From Aureisphaera galaxeae (GTDB lineage Bacteria > Bacteroidota > Bacteroidia > Flavobacteriales > Flavobacteriaceae), in assembly GCF_028561275.1 (NCBI RefSeq), contig NZ_JAQQTF010000002.1, forward strand, positions 466,812 to 530,811: DNA of 64,000 nt. The letters run 5' to 3'. The position numbers and the translations under genes are program-made. Positions 1 through 64,000 of the stretch are shown in pieces. Under the pieces are notes generated by a model. The model was not told the DNA's origin, made no database searches, and saw nothing but the letters and a program-made list of their open reading frames with translations. Numbering within the stretch: position 1 is the stretch's first letter; each line of letters opens with the position of its first letter.

Positions 1-210
1 AAGTTCTACAAAAGGTAGGTTGGGGAATTCTTTTCTCAATATAAGTAACGCGGCTCCGTCACTACCCAAGAGTACATCGTAACCTTCCTTCATCAATTCC
101 TTGATAATGGGGATGCATCTGGTCGCATGACCCAGGCCCCAATGCAATGGAGCTACCAATATGGTCTTGTTCTTTTTCAAATGAGGGAACTTGTCATTAA
201 ATTCTTTCAT
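1..210 (-). CDS. Glycosyltransferase, MurG-like, N-terminal part (3' end outside the window)
   Basis: The minus strand reads from an ATG at 208-210 to the window edge, giving the first 70 residues. After about 17 charged residues the chain enters a beta strand and a glycine-rich turn (ILVAPLHWGLGHATRCIP), which is the typical N-terminal loop of glycosyltransferase family 28 and related GT-B enzymes that use UDP-sugars. Flavobacterial genomes often carry such a gene beside trmB, and here it is divergent from trmB with about 85 bp between. The acceptor cannot be told from this fragment. The fold assignment is firm; the substrate is unknown. Confidence 0.75.
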   Translation of the reverse strand, partial: MKEFNDKFPHLKKNKTILVAPLHWGLGHATRCIPIIKELMKEGYDVLLGSDGAALLILRKEFPNLPFVEL

Positions 211-295
211 TTCTGAATAAAAACAAAGGTAAGGATTCTTACACCCCATTAATATTTCCTTAATTTTACCGAAATTTTAATCAACCATTAAATTT

Positions 296-976
296 GTGGG
301 AAGTAAGAATAAGCTCAAGCGGTTTAAAGAGAATGAAACTTTCAAAAATGTGCTACAGCCAACCCGTGAGGAGGTGGTGAATGGCAGCTTTTCTTTGAAG
401 GGAAAATGGAATTCCGATTTTTTTGAAAATGACCAGCCCATTGTGCTGGAATTGGGTTGTGGAAAAGGGGAGTATTCCGTGAATCTTTCGAAAAGATATC
501 CAGAGAAAAATTTCATAGGTGTAGATATAAAGGGGGCCCGTTTTTGGAGAGGGGCCAAAACCGCATTGGAGGAAAACCTGACAAATGTTGCTTTTTTAAG
601 AACACAAATTGAACTTATTGAAGGTTGCTTCGATTCGGATGAGGTGGATGAAATTTGGATCACCTTTCCCGATCCGCAGATTAAGTACAAAAGAACCAAG
701 CACAGGCTTACAAATACCGCCTTTTTAGATCGTTATCGAAAGATTCTAAAGCCCGGTGGCTTCATCCATCTTAAAACGGATAGTGAATTCATGCATGGGT
801 ACACATTAGGTTTGTTGCATGGGATGCAGGAAGAGATTTTATACGCCCATCACGATGTTTATGGAAGTGAAGGCTCGCCACCAGAAGTTACCTCAATACA
901 GACTTTTTATGAATCCCAATACTTAGAGGAAGGCAAAAAAATAACCTATATAAGATTTCAACTGCGTTCTAAATAA
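296..976 (+). CDS. trmB: tRNA (guanine-N7)-methyltransferase TrmB
   Basis: 226 residues, usual family length. TrmB methylates G46 in the variable loop of tRNAs using S-adenosylmethionine. The SAM-binding motif VLELGCGKGEYS lies near residues 50-62, followed by the acidic GVDIKGAR segment. The catalytic part WITFPDPQIKYKRTKHRL sits near residues 121-138, the family signature. The start is GTG at 296, because MGSKNKLKRF is the usual N terminus in flavobacteria and no in-frame ATG is nearby. It stands alone, and the LysE gene follows after 31 bp. Confidence 0.95.
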   Translation: MGSKNKLKRFKENETFKNVLQPTREEVVNGSFSLKGKWNSDFFENDQPIVLELGCGKGEYSVNLSKRYPEKNFIGVDIKGARFWRGAKTALEENLTNVAFLRTQIELIEGCFDSDEVDEIWITFPDPQIKYKRTKHRLTNTAFLDRYRKILKPGGFIHLKTDSEFMHGYTLGLLHGMQEEILYAHHDVYGSEGSPPEVTSIQTFYESQYLEEGKKITYIRFQLRSK

Positions 977-1007
977 ATCTGTATCTTCACCCGTACAAAC
1001 CAACTGA

Positions 1008-1634
1008 ATGTCTATACTTTCTAATTTCCTTATTGGCTTTCTTGCAGCGTTAGTAGGGGTAATTCCTCCCGGTCTTTTAAATATGTCCGCGGCAAAGATT
1101 AGTATGAAACAAGGGCGAAAAGTGGCGCTGTTGTTTTCTGTTGGTGTGAGCATAACAGTGTGCATTCAGACGTTCATTGCCCTGCTTTTTGCAAGGTATT
1201 TGGATATGCATCCGGAAGTGGTTGATATTCTTCAGAAAGTAGCTTTGGGGATCTTTTTGTGCATTACCATTTACTTTTTCTTTATAGCCAAAGATACCCG
1301 AAGGGAGGTTCCCAAAAGTGTGAAAAAGTCCAAAACGAACCGATTTTTTTACGGAATGCTATTGGCTGCACTTAACCTATTGCCCTTACCGTATTGGGTA
1401 TATATAAGCATCACATTTGGAGCCTTTGGTTGGTTCTCATTTGGGCAGATTGAATTGTGGTCGGCTGTTATAGCTTCCGGTCTTGGGACTTTCGTTATGT
1501 TGGCGATCTATGCACAATTCTTCCGAAGGAAAGAGGAAGCACCCGTGTTCAATTTTAATATGAACTATGTCATAGGTTTACTTACGGCTATTATTTCGGT
1601 GATTACCTTAATAAAAATCATGAATGCAATCTAA
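1008..1634 (+). CDS. LysE family translocator
   Basis: 208 residues with about six hydrophobic helices. The start (LIGFLAALVGVIPPGLLNMSAA) matches the LysE/RhtB amino-acid exporter pattern, with a PPG turn in the first helix. The middle loop around residue 95-110 is basic (KKSKTNRFF), so cytoplasmic. These are inner-membrane exporters of amino acids or small solutes; the cargo cannot be read from the sequence. Its stop shares one base with the next start (TAATG at 1632-1636), so the two genes are probably co-translated. Confidence 0.85.
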   Translation: MSILSNFLIGFLAALVGVIPPGLLNMSAAKISMKQGRKVALLFSVGVSITVCIQTFIALLFARYLDMHPEVVDILQKVALGIFLCITIYFFFIAKDTRREVPKSVKKSKTNRFFYGMLLAALNLLPLPYWVYISITFGAFGWFSFGQIELWSAVIASGLGTFVMLAIYAQFFRRKEEAPVFNFNMNYVIGLLTAIISVITLIKIMNAI

Positions 1635-1963
1635 TGGCCGAAGAGAAGAACTTTTTCGATAAAGTATATGATGTGGCCCGTTTAATCCCCTATGGTAGGG
1701 TAACGAGTTATGGTGCCATTGCACGTTATATTGGAGCTGCGGGCAGTGCTAGAATGGTGGGTTGGGCCATGAATGGAGCCGGAAAACATCCCGATGTTCC
1801 AGCCCATAGGGTGGTAAATAGAAAAGGACTTCTTACTGGAAAACACCATTTTGATGGAACCAACTTAATGCAGCAATTATTGGAGAGCGAAGGGATCGAA
1901 GTGAAGGAGAACGCCATACAGAATTTCGAAACTGTTTTTTGGGACCCCGGTAAGGAGCTGTAA
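1634..1963 (+). CDS. Alkyltransferase-like (ATL) DNA-binding protein of the MGMT family
   Basis: 109 residues, only the C-terminal DNA-binding domain of O6-alkylguanine-DNA alkyltransferase. It has the helix-turn-helix and arginine-finger region (YGRVTSYGAIARYIG, residues 20-34). In true MGMT the active site is PCHRV; here residues 56-60 are PAHRV, so the alkyl-accepting cysteine is replaced by Ala57. Known ATL proteins with this change bind O6-alkylguanine without repairing it and hand it to nucleotide excision repair. That role is inferred. It overlaps the LysE gene by one base; no functional link is evident. Confidence 0.9.
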   Translation: MAEEKNFFDKVYDVARLIPYGRVTSYGAIARYIGAAGSARMVGWAMNGAGKHPDVPAHRVVNRKGLLTGKHHFDGTNLMQQLLESEGIEVKENAIQNFETVFWDPGKEL

Positions 1964-2046
1964 TATAATTCTCTTATTAATCTCAACTTTATTTTTTTAT
2001 TGCTCGATTGGTTTTATATTGCGGAGCCAATCTACAACTTACTGCA

Positions 2047-2538
2047 ATGAAGTATGTGTTTAGTTTTCTTGGTTTTATGATGGTTGCGACCCTCTTTGGG
2101 CAGCAAGCGCAGAGAACCAATGTGGGCATGAGTGGTGGCTCTTATACCGTAGTAGATGGAGAGTCCCAGCTGTATGTGTCCCAGAGCATAGGACAAGGCG
2201 GGATTATTGGAAGTTCCCAAGGCTCCGAATATGGAGTGCGACAGGGCTTTCAGCAACCTCCCATTAGGGTGGTTTCCGTGTCTCAAAGCGATAATCCACT
2301 CTCAGCTGTGGTATTTCCCAATCCTGTAGTTACTTCGGTCACCGTAAAGTTCGGAGAATCTGTTCAAGGAACTATTAAAGGAAAACTTTTCGATGTTTCC
2401 GGAAAGGAAATATTCTACCAAGAATACGAACCCGTACAAGCACTTTCTGTCGATTTATCGCATTTGCCAGCTGGCACCTATATCTTGGTGATAGCTGCAC
2501 AAGGAAAACAGTTTACTTCTCGACTTATTAAAAATTAA
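2047..2538 (+). CDS. Small secreted protein with T9SS type A sorting domain
   Basis: 163 residues from the ATG at 2047. This start is chosen over the longer frame at 2008 because it gives a clean signal peptide (MKYVFSFLGFMMVATLFGQQ). Residues about 25-75 are short and glycine-rich with no recognised domain. From about residue 85 comes a classic type IX secretion C-terminal domain: VVFPNPVVTSVTVKF, LFDVSGKEIF, LPAGTYILVI and a basic end. It should cross the outer membrane by T9SS. It is first of three co-directional envelope genes (8 bp to the next), so it probably works with the barrel and fibre proteins downstream. Confidence 0.85.
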   Translation: MKYVFSFLGFMMVATLFGQQAQRTNVGMSGGSYTVVDGESQLYVSQSIGQGGIIGSSQGSEYGVRQGFQQPPIRVVSVSQSDNPLSAVVFPNPVVTSVTVKFGESVQGTIKGKLFDVSGKEIFYQEYEPVQALSVDLSHLPAGTYILVIAAQGKQFTSRLIKN

Positions 2539-2546
2539 TATCCTGC

Positions 2547-3188
2547 ATGAAATTATTTTACTTAATCATAAGTTTTTTTACCATTTCCACTTGTGCACTG
2601 AATGCACAAGAATTATTTGTTGAAGGGGGTAAATCCATTACTTCTTTTTCTTTTCGGGATGTTTTTGCGGATGAGTTGGACAACTTGCGTTCTACAAATC
2701 ATACCTATATCGATCTAGGATATCGAGGGAAACTATTTGGGGAACAAGTACAATTCATAGGTGGATTGGGATTGCATACCTACGGAACCATTGGAAGTGA
2801 TAACACCCAAAACACCTATTTTGAATGGGAAACGACCTATGCCAGCATATATGGTGGTATCGATATTAGAGTTATTCAGGCGAACCGTTTCTCTTTTCAT
2901 GTTAGGGCCACAGTGGCTCCCGAATTTCTGATGCAAGGAACCCGGGTTCTCAACAATGAAGTTTTGGACATAAAAGGAAGAGAAGATTTTGACACGCCCA
3001 TCATCTTTTTGAGGGGAGCGGCTTCTTTCGAATATAGGATAAATTCATACATGGCGGCCTTTCTACAGTATCGTTATGGGCAAGGAACCCAATTGGAAAA
3101 AAGTGCTTCGGGAGGAGAACTTACCTACTTCGCTCAGGATTTCGGATTGGGTCTCATATTTAGTATAAAAGAAGGGGCTTCTCAGTAG
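2547..3188 (+). CDS. Outer-membrane beta-barrel-like protein, unknown function
   Basis: 213 residues with a signal peptide (cut after about residue 20, before QELFVEGG). The remainder alternates polar and hydrophobic residues in strands such as FSFHVRATVAPEFLM and MAAFLQYRYGQGT, as in small eight-strand outer-membrane barrels. The last residues after the final strand are polar (IKEGASQ), so the usual terminal aromatic is not clear. It lies between the T9SS-secreted protein and the fibre gene with short gaps (8 and 21 bp). I infer an operon for a surface structure; no specific family is recognised. Confidence 0.65.
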   Translation: MKLFYLIISFFTISTCALNAQELFVEGGKSITSFSFRDVFADELDNLRSTNHTYIDLGYRGKLFGEQVQFIGGLGLHTYGTIGSDNTQNTYFEWETTYASIYGGIDIRVIQANRFSFHVRATVAPEFLMQGTRVLNNEVLDIKGREDFDTPIIFLRGAASFEYRINSYMAAFLQYRYGQGTQLEKSASGGELTYFAQDFGLGLIFSIKEGASQ

Positions 3189-3209
3189 GCTCTTTTAAGA
3201 TAATTAGTT

Positions 3210-5423
3210 ATGAAGATGAAGAAACTACTCACAATAATCGCATTCGCTTTTGCTATAGTAGCTCAAGCACAGACCGAAGGAATCAATTATCAAGCGGTCA
3301 TTATTAATCCGGATGACCAGCAAATTCCTGGACCCGATGCCAATGGAAATGTGCTGGCAGAAGCAGAGGTTTCCTTGCGCTTCACAATATTGAATGAAGA
3401 CGGTTCGGTAGTGTACCAAGAAGTTATTGAAACGATAACCGATCCTTATGGGATGGTCAATGTCTTCATAGGTTCTGGAACTTCTTCGTCCATTAGTAAT
3501 TTCAACGAAATTAATTGGGATGCAACCCCAAGAAATTTAGGGGTGGAGTTGGATATAGGACGTGGTTTTGTATTTCTTAGCTTGGAGCGCCTCACTTTTG
3601 TTCCTCAAGCATATCACAGAAATATCATTGCCGATGGAGACTTAACGGTACAAGGAACTGCGACCTTTAATAGTGACTTTATCATAGAAGGACAAACCAT
3701 CATTAATAGTGGTTTGGATGTGAACGGTGATCTCAATGTAGGGGAAGATCTTAACGTAGCAGAAGATCTTAATGTGGGTGAAGATATTGTGGCTGGTGAT
3801 GACTTAACCGTAAACGGACGTACCGATCTTAACGGGAATGTCTACATTAACAATCAAAGTGCAACTTTCCTAAGTGGAAGATTGGAAGTAGAAAGAAGTG
3901 TAATTGTTGACCAAGCGCTTTCTGTTGGAGCGGGAGCCATAATTGGTGGAGATATTAATGGTGAAAGTGGTATGCGCATCGCTGGAGATCAGACTATCGG
4001 AGGACGATCCAATGTAGTAGGAAGTCAGGGTGTAGCAGGCAATCAATCCATCGGGGGACGCCAAACGGTTGTGGGTGATTCCAGGATTGAAGGAGACCAA
4101 CTTGTTCTTCAGGACCAGAGGGTGAATGGCGAGCAACTTATTATTGGTAGCTCGGTTATTGAGGGAGATTCGAGCGTGTTGGGAGCTGTTGATGTTGGTG
4201 GTAGTCTTGATGTAAGCGGACCCGGTAATTTCAGCACAAGCATTACTGTAGATCAAGAAAGTAATTTATTAGGTACACTTACCGTAGAAGGTGCTACAGC
4301 CATAAACGACGATGCTGCCATCACTGGAAGTTTGGATGTAGGTAATTTCTTGAATGTGGGAGACGGAGGAACATACGGCGGTAATCTGGATGTGTTTGGG
4401 AAAGCTACCATTACACAATCGTTTACTGTGAATGGAGCCACTTCACTTGAGGGCACTTTGAAAGTTAACAATGGAAGCCCTGTGTTTTTAAGTGGTGCCC
4501 TAGGAGTAATGGGCCGTTCTGTATTCGAAGATGAAATCAATGTAATTAATTCGGCGCCTGTGAATTTAGGAGGTACCTTGGACGTTGTAAAAGACGCCTT
4601 TTTCGGAGATGATGTTATCATCGATGGAATGCTTACAGTTAACAATAACCTGTCGCTCGACGGGCTTACAGTAAGCGGCAACAGTGGTGACCACATAGCA
4701 GTGTTCGAAAATACTGGAAATGGCGGTGCAGACGGTATTGCCATTCAGATAGATACTCCGCAACTGGATTCGGATAACCAATTCATTACTTTCTACGGAC
4801 AGAATGATTATGTAGCGGGAAGGATTGAAAGCTATGACGCTACAGGGATGTCGGGTCAAGGAGGTGTTGTATACGGTTCTACAGGTGCAGATTATGCCGA
4901 ATGGTTGGAAAAGGAAACCCCAAGTGAAAATTTTAAAATTGGGGAAGTTGTTGGAGTAAAAGGTGGAAAAATTTCAAGAAATACCGAAGGAGTAGATCAC
5001 GTACTTACCATTTCTATGGCTCCAATTGTACTGGGTAATATGCCTAATGAAAGTAAGAAAGAAGCTTACGAGAAGGTAGGTTTTATGGGGCAAGTACCTG
5101 CGCTGGTTAAAGGGAAAGTAAACAAGGGCGATTACATTATCGCTTCAGGAAATAATGATGGTTATGCGATTGCGGTAGCTCCAAATGCTATAGGATTGGA
5201 ACATTTGAAACGAGTTATTGGAAAGGCTTGGTCTTCCTCACAAACCGAAGAAGCATCACTTATTAATGTCTCAGTAGGACTAAAGAGTGGAGAATGGGTG
5301 CGTATTTTAGAACTACAGGAAGCTCGAATTCAGCAAATGGAAGCAAAGATGAAATCTTTGGAAAACCTTTCGGAAAGAATGAAGAAATTAGAATCCAAGA
5401 TGGACGTTCTGGACATGAACTAA
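3210..5423 (+). CDS. Long fibre-like surface protein with beta-solenoid repeats and C-terminal coiled coil
   Basis: 737 residues. Signal peptide to about residue 20; a globular N-terminal domain (to about 135) of the kind that opens many Bacteroidota repeat proteins (EGINYQAVIINPDDQQIPG). From about 140 to 500 comes a degenerate short repeat of the form xDLxVxG (GDLNVGEDLNVAEDLNVGED at about 172-191), suggesting a beta-helix shaft. A distinct domain follows (GADYAEWLEKETP near 565) resembling phage-fibre and Peptidase_G2-type tail domains, and the last 40 residues are heptad-like, probably a trimeric coiled coil. Likely a cell-surface fibre exported with the two preceding genes. Function in adhesion is inferred only. 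Confidence 0.75.
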   Translation: MKMKKLLTIIAFAFAIVAQAQTEGINYQAVIINPDDQQIPGPDANGNVLAEAEVSLRFTILNEDGSVVYQEVIETITDPYGMVNVFIGSGTSSSISNFNEINWDATPRNLGVELDIGRGFVFLSLERLTFVPQAYHRNIIADGDLTVQGTATFNSDFIIEGQTIINSGLDVNGDLNVGEDLNVAEDLNVGEDIVAGDDLTVNGRTDLNGNVYINNQSATFLSGRLEVERSVIVDQALSVGAGAIIGGDINGESGMRIAGDQTIGGRSNVVGSQGVAGNQSIGGRQTVVGDSRIEGDQLVLQDQRVNGEQLIIGSSVIEGDSSVLGAVDVGGSLDVSGPGNFSTSITVDQESNLLGTLTVEGATAINDDAAITGSLDVGNFLNVGDGGTYGGNLDVFGKATITQSFTVNGATSLEGTLKVNNGSPVFLSGALGVMGRSVFEDEINVINSAPVNLGGTLDVVKDAFFGDDVIIDGMLTVNNNLSLDGLTVSGNSGDHIAVFENTGNGGADGIAIQIDTPQLDSDNQFITFYGQNDYVAGRIESYDATGMSGQGGVVYGSTGADYAEWLEKETPSENFKIGEVVGVKGGKISRNTEGVDHVLTISMAPIVLGNMPNESKKEAYEKVGFMGQVPALVKGKVNKGDYIIASGNNDGYAIAVAPNAIGLEHLKRVIGKAWSSSQTEEASLINVSVGLKSGEWVRILELQEARIQQMEAKMKSLENLSERMKKLESKMDVLDMN

Positions 5424-5448
5424 AGGGATTCTTATAAAATATTAATGA

Positions 5449-5480
5449 AGAGTCCGTCCTTTTTGGATGGGCTTTTTCTA
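5449..5480 (+). terminator. Rho-independent terminator of the surface-fibre operon
   Basis: AGTCCGTCC (5451-5459) pairs, with G-U pairs, with GGATGGGCT (5465-5473), followed by a T run. The same hairpin sequence recurs after tRNA-Asp at 32319-32347. Confidence 0.8.
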
Positions 5481-5514
5481 TTTATACTACCATAAATCAT
5501 TTCAATAGATACCT

Positions 5515-5545
5515 TTTAAATTACCAAAACTACGCCGTATCTTTG
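5515..5545 (+). promoter_or_regulatory. Bacteroidota-type promoter for mrp
   Basis: The -7 box TATCTTTG (5538-5545) matches TAnnTTTG exactly; a TTTA near -33 (5515-5518) is separated by 19 bp, the usual spacing. It lies 55 bp upstream of the mrp start. Confidence 0.6.
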
Positions 5546-5599
5546 CATTTAGAATAAGTCTAATTAAAGACGGTTAAAAATAATTGCATTTTCAACTAG

Positions 5600-6739
5600 A
5601 TGAAATTCAATAAAAAAGAAATACTTAAGGCCTTAGAAACCATTACGCTGGCAGGAGAAGGCAAAAACATGGTAGAGAGTGGTGCAGTGACCAATGTGAT
5701 CACCTTTGCTAATGAGGTGATCGTTGATTTAAAGATGACTACCCCAGCCATGCACATAAAGAAGCGGGCCGAGGCAGATATTGTGAATGCCATTAAAGAG
5801 CATATATCCCAAGAGGCAGAGGTGAAGGTAAACATTAGGGTAGAAACGCCTCAAAAGCCAGAAAACCCAAATCTGATCAAAGGGAAGCCGATCCCCGGGA
5901 TTAAAAATATTGTAGCTGTAGCTTCTGGAAAGGGAGGTGTAGGAAAATCTACTGTGACTGCGAATTTGGCAGTGACCCTTTCTAAAATGGGCTTTAAAGT
6001 TGGAGTGTTGGATGCGGATATCTACGGACCCAGTATGCCACTTATGTTCGATGTGTTTAACGAACGGCCCTTGTCGGTAAATGAAGGGGGAAAAAGTAAG
6101 ATGAAACCCATAGAAAACTATGGGGTTAAGATTCTTTCCATCGGATTTTTCACCAAGCCCAACCAAGCCGTTATTTGGAGAGGCCCTATGGCATCTAAAG
6201 CGCTTAATCAATTGATTTTCGATGCTGCTTGGGGCGAGTTGGATTTTATGTTGATCGACTTGCCACCGGGAACTGGGGATATACACCTTAGCATCATGCA
6301 ATCGCTCCCAATTACCGGAGCCGTTATTGTGAGTACCCCACAAACTGTGGCCTTGGCAGATGCCCGCAAGGGAGTCGCTATGTTTCAACAAGAGAACATT
6401 CAGGTACCAGTATTAGGAGTGATAGAAAATATGTCTTATTTCACTCCTGCCGAATTACCAGACAACAAATATTATATCTTTGGTAAGGAAGGAGCCCATA
6501 ATCTTGCGGAAGATTTAGAAATCCCATTCCTAGGTGAAATTCCACTGGTGCAAAGTATTCGTGAAGCAGGCGATGTAGGACATCCGGCTGCCTTGCAAAC
6601 CGCCACACCTACCGAACAGGCATTTGAGGCCGTAACACGCAGGGTAGTGGAGGAAACCGTTCGAAGAAATGAAGATCTTCCCCCAACGGAGGCGATTAAA
6701 ATAACAACCATGGCAGGCTGTAGTGCCGTAAAGAAATAG
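5600..6739 (+). CDS. mrp: Mrp/ApbC-type Fe-S cluster carrier ATPase
   Basis: 379 residues. Residues 1-90 form a MIP18/DUF59 domain; from about 100 a ParA-like P-loop ATPase with deviant Walker A (SGKGGVGKST, about 111-120), Walker A' (VLDADIYGPS) and LIDLPPGTGD. Mrp/Nbp35 proteins carry and deliver 4Fe-4S clusters to apoproteins in the cytosol. Oddly, the bridging CxxC that follows ENMS in the E. coli protein is absent (ENMSYFTPAELPDNK), and the only cysteine is near the C terminus (MAGCSAVKK). This loop looks like a Bacteroidota form, stated from memory. The gene is one base from a NifU-domain gene, another Fe-S factor, which supports the role. Confidence 0.92.
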   Translation: MKFNKKEILKALETITLAGEGKNMVESGAVTNVITFANEVIVDLKMTTPAMHIKKRAEADIVNAIKEHISQEAEVKVNIRVETPQKPENPNLIKGKPIPGIKNIVAVASGKGGVGKSTVTANLAVTLSKMGFKVGVLDADIYGPSMPLMFDVFNERPLSVNEGGKSKMKPIENYGVKILSIGFFTKPNQAVIWRGPMASKALNQLIFDAAWGELDFMLIDLPPGTGDIHLSIMQSLPITGAVIVSTPQTVALADARKGVAMFQQENIQVPVLGVIENMSYFTPAELPDNKYYIFGKEGAHNLAEDLEIPFLGEIPLVQSIREAGDVGHPAALQTATPTEQAFEAVTRRVVEETVRRNEDLPPTEAIKITTMAGCSAVKK

Positions 6740-6740
6740 T

Positions 6741-6983
6741 ATGAGTCAAGACGAGTTAACCCAAAAAGTAGAAACTGCCCTGGAGGAGATACGTCCTTTC
6801 CTTCAGAGTGATGGAGGAGATATTTCCCTACTTTCCATTGAGGATGGAAAAATTGTGAGGGTACAATTGCAGGGAGCATGCGTGGGCTGTAGTGTAAATC
6901 AAATGACCCTAAAGAGTGGGGTGGAAATGACCATCAAAAAACACGCACCTCAAGTGGAACAAGTGATCAATGTTGAAGTGTGA
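6741..6983 (+). CDS. NifU C-terminal-domain Fe-S scaffold protein
   Basis: 80 residues, a stand-alone NifU C-terminal (Nfu) domain. The CxxC motif at Cys47 and Cys50 (GACVGCSVNQ) is the site that binds a 4Fe-4S cluster between two subunits. Such proteins assemble or transfer Fe-S clusters. It starts two bases after the mrp stop, so it is translated with it. The pair is therefore likely a small Fe-S delivery unit, followed by two redox genes that contain cofactors (FAD and 2Fe-2S). Confidence 0.92.
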   Translation: MSQDELTQKVETALEEIRPFLQSDGGDISLLSIEDGKIVRVQLQGACVGCSVNQMTLKSGVEMTIKKHAPQVEQVINVEV

Positions 6984-7015
6984 TAATGATCATGTTTAGT
7001 GTTTTGCAATCCCGC

Positions 7016-7023
7016 TATTTTTG
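7016..7023 (+). promoter_or_regulatory. Probable -7 box for the ferredoxin reductase gene
   Basis: TATTTTTG fits TAnnTTTG and is 25 bp upstream of the ATG. No exact TTTG lies 19 bp upstream; the nearest is TTTA at 6995-6998. The surrounding CCCGCTATTTTTGC recurs, less one T, at 8106-8118 before the ferredoxin gene. Confidence 0.4.
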
Positions 7024-7048
7024 CTGCTAATATGATACGCCCGTTGGT

Positions 7049-8101
7049 ATGATAAAAACCGATATTCTTATAATTGGGGCAGGCCCCACCGGTTTGTTTA
7101 CTGTTTTCGAAGCAGGACTTTTAAAATTGAAGTGTCACCTTATAGATGCGTTACCACAACCTGGTGGACAATGCGCCGAAATTTATCCCAAAAAACCCAT
7201 ATATGATATTCCTGCCTTTCCCGAAATCCTAGCGGGAGACTTGGTAGATAACCTGATGAAACAAATTGAGCCTTTTCAACCCGGATTTACACTGGGAGAA
7301 CGGGCAGAAACCATCGAAAAACAGGAAGATGGAAGTTTTATTGTTACTACCAATAAGGGAACTTTGCACCAAGCACCCGTTGTGGCAATTGCCGGGGGAC
7401 TGGGCAGTTTTGAACCTAGAAAACCCCCTATTGCTTCCATCGGAAAATACGAAGATAAGGGAGTAGAGTACATCATTAGGGACCCAGAAATATATCGAGA
7501 CAAAAAAGTGGTTATCGCTGGAGGCGGAGACTCCGCGTTGGATTGGAGTATTTTTCTAGCAAATGTAGCCTCGGAAGTAACCCTTATCCACAGAAGGAAT
7601 GAATTTAGGGGAGCCTTGGATTCTGTTGAAAAGGTACAAGAGCTGAAAGATCTTGGAAAGATTACTTTAATTACCCCTGCCGAGGTAAAGGATATCATTG
7701 GGGAAGATAAAGTTGAAGGAATTTTGGTGAAGAAAGAGGATGAATCTTTTACTATTGAATGCGATCACTTCGTTCCTTTATTTGGGTTGGCTCCTAAGTT
7801 AGGTCCTATAGCCGATTGGGGATTGGAAATTGAAAAGAATGCTATAAAAGTGGATAATAGTTTGGACTATCAGACCAATATTCCTGGCATCTATGCCATT
7901 GGGGATGTGAATACCTATCCTGGAAAACTGAAACTCATACTTTGTGGTTTTCATGAAGCTACTTTAATGTGCCAGAGCGCCTATCAAAGAATCCATCCCG
8001 ATAGACGTTATGTTATGAAATATACCACAGTGGGAGGTGTTGAAGGATTCGATGGCAGTAAGAAAGAAGCCCCAAAAGCTGTAGTTAAGGCCATAGAATA
8101 A
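7049..8101 (+). CDS. Ferredoxin--NADP(+) reductase, thioredoxin-reductase-like type
   Basis: 350 residues. The FAD-binding Rossmann motif IIGAGPTGLF is at residues 8-17 and the NAD(P)H motif IAGGGDSALDW near 155-165; the second FAD motif is YAIGDVNTYPGKLKLI near 283. The redox-active CxxC of thioredoxin reductase is missing, as in YumC/FNR2-type enzymes that move electrons between NADPH and ferredoxin. A 2Fe-2S ferredoxin gene follows 13 bp downstream and is the natural partner. The direction of electron flow in the cell is not shown by the sequence. Confidence 0.9.
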   Translation: MIKTDILIIGAGPTGLFTVFEAGLLKLKCHLIDALPQPGGQCAEIYPKKPIYDIPAFPEILAGDLVDNLMKQIEPFQPGFTLGERAETIEKQEDGSFIVTTNKGTLHQAPVVAIAGGLGSFEPRKPPIASIGKYEDKGVEYIIRDPEIYRDKKVVIAGGGDSALDWSIFLANVASEVTLIHRRNEFRGALDSVEKVQELKDLGKITLITPAEVKDIIGEDKVEGILVKKEDESFTIECDHFVPLFGLAPKLGPIADWGLEIEKNAIKVDNSLDYQTNIPGIYAIGDVNTYPGKLKLILCGFHEATLMCQSAYQRIHPDRRYVMKYTTVGGVEGFDGSKKEAPKAVVKAIE

Positions 8102-8114
8102 TATACCCGCTATT

Positions 8115-8444
8115 TTGCAAGATATTACCCTACATATTACCGATCGGGAAGGCGTTACTCATGAAGTTTTAGCCCCAACCGACATGAATATGAACCTGAT
8201 GGAAGTAGTTCGTTCCTACGAATTGGCCCCAGAGGGTACCATAGGCATTTGTGGCGGAATGGCTATGTGTGCATCCTGTCAGTGCTACGTAACCAGCGAT
8301 CATGAACTCCCGGAGAAGAGTGATGACGAAGAAGCGATGCTGGCCGAGGCCTTCTATGTGGAGGACAATAGCCGGCTGGGGTGTCAAATTCATATTCACC
8401 CAGAATTAAACGGATTGCAGGTCCAATTAGCCCCAGAAGAGTAG
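8115..8444 (+). CDS. 2Fe-2S ferredoxin, adrenodoxin type
   Basis: 109 residues. Cluster ligands are Cys46, Cys52, Cys55 and Cys90, in CGGMAMCASC and LGCQIHIHP, the spacing of adrenodoxin/ISC-type ferredoxins. The start is TTG at 8115, since the first in-frame ATG (codon 24) would remove the first two beta strands. It follows the reductase gene closely, so the two probably form a reductase/ferredoxin pair for oxygenases or Fe-S assembly. A Rieske oxygenase is encoded in the window at 18359 and is a possible client, inferred only. Confidence 0.88.
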   Translation: MQDITLHITDREGVTHEVLAPTDMNMNLMEVVRSYELAPEGTIGICGGMAMCASCQCYVTSDHELPEKSDDEEAMLAEAFYVEDNSRLGCQIHIHPELNGLQVQLAPEE

Positions 8445-8448
8445 TATA

Positions 8449-8479
8449 TTTCTTACAAATCTTAAAATTTATATATTTG
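8449..8479 (+). promoter_or_regulatory. Promoter for the first TPR-membrane gene
   Basis: TATATTTG (8472-8479) is a full TAnnTTTG -7 box; TTTC (8449-8452) sits exactly 19 bp upstream as a near-match to the -33 TTTG. The gene starts at 8502. Confidence 0.6.
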
Positions 8480-8501
8480 GGAACTAGCTAACTAAGTTTT
8501 C

Positions 8502-9629
8502 ATGGGCTCCCGAATTATCCTGTTGCTGCTTCTGGTAGGCATCACTTCTCCCTTATGGGGACAGAATTCCCGTATCGATAGTCTTAAGCTTCAACTGAAA
8601 GAAAAGAAATCTTCTGAAGAGCGGGCTAAGGCACTATTGGATATTGGAATGGAGTATCATAATAGACAGGTATATTTCGACAGTGCTTTTTTCTACAGTG
8701 AAAGAAGTTATAAACTAGCCAAAGAATACAATTTAGAAAATATGCAGGCCCACGCGCTGTTTAATCTGGGCGTCATACACAATTCTACCAACGATTATAC
8801 CACTGCTATTTCGTATTACAATAAGTCGAGGGAAATCATTGAAAAGCTCGAAATGAACAGACCTTTAGGAGGTGTTCTCAATAATATTGGTGGATGCTAT
8901 TTCGAATTGGAGGAATATGACACTGCTATTCAATACTATAGAAGAGCACTAGCCGTAGCTGAGGAAATGGAGGATTACCATAGTTTGGGGATCGATTATA
9001 TGAATATAGGCGAAGCGCTGTACATGAAAGGAGATTTACGAGGTTCCAAGGAAAATTTAGAACATGCCATTGAAACTTTGAAAATTGCCGAATTCGACCC
9101 GTCTACGGTGCACCTCTTTTATGGTAGGACGCTGTTGGCACTTCAGGAGGTTGAGGCTGCTAGGGACGAAGCAGAAAAGGCTCTTCAAATTGCCCAAGAA
9201 GATAAGCATACTCGGTATGTTTCAGAATCTAGCCAGTTACTTTCCGAAATCTATTCGCAATTAAATAATTATGAAGCTGCCTATACCCATGAGAAGCGAT
9301 TCAGGATTTATAGCGATAGTCTAAACACGGCCAAAGAGCAAAATGAAATTGAGAAATTAAAGCTCAATTTCGAATTGCAAGAGAAGAAAGAAGAATTGGA
9401 AATTATCATACAAAAGACGAAATATCAGAACATTATATATATATTGGCATGTTTTGGAGTCTTAATGTTGGTGATATTGGTATTCCGTCAACGAAAGATT
9501 GTAAAGATGACCAAAGAGATTCATCTTATCCAGAAAAGATTGGTGGAGCAGGAGCTTAATAAACGGGAATGGAAGCTTCAAAATCCAGATGCCACATCCT
9601 TTGATGCTACTAGACAGCAGGATTTATAG
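8502..9629 (+). CDS. TPR-repeat single-span membrane protein, paralogue 1 of 4
   Basis: 375 residues: signal peptide to about 20 (GQNSRIDSLKLQL follows), TPR-like helix pairs from about 50 to 270 (NNIGGCYFELEEYDTAIQYY), a coiled segment, then one membrane helix near 308-327 ending in FRQRK, and a short basic cytoplasmic tail of about 45 residues. This is the architecture of the sensor half of Bacteroidota TPR histidine kinases and TPR-LuxR regulators, but no output domain follows. First of four tandem paralogues (8502-13305), all plus strand. I infer a periplasmic TPR scaffold or sensor; partner unknown. Confidence 0.8.
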   Translation: MGSRIILLLLLVGITSPLWGQNSRIDSLKLQLKEKKSSEERAKALLDIGMEYHNRQVYFDSAFFYSERSYKLAKEYNLENMQAHALFNLGVIHNSTNDYTTAISYYNKSREIIEKLEMNRPLGGVLNNIGGCYFELEEYDTAIQYYRRALAVAEEMEDYHSLGIDYMNIGEALYMKGDLRGSKENLEHAIETLKIAEFDPSTVHLFYGRTLLALQEVEAARDEAEKALQIAQEDKHTRYVSESSQLLSEIYSQLNNYEAAYTHEKRFRIYSDSLNTAKEQNEIEKLKLNFELQEKKEELEIIIQKTKYQNIIYILACFGVLMLVILVFRQRKIVKMTKEIHLIQKRLVEQELNKREWKLQNPDATSFDATRQQDL

Positions 9630-9655
9630 TATTTCGCATATTAATTGATGTTCTA

Positions 9656-10795
9656 ATGCCGCTTCGTAAATACATACTTCTTTATTTTCTACTTGTTTCT
9701 GCCTGTGCATTGGGACAACATTCCAGAATCGATAGTTTGCGAGTACTTGCAAAAGAAACCAAATCCAAAAAAGAAAAGGCAAAGCATTACGGCAATATCT
9801 CTATGGTCTACTGGCAAACCCAGCTTCATTATGACAGTAGTTATTATTACAATGAAAAGGCCTTTAAAATAGGGCAAGAAATTGAAGATACTACACTCTA
9901 TGCCAAAGCGTATTTCAATTACGGGGGTATTTATATGATGCTGGAACAATACGACATGGCGTTGGAGAATTTGGCCAAGGCCCTGGTGTATGATAAATCA
10001 CTCAAAGATACTTTTAACATTGCTGCAGACTACACCACCATGGGCGGTGTGTACTATTACAAGAAGGATTTTAAGAATGCAAGAAACTATTATTTAAAGT
10101 GTTCCGATCTGTATGGGCAAATAGATAATAAGACTGGTTTACAGGTAAGTTTGTCCAATTTATCGAAAACTGAATTAGAGATAGGGGGAAGGTTAAAGGA
10201 GGCTAAGGAGTATATGGAACGTGCTAGGGATTTATCCGAACAAACGGGATTTTACTATCCTAACCTTTATATTGGGTACGGAAAAATCCTATTTCAGGAG
10301 AATGATATCGATGGAGCACAAAAGGAAGTGGAAAGAGGTTTACAGTTGTCCAAAGAAAGAAATGAGGCATTAACTACAGTCGAGGCTTTAGATCTTCTTT
10401 ATAATATTGAAACCCAGAAGAACAATTTGCAGGCAGCTATAGAGATCCTAAATGAAAAAATGGTCTACGAGGATAGTTTAAGTTTGGCCAAAAACGAAAA
10501 AAGCATAGAAAATCTTAAGCTCAATTTCATGATTGCAGATGGAGAGGCGGCCCTCCTTCGTTTATCTCAAAAACGCAAGTACGATACCATTATTTACGCA
10601 CTTATCTTCTTGGCCGTATTGTTATTGTTAGGGCTATTTTTTAGGCAGATGAAAATCCGGGAAATGGCAAAGCAAATTCATGGTATTCAACAAAAGCTAA
10701 TCGAACATGAAGGGAGTACACCAGGATGGAAGCCCAAAAATTCAACGAATTCTTCTATGGGAACCCAGGGCATAGAGGATTCGGAAAAGGAATAA
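9656..10795 (+). CDS. TPR-repeat single-span membrane protein, paralogue 2 of 4
   Basis: 379 residues with the same plan as its neighbours: signal peptide (cleavage after ACALGQ, about residue 20), RIDSLRVLAKETKSKKEKA, TPR helices (FNYGGIYMMLEQYDMALENL near 85-104), a membrane helix about 310-330 (IIYALIFLAVLLLLGLFF), and a tail with the conserved AKQIHGIQQKLIEHE segment. It begins 26 bp after paralogue 1, so they are probably co-transcribed. The tail end is the most divergent of the set (NSTNSSMGTQG). No enzymatic motif is seen. Confidence 0.8.
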   Translation: MPLRKYILLYFLLVSACALGQHSRIDSLRVLAKETKSKKEKAKHYGNISMVYWQTQLHYDSSYYYNEKAFKIGQEIEDTTLYAKAYFNYGGIYMMLEQYDMALENLAKALVYDKSLKDTFNIAADYTTMGGVYYYKKDFKNARNYYLKCSDLYGQIDNKTGLQVSLSNLSKTELEIGGRLKEAKEYMERARDLSEQTGFYYPNLYIGYGKILFQENDIDGAQKEVERGLQLSKERNEALTTVEALDLLYNIETQKNNLQAAIEILNEKMVYEDSLSLAKNEKSIENLKLNFMIADGEAALLRLSQKRKYDTIIYALIFLAVLLLLGLFFRQMKIREMAKQIHGIQQKLIEHEGSTPGWKPKNSTNSSMGTQGIEDSEKE

Positions 10796-10818
10796 TCCCA
10801 CAGTCTTAAAATGGTTCT

Positions 10819-10826
10819 TACATTTG
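10819..10826 (+). promoter_or_regulatory. Candidate -7 box for the third TPR gene
   Basis: TACATTTG fits TAnnTTTG and is 15 bp before the ATG at 10841. No TTTG is seen 19 bp upstream. If used, the transcript leader is very short. Confidence 0.4.
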
Positions 10827-10840
10827 TGAAACACTAATAC

Positions 10841-11980
10841 ATGCAGCTTATGTCCCTTTTATCCCCAAATAGCTTCAAAGGACTTAGAAATTCAAAAGTA
10901 TACGTAGTTTTTAAGAGGATGCTCTTTGTGGTTGCTTTTTCCTTGTCGGCATCATTGCAGGCACAAGGGACCGATGTGGATAGTTTGAAAGTGCTTTTAA
11001 CCAAGGCAAAAACAGACAATGAAAAAGCGGACTTGTACTGGAGTCTGGGAAAGGCATATGAAGATACCTACAACCAATATGATAGTAGCTATTTTTATAT
11101 TGAAAAGGCACATGAGATCGTAAAAGAGACCTTGGATCCCGAAATTTCGGGAAAAGTATATGCCGCTTATGCGCATCTGTACCTGAAGCTAGACGATTAT
11201 GATAAAGCTGTGTCCAATTTCAGTAAGGCTATAGAACAATACGAACAATTGGGAAATCTGGAGCGGCAAAGCGTATTTAATAGCAACCTGGCAAGTTCCT
11301 ATTTCTATAAGAAAGACTATGAAAAGGCCAAAGAACATTATCAAATAGCCATTGATCTATCTAAAGAGATCGCTGACTCTGTTGGCATCTTAATAGATCA
11401 TTCCAATTTGGCCCAAACCGAGATGAAACTCGAAGGAGGGATGCCTATTGCCAAAGCGTATTTCGAATTCGCACGAGGCCTTTCTAAAAGGCTGGAGTAT
11501 GAAATTCCACCCATTTATGTGTCGTATGGCAAGATATTGTATGAGGAAGGCGATGTAGAAGAGGCGAAGAAAGAGGTGCTTTTTGGGTTGGAGGTAGCCA
11601 AAGATGTAAGAGATTTTTCTGAGATAACGGAAGCCTTAGATTTATTGTATAAAATTGAATTGGAGTCGCAAAACTACGAAGAAGCCATTCGCATGTTCGA
11701 TTTGAAGTCCCAGTACAAGGACAGTATCAATGAAACCAAGAATGCGATGGCTATAGAAAATTTGAAGCTCAGTTTTACCATCAAGGAGCAACGGGAAAAA
11801 TTACAGAGTCTATCGCAAGAGCGATCCTATCAAACCATTATCTATATATTGGGAGGATTAGGGGTTTTGCTTATGATCGTATTGGTATTCAGGCAACGTA
11901 AGATAGACAGCATTACCAAGAAAATCCACAATATTCAAAGAAGATTGATAGATCAGGACTTGGGTAAAAAGAAGGATTAA
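10841..11980 (+). CDS. TPR-repeat single-span membrane protein, paralogue 3 of 4
   Basis: 379 residues from 10841, but an ATG at 10919 (codon 27) opens directly into a signal peptide (MLFVVAFSLSASLQAQ), so the shorter 353-residue start is equally possible. TPR helices follow (AYAHLYLKLDDYDKAVSNFSK), then a membrane helix near 331-350 (IIYILGGLGVLLMIVLVF) and the conserved tail RQRKIDSITKKIHNIQRRLI. It lacks the REWHLQNPN extension of paralogues 1 and 4 and stops soon after the tail helix. Role inferred as for the other copies. Confidence 0.8.
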   Translation: MQLMSLLSPNSFKGLRNSKVYVVFKRMLFVVAFSLSASLQAQGTDVDSLKVLLTKAKTDNEKADLYWSLGKAYEDTYNQYDSSYFYIEKAHEIVKETLDPEISGKVYAAYAHLYLKLDDYDKAVSNFSKAIEQYEQLGNLERQSVFNSNLASSYFYKKDYEKAKEHYQIAIDLSKEIADSVGILIDHSNLAQTEMKLEGGMPIAKAYFEFARGLSKRLEYEIPPIYVSYGKILYEEGDVEEAKKEVLFGLEVAKDVRDFSEITEALDLLYKIELESQNYEEAIRMFDLKSQYKDSINETKNAMAIENLKLSFTIKEQREKLQSLSQERSYQTIIYILGGLGVLLMIVLVFRQRKIDSITKKIHNIQRRLIDQDLGKKKD

Positions 11981-12144
11981 AGTGTAGTTTATCAGCGGTA
12001 TAGGCCTTGTCTTCAATAAATTAATTTATCCATTACATCGTACGGGGAATATGGGATGTTGCTATTTGCTAGCTTCCAAACTCTTTTGTTAAAAATAATA
12101 TAATTATCTTTCGGCGTTGTAGACCATTTGATTCCCAATAATTT

Positions 12145-13305
12145 ATGGGGTTGTTCATGATTAGTATGACCGTGAAACGCCTTTTATTTACATATTTTCT
12201 TCTGTTCCCCGTGTTTGTATTTGGCCAATTGCCCAATATAGACAGCCTTAGAACCGTTGCCAAAAATGCAAAAACCGAATATGATAAAGCCTATTCCTAC
12301 TGGCGGATAGGGGTCACTTTTTGGCAAGGGCAACTTCATTACGATAGCTGTTATTACTACACCGAAAAAGCGTACGACATTGCTAGAAGAATTAAGGATC
12401 CGAACCTAATTGCAAGGGTATACTTCAATTTTGGAAGTATTCATATGCGAATGGAGGAGTATGAAAAAGCGTTGGAGAATTTTGAGGAGTCCCTGGGTTA
12501 TTTTGAGATGTTAAAGGACTCAACTAATATAGGGATTCTTTACAGTAGTATGGCGGCTGTGAACTACCATAAAAAGGATTATTTGCAGGCAAAAGAATTT
12601 TATGAGAAGTCATATACTCTTACTAAAAAGGGTAGGAGCCCTTTAAGTGCAATGGCGGATCTGGCCAATCTGGGCGAAACGGAACTGGAAATTGAAGGCA
12701 TGATGGATTCTGCCAAGAAAAATTTCGAAAAAGCCCGAGAACTTGCCAAGGAAGCTAACGTTGAGTTTCCATCCTTACATACCCCTTATGGCAAGATACT
12801 TTTTGCTGAAGGGGATGCTGAAGGAGCTAGGCTCGAGGCTGAAAAGGGACTGGAAATTGCGAAGAGGGATCAAAATATTGAAGCTATAGCAACGGCACTG
12901 GATCTCCTGTATAGAATCGATGTGGCCGAAGGGAATTACAAGGAAGCTGTTCAGCTTTTTAATCTAAAGACGGTCTATCAAGATAGTATCAATGAAGCCA
13001 AAAACGTATTGGCTATCGAAAACTTGGAGCTCAACTTCAAAATTGAGGAGCAGAAGGAAGAACTGGAGCAATTAACACAGAAAAAGGCCTATCAAACTAT
13101 GATCTATGTATTGGTTGCCCTTGGTGTTCTGTTGTTGATTATATTGGTTTTCAGACAACGAAAGATTTCTGGTATGACCAAGGAAATTCACAAGATTCAG
13201 AAAAAATTGATAGAACAGGAACTTCAACAACGCGAATGGCACCTCCAAAACCCGAATACGACGGCATTTCAAGCGGCAGCCATGAAGGATCCAGATGAGG
13301 AATGA
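12145..13305 (+). CDS. TPR-repeat single-span membrane protein, paralogue 4 of 4
   Basis: 386 residues; the ATG at 12166 (codon 8) is an alternative start just before the signal-peptide core (RLLFTYFLLFPVFVFGQ). TPR units include FNFGSIHMRMEEYEKALENF near 94-113. The membrane helix is about 316-335, and the tail (SGMTKEIHKIQKKLIEQELQ, then REWHLQNPN) closely matches that of paralogue 1. There is a 164-bp gap before it, longer than between the other copies, with a near -7 box TATCTTTC about 40 bp upstream, so it may be separately transcribed. An AraC-type membrane regulator follows 83 bp downstream. Confidence 0.8.
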   Translation: MGLFMISMTVKRLLFTYFLLFPVFVFGQLPNIDSLRTVAKNAKTEYDKAYSYWRIGVTFWQGQLHYDSCYYYTEKAYDIARRIKDPNLIARVYFNFGSIHMRMEEYEKALENFEESLGYFEMLKDSTNIGILYSSMAAVNYHKKDYLQAKEFYEKSYTLTKKGRSPLSAMADLANLGETELEIEGMMDSAKKNFEKARELAKEANVEFPSLHTPYGKILFAEGDAEGARLEAEKGLEIAKRDQNIEAIATALDLLYRIDVAEGNYKEAVQLFNLKTVYQDSINEAKNVLAIENLELNFKIEEQKEELEQLTQKKAYQTMIYVLVALGVLLLIILVFRQRKISGMTKEIHKIQKKLIEQELQQREWHLQNPNTTAFQAAAMKDPDEE

Positions 13306-13388
13306 TCATTTTCTGTGAGCATCTATTAGGAATATTATTCCTTCCATTGCGTAATACCTCTCTCACTAATAATTTTTAAATTTAAGGG

Positions 13389-14582
13389 ATGTTAGTTCAA
13401 CTCCCACTTACATTCCCCAGTTTCAATTTATACAGTACCCCATTGCTCATACTAGTGCTTCAGGGATTGGTGTTTGCTGGTCTTTTGTTCGTGAGGTATG
13501 GGTCTAAAAAGAATATTTCCGACCTGTTGTTAGGTTCTATTTTACTCATTACTTGTTATCATCGCACTACATATACCATTGGGTTTATGGATTGGTACGA
13601 TACATACCGAAATACCAAAATAAACTACTATCTAATCAACTTAGGCTTGGTGTTGGCTCCGCTCCTGTATTTTTATGTAAAGAGTATTACCGTTTCCGAT
13701 TTCAAATTCAAGAAAAAAGACATTTGGCATTTTGTTCCATGGATGATCTTCTTTGCTTTAAAGATGGTTATCTTGATCTACGATGCGCAACAACCCGGAT
13801 TTTCTGAAACGCAAAATGGTTACTTGGTGGTGAACTTTCAGTGGAAATATTTAGATCCGTTCCACAGTGTACTCCTTTATTCACAAATGCTGTTGTATTT
13901 AGCGTTTACTTTTCAACTCTATTATCACTACAGGAAAAATATTCAGCAGTTCTTTTCGAATGCCTATAGTTTGGAACTGAACTGGATCCGGAATTTCCTT
14001 TTTATTTATGCCTTATTGTTTTTGTACGACATAGGACAAACCATAGTAAATTTGGCGATAACAGAGTTGAGCTGGACTCAGAAATGGTGGTTGCACTTCT
14101 TTAATGCGTTAGCGATTATCTACATCGGCGTAAAGGGATACTTTACCGATACCGGTAAGTTGAAAGGCCTTCAATTCGATGGAAGTAAAGCACTGCTTTC
14201 AAAAGAAATGGGTGTTTCCGAAAAACCAAAAGAGTTGGTTGCCAGTTTGAAGGAAAAAGTGATTAATATTGAGGAGTATTTTCAGAATGAAAAACCCTAT
14301 CTCAATCCAGAACTGAATCTGGTGAACTTATCCGAAGCACTTTCTATGAACAGGGCAGAACTTTCGGAAGTGATCAATGTAGGGTTCAATAAAAACTTCA
14401 ATGACTTTGTGAATGCCTATCGCGTAGAAGCTTTCAAAGAAAAACTTTCTGAAGGAAAACACGAACAGTTATCCCTTCTAGGAATAGCCTATGAATGTGG
14501 ATTCAATTCCAAAGCTACTTTTAACCGGGTGTTCAAAAAACTCACCGAACAATCTCCTACTCAATACCTTTCCTCCCTATAA
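13389..14582 (+). CDS. Membrane-anchored AraC-family transcriptional regulator
   Basis: 397 residues. The first about 250 residues hold seven or so hydrophobic helices (for example LILVLQGLVFAGLLFV and MIFFALKMVILIYDA). After a linker with PKELVASLKEKV comes a C-terminal AraC helix-turn-helix pair from about residue 300: NLVNLSEALSMNRAELSEVIN, then LLGIAYECGFNSKATFNRVFKKLTEQSPTQY, the standard second motif. Such proteins are common in Bacteroidota and sense an envelope signal directly. Two 21-bp-spaced direct repeats just downstream (14605-14633), before DoxX, may be its operator. The inducing signal is unknown. Confidence 0.88.
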   Translation: MLVQLPLTFPSFNLYSTPLLILVLQGLVFAGLLFVRYGSKKNISDLLLGSILLITCYHRTTYTIGFMDWYDTYRNTKINYYLINLGLVLAPLLYFYVKSITVSDFKFKKKDIWHFVPWMIFFALKMVILIYDAQQPGFSETQNGYLVVNFQWKYLDPFHSVLLYSQMLLYLAFTFQLYYHYRKNIQQFFSNAYSLELNWIRNFLFIYALLFLYDIGQTIVNLAITELSWTQKWWLHFFNALAIIYIGVKGYFTDTGKLKGLQFDGSKALLSKEMGVSEKPKELVASLKEKVINIEEYFQNEKPYLNPELNLVNLSEALSMNRAELSEVINVGFNKNFNDFVNAYRVEAFKEKLSEGKHEQLSLLGIAYECGFNSKATFNRVFKKLTEQSPTQYLSSL

Positions 14583-14599
14583 CGCCGATTTTATGATGT

Positions 14600-14650
14600 T
14601 TTGGGACGGCTCAAATCGTATTTGAGACGGCTCTATACTATTTGAAGCGC
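14600..14650 (+). promoter_or_regulatory. Direct repeats with 21-bp period, candidate AraC operator
   Basis: GACGGCTC occurs at 14605-14612 and 14626-14633, each followed 6 bases later by TATTTGA (with one change in the spacer region). A third TATTTGA with degenerate right part ends near 14646. A period of 21 bp is two helical turns, which is usual for AraC-dimer sites. It lies between the AraC gene and DoxX. Confidence 0.5.
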
Positions 14651-14704
14651 ACAGGTCGTGCTTGTTTTTCAATTTTGAACCATCGAACCAAAAAAACAAA
14701 CACG

Positions 14705-15199
14705 ATGAAAAAAGTAATTCATAAAATCATTGCACCCACGCTTCAGAAACACTGGATCGCCGACTTAACATTTGCTTTCGCTCGATTCATATGTGGGATG
14801 CTATTGGCCATCGATTTTGGAGCCAGCAAATTTGGGATGCCTTGGACACCACAGGATAAGAACCTCTCTTTTTTCGAAGTGGTAGATTGGTTTCCGAAAG
14901 ATGTCGCTGCCTATGGAGGCCTTTTCGAAATGTTCCCCGTGTTTTTTGCATGGATGGGAGCTTTCAGTGAAGCTGTAGGAGGATTGTTCTTGGCTTTCGG
15001 GCTTAAGACTAGGATCTTCTCCTTTTTAATCATGTGTACCATGCTCGTTGCCATCATCTTTCAGAAATGGGGCGAAGGAACTTGGGGCATGCTGCCAGCG
15101 ATGGGATTCCTTTGGATCTCAATCTATCATCTGTACCTAGGCTCCGGTCGATTTGGGGCAGATTATCTCATTTCAAAATATATCACTCGCAATGCTTAA
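14705..15199 (+). CDS. DoxX-family membrane protein
   Basis: 164 residues from the ATG at 14705; the longer frame from 14642 runs through the presumed operator and is not used. Four hydrophobic helices: FARFICGMLLAIDFGASKFG, an EAVGGLFLAFGLKTR segment near 100, MCTMLVAIIFQK and MGFLWISIYHLYLGSGRFGADY, the last matching the DoxX C-terminal pattern (GxGxxSxD-like). DoxX proteins are small inner-membrane proteins linked to redox stress in some bacteria; the precise function is not known. It is followed after 13 bp by a GIN-domain gene. Confidence 0.8.
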   Translation: MKKVIHKIIAPTLQKHWIADLTFAFARFICGMLLAIDFGASKFGMPWTPQDKNLSFFEVVDWFPKDVAAYGGLFEMFPVFFAWMGAFSEAVGGLFLAFGLKTRIFSFLIMCTMLVAIIFQKWGEGTWGMLPAMGFLWISIYHLYLGSGRFGADYLISKYITRNA

Positions 15200-15212
15200 T
15201 ATATCAAACAAA

Positions 15213-16100
15213 ATGAATCAATTATTCATAGGGCTTTGTTTCGTCGGGATGACGGCCTTCGCCCAAGTAAAAGGAAACCAACAGATCACTACCGTTACAT
15301 TGCCAACGGAAGGAAACCTTACAGCCCTCGAAATGGGTCTATATGCCAGGGTAGAAATTGACGCTTCCGCAAGCTCAGAATTTATTACGATCACAGGAGA
15401 TAGTAACCTAATCCCTTTAATTGATACCGAGGTGGTAGATGGTACTATGAAGCTGACACAGACGGAATGGATTCAACCCTCACAAGACATTGAGATTACC
15501 ATGGGTGCCCCCAACTTAAAGCGCTTACAGGTCGGAGTACATGAAACCGTCCTTATTGAAAATGTATTTTCCGATAACCTAAACATTACGGTCTTGTTGG
15601 GTAAGGTGATCGCCATCGGGAAGGTGAACAAGGTATCCTTTGGAGCTGAAAATGGGGAAATAGATGCTTCCCAGCTAGCGGCAAATGAGGTTAATCTCAA
15701 TATTTGGGGAAGGGGGAAGGCCATCGTCAACGCCACAGAAACACTAACCAGTACGTTGAGCGACGATGCTCGGTTGGAACTCATTGGGGAACCCAAATCC
15801 ATGAAGGGTGACACGAAAAAGGTCCTGAGCAAGAAAAATGAGGCAACCTACGTGAATGCCGACTATATTTCCTTCAAGATTAAGAACAATTCGTGGAACC
15901 GACACAACTTTGTAGTCATAGGTCCTAAAAAGGACGGGAGTTCTTTTAGTTATGGATTTCCCATGATGCCTGGAGCGACTAAAAAAGAACGATGGACTGT
16001 CGGTACCAAGGTGTATAAAAGGACGAAGTTAGGGATGAGAAAGCTGTTGGTAACCATTACCGAAAAGGATGCTGGTACTACTCTGAACCTATTTAATTAG
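15213..16100 (+). CDS. GIN-domain (DUF2807) secreted protein with extra C-terminal domain
   Basis: 295 residues from ATG 15213, which gives a proper signal peptide (MNQLFIGLCFVGMTAFAQ); an in-frame ATG at 15192 adds seven residues. Residues about 35-200 form the GIN/DUF2807 beta-helix-like domain seen in many Bacteroidota envelope proteins (LTALEMGLYARVEIDASASSEF, then repeating V-x-I strands). From about 215 to the end is a separate basic beta-rich part (VVIGPKKDGSSFSYGFPMMPG) that I do not recognise. It ends 8 bp inside the convergent phosphoesterase gene. Co-transcribed with DoxX on spacing. Confidence 0.75.
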   Translation: MNQLFIGLCFVGMTAFAQVKGNQQITTVTLPTEGNLTALEMGLYARVEIDASASSEFITITGDSNLIPLIDTEVVDGTMKLTQTEWIQPSQDIEITMGAPNLKRLQVGVHETVLIENVFSDNLNITVLLGKVIAIGKVNKVSFGAENGEIDASQLAANEVNLNIWGRGKAIVNATETLTSTLSDDARLELIGEPKSMKGDTKKVLSKKNEATYVNADYISFKIKNNSWNRHNFVVIGPKKDGSSFSYGFPMMPGATKKERWTVGTKVYKRTKLGMRKLLVTITEKDAGTTLNLFN

Positions 16101-16989
16101 CTTGATAATCCGCTAGTTTTTGAGGTCCCTCCAATAATTTTCTAATGACTTTTAAGGTACCATCTGGTGTGGTGGCGATCTGCCACTTGATCAATGAGAT
16201 GGTGCCTTTTTCAATTTCAATACCGGTAATACTTCTTGGGTGTACACAGCTTCCGTCATTAAACAAGGGGATTTCATGCGGTTCAGGAAATCGAGGTCTG
16301 TGGGTGTGGCCGGCTATGGTGATGAGGTTGTCGTTTTCTATGATCCAACGTTTTAAACGTTTTTCCACTTTGATCAGTTCACGATAATTCTTGGCGGGAC
16401 TGGTAGGGTCTCCAATACCAAAAATCTGTAATTGACGCCATAGTGCAAGCACCATAAAACGATTGAATTTCCACCCGTGGTAATTCATCCAATCAGCCTG
16501 ATGGCCATGAAGCATAAAGATTTCCTGTCCACTTTCCTCGTGTTGCAACACCAAGCCTTCAGTAAAAATAATATTGGGGAACAAGGGATCTTCTTTGCCC
16601 GTTATCTTATTAAAATAAGTGTAGAGGTGTTTTTTTACGTAGCTCTCCCTTTTATACACCATGTCGTGGTTCCCTAGCAAGCGATGAAGTCGATCTTCCT
16701 GAAAGAACTTTTGCATGAGTTCGAAGACATTTTTATGCGCTTCCAAGATCGCTTTAAAGTCTGTATTCTCCCACAGTTCGTCACCGTCGCCTAATTCGCA
16801 ATAGGTGAAGCCTTCGTTATAGTAATGCTGAAGCGCGTGAAAGTAGATGTTCCTATTGTTGGCAAAATCATCGGCAAAGCTATTATCGCCTCTATGGCAA
16901 TCGCTAAATATGATAAACTTGGAGTCGTCATTAAAAGAAATCCTAGGGGCAGTTTGGTAAGCTTTGGAGATCCTTTTTCTTGATGACAT
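16093..16989 (-). CDS. Metallophosphoesterase (calcineurin-like)
   Basis: 298 residues from the ATG at 16987-16989 (a longer frame to 17037 exists). All metal-binding motifs are present: FSDCHRGDN (about 30), GDGDELWEN (about 68), LLGNHDM (about 104), HGHQADW (about 159) and AGHTHRPRF (about 228). This is a binuclear-metal phosphoesterase, related in motif order to the UDP-2,3-diacylglucosamine hydrolases. The substrate is unclear. It ends convergently with the GIN-domain gene by an 8-bp overlap. No signal peptide, so cytosolic. Confidence 0.85.
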   Translation of the reverse strand: MSSRKRISKAYQTAPRISFNDDSKFIIFSDCHRGDNSFADDFANNRNIYFHALQHYYNEGFTYCELGDGDELWENTDFKAILEAHKNVFELMQKFFQEDRLHRLLGNHDMVYKRESYVKKHLYTYFNKITGKEDPLFPNIIFTEGLVLQHEESGQEIFMLHGHQADWMNYHGWKFNRFMVLALWRQLQIFGIGDPTSPAKNYRELIKVEKRLKRWIIENDNLITIAGHTHRPRFPEPHEIPLFNDGSCVHPRSITGIEIEKGTISLIKWQIATTPDGTLKVIRKLLEGPQKLADYQAN

Positions 16990-17046
16990 GGGAGATTTTT
17001 GTTTGTTTAAAGATACAATATGCGATTGCTTCTGCAAACTACCGTA

Positions 17047-17080
17047 ATAAAAAAGGCCCCCAATTGGGAGCCTTTCTTTT
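17047..17080 (-). terminator. Terminator of the acyl-CoA dehydrogenase gene
   Basis: On the minus strand AGGCTCCC and GGGGGCCT pair around an AATT loop and are followed by TTTTTTATT. It lies 15-45 bp past the stop at 17095. Confidence 0.8.
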
Positions 17081-17094
17081 TATAGAGATGTAAA

Positions 17095-18273
17095 TTATTT
17101 GAAAGCGTTGTGCCCAGTAATATCCAAGCCAGTAATCAATAGGTGGATATCGTGCGTTCCTTCATAAGTGATCACACTTTCCAAGTTCATCATGTGGCGC
17201 ATAATGCTGTATTCGCCAGTAATTCCCATTCCACCCAAAATCTGTCTTGCCTCACGGGCTATTTTAATGGCCATGTCCACGTTGTTTCGTTTAGCCATGG
17301 AGATTTGAGCAGAAGTAGCTCGGCCTTCATTTTTTAATTGCCCCAAACGAAAAGCCAACAATTGCGCCTTAGTAATTTCGGTAATCATCTCGGCTAATTT
17401 TTTCTGTTGCAATTGGAAAGCAGCAATGGGCTTACCAAATTGGATACGTTCCTTAGCGTATCGAAGCGCGGTATCGTAACAATCCATAGCGGCTCCAATG
17501 GCTCCCCAAGCAATTCCATAACGGGCAGAATCCAAACACCCTAGAGGAGCTCCCAATCCAGATTTGTTGGGCAATAGGTTTTCTTTGGGAACTTTTACGT
17601 CTTGAAAGATCAATTCTCCAGTAGCACTCGCACGCAGTGACCATTTATTATGTGTTTCTGGAGTGCTGAATCCTTCCATCCCGCGTTCCACTACCAATCC
17701 ATGAATACGTCCTTCTTCATTTTTAGCCCAAACCACGGCAACGTCACAGAAAGGAGAGTTGGAAATCCATAGTTTTGCACCATTCAAAAGATAGTGGTCG
17801 CCCATATCCTTATAGTTTGTGACCATACCGGCAGGGTTACTTCCAAAATCTGGTTCGGTAAGTCCGAAGGACCCCATCCATTCACCTGTAGCTAACTTGG
17901 GAAGGTATTTGTTGCGTTGCTCTTCGGTTCCGTATTTCCAAATAGGGTACATCACCAAAGAAGATTGTACAGAAGCCGTAGATCTAACCCCACTGTCCCC
18001 TCTTTCAATCTCCTGCATGATCAATCCATAGGAAATCTGATCCAATCCTGCACCTCCATACTCTACCGGAATATAGGGGCCAAAAGCACCGATTTCGGCT
18101 AAGCCGGGAATGATGGATTTTGGAAATTCCGCTTTTTGGGCAGCATCTTCAATGATAGGGGAAACATCACGCTTTACCCAAGCACGGGCAGCATCACGAA
18201 TTAACTTGTGTTCTTCGGTTAAAAGATCGTCCAGTAAGTAGTAATCTGGCGCTTCGAATAAGTCAGGCTTCAT
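17095..18273 (-). CDS. Acyl-CoA dehydrogenase, glutaryl-CoA-dehydrogenase-like
   Basis: 392 residues from ATG 18271-18273 (MKPDLFEAPDYYLLDD), the family length. A longer frame begins at 18324, but a -7-like TAAATTTG (about 18298 on this strand) would put transcription start between the two. Motifs: FAD/substrate contacts in FGLTEPDFGSNP (about 131-142), LGGMGITGEYSI near 354, and catalytic Glu in NLESVITYEGTHDIHLLI near 370-375. These enzymes oxidise acyl-CoA to enoyl-CoA with FAD and pass electrons to ETF; the GcdH branch also decarboxylates. The specific acyl group is inferred only. Lone gene with its own terminator. Confidence 0.88.
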   Translation of the reverse strand: MKPDLFEAPDYYLLDDLLTEEHKLIRDAARAWVKRDVSPIIEDAAQKAEFPKSIIPGLAEIGAFGPYIPVEYGGAGLDQISYGLIMQEIERGDSGVRSTASVQSSLVMYPIWKYGTEEQRNKYLPKLATGEWMGSFGLTEPDFGSNPAGMVTNYKDMGDHYLLNGAKLWISNSPFCDVAVVWAKNEEGRIHGLVVERGMEGFSTPETHNKWSLRASATGELIFQDVKVPKENLLPNKSGLGAPLGCLDSARYGIAWGAIGAAMDCYDTALRYAKERIQFGKPIAAFQLQQKKLAEMITEITKAQLLAFRLGQLKNEGRATSAQISMAKRNNVDMAIKIAREARQILGGMGITGEYSIMRHMMNLESVITYEGTHDIHLLITGLDITGHNAFK

Positions 18274-18358
18274 CTGATTAAATTTTTGGTCGTCAAATTT
18301 AGTTATTGCAGATGAATAACGCATTTATTTAAAGCGAAATATTTGAAGAAATTACAAA

Positions 18359-19447
18359 TTATTGGTTCAGGAATTCGGCCAATAATCTATGAAAGTGGTG
18401 TACCCCTTTTTCACGTTTCGGAGAAAAGCGTCCCGCTTTGTAAAATGTAGAGTTCACCCCTTTCTGTACATTTTCTACTACAAACTCATCTTCACGCTCC
18501 ACTTTTTCCAAGGCACTTCCAGCCCCCTTGTCCAGTTTTGATGGATCGTACACATAGGAAATAAATGAGACCTTGGTTCTATTTATATCGATGGGTTTTA
18601 CCACATTGACAGAAAGGCCCCACGGGTAAAAATTGAACATCATATTGGGAAAAACCCAATAGTAATAAGCCGCAACGTTCTTTCCATAGTCGATATGCCC
18701 TTCAGGCAAGTCGAAAACTTCGGTGGCTTCGTTGGTATACCCTATCTGAAGGTTGCAATAATCGTATACTTCGGTGGTATAGCTTCCGTAATCCAATGCC
18801 TTGCTCAATCCCTCATGGACGAAGGGAATATGAAAACCTTCCAGATAGTTGTCGCAGTACAAGGCCCAATGCGCGTGTACTAGAAAATCCTTGCAAAGTA
18901 CTTCGTTCAATTTAAACTCATGAAGCGGCAAGAAACCGACCCGTTCATTCATTTTTTCAATAACCGAAGTAAAGTCGATACGGGTATCCAGGCCTACAAA
19001 AAGGAAAGGCCCCCATTTTTCTAGTGGAAATCTATGAAGATTGTCGCAAGGTCTAGGGAAATCCTCAGCTTCCTCGAACTCTGGCATGCTTTCAAACGTT
19101 CCGTCAAGATCAAAGCGTCTGCCATGGTACATGCAGATGAGTCGCTTCGATTTTCCGGGGTGCAGGGCAACCAAATTCCCTCTATGGGTACAGACGTTTG
19201 TTAGGCAACTAATATGGTCGTCTTCATTTCTAGTGAGGAGGAGAGGCTCTGTTAGGTAATTTTCCAATAGCACAAACGGATATACCGATTGGGGTAATTG
19301 AACCAAGTCTTCATCCCCAATCCATTGCCAGGATTTCAAGAAAATCTTTTCCTTAATGGCATCAAAAACCTCCTGATCCCTATAGAAAGATGCTGGGAGT
19401 GTTTCGGCTTTGGTGATATCTGGATGAATGTGAAATGTACCTTTCAT
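18359..19447 (-). CDS. Rieske non-haem iron oxygenase, alpha subunit
   Basis: 362 residues. The Rieske cluster ligands are Cys86-Thr-His88 and Cys105-Met-Tyr-His108 (VCTHRG and CMYHGRRFDL). The catalytic domain has DNYLEGFHIPFVHEGL near 197-212, giving the two histidines of the mononuclear iron site. These enzymes hydroxylate aromatic rings or quaternary amines (choline or carnitine monooxygenase-like), receiving electrons from a reductase/ferredoxin. No dedicated reductase lies beside it. It is followed by the acyl-CoA dehydrogenase on the same strand with an 85-bp gap, suggesting but not proving a catabolic pairing. Confidence 0.87.
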   Translation of the reverse strand: MKGTFHIHPDITKAETLPASFYRDQEVFDAIKEKIFLKSWQWIGDEDLVQLPQSVYPFVLLENYLTEPLLLTRNEDDHISCLTNVCTHRGNLVALHPGKSKRLICMYHGRRFDLDGTFESMPEFEEAEDFPRPCDNLHRFPLEKWGPFLFVGLDTRIDFTSVIEKMNERVGFLPLHEFKLNEVLCKDFLVHAHWALYCDNYLEGFHIPFVHEGLSKALDYGSYTTEVYDYCNLQIGYTNEATEVFDLPEGHIDYGKNVAAYYYWVFPNMMFNFYPWGLSVNVVKPIDINRTKVSFISYVYDPSKLDKGAGSALEKVEREDEFVVENVQKGVNSTFYKAGRFSPKREKGVHHFHRLLAEFLNQ

Positions 19448-19521
19448 GTAGCTAATAAATGTATATTTAGCATTCCTTAAATGTAAGTAATTAAAAAATA
19501 AGACTCTTTCATAGGTAGCCT

Positions 19522-20832
19522 ATGGGCAAGGAACCGCAAAAAATTGGACTCATCATTACGACTGCCCTAGTGGTCGGAAATATGATTGGTTCCGGGATAT
19601 TTGTGTTGCCTGCTACGTTGGCCTCCTATGGTAGTATTAGTCTTGTGGGATGGATATTTACGGCAGCAGGTTCATTGGTTTTGGCCAAGGTGTTTAGCAA
19701 TTTCAGTAAGCTAATTGTGAATAAAAGCGGTGGTCCTTATGCGTATGCGAGGGCTGGTTTTGGCGATTTCATAGGATTTTTAGTCGCTTGGGGCTATTGG
19801 GTTTCCATATGGATCACAAATGGAGCTATCGCGATAGCCATTGTGAGTGCCTTGAGTTTCTTTTTTCCCGTGCTAGAAACCACGCCCGTATACTCCATTA
19901 GTTTGGGATTGGCTTTTATTTGGTTCTTCACTTGGATCAATTCCTTGGGAATAAAGGAATCCGGGAAAATTCAAGTAGTCACAACCGTGTTAAAATTATT
20001 GCCCCTGTTTTTCGTAATAGTGGTAGGGATTTTCTTTTTCAATAGTGCCCATTTCCCATCTTTCAATGAATCTGGCGAAAGTACCTTTTCGGCACTTTCC
20101 GCCGTGGCTACTCTTACGCTGTTTGCCTTTTTAGGATTGGAAAGCGCAACCATTCCCGCTGCAAATGTTCATGAACCCCAGAAAACCATACCGAAGGCCA
20201 CTATGTTGGGAACACTCATTGTAACCTTGGTGTATATCTCGGGAACCGTCGTGCTCTTTGGAATTTTACCTCTGGACACCTTAGCGAATTCCCCAGCACC
20301 CTTTGCCGAGGCTGCGAAACAAATAGGCGGGGAATATGCTGGTTATTTTGTAGCCGCAGGAGCCGGAATTGCTGCTATTGGGGCTTTGAACGGCTGGATT
20401 TTGATCATGGGGCAGATTCCCATGGCATCCTCAAAAGATCAATTATTCCCAAGAGTATTTAGAAAGGAAAACAAAAAAGGGGTTCCTATTGTGGGATTGA
20501 TCATAGGAAGTGTTTTGTCTTCTTTGGTCATGTTAATGAATTATACCGAGGGCTTGGTACAGCAATTCGAATTCATGGTTTTGCTCACCACCTTGTGCTG
20601 CCTTGTCCCTTATTTATTTACGGCGGCATCCTATGCTTTGGTGAAAATTGAAAAAAAGTTTCAGGTGCATGAGAAACTATATGCGATAGTGCTATCTGCC
20701 TTAGCATTCGCGTATTCCATTTGGGCCATATACGGATCGGGAAGTGATACCGTTTTTTATGGTTTCCTATTGTTGTTAATGGGGGTTCCCCTATATGTCC
20801 TCATGAAATGGAACCAAAAAAATAATCCATGA
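19522..20832 (+). CDS. Amino-acid permease of the APC superfamily
   Basis: 436 residues with about twelve membrane helices. Helix 1 carries the APC substrate-backbone motif GNMIGSGIFVLPA (residues 18-30), as in AdiC-type arginine/agmatine antiporters. Helix 6 region: TLFAFLGLESATIPAANVHEPQKTIP, typical of the same branch. Its stop overlaps the next start by four bases (ATGA), coupling it to an arginine-deiminase-like enzyme, which suggests arginine or a methylated arginine as the substrate. That substrate is inferred from context. Confidence 0.88.
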   Translation: MGKEPQKIGLIITTALVVGNMIGSGIFVLPATLASYGSISLVGWIFTAAGSLVLAKVFSNFSKLIVNKSGGPYAYARAGFGDFIGFLVAWGYWVSIWITNGAIAIAIVSALSFFFPVLETTPVYSISLGLAFIWFFTWINSLGIKESGKIQVVTTVLKLLPLFFVIVVGIFFFNSAHFPSFNESGESTFSALSAVATLTLFAFLGLESATIPAANVHEPQKTIPKATMLGTLIVTLVYISGTVVLFGILPLDTLANSPAPFAEAAKQIGGEYAGYFVAAGAGIAAIGALNGWILIMGQIPMASSKDQLFPRVFRKENKKGVPIVGLIIGSVLSSLVMLMNYTEGLVQQFEFMVLLTTLCCLVPYLFTAASYALVKIEKKFQVHEKLYAIVLSALAFAYSIWAIYGSGSDTVFYGFLLLLMGVPLYVLMKWNQKNNP

Positions 20833-21707
20833 AAGAAACACATCATTCAGAATACTTAAAACTTAATTCTGTGTTCATTAAACCCGCAGCGAATGCGTTT
20901 GTTTCTAATGAGCTATTAGAGAAGCAGTGGAACGAACTAAACTACTTGTCCCAGCCCGATTTCAATGAAGCTCTTGCCGAATACGAATCTTTTGAAGCTA
21001 TACTTTCTAATAATGGAGTCGAAATGTTGCATTTTCCGAAGGATCATGCAGTGACTATCGATTCCATTTATTGTAGGGATGCGGCTATAGCTACAGACTA
21101 CGGAATGATCATTTGCAATATGGGTAAATGGGACAGAAGAAATGAGCCGAACTCACAGAAACAGACCTATCTGGAAAAGAAGATCCCAATCCTCGGAGAA
21201 ATCGAGGCACCTGGCACTTTAGAGGGCGGCGATGTGGCTTGGTTGGACAAGAGGACGCTGGCCGTGGGGCTTACCTATAGAACCAATAGTGCATGGATTT
21301 CACAGCTTAAGGGACTCCTAGAGCCTAAAGGGATTACTGTTTTGGTGGCTGAAATGCCCCACTATAAAGGCCCGGAGGATGTTTTTCATCTTATGTCCGT
21401 TTTAAGTCCGGTGGATAAGGATTTGGCGGTTGTTTATTCTCCCTTAATGCCTATTTCATTTAGAAATGAACTCCTTGAACGGGGAATACATCTAGTTGAG
21501 GTTCCAGACGATGAGTTTGAAGCCATGGGATGCAATGTATTAGCATTGGCTCCTAGAAAATGTGTTATGGTAGAAGGAAACCCTAAGACTACGCAAGCCT
21601 TGTTAGATGCGGGTTGCGAGGTAATGTTATACAAAGGAGAGCATATTAGTGTTAAGGGAGGCGGTGGTCCTACCTGTCTTACACGTCCTTTGTTGAGAAG
21701 CTTTTAA
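20829..21707 (+). CDS. Arginine-deiminase-superfamily hydrolase, DDAH-like
   Basis: 292 residues. It has the guanidine-modifying fold: an acidic LEGGD at 131-135, His187 in PEDVFHLMS, and the nucleophile Cys283 in the C-terminal GGGGPTCLTRPLL. These are the catalytic set of dimethylarginine dimethylaminohydrolase and arginine deiminase, which release an amine or ammonia to give citrulline. Length is close to DDAH and shorter than arginine deiminase (about 400). Coupled by a 4-bp overlap to a permease gene. Whether it acts on arginine, methylarginine or another guanidine needs assay; I call it DDAH-like. Confidence 0.82.
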   Translation: MKETHHSEYLKLNSVFIKPAANAFVSNELLEKQWNELNYLSQPDFNEALAEYESFEAILSNNGVEMLHFPKDHAVTIDSIYCRDAAIATDYGMIICNMGKWDRRNEPNSQKQTYLEKKIPILGEIEAPGTLEGGDVAWLDKRTLAVGLTYRTNSAWISQLKGLLEPKGITVLVAEMPHYKGPEDVFHLMSVLSPVDKDLAVVYSPLMPISFRNELLERGIHLVEVPDDEFEAMGCNVLALAPRKCVMVEGNPKTTQALLDAGCEVMLYKGEHISVKGGGGPTCLTRPLLRSF

Positions 21708-22421
21708 CTACATTTTCAGATAAAAATCCTTGACCAATTCCACGTATTCAGGAGTATATTGGTGTCGCTCTATTTCTATGGTAAGATGTTCATGAACGAT
21801 TTCCGAAGGCTGAAATGAAAACTCGATTAGGCTTCTTTTTTCTTCGGAAGTGGAGGTGCCTTTCACACGGCAAATTCGGTTGGGGTGTAAACCATGTTCT
21901 TTGGCTAGTGAAACAAAGGATGATTCCTCTTTTCTAGGAAGCACAACCGCGAAACGGCCCTTTTCGGATAGTAAATGAGCTGCGCAAACGATTAAATGCT
22001 GAAAAGGAAGGGCGTCTGCAAACCGTGCTGTGTTTCTGGAATCATCATTGCTTTTGTAGTCTTCCGAATAAAAAGGAGGGTTGGAAATAATAAGATCGTA
22101 ACTGTCGTCCATTTCGCTTGCGAATTCCTGAACAGAGGCATGATAACAGAACAACCGATCCCCCCAAGGAGAATTTTCGAAGTTTTCCGAACACTGTTCG
22201 TAAGCATCGTCATCTATTTCGATGGCATCAATAACTTCTGCAACACTGCGCTGTGCCAATTGTAGCGCTATCACACCAGTTCCTGCACCTACATCAAGGA
22301 TGCTATCGGGAGCGTGTTCCAGAGAAGCCCAAGCCCCCAATAGGACACCGTCGGTGCCAATCTTCATAGCACATCGGTCTTGGGCCACAGTAAATTCCTT
22401 GAATTGAAAGGGAACACTCAT
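21708..22421 (-). CDS. trmN: tRNA1(Val) (adenine-37-N6)-methyltransferase-type enzyme
   Basis: 237 residues, class I SAM fold. SAM motif ILDVGAGTGVIALQLAQR near 41-58 and the N6-adenine catalytic tetrapeptide NPPF (DLIISNPPFYSEDY) near 110. The family (YfiC/TrmN6) methylates A37 of tRNA-Val in E. coli. It begins in the last base of the rimM stop (TAATG), and follows rpsP and rimM, a ribosome/tRNA maturation operon. The exact target in this organism is inferred. Confidence 0.85.
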   Translation of the reverse strand: MSVPFQFKEFTVAQDRCAMKIGTDGVLLGAWASLEHAPDSILDVGAGTGVIALQLAQRSVAEVIDAIEIDDDAYEQCSENFENSPWGDRLFCYHASVQEFASEMDDSYDLIISNPPFYSEDYKSNDDSRNTARFADALPFQHLIVCAAHLLSEKGRFAVVLPRKEESSFVSLAKEHGLHPNRICRVKGTSTSEEKRSLIEFSFQPSEIVHEHLTIEIERHQYTPEYVELVKDFYLKM

Positions 22422-22945
22422 TATAGGTAGAGTTCTATAAGTCCTTCGGGTGCTTCCAATACCATCTTTTTGTTTGCTCGATCTACTTCTTTGATGATAT
22501 CGTCGTTAATGGGAATAAGTACTTCTTTTCCCTTGTGGTCTATTTCCAACAAATGTTGTGAGGTAGCATCATTTACCCCGATAATTTCTCCCAACTCCCC
22601 GAAATTCACATCCGTAGCCGTAAATCCAATGATTTCATGGTAGTAAAACTTATTCCCGGTTAATTTGGGAAGCAAATTCAAAGGGAGAAACAGTTCTTTT
22701 CCCAATAAGGCTTCCGCGTTCGCTTCGGTTTCCACTTCTTCAAACTTTATACGCAGTAAGCTGCTTTTGTGTAGGGAAAGTTGTTCTATAAAAAATGGAA
22801 TCAAATTTTTGTTGGTTTCAACAAAAACAGATTCCATTTTTAAAAACTGTTCGGGATCGTCGGTATCTAATTTTACCAATAACTCTCCCTTAAAACTGTA
22901 TTTTTTTACGATTTTGCCAACGAAGAAACAATCCTTCTTTTGCAT
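22421..22945 (-). CDS. rimM: Ribosome maturation factor RimM
   Basis: 174 residues. Starts with FVGKIVKKYSFKGELLVKL, the RimM N-terminal beta barrel, and ends with a PRC-barrel (HEIIGFTATDVNFGELGEI and LIPINDDIIKEVD). RimM binds S19 and helps the 30S head mature; its gene classically follows rpsP, as here, at 10 bp. Overlaps trmN by one base. Usual length. Confidence 0.95.
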   Translation of the reverse strand: MQKKDCFFVGKIVKKYSFKGELLVKLDTDDPEQFLKMESVFVETNKNLIPFFIEQLSLHKSSLLRIKFEEVETEANAEALLGKELFLPLNLLPKLTGNKFYYHEIIGFTATDVNFGELGEIIGVNDATSQHLLEIDHKGKEVLIPINDDIIKEVDRANKKMVLEAPEGLIELYL

Positions 22946-22955
22946 CGTAAAGGAT

Positions 22956-23504
22956 TTACTCCTCCTCTTTAGCAGCCTCTTCAGTTGCTGCTGCAGGAGC
23001 TTCTTCGGTAGCAGCTTCCACTGCTTCTTCTGCCGGAGCCTCTTCTACTTCTGGCTCTGGGTTGTTAGCAGCGATACGAGCTTCGTTTACTGCTTTTTCA
23101 GCTTCTAAAGCTTCGGCTTTCGCTTTTGCCTTAGCATCCGCCAATTTTCCTTTTTTGGCATCTACCGCTTTTCCTTTCTCCTCTAACCAAGCATTGAATT
23201 TCTCTTCCGCTTGCTCTTCGGTCAAAGCACCCTTTCTCACACCTTCTGCCAAGTGCTTCTTAAGCATAGCTCCTTTGTATGAAAGGATAGCTCTTGCGGT
23301 ATCTGTAGGCTGAGCTCCATTCTGAAGCCATTGTACGGCACCGTCTATGTTAAGGTTGATTTGGGCTGGGTTTACATTGGGATTGTAAGTACCTAATTTC
23401 TCTAGGAATTTACCATCTCTTTTTGCGCGACTGTCTGCCGCTACGATCCAGTAAAAAGGCTTTCCTTTCTTACCGTGTCTTTGTAATCTGATCTTTACAG
23501 GCAT
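22956..23504 (-). CDS. rpsP: 30S ribosomal protein S16 with long Ala/Glu C-terminal tail
   Basis: 182 residues, about twice the common length. Residues 1-80 are the S16 core ([43 protein letters not shown]). Residues about 110-182 form a low-complexity tail rich in Ala, Glu and Lys, ending in alternating [16 protein letters not shown]. Such tails are frequent in Bacteroidota S16. First gene of the rpsP-rimM-trmN operon, with a -7 box TATCTTTG on this strand at 23559-23552. Confidence 0.95.
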
Positions 23505-23551
23505 AATAATTAATTTTTGAGGTACACGACCTCGGTTTTAATTTGAGTGCG

Positions 23552-23559
23552 CAAAGATA
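23552..23559 (-). promoter_or_regulatory. -7 box of the rpsP operon
   Basis: Minus strand TATCTTTG, 48 bp upstream of the rpsP ATG. The -33 match is weak. Confidence 0.5.
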
Positions 23560-23601
23560 CCATTATTTTACTTTAAAATTAGGTAGATCGAACTTTTATT
23601 T

Positions 23602-23609
23602 TATATTTG
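23602..23609 (+). promoter_or_regulatory. -7 box of the lipoprotein gene, divergent from rpsP
   Basis: TATATTTG fits TAnnTTTG, 27 bp upstream of the ATG at 23636. The divergent -7 box for rpsP is 42 bp away, so the two promoters are back to back. Confidence 0.5.
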
Positions 23610-23635
23610 TTACAACCTATTTATGCAAAAATACC

Positions 23636-24454
23636 ATGAGAAGACTAATTCTACTAGTAGTATTAGTAGCAACTGCGTTTATGGCAGGATGTGAAACTAC
23701 CGAAGACAACAGCCCCGCTCTTCAAGGTCAGATGGAAGATTTTTTCTACAAAGCCGCTGATGTACGGGCTCAAAAGAACGTGGATGGTACCTATACCATT
23801 CAGGGTGTTACCCAAGATGAGAAATTGACACTTCATTTACGAAGTGGACAATTATTGACGTATCCGCTAGGAGAAGGTTCTCCAAGTTATGCAACATATG
23901 AAGATCCCTTCGGAAATGTATATACAACATCTCCCTACGGTTCTGGTGAAATTACACTAACAGATCGCTGTATTTCCTGCGGTTGGCTTACCGGTAAATT
24001 CACTTTTACGGCCATTCAAGAAGGGATAGATACTATTACTGTGGATAAAGGTGTATTCTTCAAGGTCTCCTTCTTGGAAGGAGGATTACCTGGAGGGGAT
24101 ATTGATCCACAAGCTTCCGATGGAACCATGAGCGCAAGGGTAGGAGCGTTAGATTATGACGCCAATACCGTTATTGCTACGTTGGAAAATGACATCATTA
24201 AGATAGAAGGTTTTCAAGGAGGACAGATTATTAAAGTGATCATTCCGTTCGACGGAGTATCTGGAAACTATAATCTTCCTACCGAAGGATTCTCCGCTTC
24301 TCTTACCACAGATGGTACGGAAGACCCGGCGGTATCTGGACTTATATCCATTAATTTTAACAACACTACTACCCGACAGGCCCGAGTGTTTTTCTCTTTC
24401 GTTACAGCAGGCGGAGTGGAAGTCACTATGGGGAATACAAGGGTAAACTATTAA
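23636..24454 (+). CDS. Lipoprotein of unknown function (DUF6252-like)
   Basis: 272 residues from the ATG at 23636. The longer frame from 23543 would start upstream of the promoter. The signal peptide ends in a lipobox (VATAFMAGC, Cys18). The mature part has a repeated beta pattern (DNSPALQGQMEDFFYKA, then GDIDPQASDGTMSARVGALD near 165-190), resembling Bacteroidota lipoproteins annotated DUF6252, a match I am not certain of. Divergent from rpsP; ends with its own strong terminator. Confidence 0.75.
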   Translation: MRRLILLVVLVATAFMAGCETTEDNSPALQGQMEDFFYKAADVRAQKNVDGTYTIQGVTQDEKLTLHLRSGQLLTYPLGEGSPSYATYEDPFGNVYTTSPYGSGEITLTDRCISCGWLTGKFTFTAIQEGIDTITVDKGVFFKVSFLEGGLPGGDIDPQASDGTMSARVGALDYDANTVIATLENDIIKIEGFQGGQIIKVIIPFDGVSGNYNLPTEGFSASLTTDGTEDPAVSGLISINFNNTTTRQARVFFSFVTAGGVEVTMGNTRVNY

Positions 24455-24476
24455 ACACTTATAGCAAATTGAAGAA

Positions 24477-24503
24477 ACCGGGCATTTGCCCGGTTTTTTT
24501 TGT
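24477..24503 (+). terminator. Rho-independent terminator of the lipoprotein gene
   Basis: ACCGGGCA and TGCCCGGT form a hairpin followed by eight Ts (24477-24500), 23 bp after the stop. Confidence 0.9.
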
Positions 24504-24587
24504 TTATAACTGAAGGGGTTTTGTGTACAACTTTCAGAATCCCATAAGGGCTTTATTTCTTACTTTTACCTATTCACGAAAGTCCTT

Positions 24588-27500
24588 ATGTATTTAATTT
24601 TCGATACCGAAACTACGGGGTTACCCAAAAACTACAATGCCCCTGTAACCGACACCGATAACTGGCCTAGATGTATCCAAATTGCATGGCAATTGCATGA
24701 CGATATGGGAAGGGTAGTTTCGCATGAGGATTATTTAATACAGCCCGACGGATTCGACATTCCTTATGATAGTGAGCGAATCCATGGAATTTCTACCGAT
24801 TTGGCTCGAGAAAGAGGAGTTCCGTTAAGAGAGGCTTCCGAACGTTTTATAGAAGCCTTGTCCCAAGCAACATATATTGTAGGGCAGAATGTAGGGTTCG
24901 ACGTGAATATCATGGGTTGTGAATTTTACCGATTGGGAATGGATAACCCTATGCCCAATATGCCCGTATTGGACACCTGTACGGAGACCACGGCACAACT
25001 TTGTCAGATTCCGGGAGGACGAGGAGGAAAATTTAAACTTCCCACCCTTACAGAACTGCACCAATTTCTGTTCGATGTACCATTTTCTGAAGCACACAAT
25101 GCAACGGCAGACGTAGAAGCTACGACCCGTTGTTTCTTGGAATTGGTAAGAAGGCGCATTTTTACGGAAGAGGAGTTGGATGTTGCTCCCGATTATTTTG
25201 AGACATTCTCCAAGGAGAATCCACAGCCCATAGCGTTCATCGGGCTAAAACATATCAACTTAAAAGCGGCTTCCGATGAAATTCGAAAGTCACTGGAGTC
25301 ACAAACCCAAACCACCGAAATCTCTTCCGAAGAGATAGAGGAGAACATTGCAACGCTCCAGGACCTGCCGTTCGCACATTTACACAATCATTCGCAGTTC
25401 TCCATACTACAATCGACTTCGGCAACCAAAGATTTGGTAAATGCAGCCATTGCCGATGGGATGCCCGCTGTCGCCTTAACCGATACGGGAAATATGATGG
25501 GGGCGTTTCATTTTACCAAAGCTGTAAACGATTATAATAAGTCCTTAGAAGAAGGCGAAGAGCACAAAGCCATTAAGGCCATAGTGGGATGTGAGTTTTT
25601 CGTCTGCGAAAAGCACGATGACAAAACCGTAAAGGACAACGGGTATCAGATTGTGATGTTGGCCAAGAACAAGAGAGGTTATCACAATTTGGCCAAAATG
25701 GCGTCCATTGCCTACACCCAAGGGTTTTATTATGTCCCTAGGATCGATAAAGAGGTCATAGAACAGTACAAGGAGGACATCATAGTACTCACTGGAAGTC
25801 TGTATGGGGAAGTGCCTTCAAAGGTTCTGAACATTGGTGAAAAACAAGCCGAAGAAGCCCTTTTGTGGTGGAAAGAGACTTTCGGGGAGGACCTGTACAT
25901 AGAAATCATGCGGCACAATCAGGAGGACGAACAACGCGTGAACGGAACCCTGATAGAGTTTTCGAAAAAACATGATATAAAACTCGTAGCCTGTAACAAT
26001 ACCTATTATATATCCAAGGAAGATGCAAATGCCCACGATATTTTGTTGTGTGTAAAGGATGGTGAGAAACAAGCTACACCTATTGGAAGGGGGCGCGGTT
26101 ATCGTTACGGATTGCCCAATCAGGAATACTATTTTAAGAGTCAGGAAGAGGTAAAGAAGTTATTCCAAGACCTTCCTGAAGCGATAGCGAACATTTCAGA
26201 AATTATAGATAAAGTAGAGCCATTTTCCTTGGCAAGGGAGGTTTTACTTCCAGCATTCGATATTCCCGAAGAGTTTCAGGATCCTATGGACAAAGAGGAT
26301 GGCGGCAAACGTGGTGAGAATGCTTATTTGCGCCATATTACTTATGAAGGAGCCAAGCGTCGATATGAGGAGCTTACCGATGAAATTAAGGAGCGTTTGG
26401 ACTTTGAGTTAGACGTAATTGCCAATACAGGATATCCGGGATACTTCCTCATTACTGAAGACTTTATTAGGGAAGCCAGAAATATGGGTGTTTCCGTAGG
26501 ACCCGGAAGGGGTTCTGCTGCGGGAAGCGCCGTGGCCTATTGTTTGGGGATTACGAATATAGACCCGATCGAGTACGACCTCCTTTTTGAGCGTTTCCTG
26601 AATCCAGATCGTGTGAGCATGCCCGATATCGATATCGATTTTGATGATGAAGGTCGTGGTAAAGTTATGGACTATGTAATTAATAAGTATGGGGAAAACC
26701 AAGTAGCCCAGATTATTACTTACGGTACCATGGCGGCCAAATCCTCCATTCGGGATACGGCTCGGGTACTGGATCTTCCTTTGAATGATGCCGATCGTAT
26801 TGCGAAGCTCATTCCGAATATGACCAAATTGAACAAGATCTTCGCCATGGACGAAAAAACCTTGCGGAGTAAGTTCAGGAGTGATGAATTGCCTAAGGTG
26901 AATGAGTTGCTCAATCTATCTGAAGGAAGCGATTTAGAAGCGGACACAATTAATCAGGCAAAGATTCTGGAAGGATCCGTTCGCAATACAGGAATCCATG
27001 CCTGTGGGGTGATCATTACGCCCGATGATATCACCAATTTTGTACCTGTAGCTACAGCCAAAGATTCTAATCTGTACGTAACCCAGTTCGATAACTCGGT
27101 TGTGGAAAGTGCTGGACTACTGAAGATGGATTTCTTAGGGTTGAAGACCCTGACCCTTATCAAGGATACGGTGAAGATTGTTTGGCATAAACATGGAGTG
27201 GAATTAGATCCCGATAATTTCCCGTTGGATGATGAGAAAACCTATGAATTGTTCCAACGTGGGGAGACGGTAGGGATATTCCAGTACGAATCCCCTGGAA
27301 TGCAGAAGCACATGAAGGACCTAAAGCCGACGGTCTTTGCGGATCTCATCGCCATGAATGCCTTGTACCGCCCGGGTCCTATGGAATACATTCCAAGTTT
27401 TATTCGTAGAAAGCACGGCGTGGAGGAGATTTCTTATGATTTGCCGGCCATGGAGGAATATTTGAAGGAGACCTACGGAATTACAGTATATCAGGAGCAG

Positions 27501-28940
27501 GTGATGTTGCTGTCGCAAAAACTGGCAAACTTTACCAAGGGTGAAGCCGATGTCTTGCGTAAGGCCATGGGGAAAAAACAGAAGGCTGTACTGGATAAGA
27601 TGAAGCCTAAATTCATTGAGCAGGCCGAAAAGAACGGCCATCCTGCCGAGGTGTTGGAAAAGATTTGGAAAGACTGGGAAGCCTTTGCGAGTTACGCCTT
27701 TAACAAGTCGCACTCTACCTGTTATGCTTGGATTGCCTATCAGACGGCCTATTTAAAGGCACATTATCCTGCCGAATATATGGCGGCGGTGCTATCTAAC
27801 AATATGAACGATATTAAGCAGGTTACTTTCTTTATGGAAGAGTGTAAGCGCATGGGATTGGATGTATTGGGGCCGGACGTAAATGAATCTTTCTATAAGT
27901 TTACCGTGAATGATGAAGGTGCCGTCCGATTTGGTATGGGCGCTATTAAAGGAGTGGGTGGAAATGCCGTGGCTACTATTGTAGAACATCGTAAGGATGG
28001 CAAGTACAAGTCCATTTTCGATTTGTCCAAACGCATCGATCTTAGGGCTGCGAATAAAAAAGCATTTGAAAACCTCGTATTGGCAGGTGGTTTTGACAGT
28101 TTTGGAACACATAGGGCGCAGTATATGCACGATGAAGGGGATGGAGTATTGTTTTTTGAAAAGGTCTTGCGCTATGCGGCAAAATATCAAGAAACCCAGA
28201 ATTCGAGCCAAGTGAGCTTGTTTGGAGATGCCAGTGAGGTGCAAATTCCCGAACCCCAAGTGCCTCCATGCGAAGAATGGGGCACTATGAAGAAATTGAA
28301 GCAGGAGAAGGAAGTAGTCGGAATCTATATTTCGGGGCATCCTTTGGATGACTTTAAGACGGAAGTAGAGAATTTCTGCAACGTAAAGGTGTCCGATTTC
28401 CATGAAATGGAGCGTTTCGTGAACCGTGAAGTATGTTTCGGTGGAATTGTTTCTGAAGTACAGCACCGGGAAAGCAAGCAGGGAAAAGGTTGGGCTATTT
28501 TCACGGTGGAAGATTATGACGATAGTTACGAGTTCAAGATTTTTGGGGAGGAATACCTAAAATGGCGCCATTTCTTGGTGCCCAATTCATTTATCTATGC
28601 CCGCGTATTTGTAAAGGAAGGTTGGGTAAATCGAGATACTGGCAAGAAAGGTGATCCTCGTATGCAGTACAATAATTTTACGATGCTGCATGATGTAATG
28701 GAGCAACAGGCTAGAAAGTTGACCATACAAATGCAAATCGATGAATTGGCCGAAAAGCGAATTGCTTTGTTGAAAGACTTATTCCGAACCCACAAGGGCG
28801 ACAAGCAGCTTCATTTTACCATGTATGATATGAAGGAAAAAGTGAAGTTGAACATGCCCAGCCGAAAGACCAAAGTGGCCATTAGCAAGGAGTTGCTGGA
28901 CGAATTGAAGGAACAAGAAGTGTCTTACAAGCTGAATTAG
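24588..28940 (+). CDS. dnaE: DNA polymerase III alpha subunit with fused N-terminal 3'-5' exonuclease
   Basis: 1450 residues, longer than E. coli DnaE (1160). Residues 1-200 are a DEDD exonuclease like the epsilon subunit: DTETTG with Asp6 and Glu8, NVGFDVNIM (Asp near 105), HNATADVEATTR (about 165-176). From about 260 a PHP domain begins (HLHNHSQFS, first His near 264). The polymerase part has GRGSAAGSAV near 640 and the catalytic aspartates in MPDIDIDFDDEG (Asp680, Asp682). A OB-fold region follows after about 1210 (CFGGIVSEVQHRESKQGKGWAIF). It replicates the chromosome and can proofread in the same chain. Overlaps the DUF3052 gene by 4 bp, convergently. Confidence 0.95.
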   Translation: MYLIFDTETTGLPKNYNAPVTDTDNWPRCIQIAWQLHDDMGRVVSHEDYLIQPDGFDIPYDSERIHGISTDLARERGVPLREASERFIEALSQATYIVGQNVGFDVNIMGCEFYRLGMDNPMPNMPVLDTCTETTAQLCQIPGGRGGKFKLPTLTELHQFLFDVPFSEAHNATADVEATTRCFLELVRRRIFTEEELDVAPDYFETFSKENPQPIAFIGLKHINLKAASDEIRKSLESQTQTTEISSEEIEENIATLQDLPFAHLHNHSQFSILQSTSATKDLVNAAIADGMPAVALTDTGNMMGAFHFTKAVNDYNKSLEEGEEHKAIKAIVGCEFFVCEKHDDKTVKDNGYQIVMLAKNKRGYHNLAKMASIAYTQGFYYVPRIDKEVIEQYKEDIIVLTGSLYGEVPSKVLNIGEKQAEEALLWWKETFGEDLYIEIMRHNQEDEQRVNGTLIEFSKKHDIKLVACNNTYYISKEDANAHDILLCVKDGEKQATPIGRGRGYRYGLPNQEYYFKSQEEVKKLFQDLPEAIANISEIIDKVEPFSLAREVLLPAFDIPEEFQDPMDKEDGGKRGENAYLRHITYEGAKRRYEELTDEIKERLDFELDVIANTGYPGYFLITEDFIREARNMGVSVGPGRGSAAGSAVAYCLGITNIDPIEYDLLFERFLNPDRVSMPDIDIDFDDEGRGKVMDYVINKYGENQVAQIITYGTMAAKSSIRDTARVLDLPLNDADRIAKLIPNMTKLNKIFAMDEKTLRSKFRSDELPKVNELLNLSEGSDLEADTINQAKILEGSVRNTGIHACGVIITPDDITNFVPVATAKDSNLYVTQFDNSVVESAGLLKMDFLGLKTLTLIKDTVKIVWHKHGVELDPDNFPLDDEKTYELFQRGETVGIFQYESPGMQKHMKDLKPTVFADLIAMNALYRPGPMEYIPSFIRRKHGVEEISYDLPAMEEYLKETYGITVYQEQVMLLSQKLANFTKGEADVLRKAMGKKQKAVLDKMKPKFIEQAEKNGHPAEVLEKIWKDWEAFASYAFNKSHSTCYAWIAYQTAYLKAHYPAEYMAAVLSNNMNDIKQVTFFMEECKRMGLDVLGPDVNESFYKFTVNDEGAVRFGMGAIKGVGGNAVATIVEHRKDGKYKSIFDLSKRIDLRAANKKAFENLVLAGGFDSFGTHRAQYMHDEGDGVLFFEKVLRYAAKYQETQNSSQVSLFGDASEVQIPEPQVPPCEEWGTMKKLKQEKEVVGIYISGHPLDDFKTEVENFCNVKVSDFHEMERFVNREVCFGGIVSEVQHRESKQGKGWAIFTVEDYDDSYEFKIFGEEYLKWRHFLVPNSFIYARVFVKEGWVNRDTGKKGDPRMQYNNFTMLHDVMEQQARKLTIQMQIDELAEKRIALLKDLFRTHKGDKQLHFTMYDMKEKVKLNMPSRKTKVAISKELLDELKEQEVSYKLN

Positions 28941-29350
28941 CGATCCTTTAGACGGTATACGAATTTAAGTCCGCTCCAATCTTCGTTTACAGCACATACT
29001 TTTGTGTCCACTAATCCGGCAGCAAGCAAATGATCTCTAACACTTTCCCGATTTATTTCTGATGGAATTTTAGAACTTCCTTTGGGCCAGCTCATCCATA
29101 GCATTCCGGTTTTCTTAAGTAGCGGAATAATAGTGTTGGCGGCTTCTTCCAATTCGTTAAAGGTGGTACAAAAGGCATGGGCAAAATCCAAGGATTCTGG
29201 TATGGGCTGTTTTGGAAAGGTGATATCTTCCGGTAAATCATCAAACAAGGAGGCGTAGGGAAGCGGCTCGTTGTGTACGTAAAGGGAGAATCCCGGTTTT
29301 ATGCCCAGTTTTTTTGCCAATGGAGTTCCAGAGTAGCCTGCTGTTGCCAT
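28937..29350 (-). CDS. DUF3052 family protein
   Basis: 137 residues from ATG 29348-29350 (MATAGYSGTPLAKKLGIKPG), the characteristic start of this family; an upstream frame to 29431 runs into the intergenic repeat. It has a nucleotide-like mixed fold with FCTTFNELEEAANTIIPLLK and WMSWPKGSSKIPSEINRESVRD near 85-110. The function is not known. Ends 4 bp inside dnaE convergently. Confidence 0.8.
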   Translation of the reverse strand: MATAGYSGTPLAKKLGIKPGFSLYVHNEPLPYASLFDDLPEDITFPKQPIPESLDFAHAFCTTFNELEEAANTIIPLLKKTGMLWMSWPKGSSKIPSEINRESVRDHLLAAGLVDTKVCAVNEDWSGLKFVYRLKDR

Positions 29351-29389
29351 ATAGATTGATGTTTGCTTTAAAGGTAGCGAATTTCTCCG

Positions 29390-29505
29390 GGGAGGGATGG
29401 GAGCGGCATCCCCTGTAGTAGAGTTCCTCACTACAGGGATACAGCGGACAGCCCGGCCCTGTCTGTCGGAGCCTTAGCGAAGGCAGGAAGGGACCCGCCA
29501 AACTA
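29390..29505. repeat. Intergenic structured repeat (flavobacterial REP-like element)
   Basis: CCCTGTAGT (29411-29419) and ACTACAGGG (29430-29438) make a perfect hairpin, followed by GCCTTAGCGAAGGC (29471-29484), a second perfect hairpin. GC-rich against its surroundings. The second part shares an AGCGAAG core with palindromes at 32372, 32414 and 34120. Confidence 0.6.
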
Positions 29506-29573
29506 TAGATAAAAACAATCTGCCAATTAGTCAAAGCTATGCTTCCGTTGTAAGTTTTGGAATAAAATTTGAC

Positions 29574-29581
29574 TACTTTTG
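29574..29581 (+). promoter_or_regulatory. -7 box of trxA
   Basis: TACTTTTG fits TAnnTTTG, 25 bp upstream of the ATG. The best TTTG upstream (29556-29559) is only 14 bp away, so the -33 is weak. Confidence 0.5.
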
Positions 29582-29606
29582 CGTAACCTTTAAATATATT
29601 AAGACA

Positions 29607-29927
29607 ATGGCTTTAGAAATAACGGATGCAACATTTGAAGAAACTGTGTTAAAGAGTGACAAACCAGTGATGGTAGACTTTTGGGCTGCTTGGTGTGGAC
29701 CTTGTCGCATGGTAGGACCTGTAATCGACGAGTTGAGCAACGAGTACGAAGGAAAAGCAGTGGTAGGAAAGGTAGATGTAGATGCAAATCAGGAGTTTGC
29801 TGCTAAGTTTGGTGTGCGTAACATCCCAACTGTATTGGTTTTCAATAACGGTGAGTTGGTAGGCCGTCAGGTAGGAGTAGCTCCTAAGAATGTGTATGCC
29901 GAAGCTTTGGATTCACTTTTAAACTAG
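29607..29927 (+). CDS. trxA: Thioredoxin
   Basis: 106 residues, typical length. Active site WCGPC with Cys30 and Cys33, in VDFWAAWCGPCRMVGPVIDE, and the conserved cis-Pro in RNIPTVLVF near 74-76. Reduces protein disulfides in the cytosol using thioredoxin reductase. Single gene with own promoter and terminator. Confidence 0.95.
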   Translation: MALEITDATFEETVLKSDKPVMVDFWAAWCGPCRMVGPVIDELSNEYEGKAVVGKVDVDANQEFAAKFGVRNIPTVLVFNNGELVGRQVGVAPKNVYAEALDSLLN

Positions 29928-29949
29928 AAAAAGAAAAATAGTTTGAATA

Positions 29950-29978
29950 AAGGCTCTCTTTTGGGAGCCTTTTCTTAT
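29950..29978 (+). terminator. trxA terminator
   Basis: AAGGCTCTC and GGGAGCCTT pair round a TTTT loop, then a T-rich run, 23 bp past the stop. Confidence 0.85.
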
Positions 29979-29995
29979 TTTAGTAGGCAGTCAGG

Positions 29996-30050
29996 TCGAG
30001 CGCAGTCGAGACCTTTTTGCTAGAATCTTAGACCTCTCGACTGCGCTCGA
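29996..30050. repeat. Inverted repeat with TCGAGCGCAGTCGAG arms
   Basis: TCGAGCGCAGTCGAG (29996-30010) and CTCGACTGCGCTCGA (30036-30050) are perfect complements with a 25-bp spacer, between trxA and clpP. Its form is that of a dispersed intergenic palindrome common in Flavobacteriia, stated from memory; no second copy lies in this window. Confidence 0.7.
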
Positions 30051-30069
30051 GGGGACAGTAAATTTTACT

Positions 30070-30615
30070 ATGGAAAAAGTATATAAAGTACAGGATCAAA
30101 TAGACAATGTCCTTTTAAAGGATCGAAAAATATTTTTATGGGGAATGGTAGACGACGATAGTGCCAAGCATGTGGTAGATCGTTTGTTGTACTTGGATTC
30201 CCTAAGTAATGAAGAAATCAAGTTATACATTAATAGCCCAGGGGGATATGTGACCTCCGGATTTTCCATGTACGATACCATTAAGGCGGTAAAAAGTCCC
30301 GTTTCGACCATTTGTACTGGATTGGCGGCTTCTATGGGAAGTTTGCTGCTTTCGGCTGGGGAGAAGGGACGTAGGTTCATTCAGCCGCATGCCCGGGTAA
30401 TGATCCATCAGCCCAGCGGCGGAGCCCGAGGACCGGCTAGTGATATTGAAATCACCGCTCAAGAAATCATTAAGACCAAAGAATTGAGTGCACAGATCTT
30501 GGCAGATAACTGTGGCCAGACTTTTGATAAGGTAATGAAGGATTTTAACCGTGACCACTGGATGGGTGCTGAGGAAAGCGTAGAGTACGGTATTGTGGAT
30601 GGAGTTTTGGAGTGA
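30070..30615 (+). CDS. clpP: ClpP-type serine protease subunit
   Basis: 181 residues, slightly shorter than E. coli ClpP. Full catalytic triad visible: Ser88 in GLAASMGSLLLSAG, His113 in RVMIHQPSGG, and Asp162 in FNRDHWMGAEESVEYGIVDG. It is a barrel protease that degrades substrates unfolded by ClpX or ClpC. No clpX gene is adjacent, so this may be a second ClpP, as found in other Bacteroidota. Its stop codon lies inside the first unit of the heptamer array. Confidence 0.88.
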   Translation: MEKVYKVQDQIDNVLLKDRKIFLWGMVDDDSAKHVVDRLLYLDSLSNEEIKLYINSPGGYVTSGFSMYDTIKAVKSPVSTICTGLAASMGSLLLSAGEKGRRFIQPHARVMIHQPSGGARGPASDIEITAQEIIKTKELSAQILADNCGQTFDKVMKDFNRDHWMGAEESVEYGIVDGVLE

Positions 30616-30652
30616 AAGGTGAGGAGTGAAAGGTGAAAAGTGAGAGGTGATT
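30611..30652 (-). repeat. Left heptamer array, six units
   Basis: Six consecutive 7-bp units of the form xGTGAxx, 42 bp in all: AGTGAAA, GGTGAGG, AGTGAAA, GGTGAAA, AGTGAGA, GGTGATT. Read on the minus strand they are xxTCACx units, the inverse of the array at 31026-31067. The clpP stop TGA (30613-30615) falls in the first unit. Confidence 0.85.
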
Positions 30653-30667
30653 AGAGGATTTTAGGAT

Positions 30668-31021
30668 ATGGATCATAAGGAAATGGAGGTGTGGAAGAAA
30701 AGTATGTTGCTGGCAGAAGTGGTGTATGATCTGACTAAAAACTTCCCTGATAATGAAAGATTTGGATTGACAAGTCAAATAAGACGCGCAGTGGTATCCG
30801 TTCCTTCCAATATTGCCGAAGGAGCCGCTAGAATGAGTGATAAGGAATTTATACGGTTTCTAAGTATTGCTATGGGCTCTTTGTCTGAAGTTGAAACTCA
30901 ATACCATTTGGCATTAAGATTTGGTTTCGTTGAAAGAAATAAAAGGATAGAAAAATTGATTGACTCATCTAGAGGATTGATAATAGGAACGCGAAATTAT
31001 TTATTGAAAAAGGCGGTATAA
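30668..31021 (+). CDS. Four-helix-bundle protein of the 23S rRNA-IVP / Avd-like family (TIGR02436)
   Basis: 117 residues, all helical. Motifs match the TIGR02436 family: MEVWKKSMLLAEVVYDLTKNFP at the start, LTSQIRRAVVSVPSNIAEGAARMSDKEF near 34-60 (VSVPSNIAEG is the hallmark), and GSLSEVETQYHLALRFG near 70-86. Family members are found as 23S rRNA intervening-sequence proteins and as accessory proteins Avd of diversity-generating retroelements; a nucleic-acid role is inferred. No reverse transcriptase is present here. The gene sits between two 42-bp heptamer arrays in opposite orientation and is thereby framed as a discrete cassette of about 457 bp. Confidence 0.88.
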   Translation: MDHKEMEVWKKSMLLAEVVYDLTKNFPDNERFGLTSQIRRAVVSVPSNIAEGAARMSDKEFIRFLSIAMGSLSEVETQYHLALRFGFVERNKRIEKLIDSSRGLIIGTRNYLLKKAV

Positions 31022-31025
31022 ATCG

Positions 31026-31067
31026 TCACCCATCACCCATCACGTATCACATATCACGTATCACAGA
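31026..31067 (+). repeat. Right heptamer array, six units
   Basis: Six 7-bp units: TCACCCA, TCACCCA, TCACGTA, TCACATA, TCACGTA, TCACAGA. 42 bp, the same length as the left array, opposite orientation. It begins 5 bp after the stop of the four-helix-bundle gene and ends 4 bp before the DUF58 ATG at 31072. Confidence 0.85.
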
Positions 31068-31071
31068 AAAA

Positions 31072-32001
31072 ATGAATATAGAAAAAGAAATAAACGAAAT
31101 CACTGGGTTTAAGAACCTGGAACTACTGGCTACACAAGTGGTAGAAGGGTTTATTTCTGGTTTGCATAAAAGTCCGTTTCACGGATTTTCGGCCGAGTTT
31201 GCCGAGCACAAAATCTACAACAACGGGGAAAGTACTAAGCATATCGATTGGAAGCTCTACGCCAAAACCGATAAGCTGTATACCAAACGGTACGAAGAAG
31301 AGACCAATTTGCGCTGTCATCTTATTTTAGACAACAGTAGCTCCATGCACTATCCGAAATTGAAGGAGTTTCATATCGATTCCCTCAATAAAATTGGATT
31401 TTCGGCTTTGGCCATTGCTGCCATCATGAATTTGCTGAAGAGGCAACGGGATGCGGTAGGAATGAGTATTTATAGTAATGCTTACGATTACTATGCCCAG
31501 GAAAAAGGAAGTGAACGCCACCATCATATGCTTTTGGCCCAATTGAATCAGGCCATAGCCAATAGAAGGAAGGAAATAACAACAAAAACCTACACCCACC
31601 TGCATTTAATTGCTGAAAAGCTGAAGCGCCGATCCTTGGTGTTTTTGTTTACCGATATGTTTCAGACCGAAACGGAAGAAGAGCAATTGTTTGAGGCGCT
31701 ACAGCATTTAAAGTACAACAAGCACGAAGTGGTTTTGTTCCATACCTATGATGGACAAAAAGAATTGTATTTCGATTTTTCGAATCGGCCCAAGCGTTTT
31801 GTCGATGTGGAGACAGGCGAGCATGTCAATTTATATGCGGATACCATTAAGGAGAATTACCAAAAGGCTGTAGAGGACTATTTCGGGGAATTGGAGCTGA
31901 AATGTGGGCAGTACCGAATTAAATATGTGAAGGCCGATATTAATGAAGGATTCAATAAAATTTTGACCACCTATTTGGTCGAAAGGCAGAAGTTTGGATA
32001 G
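31072..32001 (+). CDS. DUF58 domain protein (von Willebrand A-like)
   Basis: 309 residues. The middle shows the DUF58 hallmark STKHIDWKLYAKTDKLYTKRYEEE near 51-74 and a VWA-like metal site LILDNSSSMHYPKL (DxSxS, about 83-96), then FLFTDMFQTETEEEQ near 190-204. DUF58 genes normally sit with moxR AAA genes in Bat operons; here moxR is not adjacent. Its start is immediately after the right heptamer array, so the insertion probably separated it from clpP or another gene. Confidence 0.82.
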   Translation: MNIEKEINEITGFKNLELLATQVVEGFISGLHKSPFHGFSAEFAEHKIYNNGESTKHIDWKLYAKTDKLYTKRYEEETNLRCHLILDNSSSMHYPKLKEFHIDSLNKIGFSALAIAAIMNLLKRQRDAVGMSIYSNAYDYYAQEKGSERHHHMLLAQLNQAIANRRKEITTKTYTHLHLIAEKLKRRSLVFLFTDMFQTETEEEQLFEALQHLKYNKHEVVLFHTYDGQKELYFDFSNRPKRFVDVETGEHVNLYADTIKENYQKAVEDYFGELELKCGQYRIKYVKADINEGFNKILTTYLVERQKFG

Positions 32002-32158
32002 GGGCGCATTTTTTTCTGAAAATTGTTTGTGAAATAAAAAAGACGTGATATATTTGCATCCGCCTTTGCAATCAAGGTCACACCTTAAAAAGCAAAGTGG
32101 TAACAATTTCTTTTACGCCTAGCTGTTGCTAGGGTCTTTGCAAAAAGATAAGAAAATT

Positions 32159-32232
32159 GGTCTGGTAGTTCAGTTGGTTAGAATACCTGCCTGTCACGCA
32201 GGGGGTCGCGAGTTCGAGTCTCGTCCAGACCG
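32159..32232 (+). tRNA. tRNA-Asp (GTC)
   Basis: Acceptor stem GGTCTGG (32159-32165) pairs with CCAGACC (32225-32231), discriminator G at 32232. Anticodon stem CCTGC / GCAGG encloses a loop with GTC, hence Asp. T-arm has GTTCGAGTC. CCA is not encoded. Confidence 0.95.
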
Positions 32233-32311
32233 CAACAGATTCTGAATCTGGTTCAGAATTACGAAGTTGTGTTGAGATGCAGAAATGCATCGAGTGGTTT
32301 AGAAATAAACC

Positions 32312-32348
32312 AATGAAGAGCTTATCCGTTTGGATGGGCTTTTTTTGT
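32312..32348 (+). terminator. Terminator after tRNA-Asp
   Basis: AGCTTATCC (32319-32327) and GGATGGGCT (32332-32340) then a T run. Same hairpin as at 5451-5478. Confidence 0.85.
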
Positions 32349-32359
32349 TTCTGGGTGTC

Positions 32360-32440
32360 ACATCCATCGAAGCCCTAGCGAAGATGAAGGCTTTTTTTGT
32401 ATCACCCTTCATAGCTTCAGCGAAGAAGGGTTCCTGCCTT
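32360..32440. repeat. Two further AGCGAAG palindromic elements
   Basis: GCCCTAGCGAAG at 32372-32383 is followed by a GGCT-T7 run; GCTTCAGCGAAG at 32414-32425 is nested in the CCCTTC / GAAGGG hairpin at 32405-32430. Both resemble 29471 and 34120. Confidence 0.5.
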
Positions 32441-32460
32441 TTGAAATACCTTACCCAACC

Positions 32461-33972
32461 CTACATATTTTCAATAGCCTGGGTGGGGCGAAGGCGTCTG
32501 GGGCCAATCTTTAAGGTAAGCTCATATTGCTCCTTGGCCTCTTCCATCCTTCCTTGAGCTACAAGCCAGTCGGCATATAGTTCGCGAACCGGTTTTTGAA
32601 TTTTCGGAGGGCCATAACTGAAGCTCATTCCTTCGAAGAGTTCGATAGACTTTAATAAATGGGCTTCTGTCTGTTCTGTATTGCCATTCAACCAGGCCGC
32701 CAAGCCCAATAATTGCTCTATTCTTACTTCAGATTGGGTAATATCCATTTGGTTGGCATCGGCCCTAGAAATGTTAGAACACAGTTTGCTGCTTCCTGCT
32801 TTTATAACAAATTTTTCTCGGTCAATGTTATTCCGAGCTACAAGAATTAAGCTGTCCAACGCATTTGAATTCGCATCCTTAAAAGCTTTCATTCCTTCTA
32901 GAAAATGGTATTGCGACCTAACAGAAACATTGAGGTCTGCCGTTTCAACTGGAATGTCTGCGATTGTAGAATCCCAATCATCCGTTTCCACAAGATAGGT
33001 GCCTTTTAAAAATACCATGTGGGCACGGGAACGTGCAGAAGGCGATTCGCTCATGAATTGTTGCATCTCCCAAACCATTTCGGCCGCTTTTTCCTTATTT
33101 CCTTGCTGAAGATGGCCATATTCCAACCAATGAAAGGCGTGGTATCCACGTGCATTGTTGTCGAGACCCTTGCGTTTCATTCTGCTCAGACTCGCATTAT
33201 AGGAGGCTATGTTGGAAGATACAACTTCGTCCCACATCCCCATGGCAACGTAAATATGTGAAGGCATGTGTAAGGCATGACTGGCATCTGGTGCAACCAC
33301 TGCATATGCATTCGCAGCGTCCAAGGCCATGTAAGCATGCTTTGGGTCGTCATAGGAATGGATGAGGTAGTGTAAAGCCCCAGGGTGATTCGGATTCTCA
33401 GCAATAATCCCTTGGGCGATCACAGCTCCCTTTTCATAAATTTCTTCATTACGTCCTTCAGAAACTGAACCGAGTAGTGAAAGGGCGTAAAATGCAGCCA
33501 CTTCATGATTATCCGGATATTTTTGATGTAGAGACTCCATATACGCCGAGTAATTGTCGTCCCGATCCAACTTTTCTGTTTTTTTGGTATATAATATTTT
33601 CAGGGCCTCAATTAGATCCTTTTCAAGCTGGGTGCAGTTCGCTTTATAGTCCAGCTTTTCAAGTTTTTCCATAATGGGCAAGGCCTTATCGTAATCCTGC
33701 TCACTCCAAAGGCTATGATTATGGGTCATGGCTTCACCCCAATAGGCCATAGCCATTTCCGGATCTGCCAACTGGGCCTCTTTAAAAACCTCTCTGGCAT
33801 CCTCATATTCAAATGAATGCAAAAGCAATAAGCCTTTTTCAAAATGGGCGGCGGCCTGGGGTTTTCCTGTAACCTCAAGTGAAACAACACCTAAAAAGGA
33901 TGGGGAAGGACCATTTTTCTTACAGGACCCTGCGAGAAAAAGAACGATTAAGAGAAGATATATGTTTTTCAT
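32461..33972 (-). CDS. TPR lipoprotein (TTC38-like)
   Basis: 503 residues. Lipobox LAGSC (Cys17) after a short signal peptide, so anchored to a membrane. TPR-like helices run from about 35 to 490. Distinctive segments are PEMAMAYWGEAMTHNHSLW (about 70-88), DAANAYAVVAPDASHALHMPSHIY near 220-243, and NARGYHAFHWLEYGHLQQGN near 273-292, which resemble the TTC38-like family. Function unknown. Isolated gene. Confidence 0.8.
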   Translation of the reverse strand: MKNIYLLLIVLFLAGSCKKNGPSPSFLGVVSLEVTGKPQAAAHFEKGLLLLHSFEYEDAREVFKEAQLADPEMAMAYWGEAMTHNHSLWSEQDYDKALPIMEKLEKLDYKANCTQLEKDLIEALKILYTKKTEKLDRDDNYSAYMESLHQKYPDNHEVAAFYALSLLGSVSEGRNEEIYEKGAVIAQGIIAENPNHPGALHYLIHSYDDPKHAYMALDAANAYAVVAPDASHALHMPSHIYVAMGMWDEVVSSNIASYNASLSRMKRKGLDNNARGYHAFHWLEYGHLQQGNKEKAAEMVWEMQQFMSESPSARSRAHMVFLKGTYLVETDDWDSTIADIPVETADLNVSVRSQYHFLEGMKAFKDANSNALDSLILVARNNIDREKFVIKAGSSKLCSNISRADANQMDITQSEVRIEQLLGLAAWLNGNTEQTEAHLLKSIELFEGMSFSYGPPKIQKPVRELYADWLVAQGRMEEAKEQYELTLKIGPRRLRPTQAIENM

Positions 33973-34089
33973 TTATGAAGAGCCTTTTGATCGGTTTTAC
34001 TTGATTTTCGCTACTATGAAAATACGGAAAATTAGGGAGTTAGATGGATTTGCCGTATGCTGGTCAAATGATGGAAAGATAAATGAAGA

Positions 34090-34150
34090 GCTTATCCGTT
34101 GGTATACCCGCCCGCCGAAGCTTCAGCGAAGGAGGAGGCTTTTTTGTTTG
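34090..34150. repeat. AGCGAAG palindrome inserted in a terminator-like hairpin
   Basis: AGCTTATCCGTTGG (34089-34102) repeats the first arm of the 32319 terminator, but the second arm is replaced by sequence with GCTTCAGCGAAGG (34120-34132), and ends AGGCTTTTTTG. It looks like a terminator with an inserted REP-like element. Confidence 0.5.
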
Positions 34151-34166
34151 TACTAATTTTCAGAAA

Positions 34167-34901
34167 CTAACCCCGTTCCTGTCTCCAAACCGTATTGCCA
34201 AGCACTTTCTCCTTTACCTCTTTCCTGAAATTGCGCCCTATGGGGATTTTATGAGAGCCAATTGTGAGTTCGTGCGATTCCATGCGATCAATTTTGGAAA
34301 TGGAAACGATATAGGATTTATGTGTCCTTATGAAACCATGATTTTCTAAGTTTCCTTCAGCTTGTTTTAAGGGGAGCAGAGAAACGATTTTACCTTGAGT
34401 AGTGAAAAAAGTAACATAATTCTGAAGGGCCTGTACGAATAGAATATCGTTGAAATAGATCTTTTCATATCGGTTGTCGCACTTTACAAAGAAGAAATCC
34501 TGTTCGATAGAAGCTTCGGGATGTATTGGAGAGGTAATAGGGGAAGGAATATGAAGTTTATAGGCCTTGGTAACTGCCTTTAAAAAGCGATTGAAGGTAA
34601 TTGGCTTCAAGAGATAATCTACCACATCCAATTCAAAACCTTCCAAAGCATAACTGGGATAGGCCGTAGTAAGAATCACCTTAGGAAGATTGGGTGTAAT
34701 TTTCAAAAACTCTATACCGCTAATAATGGGCATTTGGATGTCCATAAAGATAAGATCCACTTCTGTATCGGAAAGCAATTTGTTTAACTCCAATGCATTG
34801 GCGCCTTGCCCGGCTAAGGAAAGGAAATCCACTTCCTTAATGTAGTTTGCCAAACCTTCTCTGGCCAAAGGTTCATCGTCTATAATTACACAGCGTATCA
34901 T
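34167..34901 (-). CDS. LytTR response regulator
   Basis: 244 residues. Receiver 1-120 with phospho-acceptor Asp in VDLIFMDIQMP near 55 and Lys in DYLLKPI near 105. LytTR DNA-binding domain from about 135: EQDFFFVKCDNRYEKI and HGFIRTHKSYIVSISKID, HKIPIGRNFRKEVKEKVL. The cognate sensor gene starts upstream and overlaps by 4 bp. Candidate target direct repeats ATCAACGGT and ATCAACGAC lie at 36086 and 36107. Confidence 0.9.
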   Translation of the reverse strand: MIRCVIIDDEPLAREGLANYIKEVDFLSLAGQGANALELNKLLSDTEVDLIFMDIQMPIISGIEFLKITPNLPKVILTTAYPSYALEGFELDVVDYLLKPITFNRFLKAVTKAYKLHIPSPITSPIHPEASIEQDFFFVKCDNRYEKIYFNDILFVQALQNYVTFFTTQGKIVSLLPLKQAEGNLENHGFIRTHKSYIVSISKIDRMESHELTIGSHKIPIGRNFRKEVKEKVLGNTVWRQERG

Positions 34902-36019
34902 ATGGCTTTCGGAATTGGGATGGACTGAGTATCGGCTTCCAATGTCATACGCAGTGACACTTTATAGGTGTTGAGTGAATCCGAGATGTTTAGCTCATGT
35001 GCGTTGGGATAGATCAATTCTAATCTGCGTTGTACATTTTTAAGTCCTAAGCCGCCGTAATCGACAACTTCGACGATCGAAGGTCCAGTAGGAGGCTTGC
35101 TATTGATGATTTCAAAACTTAACTGGTCGCCTTCTAGATGAAGTTTTAAATGCACCCAACTGGGATGCTCTTTGGTGGGATGGAAATGTTTAAAGGCGTT
35201 TTCAATAAAGGGCATCAATACGAAAGGAGCAATGGTCCATTGGGTGTCGTATGTCTTTGGGAATTCGGTTTTAATCTCCACATGATCATCGTAACGAAGT
35301 CGCTCTAATGTTAAAAAACTCTGGATGAATTGAAGCTCTTTGGAAAGTGGAATCTGGGGTTCATTACATTCATATAGCTGATAACGGAGTAACTCCGAAA
35401 ATCGGGAAAGCGATTCGCTGGCCAACTTAGAGTTCTTATCGATGAGTACAAAAATGGAATTGATGGTATTAAACAGAAAATGGGGGTTAAACTGTGATTT
35501 CAGGAATTTTAATTCGGATTCCAGTTTTTCGCGTTCCAATTCCTGTCTTCGTCTATTCGAATCGAGCCAGTTCTTTGCCAATTTTATGCTTATCCCAAAG
35601 GTCATGGAAGAAACCGAAGAGGGGAAAGCATCTTTTTTAAATACCGTTGTGACTGAATCCACATGATATTTGAAAGCCCCGCCATAATCCATTCCAGCCA
35701 ATGCTGTTGCCATATAAATACCAAGCATGATAACAAATGCCATGAAAACCACAGTAATCAAAGTCAATAATAGAAATGACAGTATTTTTCCTTTCTCTAG
35801 AAACTTGGGAATGAGATAATACAGGCAAAAGTAGACGCCAGCGGCTTGAACCAGTACGAATAGAAGAAACTTGGTCAAGTAAATGGGTGTTCCCAAGGAT
35901 TCGAAAGCCGTTATGCTACTATTCATATAAAAAGACCACCAGAGATAGTGGTACACCGACCAGAAAACCAGATGGTGCAACTTATACCTAAAAAACCAGT
36001 GTGTTTCAAGATTTTGCAT
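34898..36019 (-). CDS. LytS-type sensor histidine kinase
   Basis: 373 residues. Four membrane helices in the first about 155 residues (for example LVFWSVYHYLWWSFYMN), then the His_kinase motif LKSQFNPHFLFNTINSIF near 189-206 with the phospho-His, and HATPase near 275-373 (VLMPFIENAFKHFHP and GGLGLKNVQRRLEL). Overlaps the LytTR regulator gene by 4 bp; first gene of the pair. Confidence 0.9.
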   Translation of the reverse strand: MQNLETHWFFRYKLHHLVFWSVYHYLWWSFYMNSSITAFESLGTPIYLTKFLLFVLVQAAGVYFCLYYLIPKFLEKGKILSFLLLTLITVVFMAFVIMLGIYMATALAGMDYGGAFKYHVDSVTTVFKKDAFPSSVSSMTFGISIKLAKNWLDSNRRRQELEREKLESELKFLKSQFNPHFLFNTINSIFVLIDKNSKLASESLSRFSELLRYQLYECNEPQIPLSKELQFIQSFLTLERLRYDDHVEIKTEFPKTYDTQWTIAPFVLMPFIENAFKHFHPTKEHPSWVHLKLHLEGDQLSFEIINSKPPTGPSIVEVVDYGGLGLKNVQRRLELIYPNAHELNISDSLNTYKVSLRMTLEADTQSIPIPKAI

Positions 36020-36045
36020 TTCTTTTTAGGGGTAAATCCTATAGA

Positions 36046-36053
36046 CAAACCTA
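36046..36053 (-). promoter_or_regulatory. -7 box of the LytS/LytTR operon
   Basis: Minus strand TAGGTTTG fits TAnnTTTG, 27 bp upstream of the ATG. The LytTR repeats end about 33 bp upstream of it. Confidence 0.5.
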
Positions 36054-36085
36054 TAGTAAAAGACAGAATTTTAACAGATTATCGT

Positions 36086-36115
36086 ATCAACGGTACAAGA
36101 TAATTGATCAACGAC
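36086..36115 (-). promoter_or_regulatory. Candidate LytTR binding direct repeats
   Basis: On the minus strand ACCGTTGAT and GTCGTTGAT, at 36086-36094 and 36107-36115, a 21-bp period (9-bp sites, 12-bp gap), as for AgrA-type LytTR sites. Site 1 fits the LytTR consensus fully; site 2 in seven of nine positions. Confidence 0.5.
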
Positions 36116-36297
36116 ATTCTTTACGCGATAACCGTTTTTTTTAAGAATACTTTGTCATAAACTCATCTTAAAGTACGGAAATACTTGCGATGATCAAGAA
36201 TATCAAGGAGCTGGTCAATGTCCTTTTTTAATGTAGTGAAGTAGGACAATATTTGTCATGTCCAACAAATAATCTAACATTAAAAATAGTATCAATC

Positions 36298-36792
36298 ATG
36301 AAAACGCTCTTATTTAGTTTGGCATTCCTAACAGCCACCGTGGCTGGTTTTGCCCAGAACACTCCCGGAAATGAAGTCACCTCGGTGATGAACTTAGACT
36401 ATATGAATGCCGTACAACAAAAATCGGAATCAACCAGTATTGGTGAACTCCAGCAACAAGTGGCATCTTGGGATGTTCGTAAACAGAAAGAATTCGACAG
36501 AAGACAAGATTTATTTACGGTTGTTTTTAAATCGGAAAATGGAAATATTGAGGCCACTTTCGACAAAAATGGCGAAATATATTCCACTTCAGAAACCTAT
36601 ACGAATATGGTATTGCCGAAAAAGATTCATCGAAAAGTAATGGAACAGTTTCCAGGATGGGAAGTGGTGAAAAGCAAACAAATCCTTACATACAAACGCT
36701 CACAAGAACCAGAGGTTTGTTATTCCTTGAAGTTGACGCAGGGTTCCAAAAGAAAAACGATTCGTTTGAACGAAAAGTCCGAAAAAATATAA
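36298..36792 (+). CDS. Small secreted protein, PepSY-like
   Basis: 164 residues from ATG 36298 with a signal peptide (MKTLLFSLAFLTATVAGFAQ). The mature chain has a charged helix (SIGELQQQVASWDVRKQKEF) and beta strands (LFTVVFKSENGNIEATFDKNG), then VLPKKIHRKVMEQFPGWEVVKS near 110-131, which resembles PepSY/beta-lactamase-inhibitor-like domains seen next to two-component genes. Divergent from LytS, with the LytTR repeats in between, so it may belong to the same response. Function unknown. Confidence 0.65.
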   Translation: MKTLLFSLAFLTATVAGFAQNTPGNEVTSVMNLDYMNAVQQKSESTSIGELQQQVASWDVRKQKEFDRRQDLFTVVFKSENGNIEATFDKNGEIYSTSETYTNMVLPKKIHRKVMEQFPGWEVVKSKQILTYKRSQEPEVCYSLKLTQGSKRKTIRLNEKSEKI

Positions 36793-36819
36793 AGGGGGAT
36801 AACCTCGAACTTTTAAAAA

Positions 36820-36862
36820 ACTCCATACCCGTCATCCTTGGAAGGCGGGTTTTTATATTATA
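36820..36862 (+). terminator. Terminator after the PepSY-like gene
   Basis: ACCCGTC and GGCGGGT flank a CCTTGGAAGG hairpin followed by five Ts; 35 bp past the stop. Confidence 0.6.
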
Positions 36863-36878
36863 ACTAATGAAGGCCTAA

Positions 36879-39071
36879 TTAAGCCAAAATACTTTCGTGT
36901 CCAGAATCCTTTACAAACAGGCACGAGCTATTGGTTTTTTGGGTCATCTCTTTCACAAACTCGAAACGTAGATCGGCATTCATGCCGAAGATGTTTAGGT
37001 CGGCTCGAGGTGCTTGGGTGACAATGGTCCTGAAATTACCCACATGGACTTCCTTTAAGGTATCGGGAAGACGCGCAAGATCGGTGAGTTTATTCAGAAA
37101 GTTGGTGGCGTTTTTAAGTTCTGCTTCATCATCAATCACCATAATCAATCGAATTTTGGCATTCCAATTTTTCTTCAGTTTATAGGCAATAAGGGTAGAA
37201 AGGTCCAAGTTACCAATATCCCAACCCAAACTCCAATTGTCCTTCCTATCACTAAGCCAAACATTGATGGTATTGCGTTGCCCCAATAAGGCGGTTGGAT
37301 GCGACTGATACACCAAACAACCAACCTCCAATCGAATGCATTCTCGAATTACAGGACGTAATTCCGTTTCGTAATCATCATGTTGTTGGAGGTTTAAAAA
37401 GACAATATTGGGTCTGAAGAAAGCACCTAATAACGCCTGATTCCCATAATTAACACCCTTGGCAAATTCGGTGGTGTTTATGATGGTCCAGCTAGAGAAT
37501 ACATCCTTATCCCGAAAGGCTTGAGCCAAGTTTTCCAGTTCTGAAGGCATGGTGCTGTCATTGGAATCCGGTTCTATCCCCAATAGTTTTATCGAGCCTT
37601 TGGGATGCGAAATACTGTGCAAAAAATCGAAGTTACCCCGAGCTCCCGTAAGATCACGTACTGGAACCATGAGATTGGGTTTCCAGGCACGTTGCTGCAT
37701 TTTTTTCATTCCCCAAGTGTGTTTGGCGGCCCATTCTGCAAAGGAGACAAAGAGTCCGGATCGAACGTCCTCGAAAGGCGTTTCCAAATTCTGTCGGGAT
37801 AAATACCAGTATACCGCCAGAACAATACCGATGGTTATCAAACTTATGGTAGGATTGATAATGAACATGGCCAATACCGATGAGATCAATCCCAACCACG
37901 GAATCCATCGCCTTACTTTAAAAATGGGCCTGTAGCTTATTAATCCCAATTTCTGTTCTATGATGACTACGATATTGATCATGGCGTAGGTCACCAAGAA
38001 GAAAAGCGTAACCAGGGGAGCTACGGCATTCAGGTTTCTAAGAAGCATGGTGGCGAAAATCAGGATTCCTGTGACAATCATGGCGTTTCTGGGTTGTCCG
38101 TTGGCGCTCTTTCCAGCCAGAAATTGGGATTTTGGTAACACCTGATGCTCACCCATGGCAAATAGGATTCGTGATGATCCAACAAGGGAAGCCAATGCCG
38201 ATGAAAATGTGGCGCCTAGAATTCCGGCGATGATCAATGGGCCGAAGTAGGCATTGTCGATGATGATATTATAATTTGAAACCAATTCCTGTTCTGTAGC
38301 AGATCGCGCCAGCCAAAAGGCCAACAACATATAGATAACGAAGCTAACTCCGATTGCCCAAAGCGTCCCTACCGGAATACTTTTGCGAGGATCTTTAAGT
38401 TCGCCGGACATGTTCGCACCTGCCATAATTCCGGTTGCAGCCGGGAAAAAGACGGCAAAGACCAACCAGAAATTGCTACCTTCAAAGTCGTTTTCTGGCG
38501 AACCTTCAAAACTACCCCAACTTAGGGCTTCTTTGGTTGGAATGACCATGGATCCATCGTAAGCCGCCAAGACCACGGATACCAAGGAGGCTATGATAAT
38601 GACCATGATGATGTACTGAATCTTAATAGCCAAGTTGGCACTTATGTAGGCAATGGTTAATAGTCCTGCAAATACACAAATATCGATCAAAAACGGGTTG
38701 TGATCTGGGAATATACCCAACCAACCTTCCCGAAAACCGAAGATATACATGGTTACGGCTAATCCTTGAGAAATATATCTGGGGATGCCCAAGCTTCCAC
38801 CTACTTCTAGACCGAGGGACTGCGAAATAATAGCGTACGCACCACCGGCTCCAATTCGGATATTGGTAGTAATGGCCGACATGGATAGAGCCGTACAAAG
38901 CGTGATTAAAAAGGAAATGATGATGACAAGCCAAGCACCCAATAAACCGGCATTACCCACAACCCATCCCATCCGGAGGTACATGATTACCCCTAAAATG
39001 GTAAGCAAGGTAGGTGTAAAAACACCCCCAAAGGTTCCGAATTTTTTGGCTTTCGATAGATCCTGCTCCAT
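36879..39071 (-). CDS. Cation-chloride cotransporter (SLC12-like)
   Basis: 730 residues. About twelve membrane helices in the first 445 residues: LGVIMYLRMGWVVGNAGLLG near 27-46 and SAITTNIRIGAGGAYAIISQ near 65-84 (helix 1 and 3 of the CCC branch of APC transporters), and PAATGIMAGANMSGELKDPRKSIP near 210-233. A large soluble C-terminal part (residues 450-730) resembles the CCC regulatory domain. These move chloride with sodium or potassium. Which cations are coupled is not shown. A single gene. Confidence 0.88.
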   Translation of the reverse strand: MEQDLSKAKKFGTFGGVFTPTLLTILGVIMYLRMGWVVGNAGLLGAWLVIIISFLITLCTALSMSAITTNIRIGAGGAYAIISQSLGLEVGGSLGIPRYISQGLAVTMYIFGFREGWLGIFPDHNPFLIDICVFAGLLTIAYISANLAIKIQYIIMVIIIASLVSVVLAAYDGSMVIPTKEALSWGSFEGSPENDFEGSNFWLVFAVFFPAATGIMAGANMSGELKDPRKSIPVGTLWAIGVSFVIYMLLAFWLARSATEQELVSNYNIIIDNAYFGPLIIAGILGATFSSALASLVGSSRILFAMGEHQVLPKSQFLAGKSANGQPRNAMIVTGILIFATMLLRNLNAVAPLVTLFFLVTYAMINIVVIIEQKLGLISYRPIFKVRRWIPWLGLISSVLAMFIINPTISLITIGIVLAVYWYLSRQNLETPFEDVRSGLFVSFAEWAAKHTWGMKKMQQRAWKPNLMVPVRDLTGARGNFDFLHSISHPKGSIKLLGIEPDSNDSTMPSELENLAQAFRDKDVFSSWTIINTTEFAKGVNYGNQALLGAFFRPNIVFLNLQQHDDYETELRPVIRECIRLEVGCLVYQSHPTALLGQRNTINVWLSDRKDNWSLGWDIGNLDLSTLIAYKLKKNWNAKIRLIMVIDDEAELKNATNFLNKLTDLARLPDTLKEVHVGNFRTIVTQAPRADLNIFGMNADLRFEFVKEMTQKTNSSCLFVKDSGHESILA

Positions 39072-39376
39072 GGCTACTACAATATTAGCGTTTTTGAGGG
39101 ATTATTTTGAACAACTATAATTAATAGCGCCATGTGCTATTTGACAAATGATGAATCTAAATACCGATCAGAGGTTATCTCATACGTCCAAATCTCAAGG
39201 GATTGAGAGCTTTGCATAAAAGGACGGTTAATCAAAATAATTGCGTGGGTGCTTGTTTAATTGTCAGGTGATTATATGTCGTTTGTCAACTTTGTCTAAA
39301 TATTTGATCGTTATGATTTTAATTGGTAAAGTTTGTTAAATTTTATCTCTTCCTGTATATTTTGAGTTAAATAAAC

Positions 39377-39384
39377 TATATTTG
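39377..39384 (+). promoter_or_regulatory. -7 box of the eight-gene AT-rich operon
   Basis: TATATTTG, an exact TAnnTTTG, which lies in the left arm of the 20-bp inverted repeat. The TTG start is at 39429. No TTTG sits 19 bp upstream. Confidence 0.5.
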
Positions 39385-39421
39385 ATTGATTTAAAAAGAT
39401 ATTTTTAAATCAATCAAATAT
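39378..39421. promoter_or_regulatory. Perfect 20-bp inverted repeat over the promoter
   Basis: ATATTTGATTGATTTAAAAA (39378-39397) and its exact complement (39402-39421) are separated by GATA. It covers the -7 box and ends 7 bp before the TTG start, fitting an operator or a 5' leader hairpin. Confidence 0.7.
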
Positions 39422-39428
39422 TTAAGAT

Positions 39429-41255
39429 TTGAATCAGTTTTTTAAAGAGAATGAAGATTTAAGTTTTTTCGATGATCATTTTAGGTGGTTGGTGCGCGCA
39501 TTTCCGGTACTTGTTTGTGGGCTTCGGCAGGATGCATTGTATGGGAGGACTTTGGATTTAGGAAAGCTAGGAAAGAATGATCGGTTGGCCTTACTTATTA
39601 TTTTAAGAGCATTTCATTTAGGGCAGGAACAAGATTGTAATGATGAGTTGCGGGATGATGCGAATAGTAGGCTCGATCGGGCTGGAATTAAAGTAGGGCA
39701 TATTGAGATTGCTTACGGCTATTACATCAAAAATGGTTTGTCTGCATTAAGAGATAAGCTGATGCTCATCGAGAAAGGTGCAGGCCAAAATATATCGATT
39801 TTTGGAATAAGGAATGGGAAAAAGAACCCTACCCTTACTAGGAGGTTGGGTGATTTATTGAAATTTTCAATTTTAATTCCGTATGACCTGAAATATCTGC
39901 GAGACCCTTTGAACAATGAGCTTTATGCAGGTATTCGAACCCAAAGTAATAGTCCTGGTGGGGAGAAGATCTATTTTGTGAACAGGTCTGGGACTTCAAG
40001 AGACATAAGGTATTATATAACTCCGGTGGCAAGATTGCTGATTGAATATGCTTTTGAGCCAGAAGTTTTATCGAGGAAATTTATAAAGGGGATGGTGTTG
40101 GCTCAGCTGAATTTAGAAACACGTAGAAGCAATAAAGAGAATAAAATCTCCGTATTCCGCCCATACTATTTTTTTGATATGGACGAAATGGCTCAGCCAA
40201 GCTTTAGTGTTAATGAGAAGTTAGAATTCACACGTGTGTCTCATAGATTTCTGGAAGTCTTTGCCCCGAATAGTGATAGAGTTTTTATTAGAGGGTATAA
40301 GCTAATGGATTTTTTAAAAGAGCAGAAATTTGAGATTTATGATGCTTTTGGCAATGAGACTCACGGCTCGCTTGAGAAGGGATTAGAGAGTATACTAGAT
40401 TCTCAGTCTTCGTTTGCCGATTCTCGAACTAAAAAAGGGGTGAATTATCTTAATATTAAAAAAGTTGATCGAAATAATAATGAATCTTATTTTGTTTTGT
40501 TTATAACGTTTCAGACTAGACATGTTGGTCTTCAGGGAACAATTGTTGATGCGACTTCTAAAGTTGATTTGAGTAGGGAGTCTAATATTATGGCAACTAG
40601 AGCTTTTGAAGACTTTGTTCACGATTTCAAACAGCCTCTTTCAAACATTATACATTGTGTTATGAATTGTGAGCTGATATTTGAGTCTAGTTCGTTTCCA
40701 GAAGATTCGTATAGTTTGCTAAAACAGGAATTTCTCGAGCTGTCGAGTGAGATTAGTTCACTTGAAAGAAGATCGAATATAACCATGATGAACCTGAGAA
40801 GTCATCTTCACAATTATTATACAAGCAGTAGAACTATTTCAGAGTCTATTTTTGCAGGGGTAAGTGCTGTAAGGTCTTCTGTTGGCGAGTTAGATGTAAA
40901 TGTAGAATTGAATGATGAAGTCAAGGAGGTTACCATTCAAGAACTAGACCTCACTTCTATCACAATAAATATTCTTAGAAATTCATTTAGTCATAATCGA
41001 TCTGAAAAAGAGAATCTCAAAATTCGCATTATTGGAGAAATGGTAGATTCAAAATCCAACATTGTGAAAATTAGCTTTGAAGATAATGGTGCTGGATTCG
41101 AAGCTGATATTATAGATAAAATTAGCGCTAATGACTTTCCATCTAAATTACAATTAATCAAGCAAGTACTCGAAAGGAGGGGTGGTGTTTTCGATGTTTC
41201 AAATAAGAGTGCTTTTTTGGGAGGAGCTTCTGTTGAGTTGAAATTCAAAATTTAA
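39429..41255 (+). CDS. Soluble histidine kinase with unrecognised N-terminal domain
   Basis: 608 residues; TTG start at 39429, the only in-frame option before the conserved part. No membrane helix. Residues 1-250 (LGKNDRLALLIILRAFHLGQ, LDRAGIKVGHIEIAYGYYIK) form a mixed region that I do not recognise; 265-390 could be a PAS domain. The kinase core has H-box His398 in FVHDFKQPLSNI, N-box near 514-518 (NILRNSFSHN) and G-box at Asp552 (FEDNGAGFEAD). First gene of an AT-rich plus-strand operon; a receiver gene follows 4 bp later. Likely a cytosolic sensor of an internal cue. Confidence 0.8.
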   Translation: MNQFFKENEDLSFFDDHFRWLVRAFPVLVCGLRQDALYGRTLDLGKLGKNDRLALLIILRAFHLGQEQDCNDELRDDANSRLDRAGIKVGHIEIAYGYYIKNGLSALRDKLMLIEKGAGQNISIFGIRNGKKNPTLTRRLGDLLKFSILIPYDLKYLRDPLNNELYAGIRTQSNSPGGEKIYFVNRSGTSRDIRYYITPVARLLIEYAFEPEVLSRKFIKGMVLAQLNLETRRSNKENKISVFRPYYFFDMDEMAQPSFSVNEKLEFTRVSHRFLEVFAPNSDRVFIRGYKLMDFLKEQKFEIYDAFGNETHGSLEKGLESILDSQSSFADSRTKKGVNYLNIKKVDRNNNESYFVLFITFQTRHVGLQGTIVDATSKVDLSRESNIMATRAFEDFVHDFKQPLSNIIHCVMNCELIFESSSFPEDSYSLLKQEFLELSSEISSLERRSNITMMNLRSHLHNYYTSSRTISESIFAGVSAVRSSVGELDVNVELNDEVKEVTIQELDLTSITINILRNSFSHNRSEKENLKIRIIGEMVDSKSNIVKISFEDNGAGFEADIIDKISANDFPSKLQLIKQVLERRGGVFDVSNKSAFLGGASVELKFKI

Positions 41256-41259
41256 TTTT

Positions 41260-41679
41260 ATGAAAGAACTTAAGATTTTGATTGTCGAGAATATAGATTA
41301 TAAACAGAATCTGTGGATTAAAACTTTCCAAATAATATCCAAGATACATAAATTGAAAATAGGAGCCATCCACACTGCTAAAAATGGGGTAGAGGTCGAA
41401 AATTATATAGAGAGCAATGTCTATGATTTGGCGATTTTAGATATACAATTAGACATGCCTTTAGAAAAAGATGGTATTTATCTTGCTCATTTATTGAGGA
41501 ATAAAGAAAAAAGCCAGCTTATATATTTGACCACGGCTTATCGTAAAGGACAGTACGAAGAACAAGTTCAGAATTTGTTAAAAAGTGGAATAATCAATGG
41601 GTTTATTCATAAAGCAGATGGAGGAGTTCCGACTTTGAAGAAAGAGATTGAGGATATAAAAAACTTATTAATGGAATAG
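41260..41679 (+). CDS. Stand-alone response-regulator receiver
   Basis: 139 residues, receiver domain only. Acidic VENID in the first beta strand, phospho-acceptor Asp61 in LAILDIQLDMPLEKDG, conserved Thr in IYLTTAY (about 90-96) and Lys in GFIHKADG. There is no DNA-binding output, so it must act through another protein, probably the kinase, the channel-like protein or the importer. Begins 4 bp after the kinase stop. Confidence 0.85.
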   Translation: MKELKILIVENIDYKQNLWIKTFQIISKIHKLKIGAIHTAKNGVEVENYIESNVYDLAILDIQLDMPLEKDGIYLAHLLRNKEKSQLIYLTTAYRKGQYEEQVQNLLKSGIINGFIHKADGGVPTLKKEIEDIKNLLME

Positions 41680-41698
41680 ATTTACCAAGAATATTCTT

Positions 41699-42388
41699 AT
41701 GGAAGGCAATCAACAAGATCAAGAACAAAAACTTAAAAATGATATCATGGAGTTTCACGATTTCATTGAGAAGGAATATGGAAAATTAAAAAGCTCTCTT
41801 GATATAGACAAAAATTATCCCTATTATCTTGATGCGAATAAGAAATTTGTATCGACTACACAGGAATACTTAGGCGCATATAAGAGTAAGGATTTGCAAT
41901 TGATATATATAACCGGGCTTAGAAAAATTAGGAAACTTTCTAAGGACAATGGAGATTTAGAATCGGGGAAGTACTTGTGGGTCTCCGAAAACGATGCACG
42001 AAAAAAAACCTACTTAATTGGGAAGAGCAAGAGTTATACAAAGTGGTTGTTATTCAAATTTTGGAGGGCAATTAGTGTTTATGGCACAAGCTTTTCAAGA
42101 ATTTTATACATAAGCTTCATAACAATTATTCTTAGTTCTATTTTAGTAATGATTGCAGACTATGGTTTTGGGAATACGGAATTTGTCGGTTTTTCTGAGG
42201 AGTCTTTTAGATACGTATTTAGAACAATTTATTCTTCTTTTTCCGCTTTTGTTGGTGTTGGCGTAATTGAAATAGCGAACAATAATCCTTTGGTCTATCT
42301 GATTTTGATGCTTGAGACTATAATAGGGTATTCAGTTTTTGCAGCTTTCCTGTCTTTGATTTCAGTTCAAATATTTTATACAGATTAA
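41699..42388 (+). CDS. Two-helix channel-like membrane protein with altered pore
   Basis: 229 residues. A charged cytosolic N terminus (1-130, with LKNDIMEFHDFIEKEYGKLK), then helix 1 (ILYISFITIILSSILVMIAD, about 136-155), a pore-like loop and helix 2 (NPLVYLILMLETIIGYSVFA, about 195-214). The spacing of pore and second helix is that of Ion_trans_2 potassium channels, but the usual TTVGYGD is SAFVGVGVIEI at residues 182-192, with VGVG in place of the filter. It could be a channel with changed selectivity or a non-conducting relative. Its place after a kinase and receiver suggests that it is their output. The homology is inferred from pattern only. Confidence 0.6.
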   Translation: MEGNQQDQEQKLKNDIMEFHDFIEKEYGKLKSSLDIDKNYPYYLDANKKFVSTTQEYLGAYKSKDLQLIYITGLRKIRKLSKDNGDLESGKYLWVSENDARKKTYLIGKSKSYTKWLLFKFWRAISVYGTSFSRILYISFITIILSSILVMIADYGFGNTEFVGFSEESFRYVFRTIYSSFSAFVGVGVIEIANNNPLVYLILMLETIIGYSVFAAFLSLISVQIFYTD

Positions 42389-42394
42389 ATCACT

Positions 42395-43162
42395 ATGAGG
42401 AGAATTTCAAAAATATTTGGCGCGATATTAATGCTATCTATAGCATTTGTGTTTGTTGAATACTTCTTGAAATGGTTAGAGGTGCCGAACTATCTGATAC
42501 CAAGGCCTACAGAGGTTTTTGAGGTTGTCAAATTAAAGTTCAATTACCTTCTTGAGAACACCTTTACCACTGTTGTTGAGTCAATCTTGGGGTTTTTACT
42601 TGGGAATTCCATTGCATTTTTATTAGCGGTAGGTTTTCATCTTTTTCCAAGAATTGAGAAAGCAGGTCTTAGCGTTTCTGTAATGATTAAAGCAATTCCC
42701 ATAATTGCCTTAGCACCTTTATTTGTGATTTGGTTCGGCAATGGGATGTTTGGTAAGGTTTTAATGGCGGCCTTAGTGTGTTTTTTTCCAATGCTAATAA
42801 ATACTATTTCTGGGATTAAAGACGTAGATCCAAATCTTATCGATTATACCAGGAGCTTATCTCTTTCGAACATTCAAATTATTAGATTTGTTAGAATCCC
42901 TTCCTCTCTTCCCTATGTTTTTGCGGCACTTAAAACTTCGTCAACAATTAGTGTCGTAGGAGCTATAATAGCTGAACTTACAGGGTCCGACGCAGGTATT
43001 GGACATATTCTACAGGTTTCTGTGTATCAATTAGAAACCGATTTAATGTTTGCCGCTATTCTTTTTATTACAGTATTTGGTCTAACATTCTATTATTCCA
43101 TTGAATTCCTTGAACGTAAAATTTTAAAAAAATATAGTTATGTACAATATCAAAATAATTAG
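42395..43162 (+). CDS. ABC importer permease, SsuC/TauC-like
   Basis: 255 residues, about six membrane helices. The EAA loop matches the nitrate/sulfonate/taurine permease family: IDYTRSLSLSNIQIIRFVRIPSSLPY near 148-173 and a C-terminal YSIEFLERKILKKY. Partner of the ATPase at 45019 and of the binding protein that starts inside its last 23 bases. Substrate unknown. Confidence 0.87.
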   Translation: MRRISKIFGAILMLSIAFVFVEYFLKWLEVPNYLIPRPTEVFEVVKLKFNYLLENTFTTVVESILGFLLGNSIAFLLAVGFHLFPRIEKAGLSVSVMIKAIPIIALAPLFVIWFGNGMFGKVLMAALVCFFPMLINTISGIKDVDPNLIDYTRSLSLSNIQIIRFVRIPSSLPYVFAALKTSSTISVVGAIIAELTGSDAGIGHILQVSVYQLETDLMFAAILFITVFGLTFYYSIEFLERKILKKYSYVQYQNN

Positions 43163-44177
43163 GAAGGGTCGTAGATTGACCTTTATGGCGATTCTATTCA
43201 TTGCAACAATTCCATTTGTTGGATGTAAACAAACTAACAAGAATGAAGAACTCACTCAAATTTCTACAAGAATTAAGTGGTTTACTTATGCATCTTATAT
43301 AGGCACTTATGTGGCAAAGGACTGGGGGTACTTTGAGAAAGAGGGACTTGATGTTACAATTTACGAAGGAGGTCCTCAAGTCGATGCTACTAAACTTGTG
43401 GCAGCTGGCAACAATGATTTTGGAATCTGCGGAGGGGATCAGCTTATTGTTGCACGCTCTAAAGGCCTTCCAGTTGTTGCTATCGCAGCTCTTATGCAAG
43501 AATCTCCGGCTGGATTTATGGTATTAGATACTAGTGATATCACTTCAATGGAGGATTTTCCTGGTCATAAAATTCGAATTATTCCAGGGCACAATACAGA
43601 AATTGAGTATAGGGCAGTAATGAAAAAGTTAGGTATAAATACCGAAGAAAGTATGGACGAAATGGTAAACTTTACCGAGCTTCAATTGCTTTTGAATGGC
43701 GATATTGATATAGAACCGATTTATTTGAACAATCAACCTTCTAAGGCAAGGGATTTGGGTGTAGAATTTAGAACTTTTACACCTACGGATTATGGTGTTC
43801 GCTCCTACGGAAATGTATATTTCACAACGGAAAAGATGATCGAAGAAAAACCAGAAGTTGTCCAAAGTTTTTTGAATGCTATTATAAAAGGGTGGAGCCA
43901 AGCATTCGAAACACCAGAAGCGGCGGTAGATTCCTTAATTACACATTCAGAAGTTTTAAAAAAATCTGTTGAACTAGACAAACTCGAAAATACCAGACCA
44001 CTTATGTTTAGAGTAGATGGCAGGACTGGATTTATGGAAAAAGAAAGATGGGAAGATATCTATAGTGATTTGCTTGAGACAAATGTTATCAAGGACAGTG
44101 TTAACATATCTAAACTATTTGACAATAGGTTTATACAGAATATCTATAAGCAAGCTCAAATAGAAGTTGAGCATTAG
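43140..44177 (+). CDS. ABC importer lipoprotein binding subunit, NMT1/THI5-like
   Basis: 345 residues. Lipobox IPFVGC, Cys29. NMT1-like core: ISTRIKWFTYASYIGTYVAK, EKEGLDVTIYEGG, and NDFGICGGDQLIVARSKGLPVVAIAALMQ near 84-112. Members bind thiamine precursors, alkanesulfonates, nitrate or aromatic acids. It overlaps the permease gene by 23 bp in another frame, suggesting strong translational coupling. The ligand cannot be predicted. Confidence 0.87.
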   Translation: MYNIKIIRKGRRLTFMAILFIATIPFVGCKQTNKNEELTQISTRIKWFTYASYIGTYVAKDWGYFEKEGLDVTIYEGGPQVDATKLVAAGNNDFGICGGDQLIVARSKGLPVVAIAALMQESPAGFMVLDTSDITSMEDFPGHKIRIIPGHNTEIEYRAVMKKLGINTEESMDEMVNFTELQLLLNGDIDIEPIYLNNQPSKARDLGVEFRTFTPTDYGVRSYGNVYFTTEKMIEEKPEVVQSFLNAIIKGWSQAFETPEAAVDSLITHSEVLKKSVELDKLENTRPLMFRVDGRTGFMEKERWEDIYSDLLETNVIKDSVNISKLFDNRFIQNIYKQAQIEVEH

Positions 44178-44183
44178 GAAGAT

Positions 44184-44972
44184 ATGAATTTCGATTTTGA
44201 AGGTTATATAGATTTTAAATCTTTTGTTGGTCGTTATGATGTTTTACCAAATAAGATTGTAGAGTTGTTCAGAGAATTTGAACATCCAAAAAAAATAAAT
44301 ATTATTGATTTGGGGTCTGGTGAGCTTACCTTACTGGAAAAAATGAATGACGCCCTTTCCAAGCATTACAACACCAATTGTATCGCTATAGATGATTCAA
44401 AAGATATACTTGGAAATATTTTGATTAAATATGGAGGAAGTTTGCCTGATTTTCTTCACGAATTTGTTCAACAAGATATAGAGGAATACATTAAGCAGAA
44501 TGACGGTTCCTGGAATCTCATTTTGTTAAGCCATGTTATATATCACATACCCTTGTCCAATTGGATACAATTAATTAAGAGGCTTCAAAACCAGTTAGCA
44601 GTGAACGGGAAATTGTTTGTTGTTGCAAGGAGCATCAAGGGAGAATGGTGGAGTATATTTGAAAACCTTCAAAGAAAGATTGAACAATTTCAATTAAGTA
44701 CGTATCGATTTTCCGAAGACTTTGAAAAAGCGTTGCGAGAGACAGGGATTAACTATCATAAAACAGGTGTGAGCTATATCGGGACAGTGAATAATTTAAG
44801 TCAACTTGTAAATGCTTTTGAATTCCTTTATAGATTGCCAAGCGGATATGTTGAACCGGAAAGCAATCTCCATAAGAGCATTGCATTTTCTGCTCAGAAC
44901 AAGATAGTCAATGGAGATTGCCAATTTGGGTTTATCGATGAAATATTTATGATATCCAGTTTAAATGAATAA
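44184..44972 (+). CDS. Class I SAM-dependent methyltransferase embedded in the importer operon
   Basis: 262 residues. SAM motif INIIDLGSGELTLLEKM near 38-54 and an acidic TNCIAIDDSKDILG near 64-77, then NLILLSHVIYHIP near 113-125. Resembles small-molecule methyltransferases; specificity not known. Located between the binding protein and the ATPase of one importer, so it may act on the imported molecule. Its 3' end is copied in a 54-bp tandem repeat, which places a stop and a spare start before the ATPase gene. Confidence 0.8.
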   Translation: MNFDFEGYIDFKSFVGRYDVLPNKIVELFREFEHPKKINIIDLGSGELTLLEKMNDALSKHYNTNCIAIDDSKDILGNILIKYGGSLPDFLHEFVQQDIEEYIKQNDGSWNLILLSHVIYHIPLSNWIQLIKRLQNQLAVNGKLFVVARSIKGEWWSIFENLQRKIEQFQLSTYRFSEDFEKALRETGINYHKTGVSYIGTVNNLSQLVNAFEFLYRLPSGYVEPESNLHKSIAFSAQNKIVNGDCQFGFIDEIFMISSLNE

Positions 44973-45035
44973 TAAAATGGAGGGTTTATCGATGAAATAT
45001 TTATGATATCCAGTTTAAATGAATAATAAAATGGA
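44928..45035. repeat. Exact 54-bp tandem duplication at the methyltransferase/ATPase junction
   Basis: Copies at 44928-44981 and 44982-45035 are identical; a 6-bp start of a third follows. The unit covers the last codons and stop of the methyltransferase gene and the ATG (44965 in copy 1, 45019 in copy 2) of the ATPase gene. Confidence 0.95.
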
Positions 45036-45771
45036 GGGTTTGTTTATTGAAGACTTGGCCATAGTTTATAAAACTAATCAAGGGCCACTTTTGGCAATAG
45101 ATAAGGTTACCTTTAAAGTCCCAATGGGGAATAAAGTAGCCATTTTGGGCCCATCGGGCTGTGGAAAAAGCAGTGTCTTGAAAGCTATATCTGGATTGGT
45201 TCCAAAAACTTCGGGGGCCATTAAGTTTGATTCAAAACTAAGTTTTGGGTATGTTCCACAAACCACAGCTCTCTTTAATTGGAAAACAGTTGAAGAGAAT
45301 ATTAGCTTCCCATTGCAAATAAGAAACTTCGATGAAACTTATAGAAAAGAAAGGGTTTCGCAATTAATGGATGTTTTCAGACTTAGCGAATTTGGTAAGT
45401 TGTACCCAAGAGAGTTGTCTGGAGGAATGAAATCACGAGTAGCTATTGCTAGATCTCTTTCAGACAAACCGGACGTTCTTTTGCTAGACGAATGCTTTGG
45501 AAATTTAGACGAACTTACTAGGGAGGCTTTATATATAGAACTTACAGCTTCCTTTGAACAGCTTGGCACCACGATATTATTTGTTACTCACTCGATTCAA
45601 GAGGCTGTATTTATGGCCGATAGCATAGTGGTTTTTTCTAATGCTCCTGGAAGGATTAAAAACATTATTGAGATTCCAAAGACTTATTCAAAAACAAAGA
45701 CTTTTTTTAAGTCCGAACAATTCCATTCGCTTTGCTTAAAAGTGAGGGAAGCATTAGAAAAAAATAACTAA
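45019..45771 (+). CDS. ABC importer ATPase, SsuB/TauB-like
   Basis: 250 residues from the second-copy ATG at 45019. Walker A GPSGCGKSS at 44-52, Q-loop in YVPQTT, signature LSGGM near 131, Walker B with DECFGNLDE near 154-162 (Cys in place of the usual Pro of DEPFG) and H-loop in VTHSIQEAV. Energises the importer of 42395-44177. The start context is altered by the tandem duplication upstream. Confidence 0.9.
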   Translation: MNNKMEGLFIEDLAIVYKTNQGPLLAIDKVTFKVPMGNKVAILGPSGCGKSSVLKAISGLVPKTSGAIKFDSKLSFGYVPQTTALFNWKTVEENISFPLQIRNFDETYRKERVSQLMDVFRLSEFGKLYPRELSGGMKSRVAIARSLSDKPDVLLLDECFGNLDELTREALYIELTASFEQLGTTILFVTHSIQEAVFMADSIVVFSNAPGRIKNIIEIPKTYSKTKTFFKSEQFHSLCLKVREALEKNN

Positions 45772-45783
45772 AACAAGAGATAA

Positions 45784-46419
45784 GTGCATAGATTTTATTT
45801 TTTCGTTGCAATCATAATTATTCCAATCATATCATTTGCTCAAGAAAACGACTTAACTTCTTGGACATGTTTCCAAGTCAAACACAAACTAAATGATAAA
45901 TATCAAATTTCTATCAAGCCTACCCTTCGTAGTAATAACGACTTATCTGAATTTGATAATATCTTTTTTGATGTGTCAGTAAATAGAAAGTTTGGAGAGA
46001 ATTTAAGTTTTAAAATCCTTAATCGACTTGTTACAGATTTCGATAATAGATTTGGATCTGTTTTTTTCTTCGACATGTCCTATAAAACCAAGTTAAGGCA
46101 AAATCTGACATTAACAGGGCGCTCTAGGTACCATTTAGGGATTAATAAGAATTATTTTGGCTCCGATTTCTTGAGAATAGAACCTAAGGTTAAATTCAAA
46201 GCTTCCAAAAATTATAATCTATCAGCAGCTGCAGATTTTTGGTATCACACTAATGAAAGTTTTCGCTTGCAAAGAATAAGATATCAGATAGGTGTAGGCT
46301 TTAGAATGACAAACCGTACTAGTTTTCAATTAGCATATTGGTTGGAGGACTTTAAGAGATTAAGAAGAAATAGTAAAATCCATATTATTGTAACAAATCT
46401 TGTTTTGGATATTGAATAA
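45784..46419 (+). CDS. DUF2490 outer-membrane beta-barrel protein
   Basis: 211 residues from GTG 45784; signal peptide to about residue 19 (IIIIPIISFAQ). The mature chain is beta-rich (YQISIKPTLRSNNDLSEF, FFDMSYKTKLRQNLTLTG, QIGVGFRMTNRTSFQLAYWL), and matches DUF2490 by its strand pattern and length. Last gene of the operon, 12 bp after the ATPase. An outer-membrane pore would suit an uptake system for a hydrophobic or bulky ligand; this is inferred. Confidence 0.75.
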   Translation: MHRFYFFVAIIIIPIISFAQENDLTSWTCFQVKHKLNDKYQISIKPTLRSNNDLSEFDNIFFDVSVNRKFGENLSFKILNRLVTDFDNRFGSVFFFDMSYKTKLRQNLTLTGRSRYHLGINKNYFGSDFLRIEPKVKFKASKNYNLSAAADFWYHTNESFRLQRIRYQIGVGFRMTNRTSFQLAYWLEDFKRLRRNSKIHIIVTNLVLDIE

Positions 46420-46519
46420 ATCTATTTCGGAAGATTTGTAACCTCTTCTTGTTTGCTGTCCAAGTAGCATTTCTTGATATACTAGTAATTGATACAATCT
46501 CTATCCATTAATTTCCCCC

Positions 46520-46538
46520 TGCACCCCATTTGCACCCC
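46520..46538 (+). promoter_or_regulatory. TGCACCC direct-repeat site, copy 1 (regulator promoter)
   Basis: TGCACCC-CAT-TTGCACCCC, half sites 11 bp apart. It ends 30 bp before the imperfect -7 box TTTATTTG (46569-46576). The regulator ATG is at 46601. Confidence 0.6.
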
Positions 46539-46600
46539 TCTTTTTTTATCAGTTCAACGATTTATTTCTTTATTTGTACTCGTAACCAACCGGGACCCCC

Positions 46601-48235
46601 ATGAAACACTTTTGTAATCGGATGTTAATCCGCCCCCTTTTGGTGGTATTCTCACTACTGTCCCTTTCACTTTCTGCTCAAGAAAGCACAGATTCGGAGA
46701 AAATTGCCTTGGCCGATAGTATATACGCCGAAGGAAGAAAATATCAAATCTCGGACCCAGAAAAGGCAAAGGAATTCTATACCCGTTCCATCGATCTCAT
46801 CGATGCGGTGCTTCCAATAGTGGATAGTACAAAACCCTATCTCTATAAAAAAGCGAATGCCTATCGGGTTCTAGCAGGGTACAATGCTATGGACGACAAA
46901 CCCCTCGAGTCCCTCGAAATGCACGAAAAAAGCTTGGCCATTAAACGTGAAATTGGGGATCGGGAGTCGCAAGTGCTGAATTACCAACAATTGGCCAGTC
47001 TCTGGGGAACCAACGAAGATTATGAAAAAGCGGGCATCGCAGCCGATTCCGCCTACAGGATTGCCCTCGAGACCCAATCGAAAAAGTATTTAAGTAATGC
47101 CGCCCGTGGAAAGGCTGCATTTTTCAGGGCAACGGAACAAAAAGATAGTGCCGACCATTACTTTAGATTGGCCATCCGTGCGTCAGAGGATTCCCCGAAT
47201 AAAATACCAGGCTATGCGGCCCTAGACATGTACAGCAGATTCTTACGGGAGCAAGGGAAGACACAAGAGTCCCTTACATATTTGAATCAATTCTTGGATA
47301 AACTCAAGGATAATAACGATACCATATTCTTTACCTCGGCGTATTTGAGCAGAGCAGAAATGCAGCTGGCATTGAATAATCCCGATGCTGCCATAGAAAA
47401 TTTCGAAAAGGGGATTTTCTATGCCGAAAAAACGAATCAAAGGGACGATCTTATTGAAATGTTCAAGGGTTTAACCCAAAGCTATGAACTGAAAGGGAAT
47501 TACAGGAAGGCCTATGAGAGTAAAAAGCTTTACTTCGATGAGTATAAGCGTAGAAGGGATACCTCTGCTTTTCGGGAACGTGCAGAAATTGCATTGAAGT
47601 ATGAATACGATCTTAAAAAAGCCGTGGACAGCACCAATTTCGCCCAGCAGAAACTCATCGACGAGAGCGAATTGAAGCGCAAGGCCAATACCAAATTTTG
47701 GATTGTGGTTACAGCCCTTTTGGTGATACTCTTTCTAGCGTTAGCCTATTATCTGATACAACGACGAAAGGCAGCAGAATATGCCCTTAGAAACGAGTAT
47801 TTAAGTGCAGAAGTGGATACCAAAACGGAAGAGATCAACGAATTACTTACCGAAACCATTCAGCATATAAAGAGCAAGGAACGCATTGCTGAAAACCTTC
47901 AAAAACTATCAAAAGAAGAAGAGGGGATCTCCTTGAAAAGTATCCTAGTAGAACTGCAAGCTTCCAAAGCAGACAATGCGAAACTGATGCTAGTAAAGCA
48001 AAATATTGAAAAGGTAAACTACGGTTTCATAAAGAACCTAAAGGAGAAGCATAGAAACCTTACCAATACTGATCTTGAGATATGTTCTTTCATTCGAATA
48101 GGTCTTAACCGAAAACAGATTGCGGCCTTACGGAATACCTCCATTGCGGCCATAAAATCTTCTCGATTTCGGTTAAAAAAGAAGCTTTCCCTTAGCCCTG
48201 AGGATTCCTTGGATGATTACATAAATTCCTTATAG
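46601..48235 (+). CDS. TPR-LuxR membrane-spanning transcriptional regulator
   Basis: 544 residues. Signal peptide (LVVFSLLSLSLSAQ), TPR helices from about 45 to 335, a membrane helix near 364-385 (FWIVVTALLVILFLALAYYL), a coiled linker, then a LuxR-type helix-turn-helix at about 490-544 (LTNTDLEICSFIRIGLNRKQ, IAALRNTSIAAIKSSRFRLK). This Bacteroidota family ties a periplasmic TPR signal to DNA. Its promoter and those of two small genes downstream share a TGCACCC site, so it is probably autoregulated. Confidence 0.88.
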   Translation: MKHFCNRMLIRPLLVVFSLLSLSLSAQESTDSEKIALADSIYAEGRKYQISDPEKAKEFYTRSIDLIDAVLPIVDSTKPYLYKKANAYRVLAGYNAMDDKPLESLEMHEKSLAIKREIGDRESQVLNYQQLASLWGTNEDYEKAGIAADSAYRIALETQSKKYLSNAARGKAAFFRATEQKDSADHYFRLAIRASEDSPNKIPGYAALDMYSRFLREQGKTQESLTYLNQFLDKLKDNNDTIFFTSAYLSRAEMQLALNNPDAAIENFEKGIFYAEKTNQRDDLIEMFKGLTQSYELKGNYRKAYESKKLYFDEYKRRRDTSAFRERAEIALKYEYDLKKAVDSTNFAQQKLIDESELKRKANTKFWIVVTALLVILFLALAYYLIQRRKAAEYALRNEYLSAEVDTKTEEINELLTETIQHIKSKERIAENLQKLSKEEEGISLKSILVELQASKADNAKLMLVKQNIEKVNYGFIKNLKEKHRNLTNTDLEICSFIRIGLNRKQIAALRNTSIAAIKSSRFRLKKKLSLSPEDSLDDYINSL

Positions 48236-48252
48236 TTAATCAATTAAGATGG

Positions 48253-48272
48253 TGCACCCATATTTGCACCCC
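48253..48272 (+). promoter_or_regulatory. TGCACCC direct-repeat site, copy 2
   Basis: TGCACCC-ATAT-TTGCACCCC, half sites 12 bp apart; 31 bp before the -7-like TATCTTCG (48304-48311). The small charged protein starts at 48333. Confidence 0.6.
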
Positions 48273-48303
48273 TAAGTTCCTTTTGCAATGAAAATGGGGT
48301 GTC

Positions 48304-48311
48304 TATCTTCG
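48304..48311 (+). promoter_or_regulatory. -7-like box for the 62-residue protein
   Basis: TATCTTCG, one mismatch to TAnnTTTG, 21 bp upstream of the ATG. Confidence 0.4.
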
Positions 48312-48332
48312 TTTAGAGATTAGAAAACAACC

Positions 48333-48521
48333 ATGTCTTCCGAGAACGGAAATAACGACCATAAAAACAAACCAAGGAATGATTCTGGGGCTATAAAGCT
48401 GGTTCAGAAGGACTGTCAGTATTTTTTGAGAATGCACAATCGTCGCTTGGAACAGCAGTTGAAAGCCCTTCAAAAAATAGAGGATAAACTTCTTGAACTG
48501 CGTAAGGATATGAAGGGATAG
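48333..48521 (+). CDS. Small charged protein, 62 residues
   Basis: MSSENGNNDHKNKPRND opens a polar, disordered-looking N terminus; residues 20-60 look like one coiled helix (FLRMHNRRLEQQLKALQKIE, then EDKLLELRK). Not recognised. Its promoter has the same TGCACCC arrangement as the TPR-LuxR gene upstream, so I infer it is a member of the same small regulon. May be a partner of the regulator. Confidence 0.6.
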   Translation: MSSENGNNDHKNKPRNDSGAIKLVQKDCQYFLRMHNRRLEQQLKALQKIEDKLLELRKDMKG

Positions 48522-48570
48522 TTGAGGCTGATCTCGTTTAAATGGCTTAAAAACAGTAAATTATGATGAA

Positions 48571-48623
48571 TGCATCCCGTGTTGCACCCTAAATTTTAAC
48601 AATTGAACCCCTATTTGCATCCC
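48571..48623 (+). promoter_or_regulatory. Two tandem TGCACCC-like sites, copy 3
   Basis: TGCATCCC-GTG-TTGCACCC (48571-48589) and TGAACCC-CTAT-TTGCATCCC (48604-48623), half sites 12 bp apart and the two pairs 33 bp apart. The second pair ends 31 bp before the -7-like TACTTTCG (48655-48662). Confidence 0.55.
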
Positions 48624-48654
48624 CTTAAAATTTCATAGGGGACTGAAGGCATAC

Positions 48655-48662
48655 TACTTTCG
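48655..48662 (+). promoter_or_regulatory. -7-like box for the 48-residue membrane protein
   Basis: TACTTTCG, one mismatch to TAnnTTTG, 30 bp upstream of the ATG at 48693. Confidence 0.4.
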
Positions 48663-48692
48663 TACTAGAATTAACCAATAAAAGCCAGATGT

Positions 48693-48839
48693 ATGATATT
48701 CCCCAGTTATATTTCACAGAATGGCACAATTAACACCTTGTTCTTTTGCCTACTCGCTTTTGCCATTTGTATGTGTATTTATTATTTGGCAAAGGCCCAT
48801 GCAGAGTATAGAAACATATTGAATCGATCTCATAAATGA
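48693..48839 (+). CDS. 48-residue single-span membrane protein
   Basis: ATG at 48693 opens 48 codons ending in TGA at 48839. One hydrophobic helix (TLFFCLLAFAICMCIYYLA, residues 15-33) precedes a polar, basic tail (KAHAEYRNILNRSHK), so probably an inner-membrane microprotein with the tail inside. A 14-codon frame at 48689 in another phase is less likely. Its promoter shares the TGCACCC pair with the regulator gene. Function unknown; conservation would decide. Confidence 0.5.
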   Translation: MIFPSYISQNGTINTLFFCLLAFAICMCIYYLAKAHAEYRNILNRSHK

Positions 48840-48900
48840 GTCTGAGTTTCATGACAATAAACAAGTTTGACTAAAAACTTGAATTTTTTGTGAGAAGAAT

Positions 48901-48970
48901 AAAAAAGCCACACCAACCGCAGTTATGGTTAGGGGTCAACACCGGTCGCTGCGGGTGGCTTTTTTGTTTT
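48901..48970 (+). terminator. Complex terminator hairpin downstream of the small membrane gene
   Basis: AAAAAAGCCAC (48901-48911) pairs with GTGGCTTTTTT (48955-48965) and CCGCAG (48917) with CTGCGG (48949-48954), enclosing a third short helix GGTTAGGGGTCAACACC. Longer and more structured than a plain terminator. Confidence 0.65.
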
Positions 48971-49019
48971 TTTTGGATTGTAGTATATTTAGAGAACCTA
49001 AATCCTTAATCTTACCCTC

Positions 49020-49406
49020 ATGAAGTTCATGAATCTACCGACCCGAATGTCCAGCTTTCTCTTGGCTTTGTTATTTGTCCTACAAGGCTGTACCGTATAC
49101 AAAGGATCCATCACTTTAGAGCAAGCCGTTAATGGGCAAAGAAAAGTAAAGGTCATTACGTCCGACAGCGATACCCCAAAGGAGTACGAGAAAATTACCC
49201 TTGTAGATGGTGAATACCGCGGAACCCCGAAACGCTACAGCCAAGGTACTGAAGAAGTGATTGATACTTCCAAGATTGTCGAAATTAAAGAGCACGACAA
49301 AACGCTCTCTACCATTATATCCTTTTCACCTTTGGTAGTTATTGTAGCAGCAGGAATCCTACTCTTTTCCAGTGAAAGTGAGAATGAGGATAGGGAAGAA
49401 GAATAA
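49020..49406 (+). CDS. Small lipoprotein with C-terminal membrane segment
   Basis: 128 residues. Lipobox LVLQGC (Cys24). The middle is a small beta-like part (KVKVITSDSDTPKEYEKITLVDGEYRGTPKRYSQG), and residues about 99-117 are hydrophobic (SFSPLVVIVAAGILLF), then an acidic tail. Single gene; function unknown. Confidence 0.65.
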   Translation: MKFMNLPTRMSSFLLALLFVLQGCTVYKGSITLEQAVNGQRKVKVITSDSDTPKEYEKITLVDGEYRGTPKRYSQGTEEVIDTSKIVEIKEHDKTLSTIISFSPLVVIVAAGILLFSSESENEDREEE

Positions 49407-49422
49407 CGGTTTTTTAAGCAGC

Positions 49423-49872
49423 CTACTCTATCTTTTTGTAATTTTCTGAATTGTACCGATCGCCATCTGAATCGTGCGAAATTTGGCTATAAGTGTTTTC
49501 TCCCAGTTCCAGTTCGAAACGGAACACCTGGACGGTGTCCACAATCTTCATCATTTCGTTGGAAGCATATTCCAGTCGTTCTTCTAAATAACCATCCACG
49601 ATCCTATAGGTGCCATACCCAAACCACTCATTGGTGTCTTTTGGGTTGAATCGTGTCCACATGACCTTACCCTTACTGTACATCTTCACCTGCCTGTATC
49701 CTTCCAGATTATACAGCGTATCCTGAATTTGATTTTCCTCATAAATGAATTGGTGCTGGAGTTCCCAAACACCCTCTAAAGTGATGGTATTTGATGGGGA
49801 GTTGCTTTCGGTAGCCGAGCCGAGGAAAAGCAAGGCAACAATACAACCAGAAATAAGACTAATTCTCTTCAT
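49423..49872 (-). CDS. Secreted lipocalin-like small protein
   Basis: 149 residues with a signal peptide (ISLISGCIVALLFLGSATE). The rest is a short beta barrel pattern: GVWELQHQFIYEENQIQDTL, KGKVMWTRFNPKDTNEWFGY and GTYRIVDGYLEERL. It resembles DUF4488-type lipocalin-like proteins; I am not certain of the family. Convergent with the small lipoprotein gene, gap of 16 bp. Function unknown. Confidence 0.6.
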   Translation of the reverse strand: MKRISLISGCIVALLFLGSATESNSPSNTITLEGVWELQHQFIYEENQIQDTLYNLEGYRQVKMYSKGKVMWTRFNPKDTNEWFGYGTYRIVDGYLEERLEYASNEMMKIVDTVQVFRFELELGENTYSQISHDSDGDRYNSENYKKIE

Positions 49873-50530
49873 GGCTATGAATCTTTTAGGTTGATTTTTA
49901 ACGATTTACACCTATAAGATACGAAAAATTCGCGGCTTTTGAAGGACAATTGTTAAAATACATCCAAGAAATAGGTAGTTTATCGACGTTTTGAAGAAAA
50001 CTCCTGCACTTGAACGAAAACCCATTTTCTATGCATGCATAGATTTTTTAGAACGTAAAAGTGTGTTTATTTTTGTCCCGTTAAAGAATTGATTACAAGT
50101 TAGATAATTGATTTTTTTTCATATTTAAAAATTGGTTAGTTTTTTAGCCTCCATAAGCATCCTACTTGTGGGGGCTTTATTTTTTTGGGAGCTACTGCAC
50201 GTAAAATGCTGTTTAGACGAGGTCTAAATAACATCCTGTAAGATTTTTGTTTCAACTCCCTAACTAGTATGGCATGCGTGCCCTGTATACGTAATCCATT
50301 CATTTACAAAGGCTGAGGGCAATCCGTTAATTTTGCTTATAAGTTGCTATAACTAAGAGTGTTATTAAATCCTGAAATTGTGCTCTTATATGTTAGTTTT
50401 TAATAAACTTTAGTTATTCTAGATAACTTTCCCATTACGTTTCTTTTAAATACGCTTTAATGTTTCGTAACACTTGAAATCTACTTTTAGGTGTCTAAAA
50501 AAATTAACTCGTAAACCAAAAAACGAAACA
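49873..50530. other. 658-bp region without a protein gene; possible short transcript
   Basis: No reading frame here has a plausible start and composition. It contains a promoter-like -7 box TATTTTTG (50068-50075, with TTTT 19 bp upstream) and a terminator at 50146-50187, so may encode a short RNA of about 100 nt. A perfect TTTAGAC-GAG-GTCTAAA palindrome lies at 50212-50228. Confidence 0.5.
50082..50187 (+). ncRNA. Candidate small RNA of about 100 nt
   Basis: Transcription from the box at 50068-50075 should begin near 50082 and end at the hairpin AGCCTCCATAAG (50146-50157) with CTTGTGGGGGCT (50165-50176) and T-rich tail. No reading frame of note lies inside. Existence is inferred. Confidence 0.35.
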
Positions 50531-52384
50531 ATGAAACGTACTTTACTTACCTTATTATTATGTGTTGCCATGGGAGTTGCCATGACAGCCCAAAATGACT
50601 TTCCTTCCCGTGTTGTGGAAATCGATTGGGAAGCTACCGAAGTGGTAATTCCTCCCTCTCCCTTCCAGTACCAAATTCTTTTCATCGGAGGAGAAGACAT
50701 GGTACAGACCGGGATCAACGAAGAAGTGCCTGCAAAGCAGTGGCATGACTTCATCGGATTCACCCCTATTACAGCCGAAGACTGCGTAGATGATCCCAAT
50801 GCTATTGGTTGGGTATCCATTAACCACGAAAGAATCCAGGCCGATGACAAAATCGGTGATGGTGGTGGTATGACTGCTTTCCTAATGGGAAGACAGCCAA
50901 GTAATGATTTACTTTATGTAGTTCCTCAAACGTTGAGCGACGGTCGTAAAGGAGATTTCTTCAACGTAGACTTCAAGAATGTTGGAGAAACGGGTATGAA
51001 CTGTGGAGGGATCAACTCCATCGTAGATGGTCGTATCTGGACAGCAGAAGAGTGGTTCAGAACAGATAACGCAAGTATCTATGCCGATGGAAATGGTGTT
51101 CGCGACACGACTGCATATACGATTAAGTATACCGAATTTGAAATGGCTAACTTCCAAACCATTCCGAAATACCAAAACTTCAACTGGATGGTAGAAATCG
51201 ATCCAAAAGAAGCCAAAGCCGTTCGAAAGCAATACAATTGGGGACGTCAGCCATTCGAAGGAGGAACGGTAGCAGCCGATAACAAAACCGTATACTTAGG
51301 GGCAGATGCTACTCCTGGATTCTTAAGCAAATTTGTTGCCGATACCGAAGGTGATTTCACCGTAGGTACTACCTATGTATATAAGCACGATGCGGCCGGT
51401 GAACCATGGGTAGAAATCGACAATGCCGATTTCTCAAAAATGCTCAATTTCAAAGACGAAGCAGTTGCTGCTGGAGCTACCATGTTCAACCGTTTGGAAT
51501 GGGTTACCATTAACAAGAACACTGGAAAAGTGTATATGACCGAAACAGGACGTGACAATCCTGGAGATCGTTGGGCAGATGAGGCTGCAGCCGGTGCTGT
51601 GTACGCTCCTCACCACATTCAAAGAGCTTCAGATCAAGGAGTATCTGGTCCAGACGATGAGAACTATTGGGATTATTACGGAAGAATCCTTGAATTCGAC
51701 CCAGCTACGGGAGACGTAACCATTTTCGTGGAAGCAGGTCCTTTCTTCCCTGTAAGTCCAAGTGTAAACGATTACCCAGCCAAACACCTTTCCAATCCTG
51801 ATGGATTGAACATGCTATACGTAAACGTTGCGGGAGAAGATAAAACGTATATGTTGATCAACGAAGACCTTAACGGAACTTCTTTCGGTCGTACTCCCAT
51901 CGAGTACCCAGATGACAGAATGTGCGAAATGTACATCTTGGATATGGAAGTTGCCAATCCAACTATAGATGATCTTATCCGTTTGACCCAAACTCCGCGT
52001 GGAGCAGAGATCACAGGAGCTTGTGCTACTGCCGATGGGAAGTCTGTTTTGGTAAACTCTCAGCACCCTGATAGTTCTAACCCATTCCCTTACAACAACT
52101 CATTGACCTTTGCTATTACTGGATTCGATGATTCTGGAGCTTTAGAAACCTTGAGCGCTCCCGATTTCCAAGGAGCTCCTGCCGATAGCTTTATCATCTA
52201 TCCAAACCCAACCGAACGTATTGTATACTTCAACAAGATAACCGATGTTGCCCTCTACGACATCACCGGTAAGCGTGTAGCTGTTTACCGTGATGTGAAG
52301 TCTATTGATATTGTTGGATTGGCCCAAGGAACCTACTTGTTGAAAACCAAGGAAGGTGACGCTAAAAAACTTTTGGTTAAGTAA
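50531..52384 (+). CDS. PhoX-like (DUF839) secreted protein with T9SS sorting domain
   Basis: 617 residues from ATG 50531, which gives a signal peptide (LLTLLLCVAMGVAMTAQ); a longer frame from 50474 adds 19 residues. DUF839/PhoX motifs: GWVSINHERIQ near 81-91, GGMNCGGINS-type and WTAEEWF, EWVTINKNTGKVYMTETGRDNPGD near 320-343, and ANPTIDDLIRLTQTPRGAEITGAC near 475-498. PhoX is a calcium/iron-dependent alkaline phosphatase. The last about 75 residues form a T9SS type A sorting domain (IIYPNPTERIVYFNKI). Likely a secreted phosphomonoesterase, but this branch of DUF839 is not fully characterised. Confidence 0.82.
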   Translation: MKRTLLTLLLCVAMGVAMTAQNDFPSRVVEIDWEATEVVIPPSPFQYQILFIGGEDMVQTGINEEVPAKQWHDFIGFTPITAEDCVDDPNAIGWVSINHERIQADDKIGDGGGMTAFLMGRQPSNDLLYVVPQTLSDGRKGDFFNVDFKNVGETGMNCGGINSIVDGRIWTAEEWFRTDNASIYADGNGVRDTTAYTIKYTEFEMANFQTIPKYQNFNWMVEIDPKEAKAVRKQYNWGRQPFEGGTVAADNKTVYLGADATPGFLSKFVADTEGDFTVGTTYVYKHDAAGEPWVEIDNADFSKMLNFKDEAVAAGATMFNRLEWVTINKNTGKVYMTETGRDNPGDRWADEAAAGAVYAPHHIQRASDQGVSGPDDENYWDYYGRILEFDPATGDVTIFVEAGPFFPVSPSVNDYPAKHLSNPDGLNMLYVNVAGEDKTYMLINEDLNGTSFGRTPIEYPDDRMCEMYILDMEVANPTIDDLIRLTQTPRGAEITGACATADGKSVLVNSQHPDSSNPFPYNNSLTFAITGFDDSGALETLSAPDFQGAPADSFIIYPNPTERIVYFNKITDVALYDITGKRVAVYRDVKSIDIVGLAQGTYLLKTKEGDAKKLLVK

Positions 52385-52406
52385 TAAACTTCATTTCAAT
52401 TGAAAA

Positions 52407-52438
52407 AAATCGGACATCTTCGGGTGTCCGGTTTTTAC
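52407..52438 (+). terminator. PhoX-like gene terminator
   Basis: CGGACA and TGTCCG pair around a TCTTCGGG tetraloop-type loop, then TTTTT; preceded by an A run. Confidence 0.85.
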
Positions 52439-52460
52439 CATGTATACATCCCACATAATT

Positions 52461-54407
52461 ATGAAAACCGATACTTTTTTCTTCTTGGGCAGCATGTTCC
52501 TTGCAGCCCTACTCATTCTCGCCAGTAAACCAAAAAGATCTACTTCCGCCTATATCGATAAGGCCATTGGCACCATCAACGAAAAATTTCATGAGGATTT
52601 ATCCTCTTGTTATGATGCCACGGTACAATTTCACGAAGCGGCAATTTCCTTTCAACGGGGTGATGTATCGGAGCCCGAACTGGAACGTGAATATTCCCAG
52701 TTAAGGGAAACCTTCAAAAAGATTGAATTCTTTGTGGAATATCTGGATAAAGAGGCATTCGATAAGACTCTAAATGGAGCACCCTTGCCAAAGTTGGAAA
52801 AGAAGGTGGCCGATTTACGCGTGCTTCAACCCAGAGGAATGCAGGTAATAGACGAATTCATGGCATCCGGTTTTTCTACTTCCGATAGGGAAGATTTGGT
52901 GGCACAGGCCTATAAGTTGGAAAATGACGTTAAAAAAATAGAACAATTCTTGGGCGTTCGCCGGGTAACCGATCGTCAGTTTTTTGAAGCTTCAAGGCAA
53001 GCTTTGATTCGATTGGCAACCTTGGGCATTACCGGTTTCGATACACCGGGAACCCAACATGGTATTAGTGATGCTACTGTGGTTTTGCAAATACAACAAG
53101 AATACATGCAACTGTACAAAAGCGAACTTCGTACGATAAATTCACTACAATTGTTAAAGGAGTATACCCTTATTTCCAACCAAGGGATTGCTCAAACCCA
53201 AGAAGGAAATTTCGAAAATTTCGATCGGCTCTCTTTTATTAAAAACGTGGTTACCCCCTTATACAAGGGAATAAAGGATATACATTTAGCCTTGGATTAT
53301 GAAACCATTGAAGAGGTGTCCCGTTACCCTTTGGCAGTGAACTACGATGCCGATCACCTTTTTGAAAAGGACTTTCTGAACAAATTCTACTACGTAAGCA
53401 TCGCCAATGATACCAGTTTCAATAAGATTGCGTCTTTAGGAAAATTGCTTTTCTACGATCCCGTGCTTTCCAGGAACAACACTATTTCCTGTTCCAGTTG
53501 TCATGCCCCTGAAAAAGCCTTTACCGATGGGCTTACCACAAGTAAATCGAATACAGGAAGTCCGTTGAAACGTAACTCCATGACTCTTAATTATTCGGTG
53601 TACGCTTCGGCTTATTTTCATGATCTGCGTACCAAGCGACTTGAGGATCAATTTGAACATGTAGTGTTAAACAAGGATGAATTCGATTCTTCCTACCCAG
53701 AAATTGTGGAAAAATTGAATACAAGCCCTACCTATTCAAAAAAGTTTGTAGAAGCCTTTCCTGCTTACGACAAGCCTATAAAACCCAACAATATAGATTA
53801 CGCATTGGCGGCGTACGTAATGCAGTTCACGACCTTCGATAGTCCTGTAGATGCCTATTTTCAGGGAACCGATGCTTCCCTTTCTGAGGAGGTAAAAAAC
53901 GGCTTCAATCTATTTACTGGAAAAGCCAATTGCGCCACCTGCCATTTCTTACCCACCTTTTCGGGATTGGTGCCACCCCTTTACAAAGAAACCGAGGCAG
54001 AAGTATTGGGAGTGCCAGAAAATAATTATGAGCCTTGGATTTTGGATGATGATATCGGCCGCTTGGGCAATGGGGTGACCCAAGAGGTGGCAACCTTTTA
54101 CAACAACGCCTTTAAAACGCCCACGGTTCGGAATATAGAGAAAACAGGACCTTATATGCACAATGGTGTCTACAACACTTTAGAAGAAGTCATGGAATTC
54201 TATAATTTGGGAGGAGGAGCTGGCCTTGGTTTTGGGATGGACCATCAGACGCTAGCTCCGGATCCTCTCAATCTTACCGATACCGAAATTGAAGAGATCA
54301 TTGCCTTTATGAATTCCCTGAACGATAAGAAGGAATTTATGCCACCAACTGACTTGCCAAGGGACTTTCCCGAGAAAAAGTTAAATGAACGTGAATTGAT
54401 AAAATAA
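52461..54407 (+). CDS. Di-haem cytochrome c peroxidase with N-terminal extra domain
   Basis: 648 residues from ATG 52461. N-terminal signal/anchor (FFFLGSMFLAALLILASK), then about 310 residues of helical sequence without recognised fold, then a peroxidase domain with two haem motifs: CSSCH (first Cys344) and CATCH (Cys491), and TGPYMHNGVYNTLEEVMEFY near 570-590. Di-haem MauG/CCP peroxidases reduce hydrogen peroxide in the periplasm. The N-terminal part may be an imelysin-like domain; I am unsure. Downstream of the PhoX-like gene but behind its terminator. Confidence 0.82.
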   Translation: MKTDTFFFLGSMFLAALLILASKPKRSTSAYIDKAIGTINEKFHEDLSSCYDATVQFHEAAISFQRGDVSEPELEREYSQLRETFKKIEFFVEYLDKEAFDKTLNGAPLPKLEKKVADLRVLQPRGMQVIDEFMASGFSTSDREDLVAQAYKLENDVKKIEQFLGVRRVTDRQFFEASRQALIRLATLGITGFDTPGTQHGISDATVVLQIQQEYMQLYKSELRTINSLQLLKEYTLISNQGIAQTQEGNFENFDRLSFIKNVVTPLYKGIKDIHLALDYETIEEVSRYPLAVNYDADHLFEKDFLNKFYYVSIANDTSFNKIASLGKLLFYDPVLSRNNTISCSSCHAPEKAFTDGLTTSKSNTGSPLKRNSMTLNYSVYASAYFHDLRTKRLEDQFEHVVLNKDEFDSSYPEIVEKLNTSPTYSKKFVEAFPAYDKPIKPNNIDYALAAYVMQFTTFDSPVDAYFQGTDASLSEEVKNGFNLFTGKANCATCHFLPTFSGLVPPLYKETEAEVLGVPENNYEPWILDDDIGRLGNGVTQEVATFYNNAFKTPTVRNIEKTGPYMHNGVYNTLEEVMEFYNLGGGAGLGFGMDHQTLAPDPLNLTDTEIEEIIAFMNSLNDKKEFMPPTDLPRDFPEKKLNERELIK

Positions 54408-54436
54408 GCTCCTTCGGAATTCGTATTTTTCGGCCT

Positions 54437-54994
54437 ATGATTCTAGACATTATTGAGAAGCGCAGAGCCGTATTTCCGGTACAGTACAACAACAATCCCA
54501 TTTCTGAAGAAGAATTGAACACCATACTCCAAGCAGCCAATTGGGCGCCTACCCATAGGCGTACCGAGCCTTGGCGTTTCAAGGTGTTTCATTCGGATAC
54601 CGCTAGAAAAGGACTGAGTGAATTTTTGGGTAAAATGTACCAAGAAATTACCGATCCTATTTCAGAAACAAAACTTCAAAAGACCATGGACAAACCCTTA
54701 CAATCGGGTTGTGTCATGGCCATTTGTATGCAACGGGATCCTAAGGAAAGTGTCCCCGAATGGGAAGAGGTCGCAGCTACCGCGATGGCCGTGCAAAACA
54801 TGTGGTTAACGGCCCGTTCGCTAGGTATTGGATGCTACTGGAGTTCTCCAGCCTTAAAGGATCATATCGGAAAGCACATCGAACTTCCCGAGGGTGAAAA
54901 ATGCCTCGGGTTTTTCTATATGGGTAAATTCGATGGAGAACTTCCCGAAGGAGTCCGTAAGAGCACTATAGCGGAGAAAACGGTTTGGGTATAA
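54437..54994 (+). CDS. Nitroreductase-family flavoprotein
   Basis: 185 residues. Flavin-binding start MILDIIEKRRAVFPVQYNNN, AANWAPTHRRTEPWRFKVF near 34-52 and GIGCYWSSPALKD near 134-146, as in FMN-dependent nitroreductases of the YdjA-like subgroup. Reduces nitro or quinone compounds with NAD(P)H; substrate unknown. 29 bp after the peroxidase gene. Confidence 0.85.
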   Translation: MILDIIEKRRAVFPVQYNNNPISEEELNTILQAANWAPTHRRTEPWRFKVFHSDTARKGLSEFLGKMYQEITDPISETKLQKTMDKPLQSGCVMAICMQRDPKESVPEWEEVAATAMAVQNMWLTARSLGIGCYWSSPALKDHIGKHIELPEGEKCLGFFYMGKFDGELPEGVRKSTIAEKTVWV

Positions 54995-54997
54995 CCG

Positions 54998-56749
54998 TTA
55001 TTCCTTTACAAACTTCGCCGTACCGAGTATTCGGTTTTCACTGAAAAGTTGAATGAAATAAACTCCTTGCGATAAACCTGCAACATCGATAGTTTTTGTA
55101 TTTCCCTGTTCCGTGTTGGAAGTAATTATCTTTTGTCCATTCGTAGCATATACAATGGCCTCCACGTCCGAACTCCAACCATGCTTTAGCTGAACGGTAA
55201 GTTCTTGGGCGGCTGGATTCGGGTACACAGAGAAGGGAATGGAGGTAGTATCTATGTTTCCTAACGTTCCTTCACCTTCAATAATGTCATAGGTTTGATT
55301 CGTTGTGCTGGCATCGAAAATTTCGGTAGTTCCTACGGGCCATTCTACAATCACCTCGTCAATGGAAGTGGAATTTCCCAGTCCAAAATGAACCGTATAA
55401 CTGTTCTGACTGCAGTATCCGGAAGAAGCTGCAATCTTGCGTGTTTGCCAAACAGGATTTCCATTGATTGTTGCCAAAATCTTTACGACAGCACCAACAG
55501 CAGAATAGTTGGAATCCGTCCCTTGGCAATGCAGCTTTACCCAATTATTACCCGTTCCTGTATTTTCATACAAAGAATTTGTCTGATTTTCACTCAAGGT
55601 ATTGGCTAGCAATGCATCCAACCAGCCATCATTATTATAATCCCCAAAGGCACAGCCGAACGTCCATCCTGAATGATTGGCCAAATCGCTCGAAGTATCT
55701 TGAGTAAAGTTTCCATTTCCATCATTTATGTACAGGAAATTGTTGTTCTGTCCAGCCAAGAATGCATTACAAACGAACAAATCCAAATCCCCGTCGTTGT
55801 CTACATCGGCAAAAGAAGATCCGAAAGAACTGGTAGAGGGAACGGCAACGGCAGAAGCGGTATCTTCAGTAAAAGTACCATTGTCGTTTATGTATAATTG
55901 ATTGGCTTGTCCAGAACTTCCGTAGTTGGCTACAAAAAGGTCGAAATCCCCATCATTATCTATATCGCCCCAAGAACTCCCAGCAGAATTTCGGAAACTT
56001 AAGGTAATGGTCGAATCGAAGATTTGGGTGAAATTATCAGGGCCGTCATTTCTGAAAAGCGAATTGGTCTGTCCTTCTTCATTGGTCACAAAAAGGTCGC
56101 AATCGCCGTCTCCATCATAGTCAATCCAATCGATGGAACGAGAAGCCAATACATCGTCTGTGATGGAAAGGGAAGTCTCTTGTTGAAAGCTACCATCTCC
56201 CAGATTTTCAAAGTACATATTTTGTAAACTTCCCACACTGTTAGTGAAGTATAAATCGAGATTCTGATCATCGTTGGCATCGATCCATGTGGCCATTTCG
56301 GAGTAGGTAAGGGGAATTCCCATGGCAATAGTAGGTTCATAAGTGAATGAGCCATCTCCGTTATTACGATAGAAATAGTTTTTCTTACCCACTCCACTGG
56401 CGCCAAAAGTGACGACAAAGACATCTAAATCGCCATCGTTATCTGCATCGGCGAAACTGGCGCCATCGGAGCGGTCACCATCACTTACAATATCGTCCAC
56501 CGTTACTGTGGTGAATGTATTGTTTTGGTTGTTAATGTAAAGCATGTTGTCCTGTCCTGCGAAAGGTCCATTGGTAATGAAAATATCGTCCCAACCATCG
56601 CCATTTACATCAACAAAGTTGGCGCTTCGGGAGGCTGAAGGCGTTGTGGTGAGATCGGGAATGGAGGTTTCCTGAAAGGATTGGGCAAAGTTCATTGCCA
56701 CAGGGGCAACACAAAGAATAAGTGCTATAAGTGTATTTTTAAGATTCAT
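54998..56749 (-). CDS. FG-GAP/ASPIC repeat secreted protein with T9SS sorting domain
   Basis: 583 residues from ATG 56747-56749 (signal peptide ALILCVAPVAMNFAQ). Eight or so VCBS/FG-GAP blades with calcium-type repeats DVNGDGWDDIFI, DADNDGDLDVFV, DYDGDGDCDLFV, DIDNDGDFDLFV, DVDNDGDLDLFV and DYNNDGWLDALL, then an ASPIC/UnbV part (VHFGLGNSTSIDEVIVEWPV near 468-487) and a T9SS type A domain at the C terminus. A beta-propeller surface protein, likely binding calcium. Ends 4 bp after the convergent nitroreductase gene. Confidence 0.88.
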   Translation of the reverse strand: MNLKNTLIALILCVAPVAMNFAQSFQETSIPDLTTTPSASRSANFVDVNGDGWDDIFITNGPFAGQDNMLYINNQNNTFTTVTVDDIVSDGDRSDGASFADADNDGDLDVFVVTFGASGVGKKNYFYRNNGDGSFTYEPTIAMGIPLTYSEMATWIDANDDQNLDLYFTNSVGSLQNMYFENLGDGSFQQETSLSITDDVLASRSIDWIDYDGDGDCDLFVTNEEGQTNSLFRNDGPDNFTQIFDSTITLSFRNSAGSSWGDIDNDGDFDLFVANYGSSGQANQLYINDNGTFTEDTASAVAVPSTSSFGSSFADVDNDGDLDLFVCNAFLAGQNNNFLYINDGNGNFTQDTSSDLANHSGWTFGCAFGDYNNDGWLDALLANTLSENQTNSLYENTGTGNNWVKLHCQGTDSNYSAVGAVVKILATINGNPVWQTRKIAASSGYCSQNSYTVHFGLGNSTSIDEVIVEWPVGTTEIFDASTTNQTYDIIEGEGTLGNIDTTSIPFSVYPNPAAQELTVQLKHGWSSDVEAIVYATNGQKIITSNTEQGNTKTIDVAGLSQGVYFIQLFSENRILGTAKFVKE

Positions 56750-56956
56750 GTGATACTGATTTATAGGACGAAAATCAATAAAAAAGGAACCATGATATCG
56801 TATTTGATGTGAAGCCTTCAAAAAATGATATGAACGGAAATGGAGGAAAGAAACGATGTTTCAGATACAAGTCGCTTTACATCTAAAATTATAGGACTCC
56901 TATCAATTTTTGGTACCTTGAAGAACATTTCAGTAACATAGCGCTTTCGTATTAGT

Positions 56957-57763
56957 TTGAAAGAACCTACTCCCATAAAAATACTCATCGCAGACGATGA
57001 AACACTGGCCCGAAAAAGGATAGAAACCTTTTTGGAAGAAACCTCGTTTCCCATCATCTTGCTGCAAGCTTCCAACGGAAAGCAAACCATCGATAAGATA
57101 CTTAATGACACTCCGGACCTAGTCTTTTTGGATATTAAGATGACCGATATGACGGGGTTCGACGTGCTACAACAACTTCCCAAGGAATCCATACCCGAGA
57201 TCATTTTTGTGACCGCTTTCGACACCTTTGCCGTTCAGGCTTTTGAAGTACAGGCATTGGACTTTCTACTGAAACCATATAAGAAAGCAAGATTCTTGGA
57301 GGCTTTGGAAAGAGGGATGCTTCGGGTTCAGCAATCGCAAGAGCATAGCTTTAGTGAGAAGGTGGAAGAACTTATGAAATATATTTCAGGGAACAAACCG
57401 GAACTAGGGGATACCCCTGCCGGATATTTGGATAAAATCGTCCTGAAGTCGAACAAAAAGTACATTTTTGTAGCTACCGAAAACGTACAGTATATAAAAG
57501 CTTCGGGTTACTACGCCGAGATTTTTACCCATAAAGGGGAAAAGCATCTGTATCGGATTTCCATGACCGAATTGTCCCAAAAACTGGATCCCACTTCCTT
57601 TTCAAGGGTGAATCGATCGGCGATTGTGAATCGGAATTTTGTAAAAGAAGTAATTAGCGAAGGCTTGGGCGATTTCAGTATCGTTATGACCGACCAAACG
57701 GCCTTTCCGCTTTCGAAAACACATAAAAGCACCTTCCTAAAACAGATGGGAATACGATCGTAA
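56957..57763 (+). CDS. LytTR response regulator, second pair
   Basis: 268 residues from a TTG start at 56957 (no in-frame ATG earlier or within the first receiver strand). Receiver: ILIADDETLARKR at start, phospho-Asp in LVFLDIKMTDMTGFD near 58, Lys in DFLLKPYKKAR near 109. LytTR domain from about 165: KYIFVATENVQYIKASGYYAE and FSRVNRSAIVNRNFVKEVI, TAFPLSKTHKSTFLKQM. The stop overlaps the sensor start by one base. Confidence 0.88.
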   Translation: MKEPTPIKILIADDETLARKRIETFLEETSFPIILLQASNGKQTIDKILNDTPDLVFLDIKMTDMTGFDVLQQLPKESIPEIIFVTAFDTFAVQAFEVQALDFLLKPYKKARFLEALERGMLRVQQSQEHSFSEKVEELMKYISGNKPELGDTPAGYLDKIVLKSNKKYIFVATENVQYIKASGYYAEIFTHKGEKHLYRISMTELSQKLDPTSFSRVNRSAIVNRNFVKEVISEGLGDFSIVMTDQTAFPLSKTHKSTFLKQMGIRS

Positions 57764-58842
57764 TGAAAGTGAAGATTCTAGATAAAATCCTGATTAAGTA
57801 CCTGTTGCTTTTCTACGGTGTAGCATTCGGCCTTTCGGCCTTGAGCGGAATTATCGGTAAGTTACAGGGGATTGCTTTTAAGACCTATGGTTGGGGAGGG
57901 CTTATTTTTAATACCACATTCCGTTATACTTCCAAACTACTTTTCGTAGTCTTGGCGTTGCTATTGGTTCGTTATTTACAGGAACGCAAGAACATTTCAG
58001 AATGGGTGGCCATGGCACTCCATGGCCTATTTGGGGTGACCCTAACGTTCTATTCTGTTACCACCCAAGTCATAGTGGGCAATTTGGTGTATGGGTTCGA
58101 TGACCCAGTTACTTGGGAATACATTTATCCACGGGCCATCATGGGGACCGATTACAATTTCTTCCTGTATTTCTGTTCTGTGGCCATTGTGTATGCGTAT
58201 TACTATTTCAAAAAGCAACGAAAATACGAGTTACAAGAGTCGCAATTGAAGACACAGTTGTTGGATTCTAAGATTCGCTCTTTGCAAAGTCAGTTGCAGC
58301 CTCATTTTCTTTTCAATGCGTTGAACGATATTGCTGCTTTGGTCGATCAGAGTCCTGAAAAGGCCCAGGACAGCATCGCCGATTTAAGTGAGATGCTTCG
58401 GAAGACGCTTCAATTGAAGGATACAAAGTTCATTTCGCTGGCAGAAGAGCTAGAGCTCTTGCGAAAGTATGTAGAGATAGAACGCATTCGTTATGATAGT
58501 AAGCTGAGGGTAAATGAGCATATAGCCAAAGATTCACTTGCCGAGAAGGTGCCACCCTTATTGTTGCAACCCATTGTGGAGAACTCGTTGAAGCATGGCT
58601 TTTCGTATGATCACGATAGCTTGACTGTCGATTTGAACATTAGGTCCCAGAATGGGAAATTGATGATTACCGTAGAAAATGACGGTAAGCCCTTATCCCA
58701 AGACAGAGATCATTTTGGGATTGGATTGAGCAATATCCTTTCGCGCTTGGATACCCTCTATGAAGGTGATTTTGTATTTGAAATGCAGAATAGAGAAGGG
58801 GAAAAAGGAGTGCAGACCAGTATCGAAATTCCTATAAATTAG
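57763..58842 (+). CDS. LytS-type sensor histidine kinase, second pair
   Basis: 359 residues with four membrane helices in the first 150 (LLLFYGVAFGLSALSGIIG, LLFVVLALLLVRYL). His_kinase motif LQSQLQPHFLFNALNDIAAL near 174-193 and HATPase near 260-357 (LLLQPIVENSLKHGFSYD, GIGLSNILSRLDTLYEG). Co-translated with the LytTR gene. Order is regulator first, opposite of the pair at 34167. Confidence 0.9.
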   Translation: MKVKILDKILIKYLLLFYGVAFGLSALSGIIGKLQGIAFKTYGWGGLIFNTTFRYTSKLLFVVLALLLVRYLQERKNISEWVAMALHGLFGVTLTFYSVTTQVIVGNLVYGFDDPVTWEYIYPRAIMGTDYNFFLYFCSVAIVYAYYYFKKQRKYELQESQLKTQLLDSKIRSLQSQLQPHFLFNALNDIAALVDQSPEKAQDSIADLSEMLRKTLQLKDTKFISLAEELELLRKYVEIERIRYDSKLRVNEHIAKDSLAEKVPPLLLQPIVENSLKHGFSYDHDSLTVDLNIRSQNGKLMITVENDGKPLSQDRDHFGIGLSNILSRLDTLYEGDFVFEMQNREGEKGVQTSIEIPIN

Positions 58843-58855
58843 AAGACTTCAATTT

Positions 58856-59365
58856 TTAGAAAGGGAAATCCAACAAACTCCAGTTTTTGTATACATGATA
58901 TACAAAGATACCTAGGTACACACAGGTTGCAAAAAACTTCATAAATGTAGACGCTAAGAATCCCATAAAGGATCCTAGGGCTGCTTTAAAGGCTTTGGGA
59001 CCTTCGGTTTCGTTAAATGCTAATTCGCCCACCAAGGCTCCCACGAAGGGGCCGATTAGTATTCCAAAGGGAATGGGGGCAATGATTCCTACAAGTAGTC
59101 CTATGGTTGTTCCCCAAGCGCCTGCCCTAGAACCACCAAACTTCTTGGTTCCCATGGCTGGGATGAGGTAATCGAGAATATAAATGGCAATAGCGACCAC
59201 TCCGGTAATCGAAATAAACACCCAATCGAATTCCAAGGAAGGGGCTAGGTACAATACAATAAGGCCCAACCAGGAAATGGGCGTACCAGGTATTACGGGG
59301 AGGATGCTCCCAACAATACCTACGAGCATTAAAATAAGCCCTATAATGACAAAAAGTAAATCCAT
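58856..59365 (-). CDS. DUF456 membrane protein
   Basis: 169 residues, about four hydrophobic helices, glycine-rich: LILMLVGIVGSILPVIPGTP opens the family, then IPAMGTKKFGGSRAGAWGTT, typical DUF456. Function is not known. Convergent with LytS, 13-bp gap. Confidence 0.85.
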   Translation of the reverse strand: MDLLFVIIGLILMLVGIVGSILPVIPGTPISWLGLIVLYLAPSLEFDWVFISITGVVAIAIYILDYLIPAMGTKKFGGSRAGAWGTTIGLLVGIIAPIPFGILIGPFVGALVGELAFNETEGPKAFKAALGSFMGFLASTFMKFFATCVYLGIFVYHVYKNWSLLDFPF

Positions 59366-59412
59366 AACCGCACTGTAAGACGCATTAGAATGAGCATTGT
59401 TACAATATTTTC

Positions 59413-59446
59413 AACTAAAAAATTAGTTTAAACTAATTTTTTAGTT
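59413..59446. promoter_or_regulatory. 34-bp perfect palindrome, candidate BlaI operator
   Basis: AACTAAAAAATTAGTTT (59413-59429) is followed at once by its exact complement (59430-59446). It covers the -33 region of the -7-like box TAGCATTG (59451-59458) before the BlaI gene at 59476. Confidence 0.8.
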
Positions 59447-59475
59447 ATATTAGCATTGTAAAACGGGATCAAGTT

Positions 59476-59838
59476 ATGAAACAACTTACAAAAGCAGAAG
59501 AAGACATAATGCAAATCCTTTGGGATTTGGAAGAAGGCAATGTTGCCGCTGTGATCGATCATTTGCCCGATCCTAAGCCTGCCTACAATACAGTTTCCAC
59601 TATTGTAAGGATATTGGAAAACAAAGGTTTTGTAGGGTATAGAAAAGAGGGAAGGGGGCATATTTACTTTCCCTTGGTGAAGAAATCGGACTATAGTCAT
59701 GAGTCTATGAATAAATTGGTAGATGGATACTTTCAAGGTTCCTTTAAGAGTATGGTTTCCTTCTTTATGAAGAAGAACGACATTAGTATGCAGGAGTTGG
59801 AGTCCATCTTAAAGGAAATTAATAAGGAAGAAAAATGA
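59476..59838 (+). CDS. BlaI/MecI-type transcriptional repressor
   Basis: 120 residues. Winged helix: LTKAEEDIMQILWDLEEGNV (residues 3-22), PKPAYNTVSTIVRILENKGF (about 36-55) and GRGHIYFPLVKKSDYSHESM, with C-terminal dimer helix. BlaI repressors hold down the adjacent M56 gene and are cleaved on signal. The 34-bp palindrome ends 30 bp upstream. It overlaps the M56 gene by 4 bp (ATGA). Confidence 0.92.
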   Translation: MKQLTKAEEDIMQILWDLEEGNVAAVIDHLPDPKPAYNTVSTIVRILENKGFVGYRKEGRGHIYFPLVKKSDYSHESMNKLVDGYFQGSFKSMVSFFMKKNDISMQELESILKEINKEEK

Positions 59839-61202
59839 CACATTATATTTTACAGGTAATTGTTTGCCAATTGCTCTTTTTGGCTGTTTATGATCTGTTC
59901 CTGAAGAAGGAAACCTTCTTTAATTTGAATAGAGCTTATCTGCTCTTTACCCCATTGTTGAGTATTGTGATTCCTTTAGCCGAAATTTCCATCATTCGGG
60001 AAAGTGTGCCCGAGGTATATCACTTTCAACTTCCGGAAATTATCATTGGAGCCACCAAAACTCCAGAAACGACTACGACCGGATTTCCCTATATGACACT
60101 GGTTTGGGTGCTGGGAGTACTCGGCAGTTTATTGCTCTTCGGAAGAAAATGGCTGCGGTATCTTCAGTTGAAGCGAAAAGGAACCGTAGTGAAAAGCAAC
60201 GAATTTACACTCATCGAGCTTCCCAATACCACCATTGCCTTTAGTTTTTTTAGGAATATATTTTTGGGAAGGGACCTTACCGAAAAGCAACGAAAGAGCA
60301 TTCTTCGCCATGAGCAGGTACACGTAAAAGAGAGACATACCTGGGATTTAATGTGGTTCGAGTTATTGCGTGTCATCTTTTGGTTCAATCCACTCATGTA
60401 CGTGTATCAGAAGCGCATTACCACCCTGCAAGAATATATTGCCGATCAAAAGGCCATGACCTTCGGAGGCAAGAAGGACTATTATGAAAGTTTGTTGTCG
60501 TCGGTCTTTCAAACAGAATCAATTTCATTCATCAATACATTTTTTAATCATTCATTAATCAAAAAACGAATCGTTATGTTACAAAAATCAAGATCAAGTA
60601 AAATCCTTCAACTAAAATACCTTTTGCTGCTTCCCGTGGTAGGGCTCATGATGTTCTATTCCTCTTGTGCGCAGGAGGATCCTAAGGCCTCAGAAACATC
60701 GAGTACCGAAAGAATTGCGGAACTAAAGAAGGCGTTGGACCAGGGTGAAATCACCCAAGCAGAAACCAAGGAGTTAAAGGAGTTGATGGCCCAAGAATAT
60801 GCTGGTAAACCTAAGGGAAAAGGATTGGGTTCCGACGTAGAGTCCGATGCCATTCCGTTCGCGGTACTTACCGAACCGCCTATTTATCCGGGCTGTGAAG
60901 GGTTAACAGGAAAAGAAGCACAACAATGCTTTAATCAGAAAGTTGCACAATTCGTGATGGAAAATTTCGACCGTGATATTCCAAAGGATTCCGACATTGA
61001 AGGAGCACAACGAATTGTGGTTCAATTTAAAATTAACAAAGAAGGTGTGATAACCGATGTAAGAAGTCGTGCACCACATCCAATCTTAGAGAAAATGGCT
61101 TATTCTTCGGTGAGCAAACTGCCCGTTATGCAACCTGGTAAAAAGGATGGTAAGCCTGTAACCGTAGTATATTCCCTTCCTATTATTTTTAAATTGCAAT
61201 AA
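59835..61202 (+). CDS. M56/BlaR1-like membrane peptidase with C-terminal TonB domain
   Basis: 455 residues. Membrane helices near the N terminus and about 95-115; zinc-peptidase motif HEQVH (His159, Glu160, His163) in ILRHEQVHVKERHTWDLMWF, and the distal EYIADQKAM near 201. One more helix near 257-273 (LLLLPVVGLMMFYSSCA). Residues about 350-455 form a TonB-like C-terminal domain (IVVQFKINKEGVITDVRSRA). In BlaR1 the outer part senses beta-lactam; here it is TonB-like instead. Translated with BlaI. Paralogue at 62650. Confidence 0.88.
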   Translation: MTHYILQVIVCQLLFLAVYDLFLKKETFFNLNRAYLLFTPLLSIVIPLAEISIIRESVPEVYHFQLPEIIIGATKTPETTTTGFPYMTLVWVLGVLGSLLLFGRKWLRYLQLKRKGTVVKSNEFTLIELPNTTIAFSFFRNIFLGRDLTEKQRKSILRHEQVHVKERHTWDLMWFELLRVIFWFNPLMYVYQKRITTLQEYIADQKAMTFGGKKDYYESLLSSVFQTESISFINTFFNHSLIKKRIVMLQKSRSSKILQLKYLLLLPVVGLMMFYSSCAQEDPKASETSSTERIAELKKALDQGEITQAETKELKELMAQEYAGKPKGKGLGSDVESDAIPFAVLTEPPIYPGCEGLTGKEAQQCFNQKVAQFVMENFDRDIPKDSDIEGAQRIVVQFKINKEGVITDVRSRAPHPILEKMAYSSVSKLPVMQPGKKDGKPVTVVYSLPIIFKLQ

Positions 61203-61221
61203 GTTAATGGTGTTATGATTG

Positions 61222-61256
61222 AAAAAGCCGAAGGAATTCCTTCGGCTTTTTTGTTT
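61222..61256 (+). terminator. Terminator of the BlaI/M56 operon
   Basis: AAAAAGCCGAAGG and CCTTCGGCTTTTTT pair around AATT. About 20 bp past the stop; could serve both strands. Confidence 0.9.
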
Positions 61257-61296
61257 ATGCCTTCCATGCTGAAAGAACCATAACGACAAGTATTTC

Positions 61297-62544
61297 TTAG
61301 TCCATATTAAGGATATCTTCCATCTTTTTTTTATGAGCCTCGCTATTGCTTATTTCGAAAGCTTTTCGCAGGTAGGTCAGTGCATTTTTCTTGTCTTTTT
61401 GGGCAATGTAATAATCTGCCATCGAATCATACACATTGGCACTGGTTGGATAATACTCCATGTTTAATTCAAAGATTTTCTTAGCCTTACCCATATTGCC
61501 GCTATCCATTGACATGTATCCAAGCATATTCAACAAATTTTCTTCAAAGGGCGGTGTTTTTTTACCAAAATGCTTAGATAATTTCTCTTCCCTGTAAGAA
61601 ATGACATCAACCAAATCTTCGGTGGGTATATCAAGATTGTTGTAAATGTGCGCATTCTCTAGCCTATACCATGTAAAAATCTCCCTTAGTCCATCATGAA
61701 TGGAAATTAAAGGGACGGTTCCATGGATTTGGTTTTCATATAATTTCCATGAAAATTTTATTCCGTCCTTTTTAGCGGATTGTATGGTCTTTATAAAGTC
61801 AAAATTAGAGCGCATGCCCAAAGAAACGTCTGTAGTGTCTGTCATGACGTTGTATACGTTCAAATCTTCCCGGAACCTAAATAAACCATTGGCAAGAGTT
61901 ATGAAAAGGGATGTATTATCGAATGTTTTCTTTTTCAAAATACCTTTCGATTCCTTTAAGAGTTTTTGGTTATCCCAATCCAAACTCGGGTCTATTGCCA
62001 AGTAGTTGTTGAACAAATCCGTGTGTTTAAGGAAGGCATTAATGGTAAAAAGTCCGCCGTAGGAGTGCCCCACCAATGTCCTATAATCTAACGTGGGGAA
62101 CGTAGCGTCTATATAGGGGATGAGTTCATCTTTTAAAAACTGAATGAATTTATCCGCCTCGCCGGACTCTCCTCTAAAAGGAAACCCTCTTCTATGTGTA
62201 ACCTTTGAAGTCGTTAAATCCCGGTTTCTATTTTCTCTGTTCGAAATACCGACGACAATCATGGACGGTATCCAGGCGGGGGAGTTGTGATTTAATGTAG
62301 CGGCGATAGCATCAAAATGCATACGCCCATCTAGAAGGTATAACACTGGGTATTCCACGCCTTCTTCAAGATTACCACCATTGGGGAGTTGAATCCAGAA
62401 CGTTCGATTCTCATTCAGCACCTGAGAATGAATACTGTCCTTTACTCCAAATTGAAACAGAAATTCAGTTTCCGTTGAGCTTTGAGAACTTGCACCAATG
62501 GAAATAAAAAGTGCGAGAATGCAAAAAATGTGTTTGTTATTCAT
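61297..62544 (-). CDS. Alpha/beta-hydrolase esterase with TPR tail (IroE/feruloyl-esterase-like)
   Basis: 415 residues, signal peptide to about 22 (ILALFISIGASSQ). PNGGNLEEGVEYPVLYLLDG near 53-72 and the nucleophile serine in LVGHSYGGLFTINAFLKH near 160-177, typical of the esterase D/IroE family. Residues about 335-415 form TPR-like helices (MLGYMSMDSGNMGKAKKIFE, YDSMADYYIAQKDKKNALTY). Likely periplasmic or surface esterase. Substrate unknown. Lies between two M56-TonB genes. Confidence 0.82.
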   Translation of the reverse strand: MNNKHIFCILALFISIGASSQSSTETEFLFQFGVKDSIHSQVLNENRTFWIQLPNGGNLEEGVEYPVLYLLDGRMHFDAIAATLNHNSPAWIPSMIVVGISNRENRNRDLTTSKVTHRRGFPFRGESGEADKFIQFLKDELIPYIDATFPTLDYRTLVGHSYGGLFTINAFLKHTDLFNNYLAIDPSLDWDNQKLLKESKGILKKKTFDNTSLFITLANGLFRFREDLNVYNVMTDTTDVSLGMRSNFDFIKTIQSAKKDGIKFSWKLYENQIHGTVPLISIHDGLREIFTWYRLENAHIYNNLDIPTEDLVDVISYREEKLSKHFGKKTPPFEENLLNMLGYMSMDSGNMGKAKKIFELNMEYYPTSANVYDSMADYYIAQKDKKNALTYLRKAFEISNSEAHKKKMEDILNMD

Positions 62545-62572
62545 GTCGATAAACTGCTTTTATATGTGCAAA

Positions 62573-62638
62573 AATCCCATAGTTATCCTAGTGTTTGTTC
62601 CTTACAGGGAACACCACTTATAAATAACTATAGGGATT
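62573..62638. terminator. Hairpin between the esterase and M56 genes
   Basis: AATCCCATAGTTAT (62573-62586) and ATAACTATAGGGATT (62624-62638) pair with one bulge, around a smaller GTTCC/GGAAC stem. It lies 11 bp past the M56 stop (minus strand). Confidence 0.6.
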
Positions 62639-62649
62639 GTTCAATTAGA

Positions 62650-64000
62650 TTATTCTACATCAAAGACGATGGGAAGATGGTACGAAACCGTTACAGCTTT
62701 TCCTTGGTGCTGTCCGGGTTCGAAGAGGGGAAGATTAGATACAACCCTAATGGATTCCTTCTCCAATGTAGGGTGGGGAGCTCTAGCTCTTACATCAGTA
62801 ACTTTTCCTTGGGTGTTGATCATGAACTGTACAGAAATCCGTTGGCGACCCACCAATCCAAGGTCCTTGCCTATATCTGCATTAAAGTTGGACGCTACAT
62901 ATTGCATCATTTTCTCTGAAAAGCATTTTTTTGCTGCTGCGGCATCCTCTATACCCTCGCATCCTGGGAATGTGGGCACTTTGTGTATAACACCAAACGG
63001 AATGGCCGCCTTGTCTTTTACGTCATCGAATTCCTCCACATGTACTCCTTTAGGATTGGTAAGGACATAGAGTATTTTAAGGGCTTCTTCTTCCTCTGGG
63101 GTCATGCTTCCTTTGGCTGCAATAGATTCCTTTAGTTCTGCTATTTTCTGCATTATTTCACTTTGGGATTTGCTTTCTAGGTCTGCCGTTTCATTCGCTT
63201 GGCCAGATGTATCCTGGGTGCAGGAGGTATAAAGCAGGATACCGCCAACAAGAGGTATAAGGAGCAAGTACTTCAATTTTAGGCGCTTTTTAGAATTTGA
63301 TTTCTGTAACATTGTGAATCGTTTTTTGATTAATGAATGATTGAAAAATGTATTGATGAATGTTATATTTTCTGTTCCGAATACTTGAGACAAAAGTCCC
63401 CCATAGTATTCTTTCTTCCCTTTTTTCTTGGCAACAGAGGCATCGGCAGTGTATTCTTGTAAGGTTGCCATTCTTTTTTGATACAGGTAAACCATCGGGT
63501 TGAACCAAAACACCATACGCAGTACTTCAAAAAAGAGTAGGTCCCAAGTATGATATTGATTCACATGCACTCGTTCATGCAGTAATATGTGTTCCCGTTG
63601 TTGGGCGGAAATGCTTTCCCCAATGAATATGTTGTTAAGGAATGTAAAGGCGCAATCTCTTTCAGGCAAAACGATGAGATTGAAACCGTCATGTTTGGTT
63701 ACATCTCCAGTTCTTTTCAGGGTGTGGATTCTCCAAAGTTTTTTAATAAAAAACACGAGGGTCAGAAATATTCCAAAAACCCACACCAACATGGGGATAT
63801 TGAGAGCTTCTGACGTTTCCGTATTCGGAATATCTGTTACCGCTAATCCGTCCCCGATAACAATCTCGGGCAATTGGAAAAGGTATTGCTCGGGCATGGC
63901 TTCCCTGAAAAGGTCGATCTCGACAAAGGGGAGTGCCATAGCCAAAAGAGGAGTGATTAGGAGGTAAGCCCTGTTCGCATCAAAGAAGGTCTCCCTCCCA
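62650..64000 (-). CDS. M56/BlaR1-like peptidase with TonB domain, second copy (5' end outside the window)
   Basis: At least 450 residues; the frame runs to the window edge with no stop, so the start lies beyond 64000. It begins in the first visible part RETFFDANRAYLLITPLL, matching the paralogue (KKETFFNLNRAYLLFTPLL). The HERVH zinc motif (LLHERVHVNQYHTWDLLFFE) and EYTADASVA are present, and a TonB domain (ISVQFMINTQGKVTDVRARA) ends the chain. The internal part between helix and TonB domain is more polar (TSGQANETADLESKSQSE). A BlaI-type partner would be expected outside the window. Confidence 0.88.
   Translation of the reverse strand, partial: GRETFFDANRAYLLITPLLAMALPFVEIDLFREAMPEQYLFQLPEIVIGDGLAVTDIPNTETSEALNIPMLVWVFGIFLTLVFFIKKLWRIHTLKRTGDVTKHDGFNLIVLPERDCAFTFLNNIFIGESISAQQREHILLHERVHVNQYHTWDLLFFEVLRMVFWFNPMVYLYQKRMATLQEYTADASVAKKKGKKEYYGGLLSQVFGTENITFINTFFNHSLIKKRFTMLQKSNSKKRLKLKYLLLIPLVGGILLYTSCTQDTSGQANETADLESKSQSEIMQKIAELKESIAAKGSMTPEEEEALKILYVLTNPKGVHVEEFDDVKDKAAIPFGVIHKVPTFPGCEGIEDAAAAKKCFSEKMMQYVASNFNADIGKDLGLVGRQRISVQFMINTQGKVTDVRARAPHPTLEKESIRVVSNLPLFEPGQHQGKAVTVSYHLPIVFDVE

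Follow-up and report, generated by a model that had tools for sequence, protein, structure and literature searches.

A gene for an S23p family protein between inverse heptamer arrays at a clpP/DUF58 junction: a likely mobile, IVS-like element

Two kinds of described sequence come closest to the locus analysed here: the intervening sequences (IVSs) of 23S rRNA genes, first described in 1990, and tandem arrays of 7-bp repeats, of which the cyanobacterial heptamer repeats (STRR) are the classic case. The IVSs of Leptospira and C. burnetii carry an open reading frame of the S23p family (23S rRNA-intervening-sequence proteins; IVPs) between inverted terminal repeats. In the accessible part of its description (PMC4990558), the C. 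burnetii IVS has a 28-bp terminal stem, is processed by RNase III and has up to three GACAGAT heptamers in tandem upstream of S23p; the authors call their frame expendable, and S23p/IVP proteins are said to 'have no known function'. TAACTGA heptamer repeats occur in Beggiatoaceae, cyanobacteria and Bacteroidetes (MacGregor 2015, PMC4679880), whilst GGGAATC repeats in Xanthomonas and Nostoc sit near the gene that precedes them, and X. campestris has 70 inverted pairs (PMC4692102). The accessible portions of both papers leave the role and origin of heptamer tandem arrays open; those portions contain neither 23S, four helix nor intervening (PMC4679880), and neither S23 nor four helix (PMC4692102). 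In full-text literature, with few subscription papers covered, we found no report among the matches listed that links S23p genes located outside rRNA with heptamer arrays in their flanks.

The element described here lies on the forward strand of the window, i.e. the whole 64 000-nucleotide stretch of DNA that was analysed. A preliminary description, made from the letters alone, had placed a TIGR02436 gene between two opposed six-unit heptamer arrays, and this is borne out. The left arm has six 7-bp GTGANNN units at 30612-30653 (GTGA at 30612, 30619, 30626, 30633, 30640 and 30647), and the right arm, its inverse, has six 7-bp TCACNNN units at 31026-31067 (TCAC at 31026, 31033, 31040, 31047, 31054 and 31061). 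The gene between them (30668-31021) matches PF05635 (1.1e-35; 122.5 bits, cut-off 33.8) and TIGR02436 (5.2e-34; 116.7 bits, cut-off 24), which places it in the S23p/23S_rRNA_IVP family. The upstream neighbour, clpP, encodes a ClpP-type protease (30070-30615; PF00574, 2.3e-67), and the downstream neighbour encodes a DUF58 protein (31072-32001; PF01882, 2.3e-26); all of these features are on the plus strand. As also proposed, the left array starts in the end of clpP, whose stop codon (30613-30615) is inside the first GTGA unit, and the right array ends at 31067, just before the DUF58 ATG at 31072. Four of the seven unit positions are fixed (GTGA) and the remaining three vary. With up to two mismatches allowed, TCACNNNTCACNNNTCAC has 13 matches in the window where 2.85 are expected (none of 100 shuffles gives as many), and a scan of the 64 kb for 4-mers recurring at least four times at 7-bp spacing returned the two cassette arrays alone. 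The order of arm, gene and inverse arm is firm.

The whole element, both arms and the S23p gene, spans 30612-31067, and its ~456 bp are close to the 428 nt of the 23S rRNA IVS. It shares with those IVSs the protein family, the inverted ends and the frame between them, and the suggestion in the preliminary description of a link to 23S IVS proteins holds: tandem heptamers precede S23p in C. burnetii as well. Unlike them, it lies between protein genes, and each of its two arms is an array of 7-bp units. A location in a 23S rRNA gene was ruled out by Rfam scans for the window, where 29500-32500 holds a tRNA alone, and for the 20 of 43 named loci (see below) that were scanned, none of which gave an rRNA match. 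The Avd protein of diversity-generating retroelements is a distant relative of S23p by fold; unlike those retroelements, the cassette holds the S23p gene alone and is too short for a reverse transcriptase. The S23p gene is the only frame of more than 77 codons inside 30612-31067, and the element has no transposase frame.

To see how the junction is occupied elsewhere, 60 genomes of the window's order, presumably Flavobacteriales (its own included), were compared. DUF58 was matched in 45 and 30 loci were examined; clpP lies beside DUF58 in 14, and the other 16, with no clpP in the stored stretch, are uninformative on the junction and were left out. Three of the 14 junctions hold both the S23p gene and GTGA/TCAC arrays (G000, the window's own genome; G004; G001), and 11 hold neither, among them that of G008, whose DUF58 is 96% identical. 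Gene and arrays of this motif therefore go together at this site, as had been suggested. The equality of unit numbers that had also drawn attention holds in the window, six and six, but is no defining feature: at the same site G004 has seven and three units in its arms, and G001 has four units, a decayed right array and an S23p gene with an internal stop.

Two more sites show the same kind of difference. The folD-site element of G000, which has a CAGT core, leaves no trace in the sister genome G008, and one G008 element is missing in G000, where about four heptamers of one arm remain. We read these heptamers as a relic arm, the alternative being an array that predates the gene. Presence and absence at otherwise matching sites, the mark of a mobile genetic element, is thus found at the clpP/DUF58 junction and at these two sites. 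A third site comparison (the G008 element L152 against G000) gave no clean empty site and a different stretch of ~770 bp instead. No target-site duplication was seen by eye at three sites, where the flanks have diverged.

How general the layout is was judged from further S23p genes. In the window's order, 40 of the 60 genomes have one; with further loci added there were 121 matches, 104 of which were kept (full length, with flanks of at least 100 nt without N). A second set of 43 named loci from mixed phyla, 24 of them not titled Bacteroidota, gave 46 matches, 44 with long enough flanks. The control set comprised 983 genes from stretches of five genomes. It replaced a first control of 21 neighbouring genes, in which autocorrelation rose at lag 7 (0.35) and a single score reached 28.5, probably due to arms within those genes' flanks.

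By eye, many S23p genes are flanked on both sides by repeats that are inverse complements of each other and whose sequence varies by element. On either side of the genes, lags 7, 14 and 21 stand out in the autocorrelation (0.43, 0.40 and 0.37 in the up-flanks; 0.27-0.33 at other lags). The best period-7 segment scores 13.8 on the left and 12.8 on the right, versus 4.5 when shuffled (n = 148), and lags 5, 6, 8 and 9 around the same genes score far lower, at 4.0-7.1. Both arms reach the period-7 cut in 41 of the 104 elements of the window's order and 19 of the 44 from mixed phyla, compared with 0 of 983 controls; a matched-arm score of at least 14 was found in 73/104 and 26/44, versus 22/983. 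The two-arm cut thus excludes more than half of the IVP genes, and the matched-arm cut about a third. Within the 44, loci not titled Bacteroidota pass the two cuts in 16 and 18 of 26 cases, and loci titled Bacteroidota do poorly (3 and 8 of 18). Arms are paired specifically: an arm scores 16.75 with its own partner and 9.14 with a swapped one, and the own partner ranks best of 104 in 38 cases and within the top 5% in 71.

Querying with the protein of PDB 2gsc in Gammaproteobacteria, the class of a Spongiibacteraceae genome as inferred from its name, returned 17 genes in 15 of 369 genomes. Once eight of the 23 rows of the resulting arm table, from genomes already sampled, had been left out, 10 of the 15 new genes measured had matched arms and seven passed on both sides. 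Nine of 35 plasmid records were examined; among the eight annotated S23p genes measured on cyanobacterial plasmids, six have inverted heptamer arms, one has direct arms and one has none. No phage record matched the window S23p protein. The check proposed in the preliminary description, whether other TIGR02436 genes carry arrays on either side, came out positive in many cases, but the repeat is usually not TCAC. The window cassette is one case of a general structure, in which period-7 flanks are inverse complements of each other. As a separate observation, S23p lies between cas6 and cas4 of CRISPR operons in plasmids of Anabaena sp. 90 and Pseudanabaena (L315, L318), and in L318 the heptamer arms are direct repeats, not inverted.

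The protein itself is basic: the 117-aa S23p of the window, a member of a four-helix bundle family, has a computed pI of 9.7, and the median over 127 S23p proteins is 8.7. Its closest solved relative (1.1e-29) is PDB 2gsc, the Xanthomonas S23p XCC0516, which has five chains and is described as a toroidal homopentamer (PMC4990558, in the part accessible). Of six pairs compared, three have a usable dS, and in the other three dS was not computable; dN/dS is well below 1 in the first three (0.14/2.45, 0.097/0.94 and 0.117/0.88), and in these measurable pairs the gene is under purifying selection. This is unlike the C. burnetii frame, as its authors see it. No protein near-identical to XCC0516 was found in the sampled class or order (best 64%); we predict that GGGAATC arms flank XCC0516.

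The arm sequences carry a pattern of their own. The conserved heptamer columns coincide between the two arms (correlation 0.36 versus 0.04, p = 7e-9, n = 60), and NRTNARN stands out as a weak signature across the family (1.71 bits; ten column-permuted nulls give 1.35-1.40). Arm similarity was tested on the 99 of 148 elements with an arm score of at least 14. An element and its nearest relative at a different site have an arm similarity of 0.300, versus 0.192 (sd 0.017) by chance; none of 2000 permutations reaches the observed value. On a tree of 159 S23p proteins, 20 with GTGA and those with internal stops left out, the GTGA core changes seven times versus 19.1 times when shuffled (minimum 15 in 300 shuffles); without two same-site orthologs the figures are 7 and 17.3. 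The GTGA core is carried in the window's order, Chlorobiota, Delta-, Beta- and Gammaproteobacteria and one cyanobacterium, and alike arms are seen at different sites with ~50-56% protein identity, in different phyla or classes.

This association is loose. Over all different-site pairs in different genomes, protein identity and arm similarity are uncorrelated (Spearman -0.01, p = 0.53); similarity rises at the highest identities only (0.218 at 45-55%, 0.365 at 55% and above), and of 42 proteins that share at least 42% identity with the window S23p, 28 do not have the GTGA core. An origin of the arms in the host genome was rejected, as sharing a genome makes elements no more alike than they are across genomes. 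The heptamer core follows the S23p lineage, if loosely, across sites and phyla. Protein recognition accounts for the pattern of the arms better than base pairing on its own does and, since S23p travels with the arms and is basic, it is the natural candidate. Arm recognition by S23p is accordingly our best inference from the sequences.

Taken together, the cassette is likely to be mobile and IVS-like. The account we lean towards, tentatively, is that of an IVS-type (S23p) mobile element living in operons, with arms that are putative binding sites for its own protein. The cassette would then belong to a large group of small mobile elements related to the 23S rRNA IVSs but located between operon genes. 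The basic S23p, perhaps as a pentameric ring like its relative 2gsc, would bind the heptamers, one core per 7 bp, and the bound protein may mark or bring together both ends of its own element. Both the mobility and the binding are inferred. Since the element encodes no known transposase, a catalyst would be needed from elsewhere for movement. Neither a recombinase nor a target-site duplication nor a pair of recently transposed copies came to light; in particular, the search for a recent copy pair within a genome gave at best a same-genome pair 63% identical, with unrelated arms. In its inverted ends, its sites without the element and the gene-less paired arms seen elsewhere (see below), it resembles non-autonomous transposons or MITEs, and differs from them in having no transposase frame, no target-site duplication seen by eye and ends that vary by element.

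A wider proposal, which we hold with a little less confidence still, is that S23p proteins bind motifs spaced at 7 bp in a sequence-specific way, with a core particular to each lineage, and that they drive pan-bacterial operon-dwelling elements. The 23S IVS would be a special case that landed in rRNA, and the cyanobacterial, Xanthomonas and Beggiatoaceae arrays would be, in whole or in part, the ends of such elements, either still active or left behind as fossils. The TAACTGA and GGGAATC arrays (as far as the accessible texts describe them) are likewise made of 7-bp units and mostly intergenic; unlike them, arrays of the window's type are tied to an S23p gene and its lineage. Two old puzzles may therefore meet here: the function of S23p/IVP proteins, and the role and origin of heptamer tandem arrays in several phyla. 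If each S23p binds its own heptamer, the family would be a new kind of multi-specific nucleic-acid-binding ring that explains a common genome feature. The layout around the S23p family in many bacteria looks like that of a widespread, little-noticed kind of mobile element.

The genomic setting bears on both this mobile-element account and its strongest rival. Both neighbours were called for 99 elements, and 96 of these are in sense orientation between co-directional genes, versus a background sense share of 518 in 951 gene triples from five genomes (54%; p = 7e-22); S23p starts a median of 54 nt after the upstream stop. This fits an S23p gene that uses the transcript of the host operon, and on the mobile-element account reliance on that transcript would explain the sense orientation. 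Alternatively, the element may act at the RNA level: in the operon transcript the arms would form a long stem that leaves the S23p frame as its loop, RNase III would cut as in the 23S IVS, and the stem would insulate the host genes and be selected for it. The same orientation suits this possibility, as do the stem and RNase III processing of the C. burnetii IVS (in the accessible part of PMC4990558). The lowest-energy fold of 30605-31072 does pair both arms, matched arm duplexes are stabler than mismatched ones (-26.6 versus -13.9 kcal/mol), and mirror units match in weak excess at variable columns (mean z 0.44, p = 0.007). However, a maintained stem should favour G.U over A.C, and transition mismatches divide into 83 G.U and 91 A.C (p = 0.60). 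The sense duplex is the stabler one in only 57 of 104 elements (p = 0.14; p = 0.10 for the 85 strong ones), the fold of the whole element does not outdo those of shuffled sequences (z -0.64), and at most six, on average about three, of the seven columns reach 80% conservation over both arms. As the mismatches have no G.U bias, RNA pairing alone does not explain the arm match. Stem maintenance was consequently rejected as the main cause, given no bias in counts or duplex energies, and kept as a rival; a hairpin function in RNA is possible, is not favoured by the mismatch test, and seems to us rather unlikely as the explanation.

Heptamer arrays also occur without the gene, which the preliminary description had named as evidence against its view if they were widespread. 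This is so in part: the window's genome has TCAC arrays with no S23p at no fewer than six places, and other-motif stretches occur at some clpP/DUF58 junctions (see below). The longest, a near-perfect TCACTCA array of 90 units (L039:4181-4807; G000:C14:578180 onward), has no adjoining S23p gene and lies inside a 227-codon open frame. In 400 kb of the same contig, C14, which was already known to hold two TCAC arrays, there are 13 period-7 segments, one of them a run of N, versus one in each of three shuffles, which is probably the same run. In G021 two gene-less pairs of facing arms were seen (L246:11068-11192 and 12259-12391), with 19 and 27 bases between cores; by simple ORF calls both lie between a stop and a start of co-directional genes. 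Gene-less arrays may be fossils, targets in trans or forerunners. Under the mobile-element account, lost elements would leave single arms, which would account for some of them, as the G000/G008 sites suggest; an array-first order is the alternative.

Such arrays could instead be targets. S23p would then be a regulator retained by the host, and its own arms together with gene-less arrays behind stops its putative binding sites in trans. In line with this, 7 of the 12 gene-less C14 arrays match resident S23p arms best among 104 elements (4 of 9 with a second detector; 0.23 expected), but these figures become 6/10 and 3/7 without the two TCAC arrays known beforehand, and for arrays selected by pattern in several genomes the own genome is best in just 5 of 49 (2.0 expected), many matching no sampled IVP arm. 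By hand tally, five-unit TCAC or ACTG arrays are present in 20 of the 40 relatives with an IVP and in 1 of the 20 without one, a comparison confounded by the often smaller size of IVP-less genomes and by the counting of IVP's own arms as arrays in some (G004 for one). In 200 kb each, the IVP-less G033 and G017 gave one poor match apiece and the IVP-bearing G022 none, and the comparison with IVP-less genomes is weak for that reason. Purifying selection in the three pairs would suit a retained regulator, whilst relic arms explain part of the gene-less arrays. We consider this regulatory role improbable.

The 11 clpP/DUF58 junctions without the gene provide a last comparison. Five (G007, G020, G032, G021 and G002) have a period-7 stretch of another motif, with scores of 10.5 to 23 on a motif-free measure, and the remaining six have none (scores of 7.2 or less). 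Some of these stretches, which are at loci L046, L051, L059, L061 and L047, lie directly behind the clpP stop. The junction is thus prone to heptamer arrays, and arrays and gene are not strictly tied; the stretches may be relics of other elements or arrays that preceded the gene. That arrays come first or mean nothing, slippage making 7-bp repeats, template switching equalizing inverted copies and the gene being a bystander or later settler, would agree with these five junctions, with arrays of up to 90 units, with unit numbers that differ between relatives at one site and with period-6 arrays as common as period-7 arrays in 400 kb at a four-unit cut (nine each), but at five units the counts are 2 for period 6 and 7 for period 7, period-7 arms stand on both sides of 60 of 148 IVP genes and 0 of 983 controls, lag 7 is well above its neighbouring lags there, the two arms share their conserved columns and the distribution of the core follows the protein tree, so as a full account it is unlikely, and the least probable of those considered here.

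Three minor observations were made elsewhere. Upstream of clpP, at 29996-30050 of the window, there is an inverted repeat, TCGAGCGCAGTCGA ... TCGACTGCGCTCGA, and a similar stretch occurs in the clpP/DUF58 junction of G002. A perfect 54-bp tandem repeat of 2.1 copies (44928-45041 of the window) runs from the end of a methyltransferase-like frame to the start of an ABC-transporter-ATPase-like frame, both named by eye. Finally, a weak, short match to the S23p profile (E = 9e-4) at L004 (G000:C12:1045654-1045809) is possibly a relic element.
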